A stretch of 64,000 nt of DNA from Anaeromyxobacter terrae (GTDB lineage Bacteria; Myxococcota; Myxococcia; Myxococcales; Anaeromyxobacteraceae), in assembly GCF_022690685.1 (NCBI RefSeq), contig NZ_JALCYY010000001.1:1-64000 (forward strand), given 5' to 3'. The notes under the pieces are model-generated. The model was not told where the DNA came from. It searched no databases and saw only the letters and a program-made list of their open reading frames with translations. How positions within the stretch are numbered: the first letter of the stretch is position 1; every line of letters starts with the position of its first letter. Shown in pieces: positions 1-64,000 of this stretch. A program made the translations under genes and the position numbers.

Positions 1-203
1 ACGAGCGCCAGGCGCGGGTGCGGGCGCGGGCGCTCGCCGCAGCGCGCACGCGGCTCGAGCAGGCGGAGCGCACGGCTCGGGTGGCGCGTCGGACGGCCGA
101 GGCGGCGCTGCGGCGCGCGGACGAGGCGCGCGCGCGGGCGGAGGGCTCGGAGGCAGCCGCCGCGGCCCGACGCGCCGAGCTCGAGGCGCTCGAGCGCGGA
201 TGA
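1..203 (+). CDS. C-terminal fragment of an Ala/Arg/Glu-rich coiled-coil protein
   Basis: The reading frame is open from base 3 (the gene begins left of the window) and ends at a TGA at 201-203. The visible ~67 residues are almost entirely Ala, Arg and Glu in a heptad-like helical pattern, for example LEQAERTARVARRTAEAAL, so this is the end of a long charged coiled coil. Nothing identifies the family; tails like this occur in chromosome-partition, polar-localisation and secreted helical proteins. Codon use is strongly GC3-biased like the neighbours, which supports it being coding. Function unknown. Confidence 0.55.
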   Translation, partial: ERQARVRARALAAARTRLEQAERTARVARRTAEAALRRADEARARAEGSEAAAAARRAELEALERG

Positions 204-279
204 CCCACCGTGACTGCGGGTCTTCCGGTCTCACGCAGCGTGTGCTCTCATCGGCGGACCTTTGCTTCCGGAGGTCCCC

Positions 280-1101
280 ATGGGACGCCTGCGCGATGCG
301 CTCCTCGACGTGCTCGGCGACGTGAAGGTGTTCCGCTGGCCGATGTGGATCGTCTACGACCCCGGCTCCTACCGGGTGAAGGGCCGCGACGCGCGGGCGG
401 TGATCGACTGCGTTCGCCCCGGCGACGTGCTCGTCCGCGGCTACGACGCCTACCTCGACGGCAAGCTCATCCCCGGCCTGTTCAGCCACGCCGGGCTCTA
501 CCTCGGCCGCACCACCCACGCCGACCGCGCCCTCGCGCCAGCGGACGCGCGCGATCGGCTCGCGATCGGCGAGCAGATCGTCATCCACGCCATCGCCGAG
601 GGCGTCCTCACCGAGGACGTGCTCGACTTCTGCCGCTGTGACCGGCTCGTGGTGCTGCGCTTCCCGGCACGGCTCCGGGCGCGGGCTGAGGCGCCCGCGG
701 ACGATCCCGGCCCGCTCGGCGAGGAGGAGCGGCTCGTGCGCGACCGGCTCGCGGGGGGCGGCGAGGTCTCGTTCGAGGAGGCGTGGCCGGTGGTGCGGAG
801 CGTGGCGCTCGCCCAGCTCGGGCTGCCGTACGACTTCGACCTCGACTTCACCGACCTCGAGCGGCTCTCCTGCACCGAGCTCGTCCACCGCGCGACGCGC
901 GCGCTCGCGCCGTTCCTCGGCGTGCAGCCGGAGCGCCACCGGATCCTGGGCCTGTCCGGCGTCGGCATCCTGCCCGACGCGTTCGTGCGCGCTCCGCTCG
1001 AGCTCGTCTACGCGAGCCCGTCGATCGCGGCGGAGCGGCTCGGGGCGCTCAGGCCCGTGGCGCCCTCCGAGAGGGCGGAGCAGTCGGTCGAGGCCGCCTG
1101 A
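280..1101 (+). CDS. YiiX/YebB-like permuted papain-fold (NlpC/P60 superfamily) protein
   Basis: 273 residues. It carries the two landmarks of the circularly permuted papain-like YaeF/YiiX group: an N-terminal PGDVLVRGYD followed by the His motif FSHAGLYLG, then IHAIAEGV, and a C-terminal Cys motif LSCTELVHR. His and Cys would form the catalytic dyad of a cysteine amidase or peptidase; the natural substrate of such proteins is usually unknown. No signal peptide or membrane segment is seen, so it may be cytoplasmic. The ATG at 280 is chosen because GGAGG lies at 270-274, five bases upstream; the frame is also open from a TTG at 262. It stands alone between a coiled-coil gene and a convergent secreted protein. 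Confidence 0.75.
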   Translation: MGRLRDALLDVLGDVKVFRWPMWIVYDPGSYRVKGRDARAVIDCVRPGDVLVRGYDAYLDGKLIPGLFSHAGLYLGRTTHADRALAPADARDRLAIGEQIVIHAIAEGVLTEDVLDFCRCDRLVVLRFPARLRARAEAPADDPGPLGEEERLVRDRLAGGGEVSFEEAWPVVRSVALAQLGLPYDFDLDFTDLERLSCTELVHRATRALAPFLGVQPERHRILGLSGVGILPDAFVRAPLELVYASPSIAAERLGALRPVAPSERAEQSVEAA

Positions 1102-1125
1102 TCCAATGGCGCTGACCGCTCGGGT

Positions 1126-1731
1126 TCAGTTCCCCCTCGCGCAGCGCGCGAGCGCGGCCGCCTTGGCGCGCGCGTCGGACGACCAGGCGAGGGTGCGGAA
1201 CGCGTCGGTCGAGAGCGCGAACCACGCGAGCGTCAGATCCGCGCCCTCCTCGGTCTGCTCGAGGCCCGCGAGGAAGCCCTGCGGGTCCGAGACCTCGATC
1301 CCCGACTGCTTCCAGATCTCGGCGAGGTAGGCGGCGCGCTCGGCGCTGCAGTCGGGGTGCGCGCTCCTCCACGGCGCGGGCGCCTCTTCCCCCGCTCCCA
1401 TCCCGGTGACGGTGACCGAGGAGGGCTGCTCGCTCGCGCCCGTCCGCGGGGCATGCCGCTCCGCGGTCGCGGCCGCCGGCGCCTCCGCGCGCGCGAGCGC
1501 GGCGGCCGGGACGACGGAGAACGACCCGATCTCGTCGTCCTCGGGCCCGGCCTCCTCCACCCGCAGATAACCCTCCGGGAGCTCGATCGTCTCACCCGGA
1601 GCGTAGCGCCGTCCGAGCACCTCCACCTGCGCGTCCCCCGCGTCGATGCTCCCCTCCGCGAGGGGCGGCTCCGGGCGGGAGACGACGGGGATCGCGGCGA
1701 GCGCGGCGACGACGAGGAACGTGCGCGACAT
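1126..1731 (-). CDS. Secreted protein of unknown function
   Basis: 201 residues starting MSRTFLVVAALAAIPVVSRP, a short signal peptide, which is why the ATG at 1731 is preferred over in-frame starts up to 1860; GGAGGG lies about ten bases upstream. The body is acidic, with a low-complexity Ala/Pro/Glu middle and a C-terminal ~70 residue region (HPDCSAERAAYLAEIWKQSG ... AALARCARGN) holding two Cys that could form a disulphide. I do not recognise the family. It is convergent with the YiiX-like gene (24 bp gap) and divergent from the GcvH-like gene. Confidence 0.6.
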   Translation of the reverse strand: MSRTFLVVAALAAIPVVSRPEPPLAEGSIDAGDAQVEVLGRRYAPGETIELPEGYLRVEEAGPEDDEIGSFSVVPAAALARAEAPAAATAERHAPRTGASEQPSSVTVTGMGAGEEAPAPWRSAHPDCSAERAAYLAEIWKQSGIEVSDPQGFLAGLEQTEEGADLTLAWFALSTDAFRTLAWSSDARAKAAALARCARGN

Positions 1732-2145
1732 GGCGGAAGAGCCCTCCGGCACGACAACGTTCGCGCGGGCTCGAGGGTGCGCAAGGCTCCGGGTGCGCGC
1801 CTGTGGGGGAGGCGGGCACGCTTCATGGGGGCCCTCCGTCCGCGGGCAGGGAGGACGCACCGGGTGCTCCGGTCCCGCGCGGGCGGGGGCGCCCGCCCAT
1901 CCGGAGGGACAGCGAGGAATTCACCATGCGTTGACGGACTCAACGTCGACCGCACGCGCGCGGATTCAGGGCGGTTCCGGAGGGAGGCGCGGCGGCGCCC
2001 GCTGAGATCCTCCACGCGGCGCGCTGCCGCGGGAGCGTGGACCCGAACGAAAACAAGGGCTCCCTGCCCCGCGAGCGCTGGCCCGCCTCTTGCGGTTGCG
2101 GAGGGTGTCCCGTCCGGACCTGGGACCGCGAAAGGGAGCGCATCC
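1732..2145. other. 414-bp divergent intergenic region
   Basis: No convincing gene. The ORFs crossing it are extensions of the flanking genes upstream of their signal peptide or membrane anchor. The right end carries the sigma-54-type promoter listed separately. The stretch around 1920-1960 is locally less GC-rich than its surroundings. Nothing else is recognised. Confidence 0.5.
2079..2093 (+). promoter_or_regulatory. Sigma-54 (-24/-12) promoter of the GcvH-like gene
   Basis: TGGCCCG-CCTC-TTGC matches the consensus TGGCACG-N4-TTGC at 10 of 11 defined positions, with the essential GG and GC exactly spaced. The start of transcription would fall near 2105, about 40 bases before the ATG at 2146. 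Sigma-54 promoters need an enhancer-binding activator; at least two such genes (16809 and 36640) are in this window, but which one acts here is not shown. Confidence 0.6.
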
Positions 2146-2841
2146 ATGACGACGTTCGTCTCCATCCTCGAGGTGCTGGGCTCGTTCCTCCTCGGCGTCG
2201 CGGCGCGCTCGGCGGTGTTCCTCGCCGGGCTCCTCGCGCTCGCGCTGCCCGCGCTGCTCCTCGCGGTGCTGTGGCGCGCGTTCCAGCGCCGCCGCGAGGC
2301 CAGCGTGGAGGAAGCGGGCGGCCTCTCCTTCCGCCGGGGCGCCTACTACGCCCCGAACCACACCTGGCTCGCGCCCGCCGCGCACGGGCTGCGCGTGGGG
2401 CTCGACGACTTCGCGCAGCGGCTCCTCCCCTCCGCGAGCGCGGTCGAGCTGCCTCGCCGCGGCATGCAGGTGCGCCGGGGCGATCCCGTCGCCGTGGTGC
2501 GCGCGGGCGGCCGGACCATCCGGATCACCGCGCCGGTGGACGGGCGCGTCCTCGCGGCGAACGGGACGCTGCGCGGGGATCCCGGCCTCGTGAAGCGCGA
2601 GCCGTACGGGCGCGGCTGGCTCTTCGCCCTCGCGCCGTCGGACGGCATCTACATGACGTTCCCGCAGGACCGCGAGGGCGGCGGCTGGCTGCGCCGGGAG
2701 CGCGACCGGCTCGACCGCTACGTCGAGGAGGAGCTCGGTCTCGCCGCGGCGGACGGCGGCGCGCTCCCTCCGCCCGCGCCCTCCACCCTCGGCGAGGACG
2801 GCTGGCAGCGGGTCCTCGCGGTCTTCCTGCGCGCCGCCTGA
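2146..2841 (+). CDS. Membrane-anchored glycine-cleavage H-protein-like domain protein
   Basis: 231 residues. Residues ~8-42 are one or two hydrophobic segments (SFLLGVAARSAVFLAGLLAL) and the rest resembles GcvH: a hot-dog-free biotinyl/lipoyl barrel with LDDFAQRLL, VELPRRGMQVRRGDPVAVV, ITAPVDGRVLAAN and YGRGWLFAL. In true H-proteins a lipoylated Lys sits in the turn just before the xAPVxG motif; here that stretch reads GGRTIRITAPVDG with no Lys, so it probably cannot carry lipoate. GGGAG precedes the ATG at 2146. No glycine-cleavage genes are nearby and the gene is alone behind a sigma-54 promoter, so a role in glycine catabolism is unlikely; a structural or envelope-signalling role is inferred only. 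Confidence 0.7.
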   Translation: MTTFVSILEVLGSFLLGVAARSAVFLAGLLALALPALLLAVLWRAFQRRREASVEEAGGLSFRRGAYYAPNHTWLAPAAHGLRVGLDDFAQRLLPSASAVELPRRGMQVRRGDPVAVVRAGGRTIRITAPVDGRVLAANGTLRGDPGLVKREPYGRGWLFALAPSDGIYMTFPQDREGGGWLRRERDRLDRYVEEELGLAAADGGALPPPAPSTLGEDGWQRVLAVFLRAA

Positions 2842-2846
2842 CGCTC

Positions 2847-2916
2847 CCCGGGCGGCACGCCGCCCTGGGCGATCTCGACGAGTGGCGGCCCGCCCCGCTC
2901 GAGCGCGGGGTCGGGC
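2847..2916. terminator. Paired hairpins between convergent genes
   Basis: Two strong GC hairpins lie in the 84-bp gap between convergent stops: CCCGGGCGGC-AC-GCCGCCCTGGG at 2847-2869, and an arm pair GGCCCG.CCCCGC / GCGCGGGG.CGGGCC at 2888-2916 around TCGA. Neither has a T-run, so they are GC-rich, possibly Rho-assisted, bidirectional terminators. Confidence 0.5.
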
Positions 2917-2925
2917 CGCGGGCGT

Positions 2926-4668
2926 TCAGAGGTTGTCCCAGGCGTACCGGCCGGCCTCGAGGACGTGCTTCGCGAGCTGCTTCACGGTCGCGTCCTCGTT
3001 GTCGTCGATGCCCGCGAGGTTCTGGTCGACGCGCCGCTTCGCCTGGCGGGCGAGCGCGCGGAGGATCTGCCGCTCCATCTCCGCCGACGCCTCCCCGTGG
3101 TCCTCGATCTTGGTGGAGACGCGGGCGAGCACCGCCGCGAGCGCGAACAGGTCCACCATGATGTCGGCGAGGCGCCGCGTCGCGAGCTGCTCGCCGATGA
3201 TCTTCTTGCCGTGCTTGCGGAGGATCCGGTCCGCGGCGCGCGCGAGCGCGGTCGCCGCCTCCTCGAACAGCGCCGCCTCCGGGGCGAGCGACGCGTGGAG
3301 GAGCGTGAAGCGCCCCTTCTCGCGGCGCAGGCCGGTCGCGAGCTGGGCCCGCCGCTTCGCGTAGTCGGAGAGGACCCCGAAGCCCTTGATGGGATCGGCG
3401 AAGACCCCGCGCATGGAGCTCGACAGGTCCTTCAGCTCCTCGGCGACGTCGTTCATCGCGGTGAGCGCGATGAACAGGCGCAGGATCTCGTTCGTGCCCT
3501 CGAAGATCCGGTTGATGCGGCTGTCGCGCAGCGCGAGCTCGTACGGCATCTCGCGCATGTAGCCCTGGCCCGCCGCGATCTGGAGCGCCTCGTCGGCGGT
3601 GCGCCACAGCGCCTCGCTCGAGAGCACCTTGGAGATCGCCGCCTCGACCGCGTAGTCCTCGAAGCCGCGGTCCACGAGCCCGGCGACGAGGTTCACCACG
3701 CTCTCCGAGGCGTAGCAGTCGATGACCATCTGGCCGATCTTCTGCTGGATCGACTCGTAGCTCGCGATGGGCTGCCCGAACTGCACGCGCTCGCGGGCCT
3801 GGTACACCGCGAGCCCGATGAGCCGCTTCATGCCGCCCACCGAGCCGCCGCCGAGCCCGGTGCGGCCCGAGTTCAGGATCTTCATCGCCAGCTTGAAGCC
3901 CTGGCCGACCTCGCCGAGAACGTTCGCCGCCGGGACGCGGACGTCCTCCAGCACGACGGTCGTCGTGGACGAGGCGCGGATCCCCATCTTGTCCTCGTGG
4001 GGACCGGTGGAGACGCCCTTCATGTCGCGCGTCACGATGAAGGCGGTGATGCGGCCGCGCCCGTCGAGCGAGGTCTTCGCGAACACCGTGAAGAAGTCGG
4101 CGATGCCGCCGTTCGTGATCCAGAGCTTCTCGCCGTTCAGGATCCAGTCGTCACCGTCGCGCACGGCGGTGGTCTTGATGCTGGCGGCGTCCGAGCCGGC
4201 GCCCGGCTCGGTGAGGCAGAAGGCGGCGATCATCTCTCCGGTCGCGAGCCTCGGCAGGAAGCGCGCCTTCTGCTCTTCGGTCCCGAAGAGGAGCAGGCCG
4301 CGCATCCCGATCGAGCTGTGCGCTCCGACGGTCACCGCCACCGACGCGTCGTAGCGAGCGAGCTCCTGCATGACGCGCGAGTAGGCGGTCGCGCCGAGCC
4401 CGAGTCCGCCGTGCACCTCCGGGATGACGAGGCTGAACAGGCCGGCGTCCTTGAGCTCGTCCACGAACGCTCTCGGCATCTCGCCGGCCCGGTCCCAGGC
4501 GCGGAAGTCGCGCTCGCGCCCGCCGAGCATCGACTTCAGGGTCTGCAGCACCGCCGCGAGCGTCTCCTTCTCGCCCGCCTTCGGCTCCGGGAAGGGGAGG
4601 AGGATCTCCTCCTCGATCTCGCCCATGCAGAGCGAGCGCATGAAGCTCGCCGTCCTCTTGTCGGTCAT
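2926..4668 (-). CDS. Acyl-CoA dehydrogenase, VLCAD/ACAD9-like long form
   Basis: 580 residues, longer than the ~385 of classic acyl-CoA dehydrogenases because of a C-terminal helical extension (~420-580) as in the very-long-chain type. FAD-dependent first step of beta-oxidation: it makes trans-2-enoyl-CoA and passes electrons to ETF. Visible signatures are CLTEPGAGSDAASIKTTA (FAD/substrate contact), WILNGEKLWITNGG, and RIFEGTNEILRLF, whose Glu in FEGT is the expected catalytic base. No signal peptide; cytoplasmic or membrane-associated. GAGGG precedes the ATG at 4668. No other beta-oxidation genes are adjacent, although a double-hotdog acyl-CoA thioesterase lies 30 kb away. Confidence 0.92.
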   Translation of the reverse strand: MTDKRTASFMRSLCMGEIEEEILLPFPEPKAGEKETLAAVLQTLKSMLGGRERDFRAWDRAGEMPRAFVDELKDAGLFSLVIPEVHGGLGLGATAYSRVMQELARYDASVAVTVGAHSSIGMRGLLLFGTEEQKARFLPRLATGEMIAAFCLTEPGAGSDAASIKTTAVRDGDDWILNGEKLWITNGGIADFFTVFAKTSLDGRGRITAFIVTRDMKGVSTGPHEDKMGIRASSTTTVVLEDVRVPAANVLGEVGQGFKLAMKILNSGRTGLGGGSVGGMKRLIGLAVYQARERVQFGQPIASYESIQQKIGQMVIDCYASESVVNLVAGLVDRGFEDYAVEAAISKVLSSEALWRTADEALQIAAGQGYMREMPYELALRDSRINRIFEGTNEILRLFIALTAMNDVAEELKDLSSSMRGVFADPIKGFGVLSDYAKRRAQLATGLRREKGRFTLLHASLAPEAALFEEAATALARAADRILRKHGKKIIGEQLATRRLADIMVDLFALAAVLARVSTKIEDHGEASAEMERQILRALARQAKRRVDQNLAGIDDNEDATVKQLAKHVLEAGRYAWDNL

Positions 4669-4781
4669 CGGGGGGCCCTCCGGCCGTTGATTCTGGAATC
4701 ATAACGCGACGCGCCATCCCGGGCGAGGCGGCGGCTGCGGCTCGGGCGGGGAGCGACCATGGTGGCGGCTCGGCGGGCCCC

Positions 4782-4797
4782 ACCCGGCTTGCCGGGT
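4782..4797 (-). terminator. Hairpin downstream of the M64 peptidase gene
   Basis: ACCCGGC-TT-GCCGGGT is a perfect 7-bp inverted repeat in the 196-bp gap after the M64 stop (4865) and before the acyl-CoA dehydrogenase start (4668), both on the minus strand. There is no T-run, so termination is inferred from position and structure. Confidence 0.4.
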
Positions 4798-4809
4798 CCC
4801 GTGCGCCGC

Positions 4810-4863
4810 CGCGGGCGGCTTCGCCGCCATCGCGGTGGCGCCCCGGCGGCCTCGCTTCGCTCG
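4810..4863 (+). repeat. Dispersed intergenic repeat, copy 1
   Basis: The block beginning CGCGGGCGGCTTCGCCGCCA and ending CTCGCTTCGCTCG is repeated with only one clear base difference at 18228-18281. It contains the hairpin GGCGGC-TTC-GCCGCC and lies immediately 3' of the M64 gene stop. Its match to a second gene-end copy argues for a short dispersed (REP-like) element rather than chance. Confidence 0.6.
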
Positions 4864-4864
4864 T

Positions 4865-6253
4865 CTACCGCTGCGGCGACGGACCCGCGTACAGATCGAT
4901 CACCCGCGACAGCGCCCGCCGGCACACCGCGCAGAAGGGCACCGGATCGCGCGTGAACATCACGCAGTCGAGCTCCGGCCGGTAGTAGCCGCTCGCCTCG
5001 TAGTTCGCGCCCTCGAAGGCGCCCACCTTTCCGGTCGTCGGCGCGGAGGCGAGGAGCTTCGTCTCCTCCTTCTGCTGCGCGAGGAAGAGCGCGTCCATCT
5101 CCGACTCCGGCCCGTTGCGGGCGCGGATCGCCTTGCGCTGCTCCTGGAACTCCTTCGCGCGGCGGGTGAACTCCTCCTTCGGCCACGGCGTCGGGAGCGG
5201 CACGCCCGGCGAGAGGAGCTCCTTCCACTTGGCGGCGTGCGGGTCCGCCGTGACGTTCGGCTCCCACGGCTCGGGGCGCGCCTCGCTCGGCAGGTAGGCG
5301 GTGTCCGAGGTGAAGTACTCGTCGGCGAGCGCGGCGAGCGAGTGGCCGAGCTCGTGGACGAAGATGTAGCCCGCCCAGCGGTTGTCCGCGGCCACGGTGG
5401 CGTAGAGGTTGAAGATGCCCCCGCCGCCGTAGGTCTCGGCGTTCACGAGGATCGCGACCGCGTCGTAGGGTGCGAAGGAGGCGACGTCGCGCAGCGAGCG
5501 GTTCTCGAAGGAGAGGACGTAGCGCTCCGAGCCGAACGCGTCGTACGTCGCGCCGACCCGGCTGCGCCGGTGGATCCCGGTGAGCGGCCGGGAGACGCCG
5601 CGCTCCTCCGCCGGGGGACAGATCCCCCACACGTTGAAGTCCCGGCGGCGCGACCGGTACGGCTCGTGCTCGAAGAGGATCCCGACGAGCCGGCGCGCGT
5701 CCTTCTCGAACTTGGCGCGGTCCTTCTCGGTGTAGCCGTCGCCGACGAGGAGCAGGTCGAGCTTCGTCGCGGGGTCGCCCGACTCCTGGAGCGCGATGAC
5801 CGGGCCGGGCGACGGCGGGCGGGCGTCGTCGACGAAGCGATCGTGCGGGTCGACCACGAGCGACCAGACCTCGCGGAACGTCCGCTCCGCGTCGCGCTTC
5901 TTCACGACGAGCTGCACCGGCGCGACGGGCGCCGGGAAGCGCACCGACTCCGAGAACGTCCGGTTCGCCTTGCGCGCCTCGTCGGTCAGCTCCCACTCGC
6001 CGAAGATCGAGGCGAAGCCGCGGGAGTAGAGGACCTTCTGCGTCGCGAGGTCGCGGATCTCGAAGAAGTACTTGCCGAGGTTCGAGTCGTCGATCGGCCG
6101 GTCCGGCCGGCCGGGGAAGGGCAGGGGCTCGAGCACCACGCGATCGAGGCTGAAGCGCTCCTCGGTGGCGGTGCCGGTGTGGAAGTAGTCGACGCGGAGC
6201 GTACGCGGGGGCGCCGCGGCGAGGGTGACGGTGGCGAGCAGGGTCGCGAGCAT
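4865..6253 (-). CDS. Secreted M64 (IgA peptidase-type) metallopeptidase
   Basis: 462 residues from the ATG at 6253, beginning MLATLLATVTLAAAPP (signal peptide); upstream in-frame starts would bury this and are rejected. The C-terminal half is the peptidase M64 domain: LDLLLVGDGYTEKDRAKFEKD, then the zinc motif FVHELGHSLAALADEY near residue 297 (HExxH), and later CAVCRRAL. The N-terminal ~170 residues form the usual M64 N-terminal beta domain. It should be an exported zinc endopeptidase; the substrate is unknown. It is a single gene, divergent from a 65-residue membrane protein, and ends in a dispersed repeat. Confidence 0.88.
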   Translation of the reverse strand: MLATLLATVTLAAAPPRTLRVDYFHTGTATEERFSLDRVVLEPLPFPGRPDRPIDDSNLGKYFFEIRDLATQKVLYSRGFASIFGEWELTDEARKANRTFSESVRFPAPVAPVQLVVKKRDAERTFREVWSLVVDPHDRFVDDARPPSPGPVIALQESGDPATKLDLLLVGDGYTEKDRAKFEKDARRLVGILFEHEPYRSRRRDFNVWGICPPAEERGVSRPLTGIHRRSRVGATYDAFGSERYVLSFENRSLRDVASFAPYDAVAILVNAETYGGGGIFNLYATVAADNRWAGYIFVHELGHSLAALADEYFTSDTAYLPSEARPEPWEPNVTADPHAAKWKELLSPGVPLPTPWPKEEFTRRAKEFQEQRKAIRARNGPESEMDALFLAQQKEETKLLASAPTTGKVGAFEGANYEASGYYRPELDCVMFTRDPVPFCAVCRRALSRVIDLYAGPSPQR

Positions 6254-6451
6254 GGCGCGGCAGTGTACGAGGTCCCCGCCGCACCGGCCCAGGGGTGTGC
6301 TACGACCGGCCGCTGCGGGGGCGTGGGACCCCTTTGCGCCGATATCGAGCGGCTCGCTGGGGGATGGGCCCCAATCGCGAGCGCCTGAACGCCTGGGCGC
6401 ACCACGCCGAAGGGGTTGCATCGTGCGCCAGGCGCGGTCTACTTACCGGGC

Positions 6452-6649
6452 ATGGCGGCTCGGAACGACGATCGGCAGGGGCGGGCGCCGTTGAGCCCGA
6501 GGGACCTGCTCGAGTTCCGCCCGTGGATGCTCGCGCTCGCGGTCTTCCTCGCCTGCGCGATCGGCATCGCGCTCATGGAGCAGGTCCGCGACGCTCGCGA
6601 CATGTGGGCCGCGTTCCAGCCGCAGGACGACGCGGGCCAGCACCCCTGA
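6452..6649 (+). CDS. Small single-span membrane protein
   Basis: 65 residues starting MAARNDDRQGRAPLSPRDLL, with one hydrophobic helix WMLALAVFLACAIGIALM and a short polar tail ending in DDAGQHP. The ATG at 6452 is preferred to an upstream in-frame start at 6416 because the extra 12 residues add nothing recognisable. Shine-Dalgarno is weak. The family is unknown. It is divergent from the M64 gene and followed by a hairpin-bearing repeat. Confidence 0.5.
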   Translation: MAARNDDRQGRAPLSPRDLLEFRPWMLALAVFLACAIGIALMEQVRDARDMWAAFQPQDDAGQHP

Positions 6650-6651
6650 AT

Positions 6652-6690
6652 GATCTGACGGGGCTGCGCCCCCGCCCCACCGAACTCGCT
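6652..6690 (+). repeat. Dispersed gene-end repeat, partial copy
   Basis: GATCTGACGGGGCTGCGCCC just after the stop at 6649 matches the start of the element at 18203 (GATCTCACCGGGGGCTGCGC), including the GGGGCTGCGCCCC hairpin core, but then diverges. It may also serve as a terminator. The rest of the gap to 6840 holds nothing recognised. Confidence 0.4.
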
Positions 6691-6840
6691 TGGCTCGCCG
6701 ATCGCCCTCGCACCGCGGCGCGTCGCGCGTGCCCTCCCCCGTGGATCCGCTACGGTCTCCCCGGTACCTCCACGGAGAGAACCGGCGCGCCCCGCTTCTC
6801 CGCCGGGTGCCCGCGTCACTAGCTTGCTTCGGCGGCACCG

Positions 6841-7254
6841 ATGGCGCTCCTTCGCATCCTGGTCGTCGACGATAACCACCTCGTCCGCAGGCTCGTGGGC
6901 CTGATCCTCGAGGACGCCGGGCACGGGTGCGTCGAGGCGGAGTCCGGAGAGATCGCGCTCGCCCTCGCGCACGCCGATCCGCCGGATCTCGTGCTGGTGG
7001 ACGACGCGATGCCCGGCATGCGCGGCACAGAGCTCGTCACCGCGCTGCGTCGCTCACCGGATCTGCGCCTCGCCTTCGTACCGGTCATCGGCATGTCCGG
7101 GCGCCCCGCGGCGCGCTTCGAGCTGTTCGCCGCAGGCGCCGACGTGTTCGTGCCGAAGCCGGTGGAGGAGGGCGTGCTGCTCGCCGGGATCCGGGCCGCC
7201 CTCCACGCGCCGCGCCCCGGGGGTGCCGCGCCGCCCGGCCAGCCTTCGGCCTGA
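6841..7254 (+). CDS. Single-domain response regulator (CheY-like receiver)
   Basis: 137 residues, one receiver domain and no output domain. Visible hallmarks are the acidic pair LVVDDN near residues 10-11, the phospho-acceptor Asp in LVLVDDAMPG (~54), the Ser of IGMSGR in place of Thr/Ser, and the Lys of VPKPVE. All core residues are present, so it should accept phosphate from a histidine kinase and signal by protein contact. No kinase is adjacent; the nearest are at 15.3 kb and beyond. The extra ~15 C-terminal residues are Pro/Gly/Ala-rich. Confidence 0.85.
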   Translation: MALLRILVVDDNHLVRRLVGLILEDAGHGCVEAESGEIALALAHADPPDLVLVDDAMPGMRGTELVTALRRSPDLRLAFVPVIGMSGRPAARFELFAAGADVFVPKPVEEGVLLAGIRAALHAPRPGGAAPPGQPSA

Positions 7255-7265
7255 TTCCGTGGCGC

Positions 7266-8123
7266 TCACTCGTCGAGGAGCACGGGGTCGTCGCGGAGCC
7301 GGCAGCCCTCGTCGTCGCCCTCCGCGCAGGCGCGCTCGAACAGCGCCCGGGCGCGCGCCTCGTCGTGCGGCACGCCGGCGCCGAAGCGGTGGAGGACGCC
7401 GAGGCGGACGCACCCCGCGGCGAGGCCGAGCTCGCAGGCGCGGCCATAGCGCTCCGCGGCGCGGGCGCCGTCCGCCGGCAGTACCCGTCCCTCCTGCAGC
7501 ACCTGGCCCGCCTCGAGGCACGACTCCCGATCGCCGCCGGCGCAGCGCGCCTCGACCGCCGGCAGCGCCGTCGCCGTGCAGGCCGCGTCCGCGCCGAGGC
7601 GACAGGCACGCCACAGCAGCTCCGTCCGTCGCTCGCGGGGCGCGTCGCGGGCGAGCGCGAGGCAGCCCTCCGCGGCGCCGAGATCGCAGGCCCGCTCGGC
7701 GAGGCGATCGGCGCGCCCGGGCGAGGTCTCCGCCGCGAGCCGCGCGCAGGCTCGTGCGGAGCCCATCGCGCAGCCCTCCTCCAGGGAAGCGCGCGCCCCC
7801 TCGCGATCGCCGCGCTCCGCGCGCAGCCCGGCCGCGCCGTCGCACGCATCCGCGACGCCGGCGGCGCAGGCGCGAACGAAGAGCGTCAGGGCGCGCTCGG
7901 GGTCGGGCCTCCCCGCCGTCCCTGCCTCGAGCACGCGCGCGAGCCCGTCGCACGCGAGCCGCCGGCCGGCGTCGCAAGCCTCCTGGAGCGCGTCGGCGCA
8001 GCGGGGCTCGCCGCCGCGTGGCTCGGGCGCGCTCGGTAGGATTGCGCGGTAGAGCGCGCAGGCCGAGGGCGCCGGCGGGGCCGGGGCCAGCGAGAGCACG
8101 AGCGAGAAGACGAGGGGGAGCAC
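7266..8123 (-). CDS. Secreted Sel1-repeat protein
   Basis: 285 residues beginning with a hydrophobic leader MLPLVFSLVLSLAPAPP (GTG start at 8123). The body is a row of about seven Sel1-like (TPR-type) helical hairpins with the pattern RACAAGVADACDGAA, RACELGLAAGCVRLG, FERACAEGDDEGC, each holding Cys pairs typical of exported Sel1 proteins such as HcpA-like ones. Such solenoids bind proteins; the partner is unknown. It is last in a minus-strand run (Nudix, pappalysin-like, HEAT, Sel1), 73 bp after the HEAT gene. Confidence 0.75.
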   Translation of the reverse strand: MLPLVFSLVLSLAPAPPAPSACALYRAILPSAPEPRGGEPRCADALQEACDAGRRLACDGLARVLEAGTAGRPDPERALTLFVRACAAGVADACDGAAGLRAERGDREGARASLEEGCAMGSARACARLAAETSPGRADRLAERACDLGAAEGCLALARDAPRERRTELLWRACRLGADAACTATALPAVEARCAGGDRESCLEAGQVLQEGRVLPADGARAAERYGRACELGLAAGCVRLGVLHRFGAGVPHDEARARALFERACAEGDDEGCRLRDDPVLLDE

Positions 8124-8196
8124 CGGGGCGAGGAGGATAGCAGGAGCGGCCCGTCGCGCCCGCTCCGCGCGCGCTCACGGCGTCGTTCGCCTGGGG

Positions 8197-8775
8197 TCAT
8201 CGCTCGCAGGCGGCGAGGGCGCGAGCGAAGAGCGCATTCCCGGCCGTCCCCTCGCGCCGGGCCTGCGCGCGGATCGCGGCGCACGACGCGGCGGGAGAGC
8301 GGCGCGAGAGCACCTCGGCGGCGCCCGCGCGGACGCCGCGATCGGGGTCGCGCTCGAGGAGCGGGCGCAGCGTCGCGTCGAGCTTTTCCCTGGCGACGAG
8401 CCGGCCGAGGCCGCGGATCGCGGCGCGGCGGACCGCGCGCGGCTCGTGCGTGTCGGCCGCGAGCGAGCGGTGCAGCGCCTCGGCGCGAGCGCCGCCGATC
8501 GCGGCGAGCCCCTCGAGCGCGAGGGCCCGGCGGGTGGGGAGCGCGTCCGAGGCGGCGACCTCGGCGAGCACCGGCTCCGCGCACGGCCCGAGCGCGCGCC
8601 AGGTCTCCGGCCGGATGGGCCGATCGATCGCCCCGAGGAGCGCGAGCGTCTTCTGGCGGACCGCCGGATCGCACTCGTCGGCGGCCACGCCGGACGGCCC
8701 GCGCGCGGGCGCGCCGGCGGCGCCGGTCGGGGAGACGAGGGCGAGGACGAGGACGGCGAGGGCGGCGGCGGTCAT
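8197..8775 (-). CDS. Secreted HEAT-repeat protein
   Basis: 192 residues with an N-terminal signal peptide (MTAAALAVLVLALVSPTGAAG) and several HEAT-like helix pairs: TRRALALEGLAAIGG, AVRRAAIRGLGRLV, GVRAGAAEVLSRR. HEAT arrays are protein-binding scaffolds. GGAG precedes the ATG at 8775, and the start lies only 10 bp after the stop of the pappalysin-like lipoprotein, so the two are probably one transcript. Cys residues at both ends may pair. Role unknown. Confidence 0.7.
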   Translation of the reverse strand: MTAAALAVLVLALVSPTGAAGAPARGPSGVAADECDPAVRQKTLALLGAIDRPIRPETWRALGPCAEPVLAEVAASDALPTRRALALEGLAAIGGARAEALHRSLAADTHEPRAVRRAAIRGLGRLVAREKLDATLRPLLERDPDRGVRAGAAEVLSRRSPAASCAAIRAQARREGTAGNALFARALAACER

Positions 8776-8785
8776 GGAGGCTCCG

Positions 8786-10339
8786 TCAGCGGACCGCGGG
8801 GTTGAGGCGCATGACCTCGGACTGCTGCGGCGTGACCGAGCCGTTCGAGCGCGTGTCGTCGAGCAGCCAGAACATGAGGTTCGAGGAGCCGGAGCACGTC
8901 GCCGCCTGCTGCGAGCAGTCGGCGCCCGTCATGTCGAAGGGCGTCTGGCTGGGGTCGGTGAGCTTGTTCTCGCAGGTCGCTCGATCGGCTGCCGGCGCGC
9001 AATTCGCGCAGGCGCAGGTGGGCGTGTCGGTGAGCGGGTCGAACATCGTCCCCGACCTCTCGGTCGTGTGGTACAGGCCGAGCCAGTGGGACGCCTCGTG
9101 CGCCACGATGTACGCCATGTGGTCGGTGCCGCAGTGGGCGATGTCGATCGTGCTGCCGCAGCTCCCCTGTCCGAGATCCGCGAGCGTCACGACCGCCCCG
9201 CCGTTCACCGTGCCGGGCACGCCGGACGGGCCGGGGATCGAGCCGTCGATGCCGACGATCGAGAACGGGTCGGTCGTGTTCGTCGTGACGGTGAGCTCGT
9301 CCACGAGGAACAGGTGGATCGACGGGCGCTGCGCCTCGGCGAGCGTGAAGAGCTGCGAGAGCGGATCGCAGGGGCCCGTCGAGTCGATGTTCACGTTCGC
9401 GTACTTCGCCTGCGCCCACGACGGCAGGTCGTGGAGCACCACGCTCCCGAGGCAGAGGCCCGCGTTCCCGAGCACCGTCGCGACGGTCTGGAAGAGGCGC
9501 GCGAGATGCGGGTCGCGCGCGAGGCCCGCAGCGGTCGTGCTCGCCGAGGCGACGTACACGTCGAGGTCGAGCGTCCCGGTCGAGGTGATCGGGCCCGCGC
9601 GGGTGAGGACCTGCACGTCGTAGCGGCCCGAGCTGCTGCCGCCGGTGCAACCGGTGGTGCGGACGCACTCGTAGGCGTAGTCGTTGACGGTGAACTTCCA
9701 GGTGCCGGGTGGAAGGCCGCCCGCGCTGCGAGAGATGTCGAGGCCGGGGGAGGTGTTCGGGAGCGTCAGGGCGCCGGACACCGGCGTGAATCCGCCATAG
9801 TAGCCGAGGAGGCCGGTGTAGTTGCTGTAGCCGTTGCCATCCTTGGGGGCGGTCGCGGAGTCGTCGTAGAACACCCGGCCGTCGGGGGCGGTGACGCTCG
9901 TCGGCACCACCGAGTTCGGGAACGAGACCGACTGGTACTGGATCACGTCCGGCGCGGAGCCGGGGACCTCCTGCGAAACGACGGAGATGCTCCAGGTCCC
10001 CTCCGGCACCTGGAAGTGCGCCTCCTCGCCCACCTGGAGCTGCCCGAGAGACTGGGCTGCAGGGTAGACCGGCGCGCGGATGGACGTCTGGCAGGAGGCG
10101 CCCGGATCCGCTGCGGTCATCGGATCGCCGAGGACGGGCGTCGGGCGGGACGGAGGCGTGCAGGCGGCCGAGGCCGGCGCCTGTGCCGCGCACTTCCCGG
10201 CGATGCAGAGGAGCGCGCCGCCGCAGTCGACCGCGGCGGTGCACGTCTTGCCGGTGCCGCCGCTCTTCGAGCCACCGCCGCCGCATGCGAGCGCGCAGGC
10301 GAGGGCGAGGGCCACGGCGGGGGCGAATCGTCGGCGCAC
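8786..10339 (-). CDS. Pappalysin-like zinc metalloprotease lipoprotein
   Basis: 517 residues. A GTG at 10339 gives a lipoprotein signal (PAVALALACALACGGGG, lipobox Cys), then a Gly/Ser linker and a Cys-rich stretch (CTAAVDCGGALLCIAGKC). A beta-rich middle is followed by a metzincin-type site, HEASHWLGLYH, matching HExxHxxGxxH, and a downstream CACANC cluster and Met-turn region as in pappalysins (M43). It should be a surface or periplasmic zinc protease; the substrate is not predictable. The much longer in-frame ORF to 12616 is antisense to ilvD and not used. Neighbours: Nudix gene upstream, HEAT protein downstream. Confidence 0.82.
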   Translation of the reverse strand: MRRRFAPAVALALACALACGGGGSKSGGTGKTCTAAVDCGGALLCIAGKCAAQAPASAACTPPSRPTPVLGDPMTAADPGASCQTSIRAPVYPAAQSLGQLQVGEEAHFQVPEGTWSISVVSQEVPGSAPDVIQYQSVSFPNSVVPTSVTAPDGRVFYDDSATAPKDGNGYSNYTGLLGYYGGFTPVSGALTLPNTSPGLDISRSAGGLPPGTWKFTVNDYAYECVRTTGCTGGSSSGRYDVQVLTRAGPITSTGTLDLDVYVASASTTAAGLARDPHLARLFQTVATVLGNAGLCLGSVVLHDLPSWAQAKYANVNIDSTGPCDPLSQLFTLAEAQRPSIHLFLVDELTVTTNTTDPFSIVGIDGSIPGPSGVPGTVNGGAVVTLADLGQGSCGSTIDIAHCGTDHMAYIVAHEASHWLGLYHTTERSGTMFDPLTDTPTCACANCAPAADRATCENKLTDPSQTPFDMTGADCSQQAATCSGSSNLMFWLLDDTRSNGSVTPQQSEVMRLNPAVR

Positions 10340-10395
10340 TGCCGGACATCCTAAGCCGCGCCCCCGCCCCGGGCGAGCGGCGAGGACGGGGCGCC

Positions 10396-11067
10396 TCAAC
10401 GCGGGAGGTCCCCGCGGAACGCGCGATCGAGCAGGTCCGCGAGCACGCGTGCGGTGAGCCCCCACACGACGCGCGCCGGATCCGCATGGAACGACCACAC
10501 CCGCCAGTGGCCGGTCGCGGCGTCCACCTCCTCGAACGGGACCCGCACCGCGAGGAGCGCCGCGGCGGCCGTCGCCGGGAGCCGCGCCGGATCCCACAGG
10601 GCGGCGCGCCGGATGCTCGGGTCCAGCAGACGCGCGAGCGGGAGCTCGAACGGCTCGGAGACCTCCGCCTCGGCGGGGACGAAGGCGGGGGGCGGCGCCG
10701 GCACCGCCGCGACCACCGGCGTCACCACGTAGCGCGCGATGCTCGGGACGTCGTCGAGCGCGCCGAGGGGCTCGACGCCCGCGGGGGCGAGCCCCACCTC
10801 CTCGTCCGCCTCGCGGAGCGCCGCGGCGAGCGCGCTCTCGCGCGGTTCGCAACCGCCGCCCGGGAACGAGATCTCGCCCTTGTGGTGGGGGACCGTCTCC
10901 GTACGCCGGGTGAAGAGCAGCGTCGGACCCTCGGGCCGGGCGAGGATCGGGACGAGCACACCCGCGCGCCGGAAGCCGGGCACCTCGAGCGGGCGGGACG
11001 GCCGCTCCGCGAGCGCCTCGCGAACGCGGGCGACCGCCTCCTCGAAGCTGGGCGCGAGCGGGGCCAC
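10396..11067 (-). CDS. Nudix hydrolase, CoA pyrophosphatase (NudL/YeaB) type
   Basis: 223 residues. The Nudix box [20 protein letters not shown] followed by EVGL fits Gx5Ex7REUxEExGU. Just before it, [20 protein letters not shown] matches the extra motif of the CoA-pyrophosphatase subgroup (LLTxR...HxGxxxFPGG), which splits CoA into phosphopantetheine and 3',5'-ADP. Start is GTG at 11067; an ATG at 11080 is out of frame. It is divergent from ilvD, with which it shares a 103-bp gap. Confidence 0.88.
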
Positions 11068-11170
11068 GGCTCTCGGTCATAACCGGGCGAACCGCTCGCC
11101 GCGAGCGGGCGGGCGGCCGGCGGGACCGCGCGGGTTGACAACCGTGGCGCCGAATGGGGACAACCGGAAC

Positions 11171-12850
11171 GTGCGCAGCGACACGATCAAGAAGGGGTTC
11201 GAGCGGGCCCCCCACCGCAGCCTGCTCCGGGCGACCGGGCTCACCGACGCCGACTTCGACAAGCCGTTCGTCGGCATCGCGAACAGCCACGTCGACATCA
11301 TCCCCGGCCACTTCTTCCTCCAGGAGTACGGGCGGATCGCGAAGGACGAGATCCGCAAGGCGGGCGGAGTCCCCTTCGAGTTCAACACCATCGGCGTCGA
11401 CGACGGGATCGCCATGGGCCACGGGGGCATGCTCTACAGCCTGCCCTCGCGCGAGCTCATCGCAGACTCGATCGAGACGATGATGAACGCGCACATGCTG
11501 GACGCGCTGCTCTGCATCCCGAACTGCGACAAGATCGTCCCCGGCATGCTGATGGGTGCGCTCCGCGTGGACGTGCCGACGGTGTTCTGCTCCGGCGGGC
11601 CCATGCGCGCGGGCCACAAGGCCGACGGCACCCCCATCGACCTCACCACCGCGTTCGAGGCCGTCGGCAAGCGCGCGCTCGGGCAGATGAGCGACGCCGA
11701 GCTGTACGAGATCGAGTGCAGGGCGTGCCCGTCGGGCGGCTCCTGCTCGGGCATGTTCACGGCGAACTCGATGAACGTGCTCTGCGAGGCGATGGGCGTG
11801 GCGCTCGCCGGCAACGGCACGGTGCTCGCCCTCACGCCGGAGCGCGAGGCCCTGCTCCGGCGCGCGGCGAGGCGCGCCGTGGAGATCGCGGGCGACGAGC
11901 GCTTCCGCCTCCGCCGCGTCGTGACCGCGGACGCGATCCACAACGCCATGGTCGTCGACATGGCGATGGGCGGGTCGTCCAACACCGTGCTGCACATGCT
12001 CGCGATCGCGCGCGAGGCGGGCGTCACGTTCGGCCTCCGGGACATCGAGGCGATCGCCGGGAAGGTCGCGCACATCGCCAAGATCGCCCCGTCGCTCTCG
12101 ACGGTGCACATGGAGGACATCCACCGCGCGGGCGGCGTCCCCGCGGTGCTCCGCGAGACGGCGCGGCGCGGCGGGATGGTGCGCGAGGGCGCGCTCACCG
12201 TCTCGGGCGAGACGGTCGGGGAGCGCATCCGCGACGCGCAGATCGCCGACGCCGAGGTGATCCACCCCCTCGAGCGCGCGTACTCGCCGGTGGGCGGGCT
12301 CGCCGTGCTGTTCGGGAACCTCGCGCCCGAGGGCGCGGTCGTGAAGACCGCCGGCATCCAGCCCTCGATGCGGAAGTTCACGGGTCGCGCCATCTGCTTC
12401 GACTCCCAGGAGGACACCATCGCCGGCATCATGGGCGGCAAGGTGAAGCCCGGGCACTTCGTGGTGATCCGCTACGAGGGGCCGAAGGGCGGGCCGGGCA
12501 TGCAGGAGATGCTCGCCCCGACGTCCCTCCTCATGGGCATGGGGCTCGGCGAGCAGGTGGCGCTCGTCACCGACGGCCGCTTCTCCGGCGCGACGCGCGG
12601 CGCCTGCGTCGGCCACGTCTCACCCGAGGCCGCCGAGGGCGGCCCCATCGCGCTCGTGCAGGACGGCGACCCGATCACCATCGACGTCGAGGCGCGCGCG
12701 CTCACCGTGGACGTGCCCGACACCGAGCTCGCTCGCCGGCGCGAGGGCTTCCGGCCGGTGAAGAAGGAGGTCCGCTCCTCCTGGCTCCGCCGCTACGCCG
12801 CCTTCGTGACGAACGCCTCGGCGGGCGCGGTCCTGAAGTCGGAGCTCTGA
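11171..12850 (+). CDS. ilvD: Dihydroxy-acid dehydratase
   Basis: 559 residues, full length. It dehydrates 2,3-dihydroxy-isovalerate and -methylvalerate to the 2-keto acids of valine and isoleucine synthesis, using an Fe-S cluster and Mg2+. Signatures: [28 protein letters not shown] and [17 protein letters not shown] (cluster Cys), [11 protein letters not shown], and near the end [23 protein letters not shown]. The GTG at 11171 (protein begins [17 protein letters not shown] after the initiator) fits the usual N-terminus; a GTG at 11144 is an in-frame alternative. It is a lone gene, without other ilv genes nearby. Confidence 0.96.
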
Positions 12851-13073
12851 GTCGGCGCTCGCTCCGATCGGTCGAGCCCGTCGAAGCGCGAGCGCGATCG
12901 CAGGAGTCCCGACAGCTCCGCTCGCACTGAGCCTGTCGGTGGGTCGGGCGGTGCCTACCGCGTCCAGTGGCCCGCCTGCGGGCGAGAGCCCCCGCCACCG
13001 TGGGGCGGCACGCTGCGGGCGTGGTGGGTGGAGGGTAGGCGTCGGTCGGCGTGGGCGGTCGAGGTCGAGGTCG

Positions 13074-14348
13074 TCACCGGTTTCCTCGTGCCCCGATCCG
13101 CTCCCACGTCGCCGCGAAGAACGCGTCCGTCCCGTGCCGCTGCGGCCAGGTCCGCACGAACCGCTCGCCGGTGATCACCTCCGGTTCGACCTCGGGCGCG
13201 ACGCGCACGAAGCCGGGGTGCACCGCCTCGAAGGCGAGCGCCACCGCCTCGTCCTCCTCCCGCCGGAAGGTGCAGGTCGCGTAGACGAGCCGTCCGCCGG
13301 GCCGTACGTGGCGCGCGGCGCGCGCGAGGATCTCGAGCTGGAGCGCGGGGAGGTCGGCGAAGCGCGCCGGATCGAGGCGCCAGCGTAGATCGGGGCCGCG
13401 CCGCAGCGCGCCCAGCTCGGAGCACGGAGCGTCGACCAGGGCGCGATCCACCTGTAGGCCCTCCGGCACGGCGGCGCCGTGGACGGCGACGATCCCGGCC
13501 GCGCCGGCGCGCAGCGCCCGCGCGCGCAGCCGCTCGAGCCGGCCGGCGTCGGGATCCGCGGCGTGGACCCGGCCCGCGGGCCCGACGTCCGCAGCGAGCA
13601 GGAGCGTCTTCCCGCCCGCGCCGGCGCAGGCGTCGAGGACGGACTCCCCCGGGCGCGCGCCGACGAGCGCGCCGAGGAGCTGGCTCCCCTCGTCCTGCAC
13701 CTCGACGAGCCCCTCGCGGTGGGCATCGAGGCCGTAGACGTTGGGGCGCGCCGAGGTGACCGTGAGGCAGGCGGGGGCGAAGCGCCCGGCCCGGGTCGCG
13801 ACGCCCTGCGCGGCGAGCCGTGCGACCGCCTCCTCGCGCGTTGCGCGGAGCAGGTTCACTCGCAGGCATACCGGGCCGGGCAGGTTGAGCCCGTCGGCGA
13901 GCGCTTCTGCCTCTTCTCCGGCCGCGGCGACGAGCGCGGCAGCGAGCCACCCGGGGAGCGAGGCGCGGTCGGCGAAGGCGGTGGGCGCAGGGCGCGGCGC
14001 GGGGAGCGCGCCCGGAGCGAGCCCCGCGAGCGACTCCGCGTCGGTCCGGAGGGCGAGGTCGCGCAGGAGCGCGGCGAGGAGGAGGCGCGGCGGCGCGTCC
14101 GGGTCGCCGAGCTGAGCCCGGAGCCGGCGCCGCCAGAGCGACACGCCGAAGAGCGCCTCAGCGAACGCCCGGCGCGCGTCGCCCGGCAGCGTGCGGTCGC
14201 TGCGGAGAGCGCGCTCGACCACCCGCTCCGCCGCCGCGCCGCCGAGGATCTCCGCGAGCGGCACGTCGAGCGCCGCCGCCCGTCCGGCGAGCGCGCCCCA
14301 GGGGATGTCGCGGAGCCGCTCCTCGGACCTCGGTCGCACGGCGCGCAT
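13074..14348 (-). CDS. RsmB-family (NOL1/NOP2/Sun) RNA m5C methyltransferase
   Basis: 424 residues. An N-terminal helical RNA-binding region (~1-150) precedes a SAM-dependent methyltransferase: CLRVNLLRATREEAVARLAA, the SAM loop VLDACAGAGGKTLLLA, VDAPCSELGALRR (general-base Cys of motif IV) and YATCTFRREEDE (nucleophile Cys of motif VI). Both catalytic Cys are present, so it should methylate cytosine-5 of rRNA, most likely C967-type in 16S, although the exact site is not shown. The start at 14348 follows GGGGAGG directly; a GTG nine bases further in has better spacing. Convergent with ilvD. Confidence 0.88.
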   Translation of the reverse strand: MRAVRPRSEERLRDIPWGALAGRAAALDVPLAEILGGAAAERVVERALRSDRTLPGDARRAFAEALFGVSLWRRRLRAQLGDPDAPPRLLLAALLRDLALRTDAESLAGLAPGALPAPRPAPTAFADRASLPGWLAAALVAAAGEEAEALADGLNLPGPVCLRVNLLRATREEAVARLAAQGVATRAGRFAPACLTVTSARPNVYGLDAHREGLVEVQDEGSQLLGALVGARPGESVLDACAGAGGKTLLLAADVGPAGRVHAADPDAGRLERLRARALRAGAAGIVAVHGAAVPEGLQVDRALVDAPCSELGALRRGPDLRWRLDPARFADLPALQLEILARAARHVRPGGRLVYATCTFRREEDEAVALAFEAVHPGFVRVAPEVEPEVITGERFVRTWPQRHGTDAFFAATWERIGARGNR

Positions 14349-14406
14349 CCTCCCCGCGCCGCGGCCGTCGTGCAACTGCGCCGCCGCGGGGCGTCGCGCC
14401 TGCGCG

Positions 14407-15135
14407 TCAGGTGAGGATGTAGAGAATGGGCACCTCGACCGACTGGTCCTCCGACGGGCGAGGAAACGGGGAGGAGGCGCGGACGTCCTCGAGGGCGCAG
14501 TCGTCGAGGACCTTCTTCCCGCTCGACTTCACGACGCGCAGGTCGGCCACGCTCCCGTCCGTCCGGATCGTGAAGGCGACGCGCACCACCCCCGTCCAGC
14601 CCATCGCCGCGGCGAGGGCGGGATAGGGCCGCGTCGAGGCGCGCTCCTGGATGCGCCGCACGATGTCGCGCTGGTGGAGGACCAGCCACTCCGAGGCCTC
14701 GACCCCCGCCGGCGCGATCCCGCCGCCGGCGCCTCCCCCGCCGCGCGGGAAGCGGCTGAACGGATCGCCGCCCTCTCCGGAGAAGGCGACGTCATCGGCG
14801 GTGAGGGGCGGCTCCTCGGGATCGGCGGCCACGAGCGGCGGCGCGTCCGCCGAGACGGGCGTGTTCGGGGGGATGAGCCGGCGGGGATCCGGGCGGCGGC
14901 GCGGTCCGGGCGCGGGGCTCTTCGGCCCCGAGGGCCCGCGGGCCGGCGCGGTCGTCGCCGCGGGCGGGAGGAGCCGCTCGCGCAGCGCGCCGCGCGGGAT
15001 GAGCAGGACGTCCAGCGGGACGGCGGGCTTCGGCGGCGGCGGCCGCGTCGCGACCCACACCATGAGCGCGTGCACGACGACGGCGCCCCCGGTGAACCCG
15101 AGCCTCCGTGCCCCCACCGGCTCCCGCGAGATCAA
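14407..15135 (-). CDS. TonB-like energy-transduction protein
   Basis: About 242 residues from a TTG at 15135 that follows GGGAGGGG; an in-frame GTG at 15243 is the alternative. One transmembrane segment (LGFTGGAVVVHALMVWVA), a long Pro-rich periplasmic stretch, then a TonB C-terminal domain: YPALAAAMGWTGVVRVAFTI followed by DGSVADLRVVKSSG, DDCALEDVRASSPFP. It should link proton-motive force (via an ExbB/ExbD pair) to an outer-membrane transporter or act in a secretion-type complex. No exbB, exbD or receptor gene is adjacent, which is usual for the multiple TonB paralogues of Myxococcota. Confidence 0.82.
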   Translation of the reverse strand: MISREPVGARRLGFTGGAVVVHALMVWVATRPPPPKPAVPLDVLLIPRGALRERLLPPAATTAPARGPSGPKSPAPGPRRRPDPRRLIPPNTPVSADAPPLVAADPEEPPLTADDVAFSGEGGDPFSRFPRGGGGAGGGIAPAGVEASEWLVLHQRDIVRRIQERASTRPYPALAAAMGWTGVVRVAFTIRTDGSVADLRVVKSSGKKVLDDCALEDVRASSPFPRPSEDQSVEVPILYILT

Positions 15136-15347
15136 CGCCCCTCCCTGGCCCGCCACCGCTGAGACGCCATCCCGTCCTCCACCCGCGGTCACCGCCCGGG
15201 GGTGCACCGGGTTAGCTTTGATACCACCGGAACGGGCGCTCACCCCCGTGGCCCGCTACACTGTAATGGGTAGCGGAGCCAGCCTCGACCCGTCGCCCGG
15301 CGCGCGCGTGCTCGCGCGCCCGGCGGTCCGGAGGCAGCGCGCCGCGC

Positions 15348-16808
15348 GTGAACGAAGGCATGCGATACGGATCGGGAACGGCGCGCCGGCTCGCGCTCGG
15401 CTTCGGGGCGCTGGTGCTCCTCTTCGCGGCCGCGTCGGCGGTGGCGATCGCCGGCTCGATGCGGATCCACCGCGGCCTCGGCGAGATGAAGTCGCGCGAG
15501 GAGGGGGTCCGTCTCTCGCTGGAGCTCGCGAGCGCGGTGCGCGACCAGTACGCGCACCAGGCGCACACGATCATCATCGGCGACGCCTCGCACCTCGGCT
15601 TCTACGCCACCTCGCGCGAGACGGTGCTCCGGCTCACCCGCGCGCTCCGCCAGGCAGCGGAGGAGCCGGAGGAGCGCGCGCTCGTCGACCAGATCGAGGC
15701 GGAGAGCGGCCGGCTCGACGGGATCTTCCGTGAGCGCATCGTGCCGGCCGTCCTCGCCGGCGAGCGCGCGAGCGTGAAGCTCGAGCACGACCGCGCGCAG
15801 CTCGTCGTCACGAAGATCCAGGACCTCACCCAGGCCCTCGTCGAGCGCTTCGAGGCCAAGATCCGCGCCTTCCGGCGGGAGGCCGACGTGGTCCAGCGAC
15901 GGACGCTCGGGTTCCTCGTCGGGCTCCTCGTCGCGGCGCCGGGGGTGGCGGTGATCGTCTCGGTGGTCATCGGCCGCTCGATCGCGACGCCGGTCGCGCA
16001 GCTCCATGCCGGCGCGGCGCGCATCGCGGCCGGGGAGCTGGACGCGCGCATCGAGGTTCGCGGCGCGCCCGAGCTGGAGGCGCTCGCGCGGCAGTGGAAC
16101 GCCACCACCGCGGCCCTGCGCGAGCACCAGGACCGGCTCGTCGAGTCGGAGAAGCTCGCCGGGATCGGCCGCCTCGCCGCCGGCGTCGCCCACGAGATCA
16201 ACAACCCGCTCGGCGTCATCCTCGGCTACGCGAAGCTCCTCCGGAAGAAGGCCGACCCCGCTGCGGCCGAGGACCTCGCCGTGATCGAGGAGGAGACCTT
16301 GCGCGCGAAGGAGATCGTGGACGGGCTCCTCGACCTGTCCCGGCCACTGCCCGCCCCGGCGCAGCCGGTGGATCTGCGCGCCCTCACCGAGGACGTGGTC
16401 TCCCGGCTGCGCGACGCACGGCTGCTCGACGGCGTGGCGGTCTCGGTCGACGGCGGCGCCACCGCGCCGGGCCACCCCGACAAGCTCCGCCAGGTGCTCG
16501 TGAACCTCGTGCGGAACGCCGCCGAGGCGGCCGGGCCGGGTGGGCGGGTCGCGGTCCGCGTCGCGGCCCAGGACGGCACGGCGGAGGTCGCCGTGGAGGA
16601 CTCCGGCCCCGGCATCGACGCGGCGAACCGAGGGAAGCTCTTCGAGCCCTTCTTCACGACGAAGCCCCGCGGGACCGGGCTCGGCCTCGCCGTGTCGCGC
16701 GCCATCGCCCGCGCGCACGGCGGCGATCTGGCGGCGGATCCGGGCGGCGGCGGGGGAGCGCGCTTCGCGCTCAGGCTCCCGGCGCGAGCCGAGCGGGCGG
16801 AGGCGTAG
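15348..16808 (+). CDS. HAMP-domain sensor histidine kinase
   Basis: 486 residues. Two membrane helices (~14-36 and ~185-207) bracket a ~150-residue helical periplasmic sensor rich in Glu/Arg, of the four-helix-bundle kind. Then HAMP (~210-255), HisKA with the H-box AAGVAHEINNPLGVILGYAK, and a complete HATPase: N-box LVNLVRNAAEAA, G1 VEDSGPGID, G2 PRGTGLGLAVSRAI. It should autophosphorylate on His and feed the regulator encoded next door, since its TAG abuts the ATG of the NtrC-type gene (TAGATG). An internal ATG at 15360 is an alternative start. Confidence 0.92.
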   Translation: MNEGMRYGSGTARRLALGFGALVLLFAAASAVAIAGSMRIHRGLGEMKSREEGVRLSLELASAVRDQYAHQAHTIIIGDASHLGFYATSRETVLRLTRALRQAAEEPEERALVDQIEAESGRLDGIFRERIVPAVLAGERASVKLEHDRAQLVVTKIQDLTQALVERFEAKIRAFRREADVVQRRTLGFLVGLLVAAPGVAVIVSVVIGRSIATPVAQLHAGAARIAAGELDARIEVRGAPELEALARQWNATTAALREHQDRLVESEKLAGIGRLAAGVAHEINNPLGVILGYAKLLRKKADPAAAEDLAVIEEETLRAKEIVDGLLDLSRPLPAPAQPVDLRALTEDVVSRLRDARLLDGVAVSVDGGATAPGHPDKLRQVLVNLVRNAAEAAGPGGRVAVRVAAQDGTAEVAVEDSGPGIDAANRGKLFEPFFTTKPRGTGLGLAVSRAIARAHGGDLAADPGGGGGARFALRLPARAERAEA

Positions 16809-18200
16809 ATGGAGCCGGTGCGGATCCTCGTCGCGGACGACAAGGAGAACATGCGCAAGCTGTTCGCGAAGATCCTCGCGGACGGCTACGAGGTCGAGAC
16901 CGCGCAGGACGGCGCGGGCGCGCTGGCCCTCGTGGCGACCCGCTCCTACGACGTCGTGGTGACCGACATCCGCATGCCCGGCGCGGACGGGTTCGAGCTC
17001 CTCGCCGCGGTGAAGGCGCGCGCGCCGACCACCGAGGTGGTCATGATGACGGGCTACGCGACCGTCGCCGACGCGGTGCGCGCCATGAAGCAGGGCGCGT
17101 TCGACTACCTCGAGAAGCCGTTCGACCCGGACGCTGCGCTCGCCGTCGTCGCGCGCGCCGCCGAGCACAAGCGGCTCGTCGACGCGGCGCGCGGCGCCAC
17201 CGCCCCCGGCGACGAGGACGCCTTCCACAACCTCATCGGCCGAAGCGCGCGGATGCGCGAGGTGTACGCGCTCCTCGAGAAGGCGGCGCAGGTGGACGCG
17301 ACGGTGCTCGTCCTCGGCGAGACCGGGACCGGCAAGGAGCTCGCCGCGCGCGCCATCCACTACCACTCGGCCCGGCGCGAGCGCCGCTTCGTCGCGGTGA
17401 ACTGCGGCGCGCTCCCGGGAGAGCTGGTGGAGAGCGAGCTGTTCGGCCACGCGCGCGGGGCGTTCACCGGCGCCGCGACCGCGAAGCCGGGGCTCTTCGA
17501 GGAGGCGCAGGGCGGCACGATCTTCCTCGACGAGGTCGGCGAGCTGCCCTTGCCCGCCCAGGTGAAGCTCAACCGCGCCCTCCAGGAGAAGGAGATCCGG
17601 CGGGTCGGCGAGAGCACGCCGGTGAAGATCGACGTCCGCATCATCGCCGCGACGCACCGCGACCTCCGCGAGGAGGTGCGGGCTGGCCGCTTCCGCGAGG
17701 ACCTCTTCTACCGGCTGAACGTGATCGCGGTGACGCTCCCGCCGCTGCGCGACCGGGCGGAGGACGTGCCGCTCCTCGCCGCGCACTTCCTCGAGAAGCA
17801 CGCCCGCGCGCTGCGGCGGCGCATCGAGGCGATCGAGCCGGAGGCGCTCGTCCGGCTCGCGGGGCACGGCTGGCCGGGCAACGTGCGGGAGCTGGAGAAC
17901 ACCATCGAGCGCGCCGTCGCGGTGGCCGGCGGGGATCGCATCACGCTCGCGGACCTCCCGCCCGAGATCGCCTCCACGCCCGCCGTGGCGACGCCCGCGG
18001 GGGCGCTCGCCGCCCTGCCCTACCGGGACGCCGTCGCCGGCGCGCGCGACCGGGTCACGCGCGAGTACCTCGTGGCGCTCCTCACCGAGTTCGAGGGGAA
18101 CGTCACGCGCGCGGCGGAGCGAGCGGGGCTCGAGCGCGAGAGCCTGCACCGGCTGCTCCGCAAGCACGGGCTCCGCTCCGAGGACTTCAAGGCGTCCTGA
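16809..18200 (+). CDS. NtrC-family sigma-54 response regulator
   Basis: 463 residues: receiver (~1-120; acidic VADD, phospho-Asp in VVVTDIRMPG, Thr in MMTGYA, Lys in EKPF), AAA+ (~145-370; Walker [15 protein letters not shown] near 168, the sigma-54 contact loop RGAFTGAA, Walker [14 protein letters not shown]) and a Fis-type HTH at the end (NVTRAAERAGLERESLHRLL). All functional motifs are intact. It is the evident partner of the HAMP kinase just upstream, translationally coupled through TAGATG. The targets are unknown; a sigma-54 promoter lies at 2079 and another at 38816. An intergenic repeat with a hairpin follows the stop. Confidence 0.95.
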   Translation: MEPVRILVADDKENMRKLFAKILADGYEVETAQDGAGALALVATRSYDVVVTDIRMPGADGFELLAAVKARAPTTEVVMMTGYATVADAVRAMKQGAFDYLEKPFDPDAALAVVARAAEHKRLVDAARGATAPGDEDAFHNLIGRSARMREVYALLEKAAQVDATVLVLGETGTGKELAARAIHYHSARRERRFVAVNCGALPGELVESELFGHARGAFTGAATAKPGLFEEAQGGTIFLDEVGELPLPAQVKLNRALQEKEIRRVGESTPVKIDVRIIAATHRDLREEVRAGRFREDLFYRLNVIAVTLPPLRDRAEDVPLLAAHFLEKHARALRRRIEAIEPEALVRLAGHGWPGNVRELENTIERAVAVAGGDRITLADLPPEIASTPAVATPAGALAALPYRDAVAGARDRVTREYLVALLTEFEGNVTRAAERAGLERESLHRLLRKHGLRSEDFKAS

Positions 18201-18211
18201 AACGATCTCAC

Positions 18212-18229
18212 CGGGGGCTGCGCCCCCCG
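18212..18229 (+). terminator. Hairpin after the two-component operon
   Basis: CGGGGGC-TGC-GCCCCCCG forms a near-perfect stem 12 bases after the stop of the NtrC-type gene. No T-run follows; it is the first part of a dispersed gene-end repeat. Confidence 0.45.
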
Positions 18230-18281
18230 CGGGCGGCTTCGCCGCCATCGCGGTGGCGCCCCGGCGGGCTCGCTTCGCTCG
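18228..18281 (+). repeat. Dispersed intergenic repeat, copy 2
   Basis: Nearly identical to 4810-4863 (same order: CGCGGGCGGCTTCGCCGCC, ATCGCGGTGGCGCCCCGGCG, CTCGCTTCGCTCG) and sits immediately 3' of a gene, as copy 1 does. It contains the hairpin GGCGGC-TTC-GCCGCC. Confidence 0.6.
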
Positions 18282-18405
18282 CCTGTTCCAATCGTGATCG
18301 GCCGCTTGTCCCCCGCGCGGGAGCCAGGCGAAGCGGCGAGCGGGCGCCGCCCCGCTCGTTCACGAAAATCGGGCGCGCGGAGAATTCAGGCGCGCGCCGC
18401 GCCGT

Positions 18406-19179
18406 TTGTATTCACGAGTGCGAGACCCAGCCACCGCAGCAGCGCTCCACGTGGCGCGAGATCACCGGACCTTCCCCGGACCCGACGGACTGGACGTCGT
18501 CCGGGCCGGCCGCTTCGGCGTGCAGTACGAGCCCATCGTCGAGGTCGCCACCGGACGGCTCCACGCCTACGAGGCCCTCGCGCGCTTCCACCGCCGCGAT
18601 GGCGTGGCGGTCCCGCCCGCCGTGGTGTTCGAGCGGCTGCGGGCCGCGCCGGAGCTGCTCGTCCGAACGGAGCTCGCGCTGAAGCGGCTGCAGGTCAAGG
18701 AGGCGCCGGGGCCGCGCGTGTTCCTGAACGTCACCCCGGAGATCTGGTCCCTCGCGGCCGCGAGCTTCCAGGAGGTGTTCGCCTCCGCGCGCGTGGCGGT
18801 GGTGGTCGAGGCCGTCGAGTGCGTCCACGCGAACGCCGTCGGCCGCGGCGCGACGATGCTCCGCGACCTCGCCGCCGCAGGCATCCCGGCGGCGCTCGAC
18901 GACCTGGGCGGCGCGAACGTGTTCGTGAGCCTCGAGGAGCTCCACCTCGCCCGCGTCCTGAAGCTCGACCGCTCCGTGCTCCGCAGCGTCGGCGACCCGT
19001 CGCGGCGCGCGCTGCTCGACTCGCTGCTCGCCTTCGCGAGCCGCACCGGGAAGCGGGTCGTCGCGGAGGGGGTCGAGACCGCCGCGGACTTCGCGCTCGT
19101 TCGCGGCCTCGGCATCGGCTTCGCGCAGGGCGATCTGTTCCGCGAAGGGTACCGGCGGGTCCTTCCGCTGCACCACTGA
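18406..19179 (+). CDS. Stand-alone EAL-domain protein (c-di-GMP phosphodiesterase-like)
   Basis: 257 residues, one EAL domain with no GGDEF, sensor or membrane part. Signature positions: YEALARF (EAL), FLNVTPE (metal Asn), VVVEAVE (usually E-x-T/S-E), LDDLGGANV (usually DDFGxG), VLKLD (Lys), AEGVET and FAQGDLF (Gln). The metal-binding Glu, Asn, Asp-Asp, Lys and Glu are kept while loop 6 is altered (DDLGGA), so activity is possible but loop-6-dependent dimer activation is doubtful; it could instead just bind c-di-GMP. Start uncertain: TTG at 18406, or GTG at 18418 or 18451. Confidence 0.85.
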   Translation: MYSRVRDPATAAALHVARDHRTFPGPDGLDVVRAGRFGVQYEPIVEVATGRLHAYEALARFHRRDGVAVPPAVVFERLRAAPELLVRTELALKRLQVKEAPGPRVFLNVTPEIWSLAAASFQEVFASARVAVVVEAVECVHANAVGRGATMLRDLAAAGIPAALDDLGGANVFVSLEELHLARVLKLDRSVLRSVGDPSRRALLDSLLAFASRTGKRVVAEGVETAADFALVRGLGIGFAQGDLFREGYRRVLPLHH

Positions 19180-19251
19180 CCGCGCGGGCGCCGAAGGCGC
19201 CTCCCCGGGGCCTCGACAGGATGGGCGGGTCACGGCAAGAACCCGCTCCAC

Positions 19252-19731
19252 GTGACCGTCCTCCCCTACGTGCTCGGCGCGGCGGCGCTCGTCGCGGGGA
19301 TCGCGGGCCTCGTGCTCCCGGTCCTGCCCGGCTCGCTCCTCCTCGTCGCCGGCGTCGTGCTCATCGCGTGGGCCGAGAACTTCACCCGCGTCGGCTGGGG
19401 CACGGTCGCCTTCGCGGCCGTGATCGGCGTGCTCATGTGGCTCGTGGACCTCGCCGCCGCCGCGCTCGGGGCGAAGGCGTTCGGGGCCTCGCGCCGCTCG
19501 ATCCTCGGCGCGAGCGTCGGGCTCCTCGTCGGCCTGTTCCTCGGGCCCGCCGGCGTCGTGCTCGGGCCGATCGTGGGCGCCGTGGTGTTCGAGCTCACTC
19601 GCAACCCCGACCTCCGCGCGGCGGGGCGGGCGGGCGCCGGCGCGTTCGTCGGGTTCGTGCTCGGGAACGCCGTGAAGATCGCGCTCGCCTTCGTGCTGGT
19701 GGGCGTCGTCGTGCTCGCGCTCGTCGTGTGA
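19252..19731 (+). CDS. DUF456 family membrane protein
   Basis: 159 residues, almost wholly hydrophobic with about four to five membrane helices rich in Gly and Val. Typical DUF456 features are the opening GLVLPVLPGSLLLVAGV, the central AKAFGASRRSILGA and GLFLGPAGVVLGPIVGAVV glycine-zipper, and the FELTRNPDLRAAGRAG loop. The function of the family is not known. GTG start at 19252 (gacGTGACCGTC context). It follows the EAL gene by 72 bp, with a small hairpin GGCGCC-GAA-GGCGCC at 19187-19201 between them, and converges on the FN3 protein gene. Confidence 0.8.
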   Translation: MTVLPYVLGAAALVAGIAGLVLPVLPGSLLLVAGVVLIAWAENFTRVGWGTVAFAAVIGVLMWLVDLAAAALGAKAFGASRRSILGASVGLLVGLFLGPAGVVLGPIVGAVVFELTRNPDLRAAGRAGAGAFVGFVLGNAVKIALAFVLVGVVVLALVV

Positions 19732-19750
19732 GCGCGGCGAGGCCCCGCGC

Positions 19751-21652
19751 TCAGTCGGCGCGCGAGAGCGTGCCGCGCGCCGGCTCCTGCTGCGGCGCGG
19801 CGCAGGCCTCGAACGAGCGGGGGGACTCGCGGCCGTCTCCGTCCACGGCGGAGACGCGGTAGCAGCGCCGCTCGGCCGACCGGGCCGTCGCGCTGAACGC
19901 CGTCTTGGCGGTGGACCCGATCCGGCCGCCCTTGTCCCAGTAGACGGCGTAGACGACCCCGCTGTCGGGCGAAGGCTCCCAGAAGAGCGCGACCGAGGTC
20001 GTCGACTCCGGCTCCGCGCGCAGGGCGGCAGGGGCGGAGGGGACGCCCGGCTCGGCGGTCCGGGCGCAGGCGGGCCCTCGCGGCGGGGAGCGGTTGCCGG
20101 CGGCGTCGAGCGCCACCACGGAGTAGCAGGCCTCGCTCGAGGGCGGGAGGCCAGCGTCGACGTGATGGTGGAGTCGGGCGTCCACCCGCGCGACCACGGC
20201 GCCCGCGCGCTGGATCTCGTAGCTCGTGACGGCGACGTCGTCCGCCGCGGCGCCCCACACGAGGGCGATCCTCGTGGCCGAGTTCGCCAGCGCGGCGATC
20301 CGGGTCGGCGCCGACGGCGGCGTGAGATCCGGGGTGGTCGCGCACGCGCGCTTCGAGGCGGCGGAGACGTTTCCGGCCGCGTCGTGCGCACGGACGACGT
20401 AGCAGTAGTCGCGGGCGGGCCGCAGGCCCCCCTCGCTCGCGATCGTCGCCTCCGTCGCGGCGACGGGCCTGTCCTCGCGGAGGACCTCGTAGCCCTGCAC
20501 GCCAACCTCGTCCCTGGACGCGGTCCAGCGAAGCTCGACGCGCGTGTCCGAGGTGGCGGTCGCGACGACGCCCGACGGCGCCGTCGGAGCGGTGAGATCG
20601 GGGGGCGTCGCGCACGCCGGCCCGCCCTCCGCGGAGCGGTTCCCGGCGGCATCGCGTGCACGCACCGTGTAGCAGTAGCGCTCCGTCGGGCGCAGGCCCT
20701 TCTCGAGCGCGTCGAGGTCGCCGGCCGTCGCGACCACGCTGCCGTCGCGCAGGAGCTCGTAGGCGGTGACGCCCACGTCGTCGACGGACGGTGCCCAGTG
20801 CACGCGGACGGCGTGCTCGCCTTGCGCCTCGGCGACGACCGGGTCCGGGCGCGATGGCGGCGTGAGATCGGGCGTCGTCGCGCAGGCCGGGGCGGCGGCC
20901 GGCGAGAGGTTCCCGGCCGCGTCGCGCGCGCGCACCGTGTAGCAGTAGGTCTGGCCGGGCGCGAGGCCGGAGTCCGTGACCGCCTTCCCGGGCACCCGCG
21001 CGACGAGCGCCTCGGCGCGCAGCACCTCGTAGCCGGCGACGCCGACGTCGTCGCTCGCCTCGTCCCAGCTCACCACGACCTGGCGCTCGCCGTGCGCCTC
21101 TGCCCGCACCGCGGGCGGCGCGGTCGGCGGGCTCTGGTCCGGCGTCTCCGCGCAGACGGTCCGGGTCGGTCCCGAGCGGTGCCCGGCCGCGTCGAGCGCG
21201 ACGACCGCGTAGCAGTGGCGCGAGCTCGGCCTGAGGCCGTCGTCCGTGAAGCGCGTCTCCGCGACGAGGCCGGCGGCGCTGCCGTCTCGGAACACCTGGT
21301 ATCCCGTCACACCCTCGCCCTGCTCCGCCGGCTCCCACGCCACCGCGATCCGGGAGGCCGACAGCGCGGCCGCCGTGAGCAGGCGCGGCGCGGGAGGCCT
21401 CGGCACCCTCGGCCCAGGAGCCGCGAGGGGCAGGTCGGTCGCGCTCCCATCGCGGCCCGCGACCGCGTCGGTCTCCGTGCGCGGCTCCGCGGCAGGTTCC
21501 GGGGCGGCGGAGGGCACCGCTGCTTCGGCGTTCCGCGGTGCGGCCGGCGCGGGGGGCGGCACGGCGGGGGAGGCCTCACGCGCTCGCTCGCACGAGACCG
21601 AGCTCACTGCGAGGCAGAGGGCTGCGAGGACGGCGGAGCGGAAGCGCGGCAT
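19751..21652 (-). CDS. Lipoprotein with six fibronectin type III modules
   Basis: 633 residues from the ATG at 21652 (GAGGGGAC upstream): lipoprotein signal MPRFRSAVLAALCLAVSSVS followed by Cys, an Ala/Pro linker, then six FN3 modules of ~88 residues. Each has the pattern V-W ... VGVxGYEVLRDG ... CYTVRARDAAGNxS ... CATTPD; the paired Cys (one in the F-strand, one at the module end) recur in every module and probably form a disulphide. Modules 2-5 are the most alike, suggesting tandem duplication. It should be a surface adhesin or polysaccharide-binding scaffold; no catalytic domain is attached. Upstream in-frame starts to 21739 are rejected. Confidence 0.82.
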   Translation of the reverse strand: MPRFRSAVLAALCLAVSSVSCERAREASPAVPPPAPAAPRNAEAAVPSAAPEPAAEPRTETDAVAGRDGSATDLPLAAPGPRVPRPPAPRLLTAAALSASRIAVAWEPAEQGEGVTGYQVFRDGSAAGLVAETRFTDDGLRPSSRHCYAVVALDAAGHRSGPTRTVCAETPDQSPPTAPPAVRAEAHGERQVVVSWDEASDDVGVAGYEVLRAEALVARVPGKAVTDSGLAPGQTYCYTVRARDAAGNLSPAAAPACATTPDLTPPSRPDPVVAEAQGEHAVRVHWAPSVDDVGVTAYELLRDGSVVATAGDLDALEKGLRPTERYCYTVRARDAAGNRSAEGGPACATPPDLTAPTAPSGVVATATSDTRVELRWTASRDEVGVQGYEVLREDRPVAATEATIASEGGLRPARDYCYVVRAHDAAGNVSAASKRACATTPDLTPPSAPTRIAALANSATRIALVWGAAADDVAVTSYEIQRAGAVVARVDARLHHHVDAGLPPSSEACYSVVALDAAGNRSPPRGPACARTAEPGVPSAPAALRAEPESTTSVALFWEPSPDSGVVYAVYWDKGGRIGSTAKTAFSATARSAERRCYRVSAVDGDGRESPRSFEACAAPQQEPARGTLSRAD

Positions 21653-21832
21653 GCGATTGTCCCCTCGTCTGGAGCTCCCAGGGGGAGAGGTGCGGACGTT
21701 GTCGGAGACGAACGTCTTGACGAGCAGGCTAGCACACATGCGCTCCTGCTTCTCCCCCCTTCAGGGCCCCCAGAACGATTGATCCAGGGCAAGTGCCGCC
21801 GGAGTGGGTTGTCCGCTCGCGCACCGCGAAAT

Positions 21833-22297
21833 ATGTCGATCCGCGTGGAGACCCTGTCGCTTCCTGGCAGCGCCCGACCGGGCGAGCACGCGCGCACGCG
21901 TCCGCTCGTGCTTCACGTCGAGGACAACGAGGCGACGCGCTACCTCGTCGCCCGACTCCTGGCTCGCGGCGGCTTCGACGTGGTCTCCGCGGCGACGGGC
22001 CGCGAGGCCATGCTGCGACTCTCCGAGCGGCCGGACGCCATCCTGCTCGACGTGAAGCTGCCCGACGTCACCGGCTTCCAGCTCTGCCGGCACCTGCGCG
22101 GCGACCCGCGGGCGGCGACCCTCCCCATCGTCCACCTCTCCGCGAGCCACCCTCTGCCGGACGACCAGCGTTATGGCCTCTCGGTCGGGGCCGACGCCTA
22201 CCTCGTCCACCCCGTCGACGGCGCGGTCCTCACCGAGACGCTCCGCCGGTTGATCGGTCGCGCGACCGGCGAGGGGCGCGGCGCGCCGAAAGGCTGA
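21833..22297 (+). CDS. Single-domain response regulator with His at the conserved Lys position
   Basis: 154 residues, of which ~25-140 form a receiver domain: VLHVEDNEATRYLVARLL, phospho-Asp in ILLDVKLPDVTGFQL, Ser in VHLSASHP. The Lys that normally follows (xKPxx) is replaced: YLVHPVDGAVLTE. The acceptor Asp and acidic pair remain, so phosphorylation may occur but the switch would be atypical. No output domain. The start ATG at 21833 follows ATAT with no clear Shine-Dalgarno. It lies 162 bp upstream of, and co-directional with, the kinase at 22460, its likely partner. Confidence 0.82.
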   Translation: MSIRVETLSLPGSARPGEHARTRPLVLHVEDNEATRYLVARLLARGGFDVVSAATGREAMLRLSERPDAILLDVKLPDVTGFQLCRHLRGDPRAATLPIVHLSASHPLPDDQRYGLSVGADAYLVHPVDGAVLTETLRRLIGRATGEGRGAPKG

Positions 22298-22459
22298 CGG
22301 GCGCCCGGGGGCTCCCGGCGCAGTGCGCGAGAGCGCAGGTTCTGCCCGGCGCCGGAGCGCCCGCCCCAGGCGTGCGGTGGCCGGAGCACTGGGCCCGCCG
22401 AGAGGAGCCGCTTCCAGCCCACCCGGCGAGAACGAGGCGAGGAGAACCTGCGAGCGACG

Positions 22460-24484
22460 ATGTCCGAGAGGCCTGATCGCGCGGGCGCGCCGCCTCCGTG
22501 GAGCTACGCCGCGGCGCTCGCGCTCGTCGCTGCGGGGCTCGGCACGACGCACCTCCTCCTCGGCGCGCTCGGGGGTGAGCGGTACGTCTTCGTGCTCGCG
22601 GCGGTCGCCCTCGCGTCGGTGCTCGGCGGCACCTTGCCGGGACTCCTCGCCGCCGCGGCGAGCGCGGCCGGCTTCTCCTGGCTCTTCCTCGAGCCGCAGG
22701 GCAGCCTGCGCGTCGCGTCCCGCTCCGACATGCTCGCGCTCGCGGGGTACCTCGCGAGCGCGAGCGTCACCGCGGTGGCGGTCGGCGCGTTCCGCGCGGC
22801 AGATCGCCGGACGCGCCGCGCGCTCGCCGAGGCCCGCGCCGCCGAGGAGCGGCTGCGACTCATGACCGAGGGGATCCACGCGCACGCGATCCTGCTCCTC
22901 GATCAGAGCGGGCTCGTGACGGGCTGGAACGCCGCCGCGGAGCGGCTCACCGGCTGGCCGGAGGCGGAGATCCTCGGCAAGAGCTTCGCGCTCTTCCACA
23001 CGCCCGAGGAGCGCGAGGCCGGGCGGCCGGAGCAGCTCCTCTGGCGCGCGACGCGGGACGGCCGCGTGGAGGAGGAGGGCTTCCGGGTGCGCAAGGACGG
23101 GACCCGCTTCTACGCGAGCGTCACCCTGACCGCGGTGCGAGACGGCGAGGGGCGCCTCGGCGGGTTCGCGCACGTGCTGCGGGACGTCACGGACCGGCGG
23201 CGCGCGGACGAGCTCGATCGGTTCATGATCGACGCGGGCAACGTGCTCGCCGAGTCGATGCATCCGGAGCAGATGCTCGAGCAGCTCGCGCGTCTCGCCG
23301 TGCCTGCGATCGCCGACGCATGCACGATCGAGACCCTCGACGAGCTGGGCCGCCTGCGGCTCGTCGCGCTCGCCCACGCGGATCCCCGCCGCGAGCACGC
23401 CCTGCGCGACCTGCGGCTCCGCTTCCCGCCCGAGCCGGCGACCTCGCCGGTCTGGCGGGTGCTCCGGACCGGCCAGCCGGAGGTCGCTTCGGAGGGCGAC
23501 CCCGCCGCGCTCGCTGCGCTCGCGCCGGAGCCGGAGCACCGGGAGGCGCTGCGGTCAGAGGGCCTGCGCGCCTGGCTCGTCGTGCCGCTCGCCGCCGGGC
23601 GGCGGAACCTCGGCGTGCTGTCGCTCGCGCTCACGAGCCCCGGCCGCGAGCTGGGCTCGCGCGAGCTCGGCGTCGCCCGCGATCTCGCGCGCCGCGCCGC
23701 CCAGGCGATCCACGGCGCGAGCCTGTACGTCGAGATGCAGCGCGCCGGCCGCGAGCGCGACGAGGTCCTCGCGATCCTCTCCCACGACCTGCGCGCGCCG
23801 CTCGGCGCGACGTTCGCCTCGGCGCGGGCGATCCGCTCCGACGCGCCGGAGGGTCCGGCCGGCGAGCGGATCCGGCGCGGGGCGAGCGCGATCGAGCGCG
23901 CCGCGGAGGCGATGTCCCGCCTGGTCGGGGACCTGCTCGACCTCGCGAGCCTCGAGGCGGGCCGGCTCGTGGTGAACCGTCGACCCGAGCACTCCGCCGC
24001 GCTGGTACACGCCGCGGCGGACGCGCTGCGGGAGCCCGCCGCGCGCGCCGGCGTGACCCTCGTCGCCGAGGCGGCCGGGACCCTCCCGGACGTCGACGCG
24101 GACCGCGAGCGCGTCCTGCAGGTGCTCGGGAACCTGCTCGCCGACGCTCTCGACGGGACCGAGGGGGGGATCCTCACGGTGCGCGCGCGGGCGGTGGACG
24201 CCGGTCGCGCCGTCGCCTTCGAGATCGAGGACAGCGGGCGCGTCATCCCGGAGGAGGAGCTCGCGCACTTCTTCGATCGCTTCCGGCGCGGCCGCGGCTC
24301 CTCCGCCCGCGGTGCCGGGCTCGGGCTCGCGGTGGCGCGCGGCATCGTGGAGGCGCACGGCGGGCGCATCTGGGCGGAGAGCCGCTCCGGCCAGGGGAGC
24401 CGCTTCACCTTCACGCTCCCGGCGGTGGCGCCGTGGCAGGCGCAGGCGGCCGGCGAGGCGATCGCGACGCGGGCGCCGGGATGA
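22460..24484 (+). CDS. DUF4118-PAS-GAF histidine kinase with degenerate N and G1 boxes
   Basis: 674 residues: a KdpD-like DUF4118 membrane region of about four helices (~15-115), PAS (~135-250), GAF (~260-420), HisKA (H-box AILSHDLRAPLGATFASARA) and HATPase. The ATP site is unusual: the N-box reads LGNLLADALDGTEGG, with Asp where the metal-binding Asn of NLLxNA is expected, and G1 reads EDSGRVIPEE instead of DxGxGI. The G2 box (ARGAGLGLAVARGIVEAHGG) is normal. It may be a weak kinase, a phosphatase or an ATP-independent relay. Its likely partner is the variant receiver just upstream. Confidence 0.88.
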   Translation: MSERPDRAGAPPPWSYAAALALVAAGLGTTHLLLGALGGERYVFVLAAVALASVLGGTLPGLLAAAASAAGFSWLFLEPQGSLRVASRSDMLALAGYLASASVTAVAVGAFRAADRRTRRALAEARAAEERLRLMTEGIHAHAILLLDQSGLVTGWNAAAERLTGWPEAEILGKSFALFHTPEEREAGRPEQLLWRATRDGRVEEEGFRVRKDGTRFYASVTLTAVRDGEGRLGGFAHVLRDVTDRRRADELDRFMIDAGNVLAESMHPEQMLEQLARLAVPAIADACTIETLDELGRLRLVALAHADPRREHALRDLRLRFPPEPATSPVWRVLRTGQPEVASEGDPAALAALAPEPEHREALRSEGLRAWLVVPLAAGRRNLGVLSLALTSPGRELGSRELGVARDLARRAAQAIHGASLYVEMQRAGRERDEVLAILSHDLRAPLGATFASARAIRSDAPEGPAGERIRRGASAIERAAEAMSRLVGDLLDLASLEAGRLVVNRRPEHSAALVHAAADALREPAARAGVTLVAEAAGTLPDVDADRERVLQVLGNLLADALDGTEGGILTVRARAVDAGRAVAFEIEDSGRVIPEEELAHFFDRFRRGRGSSARGAGLGLAVARGIVEAHGGRIWAESRSGQGSRFTFTLPAVAPWQAQAAGEAIATRAPG

Positions 24485-24565
24485 GCGCTCAGAGGCCGTG
24501 AACCAATCCCCTCCCGTCGCCGCGGCGGACGATCCGCGGCGCATCGCGTCGTTGCTCCTCCCTCA

Positions 24566-24582
24566 CATACCCTACGGGTATG
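24566..24582. terminator. Palindrome between convergent kinase genes
   Basis: CATACCC-TAC-GGGTATG is a perfect 7-bp inverted repeat with a 3-base loop in the 170-bp gap between two convergent histidine-kinase stops. It is AT-richer than its surroundings and could be a bidirectional terminator or part of an intergenic repeat. Confidence 0.4.
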
Positions 24583-24654
24583 CTCGGTCGTCGCGCCTCG
24601 CGCTTACTTGCGTCTCATCCGCCTGGCTCGGTCCGGAGATTGATTCACGACCTC

Positions 24655-27564
24655 TCAGCCGGCGACGGCTTCGCGCTCGGGCGCCGGAGCGCTCGCGACG
24701 GGCAGCGCGAAGCGGACGACGGTGCCCGCCCCCGGCGTGCTCTCCGCCCAGATCCGCCCTCCGTGCGCCTCGATGAGCGCGCGGGCGATCGCGAGACCGA
24801 GGCCGGTGCCCGCGTACGGCGCGGAGCGGCCACGGCGGAACCGGTCGAACACGTGCGGGAGCTCCTCCGCGGGGATCCCCGGACCGGTGTCGCGCACCTC
24901 GAAGACGACCTGATCCCCGTGGGCGATCGCCGCGATCGCCACGTGCCCCTCCGCGGTCGCCTTTACCGCGTTGGAGGTGAGGTTCCCGAGGACCTGCAGG
25001 ACGCGATCGTGGTCGCACGACACGAGCGGCAGCTCCTCCGGCGCGCGGCAGCGCACCTCGAGCCCCTTCGCCTCCGCCTGCGGGCGGATGACGTCGGCCG
25101 CCTCCCGCGCCAGCGTCCGCGGCGCGAGCGGCTGGCGATGCATCGACAGCCCGCCCCGCTCGAGGCTGGTGAGGTCGAGCAGGTCGCCGATGAGGCGGTT
25201 CATCCGGTCCCCGGAGCTCGCGATCCGCGCCGCGGTCGTGCGCACGCGTTCCGGATCCGCCGCCAGGGCGCCGCCGAGCATGCGCGCGCCCATGACGATC
25301 GCGCTGAGGGGCGTGCGCAGGTCGTGAGAGACGATGGCGAGCACCTCGTCGCGGCGCCGCACCGCGTCCTCCGCCTCCTGCTGCGCGCGGCGCGTCTCGG
25401 TGACGTCCTGGAACGCCGCGACCGCGCCGGTGATCCGCCCGAAGGCGTCGCGGATGGGGGCGGCGTTGTTGAGGATCGTGGCGCGCTCGCCGTCGAAGCG
25501 CACGATGTCGATGAGCTCGCCGGTCACGGTCTCGCCGCGGAGCACGGCGCGCTGGATCGCCCAGTCGCCGGGCGCGAGCGCGAGGCCGGTCTCCGCCCAG
25601 GCGCCCCGGTACGCGTCGAGCGCGGCGTCGCCCCCCCAGATCTGGCGGGCGTGATCGTTCGAGCTCGCCGCGCGGCCGTCGGGCCCGGCGAGGATGACGC
25701 CGACCGGCAGCGTCCTCAGGATCGCCTCGAGGCGGAGCCGCTCGTCCTCGGCCACCTTGCGCGCCTCCACCTGCTCGGTGACCTCGGTCACCAGGAGGAG
25801 GACGTCGGGGCCGATCTCGCCGGGGATGGGCCGCACCGACCAGCGCCACCACGTCGCCCCGCGCGCGAGGCCGTCGAGCCGGTACTCGGGCGTGTCGGCC
25901 GGCTCGCCCGTCGCGGCGACCCTCCGGATGATCTCGACGAGCCCTGCCTCGCCCGCGTTCGGCACGAAGTCCTCGATCCGGAGCCCCTCGATCCCGAGCT
26001 GCGCGAACGGCGCGTCGAGGAACGAGAGGTAGGTCCGGTTGGACCACTTCGCGCGGAGGTCGCGCCCGTCGAAGATGACGATGCCGGCGGGCGCCTCGCG
26101 GAACACCGCCTCGAACCGCCGCCGCTCGGCCTCGACGATCGCGAGCGACTGCGAGGCCGCCGCCTCCGCGTGGCGCCGGTCGGTGACGTCGCGGAACCGC
26201 ACCGCGACGTGCTCGAGCCGGTTGCCCTCGCGGACCGGGTGGTAGCTCGCCTCGACGCAGCGGCGGCCGGCGGGCAGGTCCGTCCAGAGCTCGTACTGCA
26301 CCGACTCGCCGCCGAAGGCGCGCTCGATGCGGGGCGCCATCGCGTCGAACGCGTCGACGCCGATGATCTCGACGAGCGGTCGCCCGAGCAGGTCGGCCGT
26401 GGGGAGGCCGCGCATGGCCGCGTAGGCGGGGTTCACCGCCCGCAGGCGCAGCGCGCGATCGAGGACGATCATCGAGTCCGGCGAGGTCTCGAAGATGCGC
26501 TCGTGCAGCACGAGCGAGGCGTTCGCGGCGACGAGCTTGCCGGCCATGTCGTCGAACGCGCGCCCGAGCCGGACGATCTCCGCCGGGCCCGTGACGGGGG
26601 CGAGGTCGGCGCTCCCGCGCCCGAGCACCTGGACGTGCTGCTCGAGGCGACGGAGCGCGCGGGCGATGCGCCGGGTGACGAGGACCGAGACGAGCACCGC
26701 GAGGGCCGCCGCGGCGGCGCCCAGGCCGGCCGCGCGGGCGATCGCGGTGCGGAAGGGCGAGGCGACGTCCGCGTAGGAACGGCTCGCGACGGCGGCCCAG
26801 CCGACGAGGCTCACCGGCACCGCCGCGGTGATGGCGCCGCCCTCGGGCGTCCTGCGCGCGATCTCGCCCCCGCGGAGCGCCTGCGCGACCGCAGCGGTGT
26901 CGAGCACGCCCCCCGCCGGGCCGCCCTCGCCCGGCCGGCGGAACACGATCTCGCCGCGGTGATCGGCGAGCGCGATGTCGGCGCGACCGAGCCGCTCGAA
27001 CGGGAGGGCGAGCTCGCCGAGGCGAGTCGCGTCGACCGTGGCGAGGACGATCCCCTTCAGCTCGCCGCCTTCCCGGACGGCGCGCGCGATCGCGACGCTG
27101 CGCGAGCCGTCCGACTCGGCGGCGCGGACGTCGCTCACCGTGAAGACGGCCCCGGCGAGGAGCCGGCGCAGGTCGTCGCGCTCCGCGGTCGAGCGTCCGA
27201 CCAGCCTGCGGTCGCTCGAGGCGACGACCCGCCCGTCGGGGGTCACCCAGGAGAGGTCCCGGACGGAGATGTACTCCTGCTCTGCGCGAGAGAGGAGGAG
27301 ATCGACGACGTCCGGCGCGAGCCGCCGCGTCGCGATCGCGTCGCCGACGAGCTCCTCCTGCCGGAGCACGTCGCGCACGAAGCCGTCGAAGGCGTGGGAG
27401 GCGGCGCGGGCGAGCTCGAGGTTGGCGTCGAGCTCGGCGCCGATCCGCTCGCGGTACACCACCGCCCCCGCGCACGCCGAGATGGCCACGAACGGCACGA
27501 GCCACGCGAGGACCACGAGGACCACGCGCCCGGTGATGGATCGCCACAGCGGAATGCCCCCCAT
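24655..27564 (-). CDS. CACHE-HAMP-triple PAS hybrid-free histidine kinase
   Basis: 969 residues. N-terminal helix (~10-32), a periplasmic double-CACHE sensor (~35-270; e.g. SWVTPDGRVVASSDRRLVG, ATVDATRLGELALPF), second helix (~280-300), HAMP, three PAS domains (~350-470, ~490-610, ~620-730; each ending in a FRDVTDRR/FQDVTETRR-type tail), HisKA (AIVSHDLRTPLSAIVMGARM) and HATPase (NLTSNAVKATAEG, VRDTGPGIPAEE, AGTGLGLAIARAL). All catalytic boxes are intact. The extracellular CACHE suggests a small-molecule ligand and the PAS array integrates cytoplasmic redox or ligand signals. No response regulator is fused or adjacent on the same strand, so it is an orphan. Confidence 0.92.
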   Translation of the reverse strand: MGGIPLWRSITGRVVLVVLAWLVPFVAISACAGAVVYRERIGAELDANLELARAASHAFDGFVRDVLRQEELVGDAIATRRLAPDVVDLLLSRAEQEYISVRDLSWVTPDGRVVASSDRRLVGRSTAERDDLRRLLAGAVFTVSDVRAAESDGSRSVAIARAVREGGELKGIVLATVDATRLGELALPFERLGRADIALADHRGEIVFRRPGEGGPAGGVLDTAAVAQALRGGEIARRTPEGGAITAAVPVSLVGWAAVASRSYADVASPFRTAIARAAGLGAAAAALAVLVSVLVTRRIARALRRLEQHVQVLGRGSADLAPVTGPAEIVRLGRAFDDMAGKLVAANASLVLHERIFETSPDSMIVLDRALRLRAVNPAYAAMRGLPTADLLGRPLVEIIGVDAFDAMAPRIERAFGGESVQYELWTDLPAGRRCVEASYHPVREGNRLEHVAVRFRDVTDRRHAEAAASQSLAIVEAERRRFEAVFREAPAGIVIFDGRDLRAKWSNRTYLSFLDAPFAQLGIEGLRIEDFVPNAGEAGLVEIIRRVAATGEPADTPEYRLDGLARGATWWRWSVRPIPGEIGPDVLLLVTEVTEQVEARKVAEDERLRLEAILRTLPVGVILAGPDGRAASSNDHARQIWGGDAALDAYRGAWAETGLALAPGDWAIQRAVLRGETVTGELIDIVRFDGERATILNNAAPIRDAFGRITGAVAAFQDVTETRRAQQEAEDAVRRRDEVLAIVSHDLRTPLSAIVMGARMLGGALAADPERVRTTAARIASSGDRMNRLIGDLLDLTSLERGGLSMHRQPLAPRTLAREAADVIRPQAEAKGLEVRCRAPEELPLVSCDHDRVLQVLGNLTSNAVKATAEGHVAIAAIAHGDQVVFEVRDTGPGIPAEELPHVFDRFRRGRSAPYAGTGLGLAIARALIEAHGGRIWAESTPGAGTVVRFALPVASAPAPEREAVAG

Positions 27565-27772
27565 CGCTCGCGATCAACCGTCGCGCACGGGAGCGCATTC
27601 CATGCGCGGAGGTGCGCCCCGGGCGGTGCCTCGCTCGCCGGGACGGTGGACGAGCGGCGCCTCTCCCGGCGCGTCTCCGGCGCCGCGGGCTGCGTCGCGG
27701 CGCGCCCCGAGGGGACGGCCCCGCAAACGCCCTGTTGCGCGCGGCCGCGCTGCTGCCAGCTTGTCGGTGGCG

Positions 27773-28030
27773 ATGATCGAGATCCGCGACCCCGGCCTCC
27801 TCGCGAGCCTCATCGAGCTCGAGCTCGTGCGGTTCCGCCACGCCGAGGGCCTGCTCCGCGTCCCGCCCTCGCTCGCGGACCTCGCGGACGCGCTCGAGCG
27901 CGTCGCCGCGATGCTGCGCGAGGCGGACGACCGGGGTCAGGCGGTGGAGCTCGGTGACGACGTGATGCGGCTCGTCCAGCAGTTCCGGGGCGTGCTCCGC
28001 GCCGTGGGCGGCGCGCCCGCGGAGGCGTGA
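27773..28030 (+). CDS. Small helical protein of unknown function
   Basis: 85 residues beginning MIEIRDPGLLASLIELELVR, predicted all-helical with Leu-rich amphipathic stretches (LADLADALERVAAMLREADD). No membrane span or motif recognised. The ATG at 27773 is preferred to much longer in-frame ORFs that are antisense to the kinase gene. Divergent from the kinase (209-bp gap). Possibly a small regulator; unassigned. Confidence 0.55.
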   Translation: MIEIRDPGLLASLIELELVRFRHAEGLLRVPPSLADLADALERVAAMLREADDRGQAVELGDDVMRLVQQFRGVLRAVGGAPAEA

Positions 28031-28097
28031 GCGGCCGTGAGCCGATCACCCGGCGCCTGCTGCGACGGCCTGGGATTGCCTCACCACTGCCGAGCGC

Positions 28098-28301
28098 TCA
28101 CCCGCGCGGCTTGAAGCGCGCGGCGTCGATGATCGACCAGAGGTGGACGATCCACCCGAGCAACACGAGCCAGAGCAGGCCGGCGAGCACGAACATCGCG
28201 AGCGCGAGGAGCGGCCGCCCCTGGATGAGCTGACCGAGCCCCGGGATGAAGAAGCTCGCCAGCGCCGCGATCACGTTGCCCGTCGACCCCTGTCCCGCCA
28301 T
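28098..28301 (-). CDS. Small two-span membrane protein
   Basis: 67 residues from an ATG at 28301 with GGAGG eight bases upstream; the upstream in-frame extension is non-hydrophobic and rejected. Sequence MAGQGSTGNVIAALASFFIP continues into GLGQLIQGRPLLALAMFVLA and a second helix ending LWSIIDAARFKPRG. The IPGLGQLxxGR...xSIIDA pattern is that of the short TM2/DUF5683-like membrane proteins, whose role is unknown. Divergent from the collagen-like protein. Confidence 0.65.
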   Translation of the reverse strand: MAGQGSTGNVIAALASFFIPGLGQLIQGRPLLALAMFVLAGLLWLVLLGWIVHLWSIIDAARFKPRG

Positions 28302-28583
28302 TCCGTTCCTCCCGTCTCGGCCGGGAGCATAGCCCGGCCAGCCGGATCGCGCCGCGGCGAGGGATGCGCGCCCGCGGCGGCGCTCGGCGCGGTCCGTGCG
28401 TCGTTCACCCGCGGTGAGCGACGCTGTAGGTGTTCGGGCGCGATCGGGCGCATCAACGGTGTGTGAAATGTGGCTGCATGGAGTTGCCGTGGCCACAGGC
28501 CCTTCGGGGACATGGAAAAGTGGCGATCGATGATCCGACAGTACGCATCATCGGCGGTGATTCGTGCCGGAGAGGGGTTCACC

Positions 28584-29414
28584 ATGAAGACCATCGCAGC
28601 GCTCGTGCTCGCGCTTTCTGCGCAGGCAGCGCTCGCCCAGCAGGGTAAAGTCGAGATCACACGCGCCGACGCGGATCTTGGCGCGGGAGTGCTGTTCGTG
28701 AAGGGGCAGGGCTTCGGCGCCCAGCCCGCGAAGGTCCTCGTCGGCAAGACCGTCCTCGAGGTGAAGAGCCACTCGCCCACCGACGTCGTCGCGGCGCTGC
28801 CGCAGGGGATGCCCCCGGGCACCTACCGGCTCACCGTGGTGGAGGCGCCGGGAAACGCGAGCGCGTCGATGGACGTGACGATCGGCTCCGAGGGACCGCA
28901 GGGTCCCGCCGGGCCCGCGGGGCCCGCGGGTCCCGCGGGTCCCGCCGGGCCCGCCGGGCCGGTCGGGCCGCAAGGCGCGACGGGGCCGCAGGGCCCGCGC
29001 GGCGAGATGGGACCGCAGGGGCTCGTCGGGCCGCAGGGAGCGACCGGGCCGGAGGGACCGCGCGGGTTCATCGGGCCGATGGGGCCGGCCGGTCCGCAGG
29101 GCGAGACCGGGCCCGCTGGGCAGATCGGGCCGATGGGGCCGGCGGGCGCGGCTGGAACGAACGGGGTTTCCGGTTACGAGGGTCCCCTCTATCGCTCTGT
29201 CTTCGTGAACCCGAGCACGCAGGCCATCCAGCAGGTCACGGCCACGTGCCCGAGCGGCAAGAAGGTGCTCTCGGGCGGAGCGACCTCCGTCCGTACCGGC
29301 ACGCTCGTCGGTACGTATCCGAAATTGGACGGAACGGCCTGGATCGGTGAGTTCGCCTCTCAGCCCGAGGCGTACGCCGTCAAGGTGTACGTCATCTGCG
29401 CGATCATGAACTGA
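28584..29414 (+). CDS. Secreted IPT/collagen-like repeat protein
   Basis: 276 residues. Signal peptide [20 protein letters not shown], an ~80-residue IPT/TIG-like beta domain ([20 protein letters not shown]), then ~90 residues of Gly-X-Y collagen triplets, including [20 protein letters not shown], interrupted by [10 protein letters not shown]-type variants, and a C-terminal globular domain with two Cys ([14 protein letters not shown] ... VYVICAIMN) that resembles trimer-forming tails. Probably an exported trimeric fibre. The ATG at 28584 follows GGAGAGGGG. It is preceded by a 282-bp divergent region that is less GC-rich than the rest of the window. Confidence 0.85.
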
Positions 29415-29503
29415 GGCAGGACGACCGCTCGACCGCGGTCGTGACGCGTGCCCGGCCCGCCCGCGAGCGGCGCCGGGCGCGCGCGTATTCGGCCACCGGT
29501 GTT

Positions 29504-30868
29504 TCAGCTCGCGGCCGCGGTGGCGCCCTGGCGCGTGGCGTCCCACGGTAGCGCCACGACGAACGTCGCGCCGCCGCCCGGCGTTTCCCGGATCTCCACC
29601 CGGCCGCCGTGCGCCTCGACGATCCGCCGGACGACCCAGAGCCCCACGCCCACGCCGCCCAGGCGGCGCGCGCCCTCGAGCTGCGCGTAAGGGGCGAACA
29701 CCCGCACCCGCGCGTCCGCAGGCACACCCGGCCCGTGATCGCGGACCGACAGGACGGGGCCGGCCGCGCTCGCGGCGATGGAGAGCTCGACCGGCCCGCC
29801 GCCCGCGTGCCGCGCGGCGTTCGCGAGCAGGTTCGTGAGCACCTGCTCGAGCCGGAGCCGGTCCCAGCGGCCCGGCGTCGCGGGCGGGACCGACAGCGTG
29901 AGCGTGCAGCCGGCCCGGGCGAGCGGCTCCTGCATCCGCTCCGCGACGTCGCGGACGATCGATGACAGGTCCGCATCGGAGGGGAGGAGCTCCGCGCGCC
30001 GGCCGGGCCGCGACACGTGCAGGAGATCGTCGAGCAGCCGCGCGATCCGCTCGCACTGGGCCGCCGCGCGCTCGAGGCGCCTGCGCTCGTCCTCGGCGGA
30101 GCGGCTCGCCCGCTCGCGCGGGCGGAGCAGCGAGTCGACGAGGAGCTGCAGCGACGCCATCGGCGTGCGGAGCTCGTGGGAGGCGACGACGAGCAGCTCC
30201 TCGCGCTCGCGGAGCGCGGCCTCGAGCTCGGCGGTGCGCCGCTCCAGCCGCTCGCGCTGGAGCGACTCCTCCCCGGCCGTCCGCCGGGGCGCGACCGCCT
30301 CCCAGGCTCCGCCGCGGAGCGAGAGGGTCTTGTCGTGATGGCGCACGATCTCGAGCGCCTCGCCGGCGCCGCAGCCGTCGAGCGGGTAGCTGCACAGCCC
30401 GAGGAGCCTGCGGCGCGCGAAGGTGGCGCTCACGCGCGACTCGTACTCCATGAAGCCCGGGTCGCAGCACGCGCCGCCCCCCCGGCCCGAGTTCCCGGTG
30501 AGGCGGAGCCCGGCGAACCCCGCGCGGCGGGCCGCTTCCTCGCGCGCGAGCCAGCTCTGCAGCACCCGCGCCGTGTCGTCCCCGCCGGACGCGCGGTACC
30601 AGCCGTCGTGATCGAGGATCTCGAGCTGCCCGCGCGCCTCCCGCGCTTCGAGATCCGGCACCTCGGCGGCGAGCGCGCGCCGCGCGGCGTCCGCCCCGAG
30701 CGGCGCGGCCGTCACCCAGACGCAGCGCTCCCCCTGCTCGAGCCCGCGGCGCAGGAACGGGACGAGGACGTCCTCGAGCTCCCGCTCCGTCCGATAGAAG
30801 TGGCAGACGTGGCTACCCCACCTCAGCCGGCCGAGGCCGTCGATCCCGCTGTCCGTGGAGGCATGCAT
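29504..30868 (-). CDS. MEDS-domain soluble histidine kinase
   Basis: 454 residues from ATG 30868 (TTG 30904 alternative). No membrane span. N-terminal MEDS (DcmR-type) sensor ~10-190: WGSHVCHFYRTERELEDVLV, GLRLTGNSGRGGG, FMEYESRVS, LLGLCSYPLD, ALEIVRHHDKTL. A coiled linker leads to HisKA (VVASHELRTPMASLQLLVDS) and HATPase (NLLANAARHAGG, RDHGPGVPA, GGVGVGLWVVRRI), all intact. MEDS domains are known from regulators of methylotrophy and methanogenesis and are thought to bind small C1 or hydrocarbon-type molecules; the ligand here is unknown. Orphan kinase, convergent with the collagen-like gene. Confidence 0.88.
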   Translation of the reverse strand: MHASTDSGIDGLGRLRWGSHVCHFYRTERELEDVLVPFLRRGLEQGERCVWVTAAPLGADAARRALAAEVPDLEAREARGQLEILDHDGWYRASGGDDTARVLQSWLAREEAARRAGFAGLRLTGNSGRGGGACCDPGFMEYESRVSATFARRRLLGLCSYPLDGCGAGEALEIVRHHDKTLSLRGGAWEAVAPRRTAGEESLQRERLERRTAELEAALREREELLVVASHELRTPMASLQLLVDSLLRPRERASRSAEDERRRLERAAAQCERIARLLDDLLHVSRPGRRAELLPSDADLSSIVRDVAERMQEPLARAGCTLTLSVPPATPGRWDRLRLEQVLTNLLANAARHAGGGPVELSIAASAAGPVLSVRDHGPGVPADARVRVFAPYAQLEGARRLGGVGVGLWVVRRIVEAHGGRVEIRETPGGGATFVVALPWDATRQGATAAAS

Positions 30869-31044
30869 CGATCCGCTCGTACGGTCCGCGCCGAGCTGCC
30901 GCAACTCCTGTGGGGGCGGCGGGGTCCCACGTAGCTCTCCGGAGCGTCGCCCGAACGGGAGACCCGGTCACCGAGGCGGTTCCGGGCGCCGAGCGGCGTG
31001 CGAAGCGGGAGCCCCGGTGACCTCGCCGGCGATCCCGCGCCGCG

Positions 31045-31299
31045 TCAGCCGCGCGAGCCGCTGCCCGGGCGGACGAGTCGTGTGGGGAGGAACACGAGCG
31101 GAACGACGAGCACCGCGAGCACGAGCAGCTCACCCCACCCGAGCCGGCGGGCGAGGAGCACGTACGCGCCGAGCACGGCGATCGTGATCGGGACGAGTCG
31201 GCGCTGGCGCCAGCGCCCGGTCCTCGCGAACCAGGCGACCGAGATCGCCGCGAGCGCGGTGAGGACGAGGACGAGGAGCTGGACGCGGCCGAAGCCCAT
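31045..31299 (-). CDS. Small membrane protein
   Basis: 84 residues with three hydrophobic stretches: LLVLVLTALAAISVAWFA, LVPITIAVLGAYVLLA and ELLVLAVLVVPLVFLPTRLV, separated by Arg-rich turns (RTGRWRQRR). Start at 31299 (ATG). Family not recognised. It lies between the MEDS kinase (start 30868, same strand) and a divergent aminotransferase. Confidence 0.6.
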   Translation of the reverse strand: MGFGRVQLLVLVLTALAAISVAWFARTGRWRQRRLVPITIAVLGAYVLLARRLGWGELLVLAVLVVPLVFLPTRLVRPGSGSRG

Positions 31300-31397
31300 G
31301 CGCGCCGCATGATCGGCGGGCGTCCCTCCGCGCGCAAGGGGCCGCGCGCCGGAGGCTCGCCGGTGTATGGGAGATGGAAACGAGCCCGAGGAGCCCG

Positions 31398-32561
31398 ATG
31401 CCGCGCCACCCCCGCGTCGCCCCCGCAGCCGCCGGCTTGTCCCACGAGGTCTACAGCGCGCTCGCCCTGCGCGCGCGTGAGCGGCCCGGTCCCGTCTACC
31501 CCCTCCACGTCGGCGACACGTGGCTCGAGCCGCTCCCCGCCGCGCGCGCCGAGGCGCAGCGCTCCGCCGAGCACCCGCGGCTCCACGGCTACGCGCCCGT
31601 CCAGGGTGAGCCGGCGCTGCTCGCCGCGATCCTGCGCCGCCTCGCGGCGCGCCACGGCGTGGACGTGGACCCCGCCTGCCTGCAGGTGATGCCCGGCGCG
31701 ACGACCGGGCTCGCCATCGTGGTGGGCGCGCTCCTCGCGCCCGGCGACGAGCTCGTCGTGCCGTCGCCGTTCTGGCCGCTCATCCGCGGCATCGCGATCT
31801 CCCGCGGGTGCACCAGCGTGGAGGTCCCGTTCTTCACGCGCCTCGGGGAGCGGGGGTTCGATCCCGAGGCTGCGCTCGAGCGGGCGATCGGGCCTCGGAC
31901 CGCGGCCATCTACGTGAACGCGCCGAACAACCCCACCGGGCGGCTCCTGCCCGCCGCCGCCGCCGACGCGATCGCGGCGGTGGCGCGCCGGCACGACCTG
32001 TGGGTGATCGCGGACGAGGCGTACGAGGATCTCGTCCACGCCGGGGAGCACCGGCCGCTGTGGCGCCGCCCGGAGCTCGCCGGACGCACCGTCGTCACCC
32101 ACACGCTCTCGAAGAGCCACGCGCTCGCCGGTGCCCGCATCGGCTACACGCACGGGCCGCCCGAGGCGATGCGCGCGGTCCGCGCCCTCCAGTTCCACGA
32201 GAGCTACTGCGCCGCGCGACCGATGCAGTTCGCCGCGGCCGCCGCGCTCGACGGGGGCGACGCCTGGCTCGCCGAGGCCCGCGCCGCGTACGCCGCCGCC
32301 GGGCGGGCCGCGGCGGCTGCCGTCGGCGCCCCGCCGCCCGAGGCGGGGACGTTCCTCTTCTTCGACGCGGCGCCGGCGTTCGCGCCGGGCGAAGGGCTCT
32401 CCGGCTTCCTGGAGCGATGCCTCGACGCGGGCGTGCTCCTCACGCCCGGCCCGGCGTGCGGGCGGGACTTCGAGACCTGGGTGCGGCTCTGCTTCACGGC
32501 GGTGCCGCCAGACGCGCTCGCTGACGCGCTCGCCCGGCTCGGCGCGGTGCTACGGCGCTGA
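31398..32561 (+). CDS. PLP-dependent class I/II aminotransferase
   Basis: 387 residues. Fold-type I signatures: VMPGATTGLAIVVGALL, YVNAPNNPTGRLL (Asn of NPTG, carboxylate/PLP contact), VIADEAYEDLVH (Asp-Tyr) and THTLSKSHALAGARIGY with the Schiff-base Lys. Family members transfer the amino group of aspartate, aromatic or related amino acids to 2-oxoglutarate; the exact substrate cannot be read from sequence. The ATG at 31398 with GAGGAG upstream is favoured over one at 31374. It is monocistronic and divergent from the small membrane protein. Confidence 0.9.
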   Translation: MPRHPRVAPAAAGLSHEVYSALALRARERPGPVYPLHVGDTWLEPLPAARAEAQRSAEHPRLHGYAPVQGEPALLAAILRRLAARHGVDVDPACLQVMPGATTGLAIVVGALLAPGDELVVPSPFWPLIRGIAISRGCTSVEVPFFTRLGERGFDPEAALERAIGPRTAAIYVNAPNNPTGRLLPAAAADAIAAVARRHDLWVIADEAYEDLVHAGEHRPLWRRPELAGRTVVTHTLSKSHALAGARIGYTHGPPEAMRAVRALQFHESYCAARPMQFAAAAALDGGDAWLAEARAAYAAAGRAAAAAVGAPPPEAGTFLFFDAAPAFAPGEGLSGFLERCLDAGVLLTPGPACGRDFETWVRLCFTAVPPDALADALARLGAVLRR

Positions 32562-32702
32562 GTCCTCCGCCCCGTCCGGAGCCTCGCGCCCCGCCCGCGG
32601 TGTCGCCCACCACCCAGGTTCCACAGGACGGCTCACTCCAGAAGACGACCGTGCGGCGCGCGAGCGATCGTGGAGCATGCCGGAGAGGGAGGAGCTCACG
32701 AC

Positions 32703-33551
32703 ATGCTGCGCAGGTCGATGGGGATCGCCGCGGTCGCCGCCGGAGGGCTGGGGCTCGTCGTGGCGGTGCAGCGGAAGCGCTTCAGCGAGCGCATCGCGCG
32801 CGAGGCGCGCGAGCTCTGGAGGCAGGAGAGCTCGGGGCCGGAGAAGCGCACCCCGCTCGACGCGCTGCCGCCCCCGGTGCGCCGGTACGCGGAGGCGTCG
32901 GGCGCGGCGAGCCACGCGCCGGTCCGCGCCGTGCGCCTCCGCCACGGCGGCACCTTCCGGCCGCGCTTCGACCGGCCCTGGCTGCCGATCCGCGGCGAGC
33001 AGTACTTCGCGAGCGATCCGCCCGGCTTCGTCTGGTGGGGGCGCGTGCGCACGGGGGCGGGGGTGTGGATCGACGCGCGCGACCGCTCGCTCGCGGGCGA
33101 GGGGAACATGCGGATCATGCTCGCGTCGAGCTGGAAGCTCGCCGAGGTGCGCGGCCGCGAGATGGACGAGGGCGCGCTGCAGCGGCTGCTCGCGGAGATG
33201 GTGTGGTTCCCGACCGCCTTCCTCGACGCGCGTCACGTGAGCTGGTCGCCCATCGACGACACCCGCGCCCGGGCCGTCCTGCGCCTCCGCGGCCGCGAGG
33301 TCGCGGTGGAGTTCCGCTTCGACGCGAACGGCCTGCCATCTCGCATCTCCGCCGACCGCTATCGCGACGTGAACGGCAAGCCGGTGCTCACGCCCTGGAT
33401 CGGCGAGTGCAGCCACTACCTCGAGGTCGGCGGGCTGCGCGTGCCGTTCCGGCTCGAGGCGACCTGGCACGTGAACGGCCGCGCGGTGCCGTACGCGCGC
33501 TTCTCCGTCGACGAGCTCGAGCTCGATCGGGCAGAGACGTTCCGCGGCTGA
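32703..33551 (+). CDS. DUF6544/DUF6920-like protein
   Basis: 282 residues. One N-terminal membrane helix (MGIAAVAAGGLGLVVAV) then the conserved domain: LPPPVRRYAEASGAAS, FRPRFDRPWLPIRGEQYFAS, GFVWWGRVRTGAGVWIDARD, EMVWFPTAFLDA, VSWSPIDDTRARAVL and YFEVxGLRVPF-like YLEVGGLRVPFRL. This fits DUF6544-type proteins of unknown role, with a lipoprotein-carrier-like beta fold. The ATG at 32703 is preferred because GGGAGGAG lies eight bases upstream; GTG 32670 is in frame. Convergent with the thioesterase gene. Confidence 0.75.
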   Translation: MLRRSMGIAAVAAGGLGLVVAVQRKRFSERIAREARELWRQESSGPEKRTPLDALPPPVRRYAEASGAASHAPVRAVRLRHGGTFRPRFDRPWLPIRGEQYFASDPPGFVWWGRVRTGAGVWIDARDRSLAGEGNMRIMLASSWKLAEVRGREMDEGALQRLLAEMVWFPTAFLDARHVSWSPIDDTRARAVLRLRGREVAVEFRFDANGLPSRISADRYRDVNGKPVLTPWIGECSHYLEVGGLRVPFRLEATWHVNGRAVPYARFSVDELELDRAETFRG

Positions 33552-33600
33552 GCCCGCGCGCGACGGTCGACCGACCTCGCGCCGGAGATGGCCGGCCCTT

Positions 33601-34707
33601 TCACCGGGAGGCGCGGCCCTCCGCCGCCGGGCCCCGCTCCCGGGCGCCGGCGATCCAACCCCGGCCCGCGTGGCGGGAGAGGGCGAGCTGCTGTCTCCGC
33701 GCCGCCAGGAGCCGGGCGTCCTCGCCGAACGTGGTCGGGTAGACGGGCAGCGCGTCGCGCTGGCGCATCTCGCGGTCGACGTTCACGAACGTGAACAGGC
33801 AGGAGTTGGAGATGGCGCGCACGCTCCGATCGCGGCTCCGCCGCTCGATGCTGGCCTCCACCGAGACGAGGCTGCCCGCGGTGTGCACGACCCGGCTGGA
33901 GAAGTGCAGCGTGTCGCCGAGCCGCACGGGGTTCAGGAAGTTCACCCGGTTCACGGCCGCCAGCACCGGCCGCTCCGGGGCCGCGAGCTCCGCGCAGATG
34001 GAGGACAGCTCGTAGGCGCGGCGCATGAGGTAGCCGCCGAAGATCTTTCGCGGCACGTTCTCCTGCTCGGGGAACATGCGCTCCCAGGCGTCGGTGACGA
34101 GCCGTCCGGCGAGGAGCCCGGTGAAGGCGGGCTGCTCCTGCTCGCGGTGGAGCCGGTCGAGCAGCTCGAACTCCTCGCGGCTCGGGGGCTCCTGCGAGGC
34201 CGCGACGTAGCGGCGGTACTCCTCGCGGCGCTCCTCGGCCCGCCGCGCGCGGCGCCTCGCGAGCTCGTCCCCGTAGTCGAGCGGCGGCAGCGGGACGCTC
34301 TTCGCCTCGTCCCCCTCGCCGACCCGGGCGACCATGGTGAAGTAGCAGGACGCGACGTGGAGCGGCGGCTCACCCGGCAGGCCCGGCTGCGTGACCCGGA
34401 TCCCCACCTCCATGGAGGTCCGGCCGACGTGGTTGATCCGCGCGACGAGGTCGAGGTCGCGCTCCACGTCGGCGGGGCTTCGCACGAGGATGTTGTCCAC
34501 GGCAGCCGTGACGACCCTCGCCTGCGGGTGCGCGCGGCGGGCGTACGCGAGCGCCGCCTCCTCTGCGAGCTTGTCGAGGACCTCGAGGAGCAGGCCGAAG
34601 CGCAGGTTCCCGTGGAGCGGCTCGTCCACGACCCTGTAGCGGTGCCTCAGGGACGCCTCCCGGGAGAGGGGCAGCGTCAGGGCGAGATCGGTGTCCGGAG
34701 GGGTCAT
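33601..34707 (-). CDS. Double-hotdog acyl-CoA thioesterase (ACOT/BFIT-like)
   Basis: 368 residues carrying two hotdog domains: first ~20-155 (HGNLRFGLLLEVLDKLAEEA, VTAAVDNILVRSPADV, SMEVGIRVTQ), second ~210-350 (KIFGGYLMRRAYELSSICAE, LAAVNRVNFLNPVRLGDTLH, SVEASIERRSRDRS). This two-domain layout matches ACOT9/ACOT11-type acyl-CoA hydrolases, which release free fatty acid and CoA. The ATG at 34707 follows GGAGGGCGAC. No lipid-metabolism genes are adjacent. It is divergent from the DUF4382 lipoprotein gene (196-bp gap). Confidence 0.85.
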   Translation of the reverse strand: MTPPDTDLALTLPLSREASLRHRYRVVDEPLHGNLRFGLLLEVLDKLAEEAALAYARRAHPQARVVTAAVDNILVRSPADVERDLDLVARINHVGRTSMEVGIRVTQPGLPGEPPLHVASCYFTMVARVGEGDEAKSVPLPPLDYGDELARRRARRAEERREEYRRYVAASQEPPSREEFELLDRLHREQEQPAFTGLLAGRLVTDAWERMFPEQENVPRKIFGGYLMRRAYELSSICAELAAPERPVLAAVNRVNFLNPVRLGDTLHFSSRVVHTAGSLVSVEASIERRSRDRSVRAISNSCLFTFVNVDREMRQRDALPVYPTTFGEDARLLAARRQQLALSRHAGRGWIAGARERGPAAEGRASR

Positions 34708-34903
34708 GTCGCCCTCCATCATCTTCGGCTTCGCCCCCGGGCGCGCGCGCCGTTGCAGGCTGCGCGAAGCTGCCGGAAGGGGCGGGCGCGTGGGCCCATC
34801 GAGGGACACGCGAATTCCCTGCGTCGCCGCATGTTGCTACGGGCGGGCGAGCGCCAGTCCGCGCGCACCCCCGCTCACACGCAACCCTGGAGGCACACAA
34901 AAG

Positions 34904-36037
34904 ATGTGGTCTCGAAAGTTCTGGAAGGTCGGAGTCGTGGCGGCCCTCGCGGCCGCGCTCTCCGCCTGCGGCTCGAATGACAGCGGCGCCATCCGCGTAC
35001 GGCTCGTCGACGCGCCCGGCGACTACCAGGCGCTCAATCTCGACGTCCGGCGGGTGGAGATCCACGGCGAGGGCGGGGGCTGGATCGTGCTCGGCACGCC
35101 CAACGTCGAGGTCGACCTCCTCTCCCTCACCGGCGGCGTGAGCGCCACGCTCGTCGACGGCGCGACGATCCCCGCCGGCAGGTACACGCAGCTGCGGCTC
35201 GTGCTCGGCCCGAAGAACACGGTGACGCTCACGGACGGCAGCGTCCACGACCTCACCGTCCCGTCCGGCCAGCAGTCGGGCGTGAAGCTCACCGTGAACT
35301 TCGAGGTCGCGCCGAACACCACCCGCGACGTCCTCGTCGACCTCGACGCCCACCGGTCGGTCTTCGTCCACGAGGCGGGGGCCTCGGAGAAGTTCATGCT
35401 GCGGCCCACCGTGCGCGCCGTCGACGTGCTCGCGACCGGAGCGATCACCGGAAGGCTCACCGACTCGGCGAGCGGCGCCGGCCTGCCGGGCGTGCTGGTC
35501 ACCGCGCAGGCGCTGTCGGCGACGGGCGAGCCCTCGATCGTGCGCGCTGCCCTCACCGGGCCGGACGGCTCGTACCTCCTCGATCTGCTCGACGCGGGCG
35601 GGACCTACTACGTGGTCAGCCAGCCGGTGGTGGGGGCGACGGTGTACGCGCCCCGGGCGAGCGGTGCGATCGCGATCGCGGGGGTGACCCCGGTCCTCGG
35701 GTGGAATGGGGCGTTCGACGTGGCCCCGCAGGTGGGGATGCTCTCCGGCGGCATCGCGCCCGCCGCGAGCGAGTCGCAGGCGGACGAGGTGCAGGTGCGC
35801 CAGAGCCTCGACGCGGGCGGCTCGCCGCGGACGTTCATCGTGCGCACCGCGCCGGGCACCGTCGCGAGCGGGACGGAGAGCTACTCCGTGCCGAGCGTTC
35901 CGGCCGGCGCCTACACCGTCCTCGCCACCCGCCGGACCGTGGACGCGGACGGGAACGAGACGGTCACCGTGAGTGCACCGGTGAACGCGAGCGTCCCGGC
36001 GGCCGGGACCGCCACCGCCGATCTCGCCCTGCCGTAG
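34904..36037 (+). CDS. DUF4382 lipoprotein with carboxypeptidase-regulatory-like domain
   Basis: 377 residues. Lipoprotein signal (KVGVVAALAAALSACGSN, lipobox Cys), DUF4382 (~25-175; IRVRLVDAPGDYQALNLDV, VEIHGEGGGWIVL, IPAGRYTQLRLVLGP), then beta-sandwich repeats of carboxypeptidase-regulatory type (~185-370; GAITGRLTDSASGAGLPGVL, DGSYLLDLLDAGGTYYVV). A secreted outer-membrane-anchored protein, probably carbohydrate- or surface-binding; no catalytic residues seen. The ATG at 34904 has GGAGG eleven bases upstream. Convergent with the ABM-like lipoprotein across a strong hairpin. Confidence 0.85.
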   Translation: MWSRKFWKVGVVAALAAALSACGSNDSGAIRVRLVDAPGDYQALNLDVRRVEIHGEGGGWIVLGTPNVEVDLLSLTGGVSATLVDGATIPAGRYTQLRLVLGPKNTVTLTDGSVHDLTVPSGQQSGVKLTVNFEVAPNTTRDVLVDLDAHRSVFVHEAGASEKFMLRPTVRAVDVLATGAITGRLTDSASGAGLPGVLVTAQALSATGEPSIVRAALTGPDGSYLLDLLDAGGTYYVVSQPVVGATVYAPRASGAIAIAGVTPVLGWNGAFDVAPQVGMLSGGIAPAASESQADEVQVRQSLDAGGSPRTFIVRTAPGTVASGTESYSVPSVPAGAYTVLATRRTVDADGNETVTVSAPVNASVPAAGTATADLALP

Positions 36038-36050
36038 GCGAGCGGCGGCT

Positions 36051-36090
36051 CACCGGGGGGCTCGCGCCGCTCGCGGCGCGGCTCCCGGTG
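36051..36090. terminator. Bidirectional terminator hairpin
   Basis: A ~40-base inverted repeat CACCGGG...CCCGGTG, with an inner stem GCGCCG-CTCG-CGGCGC, fills the gap between the convergent stops at 36037 and 36094. Its position and symmetry fit a terminator acting on both genes. Confidence 0.6.
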
Positions 36091-36093
36091 TCG

Positions 36094-36516
36094 TCAGGGC
36101 GCCTGGTCGGCGACGACGATGTCGTAGTTGTGCACCGTCGGCTCCGGGTCGATGAGGAACTCCGCGTCCCGCGGCAGCGCGCGCGTCCGCGAGATGTCCT
36201 CGCCCGCGTACGCGTGGATCGCGTCGCGCGAGGCCCAGTAGCTCACCACCATGAAGTGCGACTCCGACGGTCCGTCCTCCCGGTACATGGCGTAGCCGAG
36301 GTTTCCGGGGATCTGGCGGAACTTCCGGATCGCCTCCGAGGCGTACGCCGCATACTCGTCGGCGCGGGCCGTGGGGGTGCGGCCGTGCCATACGCGGGCG
36401 ACGCGAGCGCCCGCGGGAGCGGCGGCGCCCATTCCGGCCTTCGCCCCGGGCTGGCCCGCGGACGGGCTGGCGCAGGCGACGGCGAGGAGCAGCAGCGAGA
36501 GAGCGAGGGTGCGCAT
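36094..36516 (-). CDS. ABM-like (dimeric alpha-beta barrel) lipoprotein
   Basis: 140 residues. The ATG at 36516 has a strong AAGGAGGT four bases upstream and begins a lipoprotein signal MRTLALSLLLLAVACASP. The body resembles the antibiotic-biosynthesis-monooxygenase / heme-degrading barrel: ARVWHGRTPTARADEYAAY, RQIPGNLGYAMYREDGP, FMVVSYWASRDAIHAYAGED. Such domains bind heme or aromatics, but many act only as structural proteins. It follows the sigma-54 activator gene on the same strand after 123 bp containing a perfect inverted repeat. Confidence 0.75.
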   Translation of the reverse strand: MRTLALSLLLLAVACASPSAGQPGAKAGMGAAAPAGARVARVWHGRTPTARADEYAAYASEAIRKFRQIPGNLGYAMYREDGPSESHFMVVSYWASRDAIHAYAGEDISRTRALPRDAEFLIDPEPTVHNYDIVVADQAP

Positions 36517-36572
36517 GGGGACCTCCTTCGGCTGACGGGGAGCGCGCGCGATCCTTGCCGGGGTCGGCGTGC

Positions 36573-36597
36573 GTGCACCCGGGCCACTCGGGTGCAC
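36573..36597. repeat. Perfect inverted repeat between the activator and ABM-like genes
   Basis: GTGCACCCG-GGCCACT-CGGGTGCAC has 9-bp perfect arms and a 7-base spacer. It lies 57 bp upstream of the ABM-like start and 43 bp beyond the activator stop, so it could be a terminator of the latter or an operator of the former. A second palindrome, CATCACG-GTG-CGTGATG (36638-36654), overlaps the activator stop. Confidence 0.45.
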
Positions 36598-36639
36598 CTG
36601 CCCGGCGGCACGCGGCTCTCCGTCCGCCGGCGGCACCCA

Positions 36640-38616
36640 TCACGGTGCGTGATGATCCGCGTCGCCGGCCGGACCTCGGTGCTCTCCGGGCCGCGCGATC
36701 GCGAGCGCCTTCATGCGGGACTTGAGCGTGGAGGGGCTCACGCCGAGGAGCGCGGCGGCCCCGCCCCTGCCGCCGACACGCCAGCCGGCCCGCTCCAGCG
36801 CGGCGATCATGTTCCCGCGCTCGATCGCGCGCACGCGCTGGTCGGTCAGGACCTCGCTGTCCACGGGTAGTGCGTGTGCATCGCTCGCGGTGGCCGGGAA
36901 CCCCGCCTCGGGGAGCGCGCGGTGCAGGTGGAGCCGGCCGTCGGCGGAGGTGATGATCGCCCGCTCGACCACGTTCCTCAGCTCCCGGACGTTCCCGGGC
37001 CAGGGATACGACCTGAGCGCGGCGGCGTCCGCCGCATCGGGCGGGGCGACCCTCCTCCCGAGCGCGCGGGCGAGCTTCTCCGCCATCGCCGCGGCGAGCA
37101 GCACGACGTCGTCGCCGCGCTCGCGCAGCGGCGGGAGCGGGAGCGGGAAGACGCTCAGCCGGTAGAAGAGATCCTGCCGGAACCGGCCCTCGCGGGCAGC
37201 CCGCGCGAGGTCGCGGTTCGTCGCCGCCACGACGCGCACGTTCACCTTGCGCGTGCGCGAGCTCCCCACCGGCTCGAGCTCGCCCTCCTGCAGGACCCGC
37301 AGGAGCTTGCCCTGCAGCTCCAGGGGGAGCTCGCCGATCTCGTCGAGGAAGATGGTCCCGCCGTCGGCGAGCACGAACCGTCCGTCGCGCCGCTGCGTCG
37401 CCCCGGTGAACGCGCCGCGCTCGTGCCCGAAGAACTCGCTCTCGATGAGGGTCGCCGGGATGGCCGCGCAGTTCACCTTCACGAGCGGGCGGTCGCGGCG
37501 GGCGCTGCGGTCGTGGATGGCCCGGGCGAAGAGCTCCTTCCCGGTGCCGGTCTCGCCGAGGAGCAGCACCGTCGCGTCGGTGCCCGCCACCTGCGCGACG
37601 CCCTGGAGCGCCCGCCGCAGCGCCGGGCTCCTGCCCACGATCTCGTCGAACCCGTGCTCCGCCGCGAGCTCCTCGCGGAGGTAGTCCGCTTCCGCGCTCA
37701 GCGCCCGGATCCTCCGCTCCGCCTCGAGGCGCTCGTCCACGTTCCTCAGGATGAGCGTGTAGAACGGCCGGCCGCGCACCTCGAACCGCGAGAGCGTCGC
37801 CTCCGCCGGGAACGGCTTGCGCCCTGGCGGCTCGGCCACGAGGTCACCCGGGATCCACAGGGAGCGCTCGCCGCCCGTGCGCCGCTCCAGCTCGCCGGTC
37901 AGGGCGCGGAGCCTCGCGGTCGCGGCGCTGCCCAGGAGCTCGTCCGCCGGCCGCCCGTGCAGCTCGGCGGCGGCGCAGCCAAACACCTTCTCGGCCGCGG
38001 AGTTCATGAGCGTGATGTGGAGCTCGCCGTCGAGCTCGACGATCCCGTCCATCGCGCTGCCGATGAGGCCGGAGAGCTTCTCCTGGCGCTCGCGCAGGTC
38101 CTGCTCGACGCGGACGCGCCGCATCTCCGCGAGCGCGCGGCTCGCGAAGATCCGGAACAGCGGAACGAGCCGCTTCTCGGCGGGCATGGGTCGGGTGTCC
38201 ACGACCGCGAGGTGGCCGAGCACGCGGTCCTCCCGCCCGAGCAGGGGAACGCCGAGGTAGCTGACGACCCCGGAGCGGGAGAACTTCACCTCGCCGTTGG
38301 GGTACAGCTCGATCACGCGATCGGGGATGTGCACCACGCGTCGCTCGCGCACCGCCGTCTCGCACGGCGTGCCGGCGATCGGGTACTCGAACCCCTCCAC
38401 CCAGCCGTCCCCGAACCAGAACGCGAGCGCACGCAGCCGATCCCGGCGCTCGTCGTACTCGGTGAGCCAGGCGCCGCGCGTGTCGAGCGCCAGCGCCATG
38501 TTCCGGACGAGCGCCCGGTAGAACTCCTGCCCGGTCTCCGAGGCGGTCCCCTCGACCACCGCGCGGAGGGCGAGCTCCTCGTCGATCCGCCGCTCCGTGA
38601 CCTGGGAGAGCTCCAT
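36640..38616 (-). CDS. FhlA/NorR-like sigma-54 transcription activator (GAF-PAS-AAA+-HTH)
   Basis: 658 residues from ATG 38616 (GGAG seven bases upstream). GAF ~20-185 ([37 protein letters not shown]), PAS ~195-310 ([20 protein letters not shown]), AAA+ ~325-555 (Walker [17 protein letters not shown] near 352, RGAFTGATQ contact loop, [13 protein letters not shown] Walker B) and a C-terminal HTH ([20 protein letters not shown] then LKSRMKAL) of the FhlA/NorR style. With no receiver it is ligand- or redox-controlled through GAF. Its gene is divergent from the OsmC operon, whose leader carries a sigma-54 promoter and an inverted repeat; it is very likely that operon's activator (inference). Confidence 0.93.
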
Positions 38617-38712
38617 GTTCGGCTCCGGGGTGAGGACCCGAGGCGTGGCGCGCCGCGAACCCGGAACATAGCGAGGCCGCCGCGGCGCGCCCGGCGAAAG
38701 CCCGTCGAGCCG

Positions 38713-38749
38713 CGCGACGAGATCTCGCCCACGCCGAGGTCTCGTCGCG
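38713..38749. promoter_or_regulatory. Inverted repeat, candidate enhancer (UAS) for the sigma-54 activator
   Basis: CGCGACGAGA at 38713-38722 and its exact reverse complement TCTCGTCGCG at 38740-38749, separated by 17 bases and centred about 85 bp upstream of the -24 element. The arms' centre spacing of 27 bases and the position match upstream activating sites of enhancer-binding proteins. The binding protein is inferred. Confidence 0.5.
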
Positions 38750-38815
38750 ACCCCGCCGGGCCGGTGGCGCCCGGAAATCCCGCTGAATCCGGTCGAACCG
38801 AGGCTCGGTCCGCCG

Positions 38816-38830
38816 TGGCACGCCGCCTGC
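38816..38830 (+). promoter_or_regulatory. Sigma-54 promoter of the osmC-flavoenzyme operon
   Basis: TGGCACG-CCGC-CTGC agrees with TGGCACG-N4-TTGC at all but one of the defined bases, with the invariant GG/GC spaced exactly. Predicted transcription start ~38842, 50 bases before the OsmC ATG. A matching activator gene is divergently encoded. Confidence 0.7.
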
Positions 38831-38891
38831 GATTCCCGCCGTCGCCCAGCGAAGAGACCGATGACCGGTCCACGGGCCACGGAGAACGAGG

Positions 38892-39497
38892 ATGGAGACC
38901 CCCACGATGCAGAACCCCACGACCACGAAGCGGCCCGCACGCACGCCCGTGCCGATGAACGGCGTCGACACACCCACGCTCTTCGCGACCATCGGCGCGG
39001 TGAAGGGGCAGCCCGAGCTCGGGAGCTTCCAGTTCCGGGCGACGAACCGCTGGCAGCAGGGCACCCACAGCCGGACGCGCATCGAGGGATTCAGCGGCGC
39101 CGGGGGCGAGCACGCGCACGCGCGCGAGTTCAGCTACGACGCCGATCACCCGGCCGTCCTCGTCGGGCGGGACCAGGGCCCGACGCCGGTCGAGTTCCTG
39201 CTCCACGCGCTCGCGTCCTGCCTCACGGCGGGGATCGGCAACATCGCCGCGGCGCGCGGCGTGACGCTCTACGAGGTCGAGTCCACCGTCGAGGGCGACA
39301 TCGATCTGCGCGGGATCCTCGGGATCTCGACGGAGGTCCGCAACGGCTACCGGCAGCTGCGCGTGAGCTTCCGGATCAAGGGCGACGCGCCGGCGGAGAA
39401 GCTCGAGGAGATCGTCGCGCAGTCGCGGGCCCGCTCGGCGGTCTACGACGTGCTGACGAACGGCGTCCCGGTCGCGGTCTCGGTGAACGCGGGGTGA
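38892..39497 (+). CDS. OsmC-family protein
   Basis: 201 residues. The OsmC/Ohr fold is clear: [40 protein letters not shown] with the first conserved Cys, the Val-rich strands [18 protein letters not shown], and a C-terminal [17 protein letters not shown]. In Ohr/OsmC peroxidases a second Cys sits in that C-terminal motif (xCPVxxx); here it reads SAVYD, so only one redox Cys remains, as in the YhfA-like subgroup. Thiol peroxidase activity is thus uncertain. First gene of a three-gene unit with two flavoenzymes, behind a sigma-54 promoter. ATG 38892 (GGAG eight bases upstream). Confidence 0.88.
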
Positions 39498-39577
39498 ATG
39501 AGGGGTTCGAGGCCGCCGGCCGGACGCGAGACGCGCGCCGGCCGGCGGCCCCCCGCCACGCTCCTCGAGGAGATGCC

Positions 39578-40819
39578 ATGAAGCGCACGGACGTGGTCGT
39601 CATCGGAGGTGGGCAGGCCGGGCTCGCGGCCAGCCGCTGCCTGCAGGCGCGCGGCGTGGATCACGTGGTGCTGGAGCGCGGACGCGTCGCCGAGCGCTGG
39701 CGCTCGGAGCGCTGGGACTCGCTCCGGCTGCTCACCCCCCGCTGGCAGTCGCGGCTCCCGGCCTTCTCCTACCGTGGCCCGGAGCCGGACGGGTTCATGT
39801 CGCGGCGCGAGGTGATCGGCTACCTCGAGGCGTACGCGCGCTCCTTCGCGGCGCCGGTCGAGGCGGGCGTCGCCGTCCACGCCGTCGAGCGGGACGGGGA
39901 CGGCTACCGGGTGACGGCCGATCGCGGCGCGTGGCGCGCCCGGAGCGTCATCGTCGCGACCGGTCACTGCGACCGGGCCCACGTCCCACCGCTCGCGGCC
40001 GAGCTCCCCGCGGACGTGGTCCAGCTCGTCCCGGCGCGCTACCGGAACCCCCGGGCCCTGCCCGCCGGTGGAGTCCTCGTGGTGGGCGCGTCCGCGACCG
40101 GAATCCAGCTCGCGGACGAGATCCACCGCTCCGGCCGGCCGGTGACGCTCGCGGTGGGCAGGCACGTCCGGCTGCCCCGGCGCTACCGGGGCCGCGACGT
40201 GATGGAGTGGCTCGACGCGACGGGCATCCTCGACGAAGGGGCGGACGCGGTGGCGGACCTCGAGGCGGCCCGCCGCCAGCCGTCGCTCCAGCTCGTCGGC
40301 CGTCCCGATCATCGCACGATCGATCTGGGCGTGCTCCTCGACGCGGGCGTCCGACTCGTCGGACGGGTCCGGGGCGTCGAGGGCGGCCGCGTGCTCCTCG
40401 CCGAGGACCTGGACGAGACGGTCGCGGCGGCGGAGCGGCGGCTGGCGCGGCTCCTCGGGCGGATCGACGCGCACGTCGCGCGGCACGGCCAGGCGGCGGC
40501 GGTCCCACCGGCGGAGCCGGTCCGCGCCATCTCGCCGCCCCGTCCGCCGGGCGCGATCGATCTGCGCGCGGACGTGATCCGGACGGTGATCTGGGCCACG
40601 GGCTACCGCCGCAGCTACCCGTGGCTGCGCGTGCCGGTGCTCGACGAGCGCGGCGAGATCCGCCACGCAGGCGGGATCACCCCCGCGCCCGGGCTGTACG
40701 TGCTCGGGCTCCAGTTCCTGCGGCGGCGCAACTCGAGCTTCCTCGACGGCGTCGGCCGGGACGCCGCCGTGCTGGTGGACCACCTGGCCGGACGCCTCGC
40801 GCGCCGGTCCGCCGCGTGA
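39578..40819 (+). CDS. FAD/NAD(P)-dependent oxidoreductase (flavin monooxygenase-like)
   Basis: 413 residues. FAD-binding Rossmann start VVVIGGGQAGLAASRCLQAR, then RWRSERWDSLRLLTP, an NADPH Rossmann motif GVLVVGASATGIQLADEIHR, and TVIWATGYRRSYPWL (the ATGY motif of FMOs). This fits the CzcO/YpmO-like flavoprotein monooxygenase group that oxidises soft nucleophiles or ketones; the substrate is unknown. GAGGAGA precedes ATG 39578. It is 80 bp after osmC and 14 bp before the next flavoenzyme, with no terminator seen, so all three are likely one transcript. Confidence 0.88.
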   Translation: MKRTDVVVIGGGQAGLAASRCLQARGVDHVVLERGRVAERWRSERWDSLRLLTPRWQSRLPAFSYRGPEPDGFMSRREVIGYLEAYARSFAAPVEAGVAVHAVERDGDGYRVTADRGAWRARSVIVATGHCDRAHVPPLAAELPADVVQLVPARYRNPRALPAGGVLVVGASATGIQLADEIHRSGRPVTLAVGRHVRLPRRYRGRDVMEWLDATGILDEGADAVADLEAARRQPSLQLVGRPDHRTIDLGVLLDAGVRLVGRVRGVEGGRVLLAEDLDETVAAAERRLARLLGRIDAHVARHGQAAAVPPAEPVRAISPPRPPGAIDLRADVIRTVIWATGYRRSYPWLRVPVLDERGEIRHAGGITPAPGLYVLGLQFLRRRNSSFLDGVGRDAAVLVDHLAGRLARRSAA

Positions 40820-40833
40820 GCGGAGGAGAGACC

Positions 40834-42054
40834 ATGACGACCTCGAGCCATTCGAGCATCCGCCGCGAGTACGACGCCCTCGTCGTGGGCGCCCGCTGCG
40901 CCGGCGCCGCGACGGCGATGCTGCTCGCGCGCGCCGGCCTCCGCGTCCTCGCCGTGGACCGAGATCGCGAGGGGAGCGACACGATCTCGACCCACGCCCT
41001 CATGCGCGGCGGCGTGGTCCAGCTCGTGCGCTGGGGGCTCATCGATCGGCTGCGCGCGACGGGCACCCCCGCCGTCCGCAGCGCGACCTTTCACTACGGG
41101 GACGAGGCGCTGCCGTTCGCGGTCAAGCCGCGCGATGGCGTGGACGCGCTCTACGCGCCGCGCCGGACGGTGCTCGATCCCATCCTCGTCGACGCGGCCC
41201 GCGCCGCGGGCGCGCAGGTGGTGCATGGCGCAGCGCTCGCGGAGGTGGTCCGTGGCGCGTCCGGGCGGGTCGAGGGAGCGGTGATCGAGACCCTCGACGG
41301 CGCCCGCGCGCGCGTGGCGGCGCGGATCGTGATCGGCGCCGACGGCGCGCGGTCGAGAGCTGCCCGCCTCGTGAGCGCCCCCACCGAGCGCGCGGGCCGC
41401 CACGCGTGCGGAGTGGTCTACGGGCACTGGTCGGGTCTCGAGGTGGAGGGCTACCACTGGTACTACCGACCCGGCGTGAGCGCCGGCGCCATCCCCACCG
41501 GCGACGGGCGCACCTGCGTGTTCGCCGCGCTGCCGCGGCCGCGGCTCCTGGACGCGCTTCCCGGAGGCGTGGACGCCGTCTACCGGGAGGTGCTGGCCGA
41601 GGCTGCGCCCGAGCTCGCCGCCGCGCTCGGAAGCGCCCGCCTCGACGCGAGGCTCCAGCCCTTCCCCGGGATCCCTGGCTTCATGCGCCGGGCGTGGGGC
41701 CCGGGCTGGGCGCTGGTCGGCGACGCCGGGTACTTCAAGGACCCCATCACCGCGCACGGGATCACGGACGCGCTGCGGGACGCGGAGCTGCTCGCGCGCG
41801 CGGTGGCGAGCGGCACCGAGGCCGCGCTGGCCGCCTACCAGGCGGCGCGCGACGCGGCGTCGGTGGAGCTGTTCGAGGTCACCGATCGCATCGCCTCGTT
41901 CGAGTGGGACCTCGAGGAGGCGAAGGGGTTGCACAGGCTGCTCGCGCGCCACATGGCGAGCGAGGTGGAGCTGCTCGGCGCGCTCGACGTCGTTTGCGTC
42001 CCGGGTCAGCCCCCGCTACCATCCGGGGCGTCGTGCGGGTACTCCTCGTCCTGA
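40834..42054 (+). CDS. FAD-dependent oxidoreductase, geranylgeranyl-reductase/PHBH-like
   Basis: 406 residues. ADP-binding motif YDALVVGARCAGAATAMLLA, then VDRDREGSDTISTHALMRGG, the mid-protein FAD motif RIVIGADGARSRAARLV, and WALVGDAGYFKDPITAHGIT (the GD motif binding FAD ribityl). This is the layout of aromatic hydroxylases and geranylgeranyl reductases; which reaction it runs is unknown. ATG 40834 follows GGAGGAGAG. Last of the osmC operon. Its stop at 42054 lies 22 bp inside the next coding region, linking it translationally to the metal-efflux genes or marking an operon border. Confidence 0.86.
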   Translation: MTTSSHSSIRREYDALVVGARCAGAATAMLLARAGLRVLAVDRDREGSDTISTHALMRGGVVQLVRWGLIDRLRATGTPAVRSATFHYGDEALPFAVKPRDGVDALYAPRRTVLDPILVDAARAAGAQVVHGAALAEVVRGASGRVEGAVIETLDGARARVAARIVIGADGARSRAARLVSAPTERAGRHACGVVYGHWSGLEVEGYHWYYRPGVSAGAIPTGDGRTCVFAALPRPRLLDALPGGVDAVYREVLAEAAPELAAALGSARLDARLQPFPGIPGFMRRAWGPGWALVGDAGYFKDPITAHGITDALRDAELLARAVASGTEAALAAYQAARDAASVELFEVTDRIASFEWDLEEAKGLHRLLARHMASEVELLGALDVVCVPGQPPLPSGASCGYSSS

Positions 42055-42356
42055 TGCTCGTGCACGGGCTCGTCCCCGGCCTCGCCGAGGCCGGCGAGAC
42101 GCTCGTTCACTACGTCCGGACCGGTCACGTCGCGCACACCGCGGCCGACCGGGGCGATCTCGGCGACCAGGGAACCGAGCACGGCTGCGGGACGACGCAG
42201 CACCACTGCGCCTGCTGCGAGACCCAGCTCGTCGCACCCTCCACCGCCGTGGTCGTCACCACGCGCGATGCCGGCCTCGAGCGGCCGGCGGCTCCCGCCG
42301 AGCTGAGGCTCGCGGCACGAGAGCCGGCGCGCCCGTTCCGCCCCCCGATCTCCTGA
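42033..42356 (+). CDS. Small secreted His/Cys-rich protein of the metal-efflux locus
   Basis: 107 residues from GTG 42033. Signal peptide-like start (MRVLLVLMLVHGLVPGLAEA with GTG read as Met), then a compact metal-binding-looking stretch: EHGCGTTQHHCACCET, with three His-adjacent Cys. Comparable short proteins accompany CzcCBA-type pumps, but no family name is certain. It overlaps the preceding flavoenzyme by 22 bp and precedes the TolC-like gene by 116 bp. A periplasmic metal chaperone or sensor is inferred. Confidence 0.6.
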   Translation: MRVLLVLMLVHGLVPGLAEAGETLVHYVRTGHVAHTAADRGDLGDQGTEHGCGTTQHHCACCETQLVAPSTAVVVTTRDAGLERPAAPAELRLAAREPARPFRPPIS

Positions 42357-42472
42357 CGTCGTGACCTCGTTCGCGCGAGCGGCGGGCACGTGCGCCCGCT
42401 CCGCTCGCGCGTGCCCGGACCGGCGCCGCTCTCGCGCGGCCCGGTCGTGCGTCTCGCGTCCGGAGGCAGGAC

Positions 42473-43696
42473 TTGTCGGCACATCGTCTTTGGGCCTGCG
42501 CGCTCGTGCTCGCGTACGGCGTGCCCGCGCTCGCGCAGGAAGTCGCATCCCAGGGTGGACCGCTTCGCTGGAGTGACATCACCGCGGCGATCGATCGGGA
42601 CCCGCGGGTCGCGGCGTCGCGCTCGCGCGTCCGCTCGGCGCAGGCCGGCGTCGCCGTCGCGCGGACGCCGCCGAACCCGGAGCTCGAGGCGACCGCGGGC
42701 CGCGGCACGGCCCGGGAGGGCCCGGCCCGCCGCGACGAGTGGGAGCTCGCGATCTCCCTCCCGCTCGACTGGCTCGCGCGAAGGGGCCCCGAGATCGACG
42801 CCGCGCGGGCGGGCGCCGACGCGCTGGCCGCGGAGGCCGAGGCGCTCCGCGCCGAGGTGACGGCGGAGCTCTGGCGGCTGTTCGTGCAGAGTGGCTACGG
42901 GGTGGCCGAGGTCGAGGCGCTGGAGGCGACCGAGCAGCAGGTCGAGGCGCTGACCCGGCTCGTGCGGCGCAGGGTGGAGGCGGGCGAGGGCCGTCCCGTC
43001 GAGATCCCGCGGGTCGAGCTCGAGCTCGAGCGCGTGCGGAACGAGCTCGCCGCGGCGCGCGCGGGCCGCGACGGCGCGCTCGCGCAGCTCGGGGCCTGGC
43101 TCGGCGCGACGGTCCAGCGGGTGGAGCTCCCCGCGGCGCCGCCCGCCATCGGCGCCAGCAGGGCCGCGGACGACCTCGCGCGCCACCCGCGGATCCGCGC
43201 GGCCCTCGCGCGCGCCGCCGCGGCGAGGGCGGAGGCGTCGGTCGCGCGAAGGTCGCGCGTCCCGGCGGTCTCCGTGGGCGGGTTCTACGCGAGCGAGCTG
43301 GATCGCGAGGCCGCCGGCGGACGGCTCACGGTCGAGCTCCCGCTCTGGGACTGGAAGACCGCCCGCGTGAAGCGGGCGGAGGCGTCGGCCGCGGCGGAGG
43401 GCAGCCGCGCAGACGCGGAGGGGAGGGCCCTCGCGGCGGCGGTCGCGCAGGCGGTCACCTCGTGCAGCCGAGCGCGTGCAATCGCCGACCGCCAGAAGAC
43501 GAACGTCCTGCCTCGCGCCGAGGAGTCGGCCCGCACGCTGGAGCGCACGTTCCAGCTGGGCGAGGCGGGGATCCTCGACGTCATCGACGCGCGCCGCGTG
43601 CTGCTCGAGGCGCGACGCGAGGCGCTCTCGTTCGCCCGCGAGAGTTACGTGGAGTGCGGTGCGCTCATCCTGCTGTCCGGTCGGGAGCTGCCATGA
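42473..43696 (+). CDS. TolC-family outer-membrane factor of heavy-metal efflux (CzcC-like)
   Basis: 407 residues; TTG start at 42473 with GGAGG upstream. Signal peptide MSAHRLWACALVLAYGVPALAQ, then two long helical TolC repeats: IDRDPRVAASRSRVRSAQAG, PPNPELEATAGRG, YGVAEVEALEATEQQVEAL, and in the second half LPLWDWKTARVKRAEASAAA, RTLERTFQLGEAGILDVIDA. It should trimerise in the outer membrane and connect through the adaptor to the RND pump. Its TGA overlaps the adaptor's ATG (ATGA), so the genes are coupled. Confidence 0.88.
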   Translation: MSAHRLWACALVLAYGVPALAQEVASQGGPLRWSDITAAIDRDPRVAASRSRVRSAQAGVAVARTPPNPELEATAGRGTAREGPARRDEWELAISLPLDWLARRGPEIDAARAGADALAAEAEALRAEVTAELWRLFVQSGYGVAEVEALEATEQQVEALTRLVRRRVEAGEGRPVEIPRVELELERVRNELAAARAGRDGALAQLGAWLGATVQRVELPAAPPAIGASRAADDLARHPRIRAALARAAAARAEASVARRSRVPAVSVGGFYASELDREAAGGRLTVELPLWDWKTARVKRAEASAAAEGSRADAEGRALAAAVAQAVTSCSRARAIADRQKTNVLPRAEESARTLERTFQLGEAGILDVIDARRVLLEARREALSFARESYVECGALILLSGRELP

Positions 43697-45078
43697 TCCG
43701 TCGCGATCTGAACGTCGTCATCCTCGCGGTCGCGCTCGTCGCCCTCGCTTGCCGAGGAGGTGGAAAGCCGGACGCCCCACGGCCGGACACGGCCGAGAAG
43801 ACCCGTGGCGAGGCCGGGCACGAGGAGCACGGCCCCGGGACGCCCGCCGCCGCGCACGCCGAGCGCGGGGAGGGGGACGGCCACGGACACGGGGGGGAGG
43901 AGGCATCCGATCTGGACCGTCCTCTCGACGAGCTCTTCGCGGCCACCTGCGAGCACGGCAAGAAGACCCACGCGTGCGACGAGTGCCGCTACGAGGTGGG
44001 CGTCGTCCGCGTGCCCGGGAAGCTCGTCGAGGGCGGGCTCGTCACGAAGGCGAGCGTCTCGAGGCGGCGCGTCGAGGCGCCGATCGTGCTCACGGGTGAG
44101 GTCCGGCTCGACGAGCGGCACGTCACGCACATCTCCCCCCGGGTCGAGGGGACCGTCCGGAAGGTTCACGCGAGCCTGGGAGAGCAAGTCCGGCGCGGGC
44201 AGCCGATCGTCGAGCTCGAGAGCGTCCAGCTCGGCGAGGCCGAGAGCGAGTACCTCGCGGCACGGGCGGCGCTCCGGCTCGCGCGGTCGAGCTTCGATCG
44301 GCAAGAGCAGCTACGAAGGGAGCAGATCTCGTCCGAGAAGGAGTACCTCACCGCGCATCAGGAGCACGAGGCGGCGCAGATCCGAGCCCGCTCGGCGCAG
44401 GAGAAGCTCGCGCGCCTCGGCGTCGCCCACGGCGACGTCGAGCGCCTCGCCAGCGCGGGCCGGAGCTCGGGTAACGGACTCGTCGTCCGCGCGCCCGCGG
44501 ACGGGATCGTCCTCGAGATGCATGCCGTGCCGGGCGAGCTCGTGAAGCCTGACGAGAGCATCGTGACGGTGGGCGACGTCTCGTCGGTGTGGGTGTGGGC
44601 GGATCTCCACGAGGACCAGCTCGGAAGGGTCCTCGACGCGCAGCGCGCGGGGAAGCTCCGGGCCGCGATCGGCGTGAAGGCGTTCCCGGACGCGTCGTTC
44701 CCGGGGGACGTCGACTTCGTCGGGCCGACCATGGACGAGCGTACGCGGACGGTGAAGGTGCGGATCGCGGCCGCGAACCCCGAGGCGAGGCTCCGGGCTG
44801 GGATGTTCGCGACCGTCCGGATCTTCCTGCCCGGCTTGGAGGAGGCGCTCGCGGTGCCGAGCGCCGCCGTCCTGTCCGACGCGGGGCGCTCCTTCGTCTT
44901 CGTGCACCACCACGCCGACTACTGGGTCCGGCGCCCGGTCGAGCCCGGCCGCAGGTGGCTGGACTGGGTCGAGGTGAAGGACGGCCTCTCCGGCGGCGAG
45001 ACGCTCGCCGCCGACGGGGCGTTCCTCCTGAAGTCGGACGTCCTGCGCTCGAAGATGGGCGCAGGCTGCGCGGACTAG
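43693..45078 (+). CDS. Heavy-metal RND efflux periplasmic adaptor (CzcB/CusB-like)
   Basis: 461 residues, lipoprotein signal (VVILAVALVALACRGGG). A His-rich linker (HEEHGPG ... GDGHGHGGEE) and a zinc-ribbon-like CEHGKKTHACDECRYEVGVV precede the standard adaptor: barrel/lipoyl ISPRVEGTVRKVHASLGEQV, helical hairpin ~175-235, and beta-barrel/membrane-proximal parts (VWVWADLHEDQLGRV, GPTMDERTRTVKVRI, LRAGMFATVRIFLP). The N-terminal metal-binding extension suggests capture of a divalent or thiophilic metal in the periplasm before export. Start overlaps the preceding stop by ATGA. Confidence 0.92.
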   Translation: MIRRDLNVVILAVALVALACRGGGKPDAPRPDTAEKTRGEAGHEEHGPGTPAAAHAERGEGDGHGHGGEEASDLDRPLDELFAATCEHGKKTHACDECRYEVGVVRVPGKLVEGGLVTKASVSRRRVEAPIVLTGEVRLDERHVTHISPRVEGTVRKVHASLGEQVRRGQPIVELESVQLGEAESEYLAARAALRLARSSFDRQEQLRREQISSEKEYLTAHQEHEAAQIRARSAQEKLARLGVAHGDVERLASAGRSSGNGLVVRAPADGIVLEMHAVPGELVKPDESIVTVGDVSSVWVWADLHEDQLGRVLDAQRAGKLRAAIGVKAFPDASFPGDVDFVGPTMDERTRTVKVRIAAANPEARLRAGMFATVRIFLPGLEEALAVPSAAVLSDAGRSFVFVHHHADYWVRRPVEPGRRWLDWVEVKDGLSGGETLAADGAFLLKSDVLRSKMGAGCAD

Positions 45079-45085
45079 GGCGAAG

Positions 45086-48000
45086 ATGCGCACCATCGAG
45101 TGGCTCCTCAGGAACCGCCTCCTCGTCCTCGCGGTCACCGCCGTGCTCGCCGTCGCCGGCGGCGTCGCGTGGAAGCGCCTGCCGATCGACGCCTTCCCCG
45201 ACGTGACGAACACACAGGTGATGATCCTCACGAAGGCGCCCGGCCTCGCCGCCGTGGACGTCGAGCAGCGCGTCAGCTTCCCCATCGAGCAGGAGATGCG
45301 CGGGCTCCCGCGCGTCCTCCAGGTGCGGTCGCTCTCGAAGGCGGAGCTGTCCCAGGTCGTGGTCGTCTTCGAGGATGGCGCCGAGACCTACTGGACGCGC
45401 CAGGTGGTGTTCGAGCGGCTCGCCGGCGCGCGCGAGCACCTGCCGCCGGGGGTCGCGCCGGAGCTCGGCCCGATCTCCACCGGCCTCGGAGAGATCTTCC
45501 AGTACACGCTGGAGGGAGAGGGGCTCTCCCCGATGGACCTGCGGACGATCCAGGACTGGATCCTGGCGCCGCAGCTCCGGCCGATCCCCGGCGTGAACGA
45601 GGTGAACAGCTTCGGCGGCGAGGTGAAGCAGTACCAGGTCCTCGTCCATCCGGACCGCCTCGTGAAGTACCGGCTCACGGTCCGCGACGTCTCCGAGGCG
45701 ATCGAGCGGTCGAACGGGAACGCCGGCGGCGGCGTGGTGGTCGCCGGCTGGGAGCAGACCTACCTCCGCGGCGTGGGCCTCCTGCGCGACGTCCCCGACA
45801 TCGAGCGGATCGTGCTCGGCGCCTTCGACGGCTCACCGGTGTACCTGCGCGACGTCGCCGACGTCGTCATCGGCGCGGAGCCGCGGCAGGGGGCGGTGAC
45901 GCGCGACGGCGCGGGCGAGGCGGTCGCCGGCATGGTGATCATGCTGAAGGGCGCGAACGCGAAGGAGGTCGTCTCGGGTGTGCAGGGGGCGATCGAGCGC
46001 GCCCAGGGGACCCTGCCGGCGGGCGCGCGCATCAGCGTCTTCTACGACCGCACCTCGCTCATCGAGGCGTGCATCGAGACCGTGGTCGACGCGCTGCTCG
46101 AGGGCGGGATCTTCGTGGTCCTCGTGCTGTTCCTGTTCGTGGCGGAGCTTCGCACGGCGGTGGTGGTCCTCTTCTCGCTGCCGTTCACGTTCCTCGTCTC
46201 CTTCATCGTGATGGGCTGGGCGGGGCTCACCTCGAACCTCATGTCCCTCGGCGGGCTCGCGTTCTCGGTCGGGATGGTGGTCGACGCGTCGATCGTGGTC
46301 GTCGAGAACGTGCGGCGGCACCTCGCCGAGGATTCCAGCCGGAGCCGGCACGACGTCGTCGCGATGGCGGTCCGCGAGGTGGCCAGGCCGGTGGCGTTCT
46401 CGGTCCTGGTGATCGCGGTGATCCTCGTGCCGCTCTACGCGCTCCAGGGCGTCGAGGGGAAGATGTTCGCCCCGCTCGCCACCACGATGCTCGTCGCGCT
46501 GCTCGTGTCGCTCGCCGTCGCGCTCACGGTGGTCCCGGTGCTCTCCGCGACGCTGCTGAGGCAGGCGCCCGAGAAGGAGTTCCGGCTCGTGCGGCGCCTC
46601 CACGAGGGGTACCTGCGCCTCCTCCGCCGGGCGGTCGCCCGCCCGCGCCGGACCATCGCCGTCAGCGCGGCGGTCCTCATCGCGTCGGCGGCGCTCGTCC
46701 CGCTCGTCGGGACGGAGTTCATGCCGCCGCTCGACGAGGGATCCATCGCCATCAACGTCGTCCGGCTGCCGAACGCCTCGCTCGCCGGCTCGGTGAACGT
46801 CGCGAGCTACCTGGAGAAGCGGCTCCGGGAGTACCCGGAGGTGGAAACGGTCGTCTCGAAGACCGGCCGCGCCGAGATCTCGGAGGACCCGATGGGCCCC
46901 GAGCAGACGGACGTGTTCGTCATGCTGAAGCCGCGGCGGGCCTGGAGGAGCGGACGCGACAAGGCGGAGCTCGTCGAGGCGATGCGGAGGGAGCTCTCGG
47001 ACGTTCCGGGCCTCCGGCTCTCGTTCTCGCAGCCGATCGCGCTCCGCGTGAACGAGCTCATCTCGGGCGTGAAGAGCGACCTCGCCGTGAAGATCTTCGG
47101 GCCCGATCTCGAGATCCTGAAGGGCTTCGCCGACCGGATCGGCGCCGCGGTGGGCGGCGTCCGGGGCGCGGGCGACGTGAAGGTGGAGCAGGTGTCGGGG
47201 ATGCCGCAGTACGACCTCGACATCGATCGCGAGGCCGCGGCCCGCCACGGCATCCGCGTCGGCGACGTGAACGACACCATCGAGACCGCGATCGGCGGCC
47301 GCCAGGCGACGACGTTCATCGAGGGCCAGCGCCGCTTCGCGGTCACGGTCCGCTTCCCGGAGGAGAGCCGGAAGGACATCGACGAGATCGAGCGGCTGCT
47401 CGTTCCGGGCCCGGAGGGCGCGCGGGTCCCGCTCGCGCAGCTCGCCCGGGTGAACCTCGTCGAGGCGCCCGCCCAGGTGAGCCGCGAGAACGGGATGCGG
47501 CGCGTCGTCGTGGAGGCGAACGTCCGCGGGCGCGATCTCGGCGGCTTCGTGGACGACGTGCGCGCGCGGATCGAGGGGATCGAGGAGGAGCTGCCGCCCG
47601 GCTACTTCCTGCGGCTCGGCGGCCAGTTCGAGAACCAGGAGCGGGCGATGAAGCGGCTCGCGATCGTCGTCCCGGTCGCCCTCGCGCTCGTCTTCCTGCT
47701 GCTCTACCTCGCGCTGGGCTCCGTCCCGTACGCGGCCCTCGTCCTGCTGAACCTCCCGTTCGCGCTCGTCGGCGGCGTGGTCGCGGTGGTGATCTTCGGG
47801 ATCCCGCTCTCCGTCTCCGCCGCGGTGGCGTTCATCGTGCTGCTCGGCGTGGCGGTCCAGAACGGCGTCGTGCTGGTCTCGTTCTTCCGCCAGCTCCGGG
47901 AGCGCGGGCTCTCCGTCGCCGAGACGGTGGAGCAGGGCTGCAACCTGCGCTTCCGCCCGCTCCTCATGACGGCGCTGACGAGCTTCATCGGGCACCTGCC

Positions 48001-48184
48001 GATGCTGTACGCCACCGGCTCCGGCGCCGACATCCAGCGGCCGCTCGCGGTGGTCGTCATGGGCGGGCTCGTCACGTCCACGCTGCTCACGCTGCTCGTG
48101 CTCCCCGCGCTGTACGCGCTGCTCGCCGGGCGTCTTCCGGCCGAGCGGTCCGTCGGGGCGGAGGTCGCGGAGCGCGAGGGGTGA
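45086..48184 (+). CDS. CzcA/CusA-family heavy-metal RND efflux pump
   Basis: 1032 residues, the normal HME-RND length. First helix at ~8-28, FPDVTNTQVMILTKAPGLAA, large periplasmic loops after helices 1 and 7, and the diagnostic fourth-helix motif SVGMVVDASIVVVENVRR, plus FMPPLDEGSIAINVVRLPNA and the late TALTSFIGHLPMLYATGSGA. Proton-driven export of divalent or monovalent heavy metals; the motif VDASIVVVEN does not let me assign zinc, cobalt, nickel, copper or silver with certainty. It starts 7 bp after the adaptor stop behind GGGCGAAG and completes the CBA unit. Confidence 0.95.
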   Translation: MRTIEWLLRNRLLVLAVTAVLAVAGGVAWKRLPIDAFPDVTNTQVMILTKAPGLAAVDVEQRVSFPIEQEMRGLPRVLQVRSLSKAELSQVVVVFEDGAETYWTRQVVFERLAGAREHLPPGVAPELGPISTGLGEIFQYTLEGEGLSPMDLRTIQDWILAPQLRPIPGVNEVNSFGGEVKQYQVLVHPDRLVKYRLTVRDVSEAIERSNGNAGGGVVVAGWEQTYLRGVGLLRDVPDIERIVLGAFDGSPVYLRDVADVVIGAEPRQGAVTRDGAGEAVAGMVIMLKGANAKEVVSGVQGAIERAQGTLPAGARISVFYDRTSLIEACIETVVDALLEGGIFVVLVLFLFVAELRTAVVVLFSLPFTFLVSFIVMGWAGLTSNLMSLGGLAFSVGMVVDASIVVVENVRRHLAEDSSRSRHDVVAMAVREVARPVAFSVLVIAVILVPLYALQGVEGKMFAPLATTMLVALLVSLAVALTVVPVLSATLLRQAPEKEFRLVRRLHEGYLRLLRRAVARPRRTIAVSAAVLIASAALVPLVGTEFMPPLDEGSIAINVVRLPNASLAGSVNVASYLEKRLREYPEVETVVSKTGRAEISEDPMGPEQTDVFVMLKPRRAWRSGRDKAELVEAMRRELSDVPGLRLSFSQPIALRVNELISGVKSDLAVKIFGPDLEILKGFADRIGAAVGGVRGAGDVKVEQVSGMPQYDLDIDREAAARHGIRVGDVNDTIETAIGGRQATTFIEGQRRFAVTVRFPEESRKDIDEIERLLVPGPEGARVPLAQLARVNLVEAPAQVSRENGMRRVVVEANVRGRDLGGFVDDVRARIEGIEEELPPGYFLRLGGQFENQERAMKRLAIVVPVALALVFLLLYLALGSVPYAALVLLNLPFALVGGVVAVVIFGIPLSVSAAVAFIVLLGVAVQNGVVLVSFFRQLRERGLSVAETVEQGCNLRFRPLLMTALTSFIGHLPMLYATGSGADIQRPLAVVVMGGLVTSTLLTLLVLPALYALLAGRLPAERSVGAEVAEREG

Positions 48185-48196
48185 AGGACGTCGGGA

Positions 48197-48694
48197 TCAC
48201 CGCAGGACGATGGACGGTCTTCGCTCGCGGACGAAGGCCGCGACGCGCGCGATGTCCTCGTCCGTTCCGGTCGCGACGCAGCCCGCGGTCCAGTCGACCC
48301 AGGTGGACGCGCGCCCGAGCCAGGAGAGTCTCCGACCCGGGCCATGGATGCCGACGTTGCTGCCGCTGAGCCCGCGCGCCCGCTGCGCTGCGGTGGGGTA
48401 GCCGATCGGGATGAAGGTGCCGAAGCGGGAGGGTCGGGGCTCTCCGAGCGTGTACGCGCCGAGCGGCGTTCGCCCGTCGCCCTCGCGCTCCTTGTCGACA
48501 CCTCCGCGCCCGAGCGCCACCCGCACGCGCGCAACGGCGTGCCGATCGGTGCACAGCCAGAGCACGCGTGCCCGAGTGTCGACGACGACGTGATCGCCGA
48601 CATCAGGGCAGGGCGCGGCTTCGGCCTCGGGAAGGGCGGCCGACACGCAGCCCAGCAGGGGGAGGAGCCCGGCGGTGAGGAGGGCGAGGCGCAT
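48197..48694 (-). CDS. L,D-transpeptidase-like YkuD lipoprotein
   Basis: 165 residues. Lipoprotein signal MRLALLTAGLLPLLGCVS; then a YkuD fold: HVVVDTRARVLWLCTDRHAV, KEREGDGRTPLGAYTLGEPR, and the active-site region VGIHGPGRR ... WTAGCVATGTDEDIARV, where His of IHG and Cys of AGCV match the catalytic pair (HxG...SxGC-type, with Thr-Ala before Gly-Cys). It would act on peptidoglycan cross-links or lipoprotein anchoring in the periplasm. Convergent with the RND pump (12-bp gap). Confidence 0.85.
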   Translation of the reverse strand: MRLALLTAGLLPLLGCVSAALPEAEAAPCPDVGDHVVVDTRARVLWLCTDRHAVARVRVALGRGGVDKEREGDGRTPLGAYTLGEPRPSRFGTFIPIGYPTAAQRARGLSGSNVGIHGPGRRLSWLGRASTWVDWTAGCVATGTDEDIARVAAFVRERRPSIVLR

Positions 48695-48828
48695 GTCACT
48701 TGCCGGAGCAAGGAGCGCGCCGAGGCCGTACTGCCGAAACTCGGCAGCGGCGCGGCCGCCTGGACACGGACGCGTATCGGCCCGGAGACACAGCCGCGCG
48801 CGCCGCGTACCGTCAACCCTGACGGTCG

Positions 48829-49455
48829 TCAGTCGAGCAACAGGCGAAGGTCATCGGGCTCCGGAGCGGAAACGACCGCCGGGTCGGCGTCGTCGGCGTC
48901 GTAGCCCGCGATCGAAGTGCCCGCTGGGACGTGCGCGCCGAGGCACGAGATCGAGCGCGGCCGCGCGCCGACCCCATCGCCGTCCTGGTCGCGGTAGGTC
49001 ACCACCCAGCGGTACAGGCTCGCGGCGGAGTCGTCGCAGTCGTTCCCGCTCGCGGCGGAGAGGTAGGGCGGCGGGAGCGCCGCACCCGTGCACAGCGAGC
49101 CCTCCTCGCGGTAGGTGAACCCGTCGCCGTCGAGATCCACGAGCTTGTCGACGAGGCGCCACCGCGTCGGGTCGTCGGGCGCACAGTCGGCCCCCGCGAG
49201 CGCGTAGCCGGGCGGAGCCGAGCCACCGGTGCAGAACGGAGCCCCCGACCCGGCGCCCACGCCGTCACCATCGACATCGCGGTATGCGGTCACCGAGGCG
49301 TACACCGCCGGATCAGAGTCGTCGCAGTCGGCCCCTGCGGCGACGCCGTCGCGGTCGGCGTCGGCGGGCCGGTGCTCGCGGGAGCAGGCCGCGGCGACGA
49401 TCCCGGCGGCGACGAGGATCGAGCGCGCCAGGCGCATCGTCGTCACCCGGGTCAC
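48829..49455 (-). CDS. Lipoprotein with Asp-rich calcium-binding (thrombospondin-3-like) repeats
   Basis: 208 residues. Lipobox in ARSILVAAGIVAAACSREH, then several DxDxDG loops: ADADRDGVAAGADCDDSDP, YRDVDGDGVGAG, VDLDGDGFTYREEG, YRDQDGDGVGARPR. These bind calcium in thrombospondin-3 and MopE-like proteins, and the Cys/Asp pattern (GADCDDSDP, GNDCDDS) fits the MopE-type group. GTG 49455 shares GTGA with the preceding stop; an ATG six codons in (49437) is an alternative. Surface protein, role unknown. Confidence 0.72.
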   Translation of the reverse strand: MTRVTTMRLARSILVAAGIVAAACSREHRPADADRDGVAAGADCDDSDPAVYASVTAYRDVDGDGVGAGSGAPFCTGGSAPPGYALAGADCAPDDPTRWRLVDKLVDLDGDGFTYREEGSLCTGAALPPPYLSAASGNDCDDSAASLYRWVVTYRDQDGDGVGARPRSISCLGAHVPAGTSIAGYDADDADPAVVSAPEPDDLRLLLD

Positions 49456-49775
49456 GGCGCGACGAGGGCGACGTTGCAGCAGTCGGACCCTACCTGGGCA
49501 ACGTACTGGCCGGGCTTGCTGAGCGCGAGGAGCAGCGAGCGATGGCAGGCCTCGAGGCGGGCGGCCTTCAGGGTGTCGCTCGGGTTACCGAGTGTCCACC
49601 GAACCGTCTTCGTGCTGGGACTCGACTCTCCCTGGACGATGCCGGTCACCTGGAGCGTTTCCGTCCCCACGTTGACGGCGTCCACCGTCATGTAGGGAAG
49701 CGACGTCTGCGCGCCGGTGGCAGGCGAAAGCGAGAGCACCGCGAGCGTGATCGCGGCGAGCGAGAGCCTCTTCAT
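49452..49775 (-). CDS. Small secreted protein, coupled to the calcium-binding lipoprotein
   Basis: 107 residues from ATG 49775 (GGGGGA five bases upstream). Signal peptide MKRLSLAAITLAVLSLSPAT, then a beta-rich body (YMTVDAVNVGTETLQVTGIV) and three Cys (EACHRSLLL, SDCCNVAL). The stop TGA overlaps the GTG of the next gene, so the two are translated together. Family not recognised. The ORF track runs upstream to 50156 only by antisense extension. Confidence 0.65.
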   Translation of the reverse strand: MKRLSLAAITLAVLSLSPATGAQTSLPYMTVDAVNVGTETLQVTGIVQGESSPSTKTVRWTLGNPSDTLKAARLEACHRSLLLALSKPGQYVAQVGSDCCNVALVAP

Positions 49776-49977
49776 CTGTATCCCCCGTGCGGCGTCGCGC
49801 TCACCGCCGACGCTCCGGCGCATGAGAGCAGAGGACGCACGATTTGTAAAGATCGGCTCGGAGTACGATGCGCTCCTGGCGCTCGCGGAGTGGCGTCTCA
49901 CTTCATCGCGCCGGGCGTGGGGTGCTACCGTGGTCGGCAGCGCACGTTCGTCGTGGCGGCGCGCCGGAGATCGCATC

Positions 49978-50610
49978 GTGCTCGAGCCGGACGTCACGCT
50001 CACCGACATCGGCCTCGCGCTCGAGTGCGCGGCGTTCGCGGTGCTGCTCGTGCGGGACGGCGGGGCGCCGGCGCGGCGATGGTTCGCCGGGTTCTTCGCC
50101 CTGATCGGCGCGGCGGCTGCGCTGGGTGCGATCGAGCACGGCTTCGTGGCGGACAAGACCTCGTCCGCGGGCGTGGCCGTCTGGACCGCAACGCTGCTCG
50201 CGGTCGGCCTCGCCGCGGTGGCCGGCTGGGGCGTGGGGGCGCGGCTCGTGCTCGGCCGGCGCGCCGCGCCTGCGGTGACGAGCGGGGTCGCGCTGGCGTT
50301 CGCCGTGTACGCCGCGGCGGTCGTCCTCGGCGAGCGACGCTTCGTCGTGGCGATCGCGTTCTACCTGCCGGCGGCGCTGTTCCTCCTCGTGGCCTTCCGG
50401 CTCGCGGCGCGGCGCGGAGACGCGCGCGTGAACGCCGGTGCGTGGGGGCTCGGGCTCACCTTCGTCGCGGCGGCCGTGCAGCAGGGACGCGTCGCGGTGC
50501 ACCCGCGATTCTTCGACCACAACGCGCTCTACCACGTCATCCAGGCGGTGGGCCTGTACCTCGTCTTCCGCGGCGCGCGGCTCGCGACGCGGGTCGCGCC
50601 GAGGGCCTGA
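49978..50610 (+). CDS. Multi-span membrane protein of unknown function
   Basis: 210 residues from GTG 49978 (GGAG seven bases upstream); the in-frame extension to 49717 is hydrophilic and overlaps the divergent gene, so it is rejected. About seven hydrophobic helices (IGLALECAAFAVLLV, WFAGFFALIGAAAALGAIEH, VVAGWGVGARLVLG, VTSGVALAFAVYAAAVVLG, VVAIAFYLPAALFLLVAF). Polar signature at the end: HPRFFDHNALYHVIQAVGLY, with paired His in the last helices. This resembles DUF6962-like membrane proteins; no activity is known. Confidence 0.65.
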   Translation: MLEPDVTLTDIGLALECAAFAVLLVRDGGAPARRWFAGFFALIGAAAALGAIEHGFVADKTSSAGVAVWTATLLAVGLAAVAGWGVGARLVLGRRAAPAVTSGVALAFAVYAAAVVLGERRFVVAIAFYLPAALFLLVAFRLAARRGDARVNAGAWGLGLTFVAAAVQQGRVAVHPRFFDHNALYHVIQAVGLYLVFRGARLATRVAPRA

Positions 50611-50687
50611 AGGTAGCCCGGCGCGGCGTTCGGTCCGCCGTCAGGGGCCGCGGTGGCCTCTCCACCGGCTCGCGGCCCGGCCGCCGG

Positions 50688-51770
50688 GTGTGCACATTCG
50701 ATCCGGTGCGCGACGTCCGTCTGCTGAGCGAGTCCCGGGTTGCCGAGCGGTCGCTCGCCGTGCTGGCGACCGGCGCGGCGCTCGCGTTCTGCTACCTCGC
50801 CCGCGAGCTCCTCGTCCCGAGCGTCGTCGGGATCATCCTCGCGTTCAACGTGCACCCGGTCGTCGAGGCGCTGGAGCGGCGCAAGGTCCCGCGATCGATC
50901 GCGGCCCTCGTGGGGACGCTCATCGCCCTCGCCGTGGTGGCAGCCATCGTCGCGCTGCTGTGGAACCGCGTCGCGGCCTTCCTGGATGAGCTCCCGAGCT
51001 ACGAGGGGAGGCTGCGGCAGGCCTCCTCCGCGGTGGCGCGCCACCTCGGGCACTTCCGTGCGCAGACGGAGCAGATCGCGAAGCCGCCGTCGCGCCCGGG
51101 CGCGGTGCGAGTGGAGGAGGGAATTCCCTGGGGGCAGGTCCTCGTCGGCACCGCGCAGGGCGCGATCGCCATCGCCGCCGCGTGCACGCTCGCGATCTTC
51201 GTCCTCTACTTCGCGCTGGCGGAGGGTCCACGGTACCGCGCCAAGTTCCTGGCGCACGTCGGCCGCGATCCCGCCGCGCGCACCCGGACGCTCGCGGCGT
51301 TCGAGGAGCTCCACCGCGACGTCGAGCAGTACATGCTGAACCGGGTCGGGCTGAACGCGCTCCTCGGGCTCGTCACCTGGGCGATCTACGCGATCTACGG
51401 CCTGGAGCACGCGGCGGTGTGGGGGATGGCCACCGCGCTCCTGCACTTCATCCCCTACGTCGGACCGGCGATCGGGCTCGCGCTCCCGACGCTCATGGCG
51501 CTGCTCCAGTACGGCTCGGTGAAGCACGTCCTCGCCGTCGGCGGGATCTACCTCGCGCTCGTGTCGCTCCAGGGGAACGTCGTCGACCCGATCTTCCTCG
51601 GTAAGCAGCTGCGGCTGAACGCGCTCGCGGTCTTCCTCGGCTCGCTGTTCTGGTTCTGGATCTGGGGACCCGTCGGCCTGTTCGTGGCGGTGCCCGTGCT
51701 CTCGACCATCCGGATCGCGTGCAAGTACATCCCGCGGCTCCAGTTCATCTCGGACTTCCTCGCGGAGTGA
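50688..51770 (+). CDS. AI-2E family transporter (PerM/YdiK-like permease)
   Basis: 360 residues with eight predicted membrane helices. Hallmarks: LLVPSVVGIILAFNVHPVVE, a large periplasmic-type loop ~85-160, ALLHFIPYVGPAIGLALPTL, GNVVDPIFLGKQLRLNALAV, and FLGSLFWFWIWGPVGLFVAV. The family contains proton/sodium-driven small-molecule or auto-inducer exporters; the substrate here is unknown. GTG at 50688 or 50706; no clear Shine-Dalgarno. It lies 77 bp after the membrane protein and converges on the helicase gene. Confidence 0.9.
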   Translation: MCTFDPVRDVRLLSESRVAERSLAVLATGAALAFCYLARELLVPSVVGIILAFNVHPVVEALERRKVPRSIAALVGTLIALAVVAAIVALLWNRVAAFLDELPSYEGRLRQASSAVARHLGHFRAQTEQIAKPPSRPGAVRVEEGIPWGQVLVGTAQGAIAIAAACTLAIFVLYFALAEGPRYRAKFLAHVGRDPAARTRTLAAFEELHRDVEQYMLNRVGLNALLGLVTWAIYAIYGLEHAAVWGMATALLHFIPYVGPAIGLALPTLMALLQYGSVKHVLAVGGIYLALVSLQGNVVDPIFLGKQLRLNALAVFLGSLFWFWIWGPVGLFVAVPVLSTIRIACKYIPRLQFISDFLAE

Positions 51771-51808
51771 GCGCCGCCGCGCGCTCCCGGCTCGACGAGG
51801 CCGCGGCC

Positions 51809-54800
51809 CTACGCCGACCCGGCGTCGGCCTTCTCGAGGTATCCCTTCGCGAGCTTCTCGCGGACGAGCCGGTCGGCGGTGCGGGCCGCCGTCGCCGGGT
51901 CCGAGAAGAGCTTCTGCTGCGTCTGGCCGGCCGTGCCCAGGCGCCCGAAGCGGACCGTGACCGCGCTGCCCGCTACCGCGACCTCCCAGAACTTCCGGGA
52001 CGCGCCTGCGACGAACTCGAAGTGGCGCGTGCCTGGGGCGGGCTCGCTCGTGGCGGCGCTCTGCTCGGAGGCGGCGCCCGGCGCCGGCGGCGGGGCGGCG
52101 GCGAGCGGCGGAGCGGGCCGCCTCGCCTCGACCACGGCGTCGAGCTCGGCCCAGGGGTCATCGAGCTCGTCCTCGGGCGCGTCGTCGACCGGCGCGGCCT
52201 CGCCCTGCTCGATGAGCCGCAAGAGCTCGTCGAGCACCGCCTGCCGCCGCCGGTACCAGTCGGACGAGAGGACGTGCGCGACCTGCCAGCCGAACGCGCG
52301 AAGGAGCTGCGGGCGCATCAGGTCGCGCTCGAGCAGGTCGTCGTGCCGGTAGTGCTCCTCCGTGTCCACGAGGATGCCCAGCCGGTGGCGCTGCTCGCCG
52401 TGGCGCCGCGCGGCGAGGTCGCAGCGGAAGTGCGACATGCCCACGCGCTCGTCCACGGCGTACCCGCGCTCCGCCAGCGCGGCGGCGATCTGCCGGACCA
52501 CCGCGTCACGGCGCTCCGTGGCCGGCTCGCCGAGCTCACGCCAGACGGCGATCTCGCGCAGCACCCGCTGGCCCGCGGCGGCGTCGCCGCACGAGGTGGC
52601 CTCCGCGTAGCGCAGGTAGCTCTTCAGGCAGTTCGCGCCGTCGTTGAAGTCGTTCGTGATCTCCGCGTGCCGGATCGAGCTGACGATGCACATGTGGTGC
52701 TTCGCGCGAGAGAACGCCACGTTGAGCCGCTTCTCGCCGCCGCTCTGGTTGATCGGGCCGAAGTTCATCCGCATCTTGCCATCCGGCGCCCGGCCGTAGC
52801 AGACGCTCAGGATGACGACGTCCCGCTCGTCGCCCTGGATGTTCTCGAGGTTCTTCACGAGGAGGCCCACGAACTGCCCGTCCTCCTCGCGCTCCCACTC
52901 CGCCTCGAGCCGCTCGGCGAAGGCCTTGTCCTCGCCTGCGAGCGCGGAGAGGGCGCTCTCGATCTCGGCCTGCTGCGCCTCCGAGAAGGCGACGATGCCG
53001 ATGCTCCGCCGCTCCGGGCTCGCGAGGAGCCCGCGGACGAGGTGCGCGACGTAGGCGGCCTCGGCCCGGTTCCGCCGGCTCTCGTAGGTGCCGTGCTCGA
53101 GCAGGTGGAAGCTGAGCGGACGGTCCAGGATCCGCGCCACGTTCGCGGCTGCGTCGGCGGGATCGCGAGCGAGCGTCTCGCCGCGCCCGGCGGCGGCGAG
53201 GCGATCGTCCGGCACGGTGAGCAGGCGCCCCTGGTAGAAGGCCCAGTTCGAGAACCCGATCAGCGACTCGGAGCGGCTGCGGTAGTGCCACCCCAGCATC
53301 CGCGAGGGTAGGTTCTTCGCCGCGTGCCCGAGGAAGCTGTTCGCAGACAGGTCGTACTCGAACACCTCTCCGTCGTCGCCGACGAGGAGCCCCTCCTCGT
53401 CCTCTCCGTCGGACTTGGCCGAGAAGAAGTCGGTCGGCGGGAGCTGCATCTCGTCCCCGACCACGATCGCCTGCGGCGCGCGGAAGATCGACGGCACGGC
53501 CGACTCGAGCGTGATCTGGCTGGCCTCGTCGAAGATGACGACGTCGAACGCGTCAGGCCGCAGCGGCAGCGTGTCCGAGACGCTGAGCGGGCTCATGAGC
53601 CACACGGGCTTCAGGTCGAACACGACCTGCCCGGACTCGCCGGCGACGAGGTCCCGGATCGACTTGTGGCGCATGACCTTGCCGAGCTCGTGCTCGAGGT
53701 CGCGCCGGCCGCGGTTGTAGGCCGCCTTGAGCTCCTTCTGCTCGCGGGTCAGCTCGGCCGCCGGTAGCGACGCGATCCGAACCCGCTCGAGGAAGGCCTC
53801 GCGCGCCCGCTCCAGCACCGCGCCCGCGTTCGCCTCCTGCCACTGGGCCGCGAACCTCGAGAGCTGCCGCAGGTGGCGCTCGCGGACCGCGCCGTCGAGG
53901 CGGTGGACCGCGCGCTCGGTCTGGAGGGCCTCGTCCACGCAGCGGCCCACGATCGCCGCCTCGAGCTGACGGGGCGTGAGCGGCCGGGTGCGGAAGGCCG
54001 CGGCGAGCGAAGGTGGCAGTCGGGCGAGGAGCCCGAGCACGTGCAGCGCGCCGCCGAGCGACGGGAGCGCCCCGTCCATCGCGCGGAGCGCGTCGCCGAG
54101 CGAGGCGAGCGCCTCGCGCTCGAAGTCCACCAGGAAGCCGCCGAGCGTCTCCCGCAGCGCCTGGGCGGTCGCCCGCGCCGCGGCGATCGCGCCGACCACC
54201 TCCGCGGCGCGCGCCGAGCGGACGACCTCGTCGTGCAGCGGGCGGAGCGCTCGCGGGAGCTCCCGGAGGCCGCGGCGCGCGGCCTCGACCTGCTCGACCA
54301 CCTCGTCGAGCGGCTCGTCCACCCCGAGGCCCTCCTTGCCGCCGAGCTCGGCGGCGGCGAGCCCCGCCACCGCGGCATGCTCCGCGCCGAGCGCCGTCAG
54401 GATCTGCGACCACGGGGGCTGGACGGCATGCTGCGCGAAGGCGTACCGGCTCCGCAGCGCCTTCCTCAGCCGCCACCACGCCGGCCGGAACACCGAGCTC
54501 CAGCGACCCTCGAGCGCCATCGCCTGGGCGAGGGCCGTCGCGACCTCGTCCGGCGGGAGCTTCTCGACCCAGTGACGGGTTCCCTCACGCGCCCGGGCGA
54601 GCTCCTCGCGGGCGGCGCCGAGGCCCTGGCGCGCCTTCGCGAGGCGGCGCGACGCCTCGCTCCGCTCGTCGAGGAGCACCATCAGGTCGCGCCGCGCCAG
54701 CCACTCCACGCCGGCGGCCCACGCGCCGAGGGCGAGCGCATCCTCGAGCGTACGCCAGTGACGCTCCGCGACGGCCGTCGCGGAGAGCGCGGCGCGGAGC

Positions 54801-57346
54801 TCCTCGAGCTGGCCGAGCGCCGCTGCGACGCTCGAGGCGACGAGCTGCGCCGGCCGCTCGTGGCCCACGACCGCCGGGCCGAGCAGGCGCATCGGGTGGT
54901 GCGCGAGGACGCCGTCCGGCTGCAGCTCGCCGACGCCCGCCACGAGCGCCTCGACCGTCTCGAGGTGGGAGGCCCAGTCCGCGTAGGACGGGAGCGCCTC
55001 CTTCTCGGGAGCGGAGAGGGCGGGCGCGTCCGGGAGCAGCTCGACGGCGCGCTCGAGCGCGGAGCGGAGCGGCACGCCGGCGTCGGGCGGCGCCCCGCGC
55101 ATCGCGCGGTCGAACGCCTCGAGCGGCTCGAGCTCCCGTCGGAGCGCGTCGAGCAGCGCCGCGCGGCGATCCCGCCAGGTGCGCGGCTTTCCGACGGGCT
55201 CCGCGAGGAGGCGCTCGTAGGTCGCCTTGAGATCCTGAATGAACTCCTTCTTGTCGGCCTGGGAGTCGTGGATCAGGCAGCAGAGCGAGTCCAGCCCCTG
55301 CTGGCGCAGGCGGGCGTAGACCACGTCGATGGCCGCGCGCTTCTCGCAGACGAAGAGGACGCGCTTGCCGCGGAGGACGTAGTCGGCGACGAGGTTGGTG
55401 ATGGTCTGCGACTTCCCGGTGCCGGGAGGGCCCTGGATGATGTAGCTCGCGCCGGTGCGCGCGAAGCCGATGGCCGACGCCTGGGTCGGGTCGCACGCGA
55501 CCACGTGGTAGCGCTCCGCGAGCGCCGGCGCGAGCGGCGCGTCCCGCTCGATCGGGCGGGGCGCGAGCGAGAAGACCGCGTCGAAGGCCTCGTTCGGCGC
55601 GCCGTCCGCGAGGAGCTCGGCGTAGTCGCGGACGAGGGTCATCTTCCGGTACTTGAAGTTGCCGAGCGTCACGCGGCAGAGGTCGAAGTCCCAGTGGTAC
55701 GGGTTGTCGTCGGTCGCCTCGCGGAGCGCGTAGAAGCGCTTCTCGCGGGAGGCCACCGGAGCGTGTTCCTCGGCCGGCGGCGCCGCCCAGCTCCGCGGCG
55801 CCGGGCGCTCCTCGAGGATCGCCCGGAGGTGCGTCGGGCGTGGCTTCACCCGGGCCCGGAACAGCGCGAGCCCGAGCGGGTGGAAGTTGGCCGCGTCGTA
55901 GCTGTAGTCGACGTCGAGGAAGCTGCGGACGCTCCGGCCCGACAGGCGCGCGGAGCGGCGGTAGCGGTCGAGGCGTCGCTGGGCGAGGTCGTGGATGAGG
56001 TCGATGCGAGGGCGGTCCACCTTGCGCAGCGTGACCCCCGGCTCGCTCGCGGCGATCTTCGCCGCGAGGTCCTCGAAGAGCGCGTCGAGGGACGTCTCGG
56101 CGAGGTCGAGCGAGGCGGGGAGCTCGATGCCGTGGAGCTGCCTGAACAGGTGGCGCACCACCGGGTTCACCTCGGCCTCGGTGCCGAGGGGCTGCAGCCA
56201 GAAGGAGTCGCGCACCCCCTTCTTCTTCACGAGGCGCACCGGCAGGAGCACGAGCGGCGAGTCGTAGTGCTCGGCGGGTGTCTCCTTCAGGTTCGCCCAG
56301 CGCAGGAAGCAGATCGCGAGCCGGAGCTGCTCGAACCCGAACTCGGCGGCGTCGCGCCGCGCTTCGGCGCGGACGCGGTCGAGGACGCTCGGGAGGTACA
56401 GCTGCTCGGCGAAGTCGAGGTGCCGGTTCAGCGAGACCGGCTCTCCCGCGGAGATCGTCCTGGAGAAGTCGCCGGCCCAGGTCAGGAGCTGCTCGGGCCG
56501 GATGTGCTGCACGTCGAAGGACAGCGGCACCGAGGCGTGGGTCAGGTTGACCGAGCCGAGCGTGCTGCGGAAGTGTAGGAGCCGGTTCCGCCTCGAGAGC
56601 TCGAAGAGTCGCTCCTGCAGCTTGCCGAGGATGACGGGCCTCTTCGCGCCGCCGATGGCGGCCTCGGCGCTCGCGAGGTCGAAGTCGAAGTCGACGTTCT
56701 GGTCGCGGTAGTGCGTGAGGTTGTGCAGCAGCGTCGCGAGCTCCTGCGGGCGGTCGCGGCGGGAGAGCTCGGTCATCTTCACGATGGCCTTCGCCAGGAC
56801 CGGGTGGAGCCGCGGCTGCAGGCGGAACAGGTTTCGCCGGCTCGAGACGAACGCCTCGAGGTCGGCCGGCTCGGCGAGGTCGAGCCCGCAGGCGAGGCTC
56901 GCGAGCACGAGCCCGAGCGAGAACACGTCCGAGACCGGGTCGTGGTGGCCGGCGACGTGCTCCCAGCAGACGTAGCCCGGGAGATAGACCGGGCGCGTGA
57001 GCGGCTGGTCCCGCGCGCCGATCTCGAGGTTGGCGGCCTCACCGCCTCCGCGCTCCACGTCGATGGCCCGCCGCTGGTCGGAGAGCACCTCGACGCCACC
57101 CACGGGTCGATCGAGTCGCTGCACCTCGGAGGCGGCGCGGGTCGGCTTCCGCGTCAGGCTCTCGTGGAACCAGATCCGCGCGCCCTCGACCTGGAGCGCC
57201 GCCACGCCGTCGAGCGGCGCGACGAGCCCGGCGGCGTGCGCGTCGGCGACCTGGCGGGCGAGGGGCAGGAAGCTCGCGAGCGCGTCCTCGGTAGAGAAGC
57301 CGCCCGCCGCGAGCCGGGCGCGGAGGAACTCGTGGAAGGTGGTCAC
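51809..57346 (-). CDS. Kinase-like / DUF4011 / SF1 helicase / Vsr-type nuclease / WGR fusion protein
   Basis: 1845 residues from GTG 57346. Order: ~30-215 protein-kinase C-lobe remnant (VADAHAAGLVAPLDG; YLPGYVCWEHVAGHHDPVSD then VFSLGLVLAS; RPQELATLL), lacking the Gly-loop, Lys and catalytic Asp; ~230-560 DUF4011 (LGKLQERLFELSRRNRLLHF; YHWDFDLCRVTLGNFKYRKM); ~610-1570 SF1 helicase split by a long helical insert: motif I GPPGTGKSQTITNLV (~640), II VVIFDEASQ (~1270), III VVGDEMQLPPTDF, V/VI IQGDERDVVILSVCYGR and GGEKRLNVAFSRAKHH (~1540); ~1600-1700 MTES_1575/Vsr-like nuclease (FRCDLAARRHGEQ, LGILVDTEEHYRHDD, FGWQVAHVLSSDWYRRR); ~1770-1838 WGR (FWEVAVAGSAVTVRFGRLGT). Coupled by GTGA to the M48 gene. 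Probable anti-phage or genome-integrity enzyme. The single ORF continuing to 58900 is an artefact through the M48 gene. Confidence 0.88.
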   Translation of the reverse strand: MTTFHEFLRARLAAGGFSTEDALASFLPLARQVADAHAAGLVAPLDGVAALQVEGARIWFHESLTRKPTRAASEVQRLDRPVGGVEVLSDQRRAIDVERGGGEAANLEIGARDQPLTRPVYLPGYVCWEHVAGHHDPVSDVFSLGLVLASLACGLDLAEPADLEAFVSSRRNLFRLQPRLHPVLAKAIVKMTELSRRDRPQELATLLHNLTHYRDQNVDFDFDLASAEAAIGGAKRPVILGKLQERLFELSRRNRLLHFRSTLGSVNLTHASVPLSFDVQHIRPEQLLTWAGDFSRTISAGEPVSLNRHLDFAEQLYLPSVLDRVRAEARRDAAEFGFEQLRLAICFLRWANLKETPAEHYDSPLVLLPVRLVKKKGVRDSFWLQPLGTEAEVNPVVRHLFRQLHGIELPASLDLAETSLDALFEDLAAKIAASEPGVTLRKVDRPRIDLIHDLAQRRLDRYRRSARLSGRSVRSFLDVDYSYDAANFHPLGLALFRARVKPRPTHLRAILEERPAPRSWAAPPAEEHAPVASREKRFYALREATDDNPYHWDFDLCRVTLGNFKYRKMTLVRDYAELLADGAPNEAFDAVFSLAPRPIERDAPLAPALAERYHVVACDPTQASAIGFARTGASYIIQGPPGTGKSQTITNLVADYVLRGKRVLFVCEKRAAIDVVYARLRQQGLDSLCCLIHDSQADKKEFIQDLKATYERLLAEPVGKPRTWRDRRAALLDALRRELEPLEAFDRAMRGAPPDAGVPLRSALERAVELLPDAPALSAPEKEALPSYADWASHLETVEALVAGVGELQPDGVLAHHPMRLLGPAVVGHERPAQLVASSVAAALGQLEELRAALSATAVAERHWRTLEDALALGAWAAGVEWLARRDLMVLLDERSEASRRLAKARQGLGAAREELARAREGTRHWVEKLPPDEVATALAQAMALEGRWSSVFRPAWWRLRKALRSRYAFAQHAVQPPWSQILTALGAEHAAVAGLAAAELGGKEGLGVDEPLDEVVEQVEAARRGLRELPRALRPLHDEVVRSARAAEVVGAIAAARATAQALRETLGGFLVDFEREALASLGDALRAMDGALPSLGGALHVLGLLARLPPSLAAAFRTRPLTPRQLEAAIVGRCVDEALQTERAVHRLDGAVRERHLRQLSRFAAQWQEANAGAVLERAREAFLERVRIASLPAAELTREQKELKAAYNRGRRDLEHELGKVMRHKSIRDLVAGESGQVVFDLKPVWLMSPLSVSDTLPLRPDAFDVVIFDEASQITLESAVPSIFRAPQAIVVGDEMQLPPTDFFSAKSDGEDEEGLLVGDDGEVFEYDLSANSFLGHAAKNLPSRMLGWHYRSRSESLIGFSNWAFYQGRLLTVPDDRLAAAGRGETLARDPADAAANVARILDRPLSFHLLEHGTYESRRNRAEAAYVAHLVRGLLASPERRSIGIVAFSEAQQAEIESALSALAGEDKAFAERLEAEWEREEDGQFVGLLVKNLENIQGDERDVVILSVCYGRAPDGKMRMNFGPINQSGGEKRLNVAFSRAKHHMCIVSSIRHAEITNDFNDGANCLKSYLRYAEATSCGDAAAGQRVLREIAVWRELGEPATERRDAVVRQIAAALAERGYAVDERVGMSHFRCDLAARRHGEQRHRLGILVDTEEHYRHDDLLERDLMRPQLLRAFGWQVAHVLSSDWYRRRQAVLDELLRLIEQGEAAPVDDAPEDELDDPWAELDAVVEARRPAPPLAAAPPPAPGAASEQSAATSEPAPGTRHFEFVAGASRKFWEVAVAGSAVTVRFGRLGTAGQTQQKLFSDPATAARTADRLVREKLAKGYLEKADAGSA

Positions 57347-58554
57347 GCCTGGGCGTCTCCCGCCGCCGCCTTCGCCACCATCGCGGCGGCGCCGGCCTCG
57401 AGCGCGTCGAGCTGCTTCTTCTTGAGCCCGAGCTCCTTCGCGGCGATCCGCCGGAAGCGCTCCCCCAGGCCGAGCTCCTCCGAGCGGAGCAGCGCGGCGG
57501 CGAGCGGCGCGTCCTCGAGGTCGCGATCGGCCGCGGCGAAGTCGAGGATCACGTAGCACCAGTAGTCGAGCAGCTTCTCGTCTCCCTCGGCGAGGTCGGC
57601 GGCGAGCGTGGGGTCCTCCGCCGGTGAGGGCTCGAGATCCTCGAAGAAGAGGCGCGCGTGCGCGAGCAGCGGCTCGGTCTGGAGCCAGGCCGGCCGCAGC
57701 AGCGCGGTGACCAGCCGGCGCGTGAGCGACGCGATCTCCTGCTGGCCCAGCAGATCCAGCTCCGCGAGCGAGATCCTGCCCTCGATGACGCCCCGGAGCT
57801 CCGCGGCGCTGCGCTCCGGCGCCTCGGCCCAGACCCTCAGCGCCCGCGCGCGGACGAAGGTCTCGGGGTGCGTCACGCCCTCGGTCTGCGCGTGACCCTT
57901 CCCGAAGATCTCGTCCGCCTGCCGGAGGTAGCTCTCGGCGGAGGCCTCGGCGATGCCGGTCTCGATCTTCACGAGGGCGGAGACGGCCGCGGCGAGGTCG
58001 CCGGCGACGAGGTGGGCGCCACGATCGCAGTAGACCTCGGTGTAGAGCCCGAAGCGCCGCGCCGTGGTGGCGTGCACCGGCTCCGCTGCCGCGTCGTGGG
58101 TCATGGCCGAGAGGATCTGCGAGGCGACGAGGTACTCGCTCCAGCCGTCGAGCAGCAGGAAGTGCAGCAGCTCGTGGCCCAGCACGGCCCGCAGCTCGAG
58201 CGGCGTGAGGCGGTCGGTCACGGAGCCGTGGAGCACGAGGTGAGCCTCGCCCGGAACGTAGGCGAGCGACGCGTTCAGGCCGCCGGAACCCTGGGCCTGG
58301 TAGAGGGTGAGCGGAGCCGTGAGGCCGAGCCTCTCGGCCGCTTCCCGGGCGGCGTCGTGCAGGGCCGGGTGCGCCTCGGGCTCGAGCCGGTAGGTGGACT
58401 TCAGGAGCTCGAGCCGGACGGACTCGACCTGCTCGGCGCGGAGCTTCTCGGCGGAGAACCACGCCCACAGCTCGTTCTCGTGCGCCTGGAGGTGCTGAAC
58501 CACGTTCACGTGATAGGGGAGCGGCGCGAGCGGGAGCTGCGGGAGCGAGGCCAT
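57343..58554 (-). CDS. M48-type zinc metalloprotease, partner of the helicase fusion
   Basis: 403 residues from ATG 58554 (GAGGAACG eight bases upstream; a start ten codons earlier is possible). No membrane span or signal. M48-like site: LRAVLGHELLHFLLLDGWSE (HExxH) and, 50 residues on, LYTEVYCDRGAHLVAG, whose E-x3-D fits the third ligand region of M48 peptidases (ExxxD). Before it, the pre-active strand GLNASLAYVPGEAHLVLHGS is also typical. The C-terminal ~200 residues are helical and unknown. Its TGA overlaps the GTG of the giant fusion protein, so both are made from one mRNA. It could activate or release an effector on phage sensing (inference). Confidence 0.87.
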   Translation of the reverse strand: MASLPQLPLAPLPYHVNVVQHLQAHENELWAWFSAEKLRAEQVESVRLELLKSTYRLEPEAHPALHDAAREAAERLGLTAPLTLYQAQGSGGLNASLAYVPGEAHLVLHGSVTDRLTPLELRAVLGHELLHFLLLDGWSEYLVASQILSAMTHDAAAEPVHATTARRFGLYTEVYCDRGAHLVAGDLAAAVSALVKIETGIAEASAESYLRQADEIFGKGHAQTEGVTHPETFVRARALRVWAEAPERSAAELRGVIEGRISLAELDLLGQQEIASLTRRLVTALLRPAWLQTEPLLAHARLFFEDLEPSPAEDPTLAADLAEGDEKLLDYWCYVILDFAAADRDLEDAPLAAALLRSEELGLGERFRRIAAKELGLKKKQLDALEAGAAAMVAKAAAGDAQA

Positions 58555-58614
58555 GGGGACGTTCCTCTGCGGCCGCAGGCGCATCTCGCCCCATCCGCGT
58601 TGCGCATTCTACCG

Positions 58615-58800
58615 TCAGGCTTCCGCTGAAAGAATCGCTGCTCGCTGGCCAGCCTCGCTCCGCAAGCCGCCGAGACGATCGCACTCGGCGCGCTCGACCA
58701 CGAGCTCCTCGCCCCGGAAGCGCTGCACGCGCGGGAGGTTCGAGGCCTGCCGGAGCGCCGCCCCGTATCTCGCGGCGTCGACGGGGATCCTCGCCATCAC
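58615..58800 (-). CDS. Possible small gene upstream of the M48 gene
   Basis: 61 residues, MMARIPVDAARYGAALRQAS ... GLRSEAGQRAAILSAEA. Third-codon G/C is high for the first ~45 codons, as in true genes here, but there is no Shine-Dalgarno and no recognised family. It could be a short leading gene of the helicase operon (61 bp before the M48 start) or chance. Confidence 0.3.
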   Translation of the reverse strand: MMARIPVDAARYGAALRQASNLPRVQRFRGEELVVERAECDRLGGLRSEAGQRAAILSAEA

Positions 58801-59064
58801 GACGCGCCTGTCGGGCCGCTCGTGCGGCCGCCGCCCTTCTGGAGCTTGCCCGTCCGGACCCGTCGCGCCATCCCTCCGTGCCGTGCCGGCGCGTGGTCAC
58901 TCGTGGCGGCCCCGCGCCTACCCGGGAGCTCGGTCAATGCTCGAAGGAGCTCGGCAGCTTGGCTCCTCGACGACGAATCCGCTGCACCGATGTCGATCTC
59001 GCCCTGGCTCCTTCGTCGCACGGGTAGAGCAGCCGAGTCAGGCCAACCAGAAAGGAACGAGACG
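58801..59064. other. Intergenic leader between the defence-like operon and the YCII gene
   Basis: Together with the doubtful small gene, 58555-59064 is the longest gene-poor stretch (about 510 bp). I see no convincing ORF; it is moderately less GC-rich near 58930-59050 and probably holds the divergent promoters of the M48/helicase operon and the YCII gene. The arms GGAGC/GGCTCC near 58945-58965 form a weak hairpin. Confidence 0.4.
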
Positions 59065-59502
59065 ATGCGCGTGATGGTCATCGTGAAGGCGACCCGGGAG
59101 TCGGAGAACGAGGTGAGCCCCGGAGACGAGAAGCTCCTCAAGGAGATGGGGGCGTACAACGAGCAGCTGGTGAAGGCCGGCATCATGCTCGCCGGGGAGG
59201 GCCTGCGCCCCAGCAAGTACGGCAAGCGGGTCCGGTTCTCCGGCGCGCAGCGGAACGTGATCGACGGACCCTTCACCGAGACGAAGGAGCTCGTGGCGGG
59301 CTTCTGGCTCTGGCAGGTGAAGTCCATCGAGGAGGCGGTCGAGTGGGTGAGGCGCTGCCCGAACCCGATGCCGGGCACAGAGGCCGAGATCGAGATTCGC
59401 CCGGTCTACGAGGTCGAGGACTTCGCGTCGGCCGACCCCACTGGCGAGCTCCGCAAGCAGGAGGACGAGCTTCGCAAGCAGCTCGAGGCCCGGCGGACCT
59501 GA
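59065..59502 (+). CDS. YCII-related (DGPF-type) protein
   Basis: 145 residues, ATG 59065 with AAGGA eight bases upstream. One YCII/dimeric alpha-beta-barrel domain: MRVMVIVKATRESENEVSPG, YNEQLVKAGIMLAGEGLRPS, VIDGPFTETKELVAGFWLWQ, VEWVRRCPNPMPGTEAEIEI. The DGPFTETKE motif defines the DGPF subgroup often encoded beside ECF sigma factors; no sigma gene is seen here. An Asp/Glu-rich tail (LRKQEDELRKQLEARR) is extra. Ligand unknown. Confidence 0.85.
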   Translation: MRVMVIVKATRESENEVSPGDEKLLKEMGAYNEQLVKAGIMLAGEGLRPSKYGKRVRFSGAQRNVIDGPFTETKELVAGFWLWQVKSIEEAVEWVRRCPNPMPGTEAEIEIRPVYEVEDFASADPTGELRKQEDELRKQLEARRT

Positions 59503-59732
59503 GGTCACGCGCCTGCATCCCGCCGCGAGGCCACTCGTGAGGCTGCGCGCGACGGTCCGGAGCAGATGGGGCGGGTCGGAGGAGTGGCCTGCGGTGGCCG
59601 CGCGGCTCACGGCGCTGTCGCGGCGACCTGTCGACCCAGACGTTCCGTGAGGTCGGAGCGCGCAGGTCCGCTCCCGGAGCCGGCGTATGCGAGACTCGCG
59701 ATCGGGCCACGTCCCAAGTCGAAGGAGTGAAG

Positions 59733-60386
59733 GTGCGCAAGGCGCTTCTGTTCCGGCTGCTGGACCCCGTATCCGGCGTCATCGCGGGTCAGCTGGCCAG
59801 GCCGCGTGGCTGGTTCGGTCGCACCGTCATGACCCGGGTCCTGAACCGCGGGAACCGCGGCCTCATCGTGGCGACCCTGGAAGGTGTGGAGCTCACCGCG
59901 GGCTGCCGGCTCCTCGACGTCGGCTTCGGCGGCGGGGCCTTGCTCGAGCTCGCGCACAGCCGCGGCGTCCGGAACCTCGCGGGCGTCGATCCCTCCGAGG
60001 CGGCGGTGGCGTGGCTTCGCGCGCGGCGTGATCGGCTCGCGGGTTCGGAGCTTCGCCTGGAGCAGGGCGCCGTCGAGGCGCTCCCCTTCGACGACGCGAG
60101 CTTCGACGTCGTGGCGTCCACGAACACCGTCTACTTCTGGCCCGACCTCGCCCGAGCGTTCTCCGAGCTGCACCGCGTGCTCCGGCCGGGCGGGCTCCTC
60201 ACCCTGGGCTTCTCGAGCGCGGCGAAGCTCCGCCAGTTCGGCGGCATCACCCGGCACGGGTTCCGGTTCCACGAGAGCGGCGCGCTCGCCGCGGCGGCCT
60301 CGGCGGCCGGGTTCTCCAGCGTCCGACTCCTCGAGCTGCACGGGCGCGTGACGGAGGACGACCTCGTGCTGCGGGCGAGCCGATGA
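59733..60386 (+). CDS. Class I SAM-dependent methyltransferase
   Basis: 217 residues from GTG 59733, with GGAG five bases upstream (GTG 59727 is in frame but abuts the Shine-Dalgarno). UbiE-like core: motif [18 protein letters not shown], motif [19 protein letters not shown], post-[22 protein letters not shown], motif [19 protein letters not shown]. An N-terminal helix (~1-40) is Arg-rich. The substrate is unknown. Its TGA overlaps the ATG of the patatin-like gene (ATGA), so the two are coupled and may act on lipids. Confidence 0.85.
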
Positions 60387-61213
60387 CGCGGTCGCCGCGC
60401 GAGCGGACGGGGCAGCGGGTCGAGCGGGACCAACCCGGCGTTGCGCGTCGCGCCGGCCGACGGCATGCTGCCCCGGTGCCCACGCTCCGGGAGTGGCTCG
60501 CCTCGGGACCCTTCACGCTCGCGCTGTCGTCCGGGTTCTTCGGGTTCTACGCGCACGCGGGCGTGGTGCGGGTCCTCGAGGACGAGGGGCTGCTCCCCGC
60601 GCGCGTGCTCGGCTCGAGCGCGGGCGCGCTCGTCGGAGGGCTCTGGGCCGCCGGGGTCCCGGCGCGGCGGCTCTGCGAGGAGCTGCTGGCGCTGCGCCGC
60701 GAGCACTTCTGGGATCTCCGCCCCGGGCTCGGGCTCCTGCGCGGAGCGCGGTTCCGCGCGCGGCTCGAGGCGCTCGCTCCCGCGAGGACGTTCGAGCAGT
60801 GCCGCGTCCCGCTCGCCGTGTCGGCGTTCGACGTCCTCGCGAGGCGCACGACCGTGCTCGACGCCGGCGAGCTCGCGCCGGCGCTCCACGCCTCGTGCGC
60901 GCTGCCGTTCCTGTTCCACCCCGTGCGGATCGGGTGGCGCCTGTACCTGGACGGCGGCGTCCTGGACCGCCCCGGCCTCGCCGGCGCGCTCGACGGGGAG
61001 CGCGTCCTCTACCATCACCTCGCGTCGCGCTCACCGTGGCGCCGGAGGGGTAGCCCCGCGCTGCACATCCCGGAGCGCCCGCGCATGCAGGCCGTCGCGC
61101 TCCCGGGGATCCCGCGCGTGAACCCGTTCCACCTGGAGCACGGCCCCGAGGCGATGGAGCGCGCGGCGCAGGGCATGCGGAGCGCGCTCGCGCGCGAGCT
61201 GTTGCGGGGGTGA
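60383..61213 (+). CDS. Patatin-like phospholipase
   Basis: 276 residues. Patatin catalytic pair: [15 protein letters not shown] (GxSxG Ser) and [15 protein letters not shown] (DGG Asp). The oxyanion loop before it reads [20 protein letters not shown], without the usual GGG, so geometry may differ. A basic N-terminus (~1-30) and Pro-rich tail flank the domain. It would hydrolyse acyl esters of membrane lipids. ATG 60383 overlaps the methyltransferase stop; convergent with a small secreted protein. Confidence 0.86.
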
Positions 61214-61233
61214 CCCCGCCCGCTGTTCGCCTC

Positions 61234-61716
61234 TCAATCCCAGGGACAGGAGCGCTGGCACCGCATCCCGGCCGGCGAGATGGGTTCGATCCGGCCGCGG
61301 CTGCGGTCGAGCCGCCACGCCTTGCGGGGGCTCGAGAACACGCACCGCGCACCCGGGGGGACCGGCGGATTGTCGACCAAAGCGACGACGTCCGGGTCCG
61401 GGCCGGCCGAGCCGGCGGGGGTGCAGGCGAAGCCGATCGCGTGGTCGCGCGGCACCGCCACCCGCAGCGCGTCGGCAACGTGGTCTTCACTCGTGAGGAA
61501 CACGATCGCCAGGCCGGGGCGCGTCCAGATCACCCACCCGTACCGCGGGGCCGCTCCAGGCTCGTCGACCAGCCAGGTGTCCTGAAGCTTCCACGCGGCG
61601 AAGTCGTCGCGCCCGGCCTCGGGGAGTGGCTGCCCGACGAGCGAGCGCGGATCGGCGTCCCTGGCCCGCGACGGGACAGCGAGGAGCAGGGCGGCAGCGA
61701 GGAGGGTCGCGTGCAT
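61234..61716 (-). CDS. Small secreted protein of unknown function
   Basis: 160 residues from ATG 61716: signal peptide MHATLLAAALLLAVPSRARD, then a beta-rich body with YGWVIWTRPGLAIVFLTSED and Cys at both ends (GFACTPAG, ARCVFSS, GMRCQRSCPWD), four in the last third. No family recognised. The longer in-frame ORF to 63183 is antisense and rejected. It follows the zinc-ribbon membrane protein on the same strand (161 bp). Confidence 0.6.
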   Translation of the reverse strand: MHATLLAAALLLAVPSRARDADPRSLVGQPLPEAGRDDFAAWKLQDTWLVDEPGAAPRYGWVIWTRPGLAIVFLTSEDHVADALRVAVPRDHAIGFACTPAGSAGPDPDVVALVDNPPVPPGARCVFSSPRKAWRLDRSRGRIEPISPAGMRCQRSCPWD

Positions 61717-61877
61717 TCCGCGATGCTCGCCGAGATCCGGTTTGGTGTCTCCTGGTAACGATGCGCCAGCCTGCGGACAGCGCGCGTCCCCCGATTGCGA
61801 GGGGGCGCGCCGACGCGAGACGCGCATGGAGAGGCGTCTCGTGCGCGCTCGCTCCGCTCGAGTGCCGGCCGTCGCCG

Positions 61878-62588
61878 TCAGCGGCCGCGCCCCGCGGCCC
61901 ATTGCTCGAGCGCACGCCAGGCGAAGTAGAGCGAGACGAGCCCGAGCAGCACCGGACCCGCGCCGTAGCTGCGCTCGAAGTACCGGGGATGGAACGCGCG
62001 CCACAGGGACCACACCCCCACGACCGCGAAGAAGGCGGCGACGAGCAGCCTCGGGATCCGGCTCGGGACGTCCCAGCCTCCGTCGTTGCCCGCCAGGACG
62101 TCGTAGAGGTCGTCGAGCGACGCCTCCCGCGGCAACGGTCGCCCCGCGCCGGACGGCGAGGGCCTTTCGCGCTCCGCGCGGCGGCGCTGCTCGTACTTGC
62201 GCACGCCGCCATTCCTCAGGAAGCGCCGGATGGCTCCGAGCTCCCCGCGGTCGAACCAGGCGCCGTGCTGGCGGCAGACGTCGATCACGACGCCGGACAC
62301 CCGGCCGAAGTTGGACCGGTTCATCACGTCGCGACACTCCGGGCAGGCACGGTACCGGACCCGCTCCGTCTGGCCCGGCCCGACCCGGGGAGCTCCCGCG
62401 CCACGCGAAGGTGCCGGGCCGGTCTCGTCGTCGGGCGGCCGGGTCTCCTCCTCGCAGAGGCGCTGGAAGGACCCGGGATCGAGCCAGATCCCGCGGCAGC
62501 GCTCGCAGCGGTGAGCCAGGACGGAGCCGGAGGCCACCTGCGCCAGGTCGACCTTGCAGTCCGGGCAGGTGAGGCGCGCGCCGATCAC
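61878..62588 (-). CDS. Zinc-ribbon (zf-TFIIB type) membrane protein
   Basis: 236 residues with two C-terminal-membrane features reversed from usual: an N-terminal zf-TFIIB ribbon (LTCPDCKVDLAQ ... HRCERCRGIWLDPGSF) and a second one at ~85-130 (RACPECRDVMNRSNFGRV ... DVCRQHGAWFDRGEL), followed by a charged linker and two C-terminal helices (LLVAAFFAVVGVWSLWRAF; YGAGPVLLGLVSLYFAWRA). Each ribbon has CxxC...CxxC/H and an aromatic-Asp-Gly finger. Such proteins are common but unassigned; metal or protein binding at the membrane is likely. Confidence 0.8.
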   Translation of the reverse strand: MIGARLTCPDCKVDLAQVASGSVLAHRCERCRGIWLDPGSFQRLCEEETRPPDDETGPAPSRGAGAPRVGPGQTERVRYRACPECRDVMNRSNFGRVSGVVIDVCRQHGAWFDRGELGAIRRFLRNGGVRKYEQRRRAERERPSPSGAGRPLPREASLDDLYDVLAGNDGGWDVPSRIPRLLVAAFFAVVGVWSLWRAFHPRYFERSYGAGPVLLGLVSLYFAWRALEQWAAGRGR

Positions 62589-62672
62589 CCGCGCGATCCT
62601 GCCCGAGCTGGACGCTGCCGGCGAATGTCCGTCGACTCCGCGCCGTCCATGCGGCCGATCCCCTCGGCCGCG

Positions 62673-64000
62673 CTACCGGAACACGAGCACGAACCCCTGG
62701 TGGGCGTTCGCGCCCACGTCCGCGAGCGGCGCGCCTCCGACGATCGTGCTGCCGTCTGACGACACGGCGACCGAGTCGCCGAACGCGTCCCCGTCCACCC
62801 CGTCGGCCGCGACCAGCCTCGCCACCGACCATCCGCCGCCGGCCGCGTCGTACACGTACACGGCGCCAGGGTCGGCGGCGCCGCCGCCCTGGTACGCCCC
62901 GGCGACGAGTCGCGCGCCGCTCGCCGACATCGAGAGGGCGCACCCGAAGAGATCGTACGCGTCGAGGTCGGACGGCGTCACCCAGCTCTCGACTCAGCCC
63001 GCTCCGCCGTCTCGGTACAGGTACACCGAGCCGTGATTGATCGTCGGGATCGTCGAATGGAACGGCATGCCCGCCGCGACGGTGGCGCCATCCGCCGACA
63101 TCCCGACCGCCCGGCCGAAGTACTCGCCGCCGCTGCCGTTCGACGCGGTGAGCTGCGTCTCGTTCCAGGTCGAGCCGTCCCACGCGTAGAGGTACGCGGT
63201 CCCCTGTCCGCCGTTCGCGCCGACGTCATGGTACGGCGCGCCCGCCACGACGGTGTTCCCGTCGGCCGACACCGCGACGGACGTGCCGAGGTTGTCCCAC
63301 GTCGCGCCGTCCGAGGCGGTGAGCTTCGTCGCCTCCTCGAAGGACGACCCGTTCCAGCGGAACACGTAGGCGGCGCCCTGGTCCGTGGTCGTCGGCCCAT
63401 CGTCATACCGCGCGCCCGCGACGAGCGTGGTTCCGTCCGAGGTCAGCGCGAGCGACGAGCCGAAATTTGCCTGCGCCGCGCCGTCGGACGCCGTGAGGGT
63501 CGCCTCGGCGACGTAGCTCGAGCCCGTCCAACGGAACACGCGCGCGGAGCCCTGCCGCGCGTTCAGGCCCACGGTTTCGCCCGGGGCGCCGACGACGACG
63601 AGCCCGCCGTCCGCCGACGTCGCCACGGACATGCCGAACCACTCGTCCGGCGCGCCGTCCGCGGTCGTCAGCTTCAGCTCGTCCCAGCCCGACCCGCTCC
63701 AGCGGTACACGTACGCCGCACCCCCGCCCGCGAGGTGCGCCCCGACGACGAGGGTGCTTCCGTCGGACGAGGCCGCCAGCGACCCGCCGAAGCTCGCGGA
63801 CGGCGTTCCATCGGACGCGACGAGCTTCCGGCCCACGACGCAGGTGACCGCCACGTTCGTCACGTCCGCGCCGGAGACGGTCCCTGAGCCGCTCGCGACG
63901 GTGCACAGGTGGCCGTCGGGCTGGGCGCTCGCGGACACCGAGTACGCGGCGCCTGCTGGGAGCCTCGTCGGGAACGCGAACGGACCGTTCGCCGCGATCG
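62673..64000 (-). pseudogene. FG-GAP repeat protein gene with internal nonsense codon, 5' end outside window
   Basis: Reading leftward, the frame is open from the window edge (ANGPFAFPTRLPAGAAYSVS and a Cys pair CTVASGSG ... VTC of an Ig-like part) through five FG-GAP beta-propeller repeats of ~48 residues (KLTASDG...FG.SVAVSADGNTVVAGAPY...QG.AYVYRW). It stops at an in-frame TGA, 62994-62996, at YRDGGAG*VESW, exactly where other repeats have Trp (GSGWDE, GSTWNE, GGGWSV). The frame then continues for two more repeats to the stop at 62673. A TGG-to-TGA change (or a sequencing error) best explains it; the product was a secreted or surface propeller of about seven visible blades. Confidence 0.8.

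Follow-up and report, generated by a model that had tools for sequence, protein, structure and literature searches.

The region between two divergent genes in the window, by which we mean the whole stretch of 64,000 nucleotides analysed, very probably carries a dedicated sigma-54 switch, in which a group 3 (NorR-like) enhancer-binding protein acts through tandem dyads and a -24/-12 promoter to drive an osmC–flavoprotein–flavoprotein operon. The parts and the logic of this switch are textbook ones, of a well-known general type. Its most notable feature is a geometry that stays fixed across phyla while the targets are swapped. The features of the locus are as follows.

36640–38616, minus strand: sigma-54 activator (enhancer-binding protein, 658 aa) with GAF, PAS, AAA+ (GAFTGA) and Fis HTH domains (Pfam Sigma54_activat 3e-71, GAF 2e-11, PAS_4, HTH_8)
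38695–38704, no strand: degenerate first putative operator dyad, CGAAAGCCCG, matching YGARATYTCR at 8/10 positions, 23 bp before dyad 2
38713–38749, no strand: dyads 2 and 3 together, which make up the inverted repeat of the earlier note, with 15-nt arms that are 14/15 complementary
38718–38727, no strand: putative operator dyad 2, CGAGATCTCG, centre 38722.5, 8/10 columns invariant across five genomes
38735–38744, no strand: putative operator dyad 3, CGAGGTCTCG, centred on 38739.5 and 78 bp upstream of the -24 GG, position and dyad form conserved
38816–38830, plus strand: sigma-54 -24/-12 promoter, TGGCACG-CCGC-CTGC
38842, plus strand: predicted transcription start, 12 nt past the -12 GC, placed from sigma-54 promoter geometry
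38892–39497, plus strand: OsmC-family protein of 201 aa with a single invariant cysteine, C110 (PF02566 2e-19; PDB 2OPL 1e-45)
39578–40819, plus strand: flavoprotein monooxygenase-like protein (Pyr_redox_3), related to the MSMEG_0569 and ArsO families below their cut-offs, conserved beside osmC
40834–42054, plus strand: FAD-binding PF01494 monooxygenase/reductase-like protein, the third gene of the putative operon

The activator combines a GAF regulatory domain, an AAA+ domain with the GAFTGA motif and a C-terminal HTH, the architecture by which group 3 bacterial enhancer-binding proteins (bEBPs) are defined (PMC7175178). Its assignment as a NorR equivalog was rejected at 354 bits against the curated NCBIfam cut-off of 476, and as an FhlA equivalog at 337 bits against 830. 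The label "FhlA-like" in the earlier note thus holds in a broad sense, but not at the level of the FhlA model. From the GAF and PAS domains the switch may be ligand-sensed, as that note had it. A search for the activator among plasmids gave no match. Directly downstream of its gene, on the same strand, lies a gene (36094–36516) whose product has an ABM-type monooxygenase domain and a lipoprotein-like signal, and which among the orthologous regions tested was seen only in A. soli.

At E ≤ 1e-60, about 42 AAA+ activators can be counted in the genome. G000:C24:81258-82238 (L057) is a sensor-less paralog consisting of AAA+ and HTH only, 80% identical to the activator over these two domains, and the recognition helices of the two proteins are nearly identical (SPSTFKSRMKALEI versus a 14-residue counterpart). 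Together with L058 (G005:C9) and L060 (G007:C1:1762096) it belongs to a set of short activators, 72–81% identical over AAA+ and HTH and without GAF-PAS, which share nearly the same recognition helix and could provide a second input at the osmC array. We looked for matching dyads beside the sensor-less paralogs and found none.

Next, we consider the promoter element. Its letters and strand are as first described, TGGCACG-CCGC-CTGC facing osmC, and its GG and GC lie 10 nt apart in TGGCACG-N4-CTGC, the spacing expected for sigma-54 when set against the TGGCAC-N5-TTGC context; the -12 box, CTGC, is one base off TTGC. The sigma-54 score of the 275-bp region was equalled in 2 of 300 dinucleotide shuffles. 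Genome-wide, TGGCACGN4YTGC was not enriched: it matched exactly at 5 sites, and the reversed pattern, used as a control, at 27. The motif alone is therefore not beyond chance, and the evidence for it is its conservation. A single rpoN gene is present in the genome, scoring 437 bits where the cut-off lies at 277, and a sigma-70 promoter scan at the locus found none.

Upstream of this element, the earlier note had described one inverted repeat about 85 bp away. Its arms, CGCGACGAGA (38713–38722) and TCTCGTCGCG (38740–38749), are present, and the centre of the repeat at 38731 is indeed 85 bp before 38816; what had been taken for a single repeat is, however, formed by the outer boundaries of two dyads lying side by side. 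When extended, the arms cover 38713–38727 and 38735–38749, and their complementarity was reached in 0/300 dinucleotide shuffles of the 275-bp region. Dyads 2 and 3 are 17 bp apart centre to centre, which gives the window a spacing of 23/17/78 bp (dyad 1 to 2, dyad 2 to 3, dyad 3 to the -24 GG). The putative operators number two to three, two of them good and one degenerate, instead of one repeat. The claim that a complete sigma-54 switch fits within 275 bp is upheld as to the single rpoN, the activator domains and the conserved elements, and amended as to the number of operators. A generic dyad-pair score was not significant (103/300 shuffles equally good); significance attaches to the specific motif and to how it is conserved, not to dyad pairs in general. 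A whole-genome search for further double-dyad copies returned nothing clearly exceeding the reversed control, and a larger regulon was not shown.

The divergent activator/osmC pair and three downstream genes are kept in five Anaeromyxobacter genomes, those of the window and four others, among them Anaeromyxobacter soli SG29 (G005) and A. oryzae (G006). In the five-genome alignment, 31% of the intergenic columns and 17% of those between enhancer and promoter are invariant, as against 11/11 specified bases of the promoter and 0/4 of its spacer. Paired changes in the arms keep the dyad form, CGACGAG../..CTCGTCG in the window versus CGGCGAG../..CTCGCCG in A. soli, and both dyads are near-perfect in G007 (GACGAGTCCTCGTC, GCGACGAGCTCTCGTCGC). 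In A. oryzae a third, perfect dyad (CGAGATCTCG) lies 23 bp further upstream, where the window copy is degenerate. The first dyad of A. oryzae begins within about 30 bp of the activator start codon, which suggests that autorepression is also possible.

We observed the same arrangement far beyond Anaeromyxobacter. When the GAF-PAS part of the activator alone served as query, 8 of 195 Myxococcota genomes (five Anaeromyxobacter and three other) and 44 of 175 Nitrospira-family genomes yielded an ortholog; the link to the latter came from Nitrospira sp. CR1.3 (L140), whose activator is 58% identical over its length and adjoins an OsmC homolog. At nearly all examined activator loci, two or three dyads of the form YGARATYTCR, which is the dyad form adapted to base composition, are followed by a -24/-12 element. 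In the eight Myxococcota loci CGAGNNCTCG was observed 15 times against 0.18 expected, and in 28 Nitrospira-family loci YGARATYTCR with at most one mismatch was observed 80 times against 6.3 expected. A strict -24/-12 element stood in 22 of these 28 loci (0.11 expected) and in none on the opposite strand. In both phyla, most of the loci that were scored had a spacing of 22–23 bp, 17 bp and then 74–79 bp (about 77) to the -24 GG; exceptions were G149, G150 and L192, for which a three-site fit gives other values. The check proposed in the earlier note, that repeat and -24/-12 element should recur at orthologous loci, thus came out positive in 5/5 Anaeromyxobacter, with the same geometry beside the Nitrospira activators. 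In a control set of 77 activator-less osmC homologs, 0 had two such dyads, and neither did the additional osmC gene of A. oryzae. The dyads lie upstream of the promoter and are conserved together with the activator, as is characteristic of a bEBP enhancer.

The target, in contrast to the switch, varies by locus. In most of 12 Nitrospira-family regions the genes after the activator encode a membrane protein and then an OsmC protein 46–52% identical to that of the window; the small membrane-type protein had no Pfam match. Three relatives keep activator and operators with other target genes: in G010 an identical promoter element (TGGCACGCCGCCTGCG) precedes a BBE-type FAD oxidase gene, and G149 and G150 have an AurF-like protein (weak match). 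These differences indicate that the activator has no exclusive bond with osmC: the switch is constant and the target variable, and the osmC genes it faces belong to two subgroups in two phyla.

We weighed three other explanations. The dyads might be the operator of another regulator, for instance a TetR- or MarR-type repressor, with a different activator serving the sigma-54 element; their size is also typical of repressor sites, and the roughly 42 AAA+ activators of the genome would offer candidates. However, the array tracks the activator orthologs over two phyla and before four kinds of target operon, is absent from the 77 activator-less osmC loci, and keeps a distance near 77 bp from the -24 GG in the two phyla alike, a constraint that repression would not call for. 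We consider this explanation improbable. A terminator or attenuator hairpin, accompanied by a chance -24/-12 match, could be suspected since the array comes right after the activator stop codon in Nitrospira and in G149/G150. A terminator scan, however, found no site with a T-run, the units are separate, loopless dyads of 10–16 bp, and they keep a fixed spacing to a -24/-12 element that stands in 22/28 Nitrospira-family loci where 0.11 were expected. The conserved geometry refutes the hairpin for practical purposes, and we give it hardly any credence.

Binding of the sensor-less paralogs to the same array, as a second, signal-independent or mixed-hexamer input, is more of a contender, although we still regard it as rather unlikely. 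The near-identity of the recognition helices speaks for it, and as the paralogs have no matching dyads beside them they could act in trans. On the other hand, they are not known to be expressed, and G006 and G002, which lack such close copies among the matches listed, have kept the array.

Returning to the switch operated by the neighbouring activator, its working can be proposed by analogy with well-studied bEBPs, most closely NorR. The divergently encoded activator, with its GAF and PAS sensors, would bind the tandem dyad array as dimers about 80–120 bp upstream of the -24/-12 promoter. On perceiving its signal, presumably a small molecule, it would assemble there into an AAA+ hexamer, which, with the DNA looped, would touch sigma-54 RNA polymerase by means of its GAFTGA motif. 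The promoter would then be opened, and osmC and both flavoprotein genes would be transcribed as one operon from the predicted start. Our guess from the target enzymes is that the signal is an electrophilic or oxidised organic compound. A wider proposal, for which we put the chances at about even, is that of a portable cassette made up of the activator gene, its enhancer of three dyads and the sigma-54 promoter. It would be rigid at 22–23/17/about 77 bp in Nitrospirota and Myxococcota, would have been re-wired to different redox enzymes (OsmC with flavoproteins, a BBE-type oxidase, an AurF-like protein, a membrane protein with OsmC) and would sense an electrophilic or oxidised metabolite.

In Escherichia coli, three enhancer sites in the norR–norVW intergenic region are required for activation by NorR and scaffold its oligomer (PMC2941729). 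The present locus resembles that system in having a GAF-controlled AAA+ activator encoded beside its target, with three putative enhancer sites in the DNA between the two genes. It differs in that a PAS domain follows GAF, in the operator sequence, and in its target of osmC and flavoproteins, with NO sensing not indicated. FhlA is likewise a GAF-type group 3 activator with a related HTH, but for sites of the FhlA and NifA type the pattern given is TGT-N10-12-ACA (PMC6615313), whereas the putative operators here read YGARATYTCR. A Nitrospira cluster of SMR, RND efflux, OsmC, metallo-beta-lactamase and sigma-54 regulator genes is noted in words in PMC12516955, whose passages on it, as consulted, describe no promoter or operator; its regulator probably belongs to the same activator orthogroup, because strain CR1.3 is named in that paper. 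Apart from this gene-cluster remark for Nitrospira, our literature searches turned up nothing joining sigma-54 with OsmC in these organisms, and nothing for Anaeromyxobacter. A likely operator, promoter and target operon can be assigned, from sequence alone, to a bEBP orthogroup of which we found no description in the literature searched. A three-site geometry that is constant at phylum scale also offers a natural test set for relating enhancer spacing to bEBP hexamer assembly and looping. For single-cysteine OsmC proteins and the flavoproteins that accompany them, the switch further offers a way to approach their function, as the signal of the activator would be a clue to the substrate.

The OsmC protein shares its family profile match with the OsmC/Ohr peroxidases, and PDB 2OPL is the closest solved sequence. 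These enzymes have a pair of catalytic cysteines, however, whereas here C110 stands alone, the only invariant cysteine in an alignment with 8 relatives, which makes a peroxidase role doubtful. The second gene was rejected as an MSMEG_0569 flavin oxidoreductase (369 bits against a curated cut-off of 498). OsmC–flavoprotein–flavoprotein modules without this activator (L082–L125) are common in Acidobacteriota, Actinomycetota and other phyla, and A. oryzae has a second osmC with a PF01494 flavoprotein gene (L056/L153) that lacks activator, dyads and -24/-12 element. At 38891–38920 a 15-nt near-duplication (GATGGAGACCCCCAC/GATGCAGAACCCCAC) bears both candidate ATGs of osmC, and the choice between these in-frame starts is uncertain. 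The gaps within the operon are about 80 bp between osmC and the second gene and about 15 bp between the second and third. The former contains a very stable hairpin (39502–39554, -53 kcal/mol, z -4.6) with a 13-bp GC stem, GGCCGCCGGCCGG/CCGGCCGGCGGCC, and inner pairs, which perhaps serves differential mRNA stability inside the operon. In the four orthologs, the same gap also folds into strong hairpins, of different sequence.
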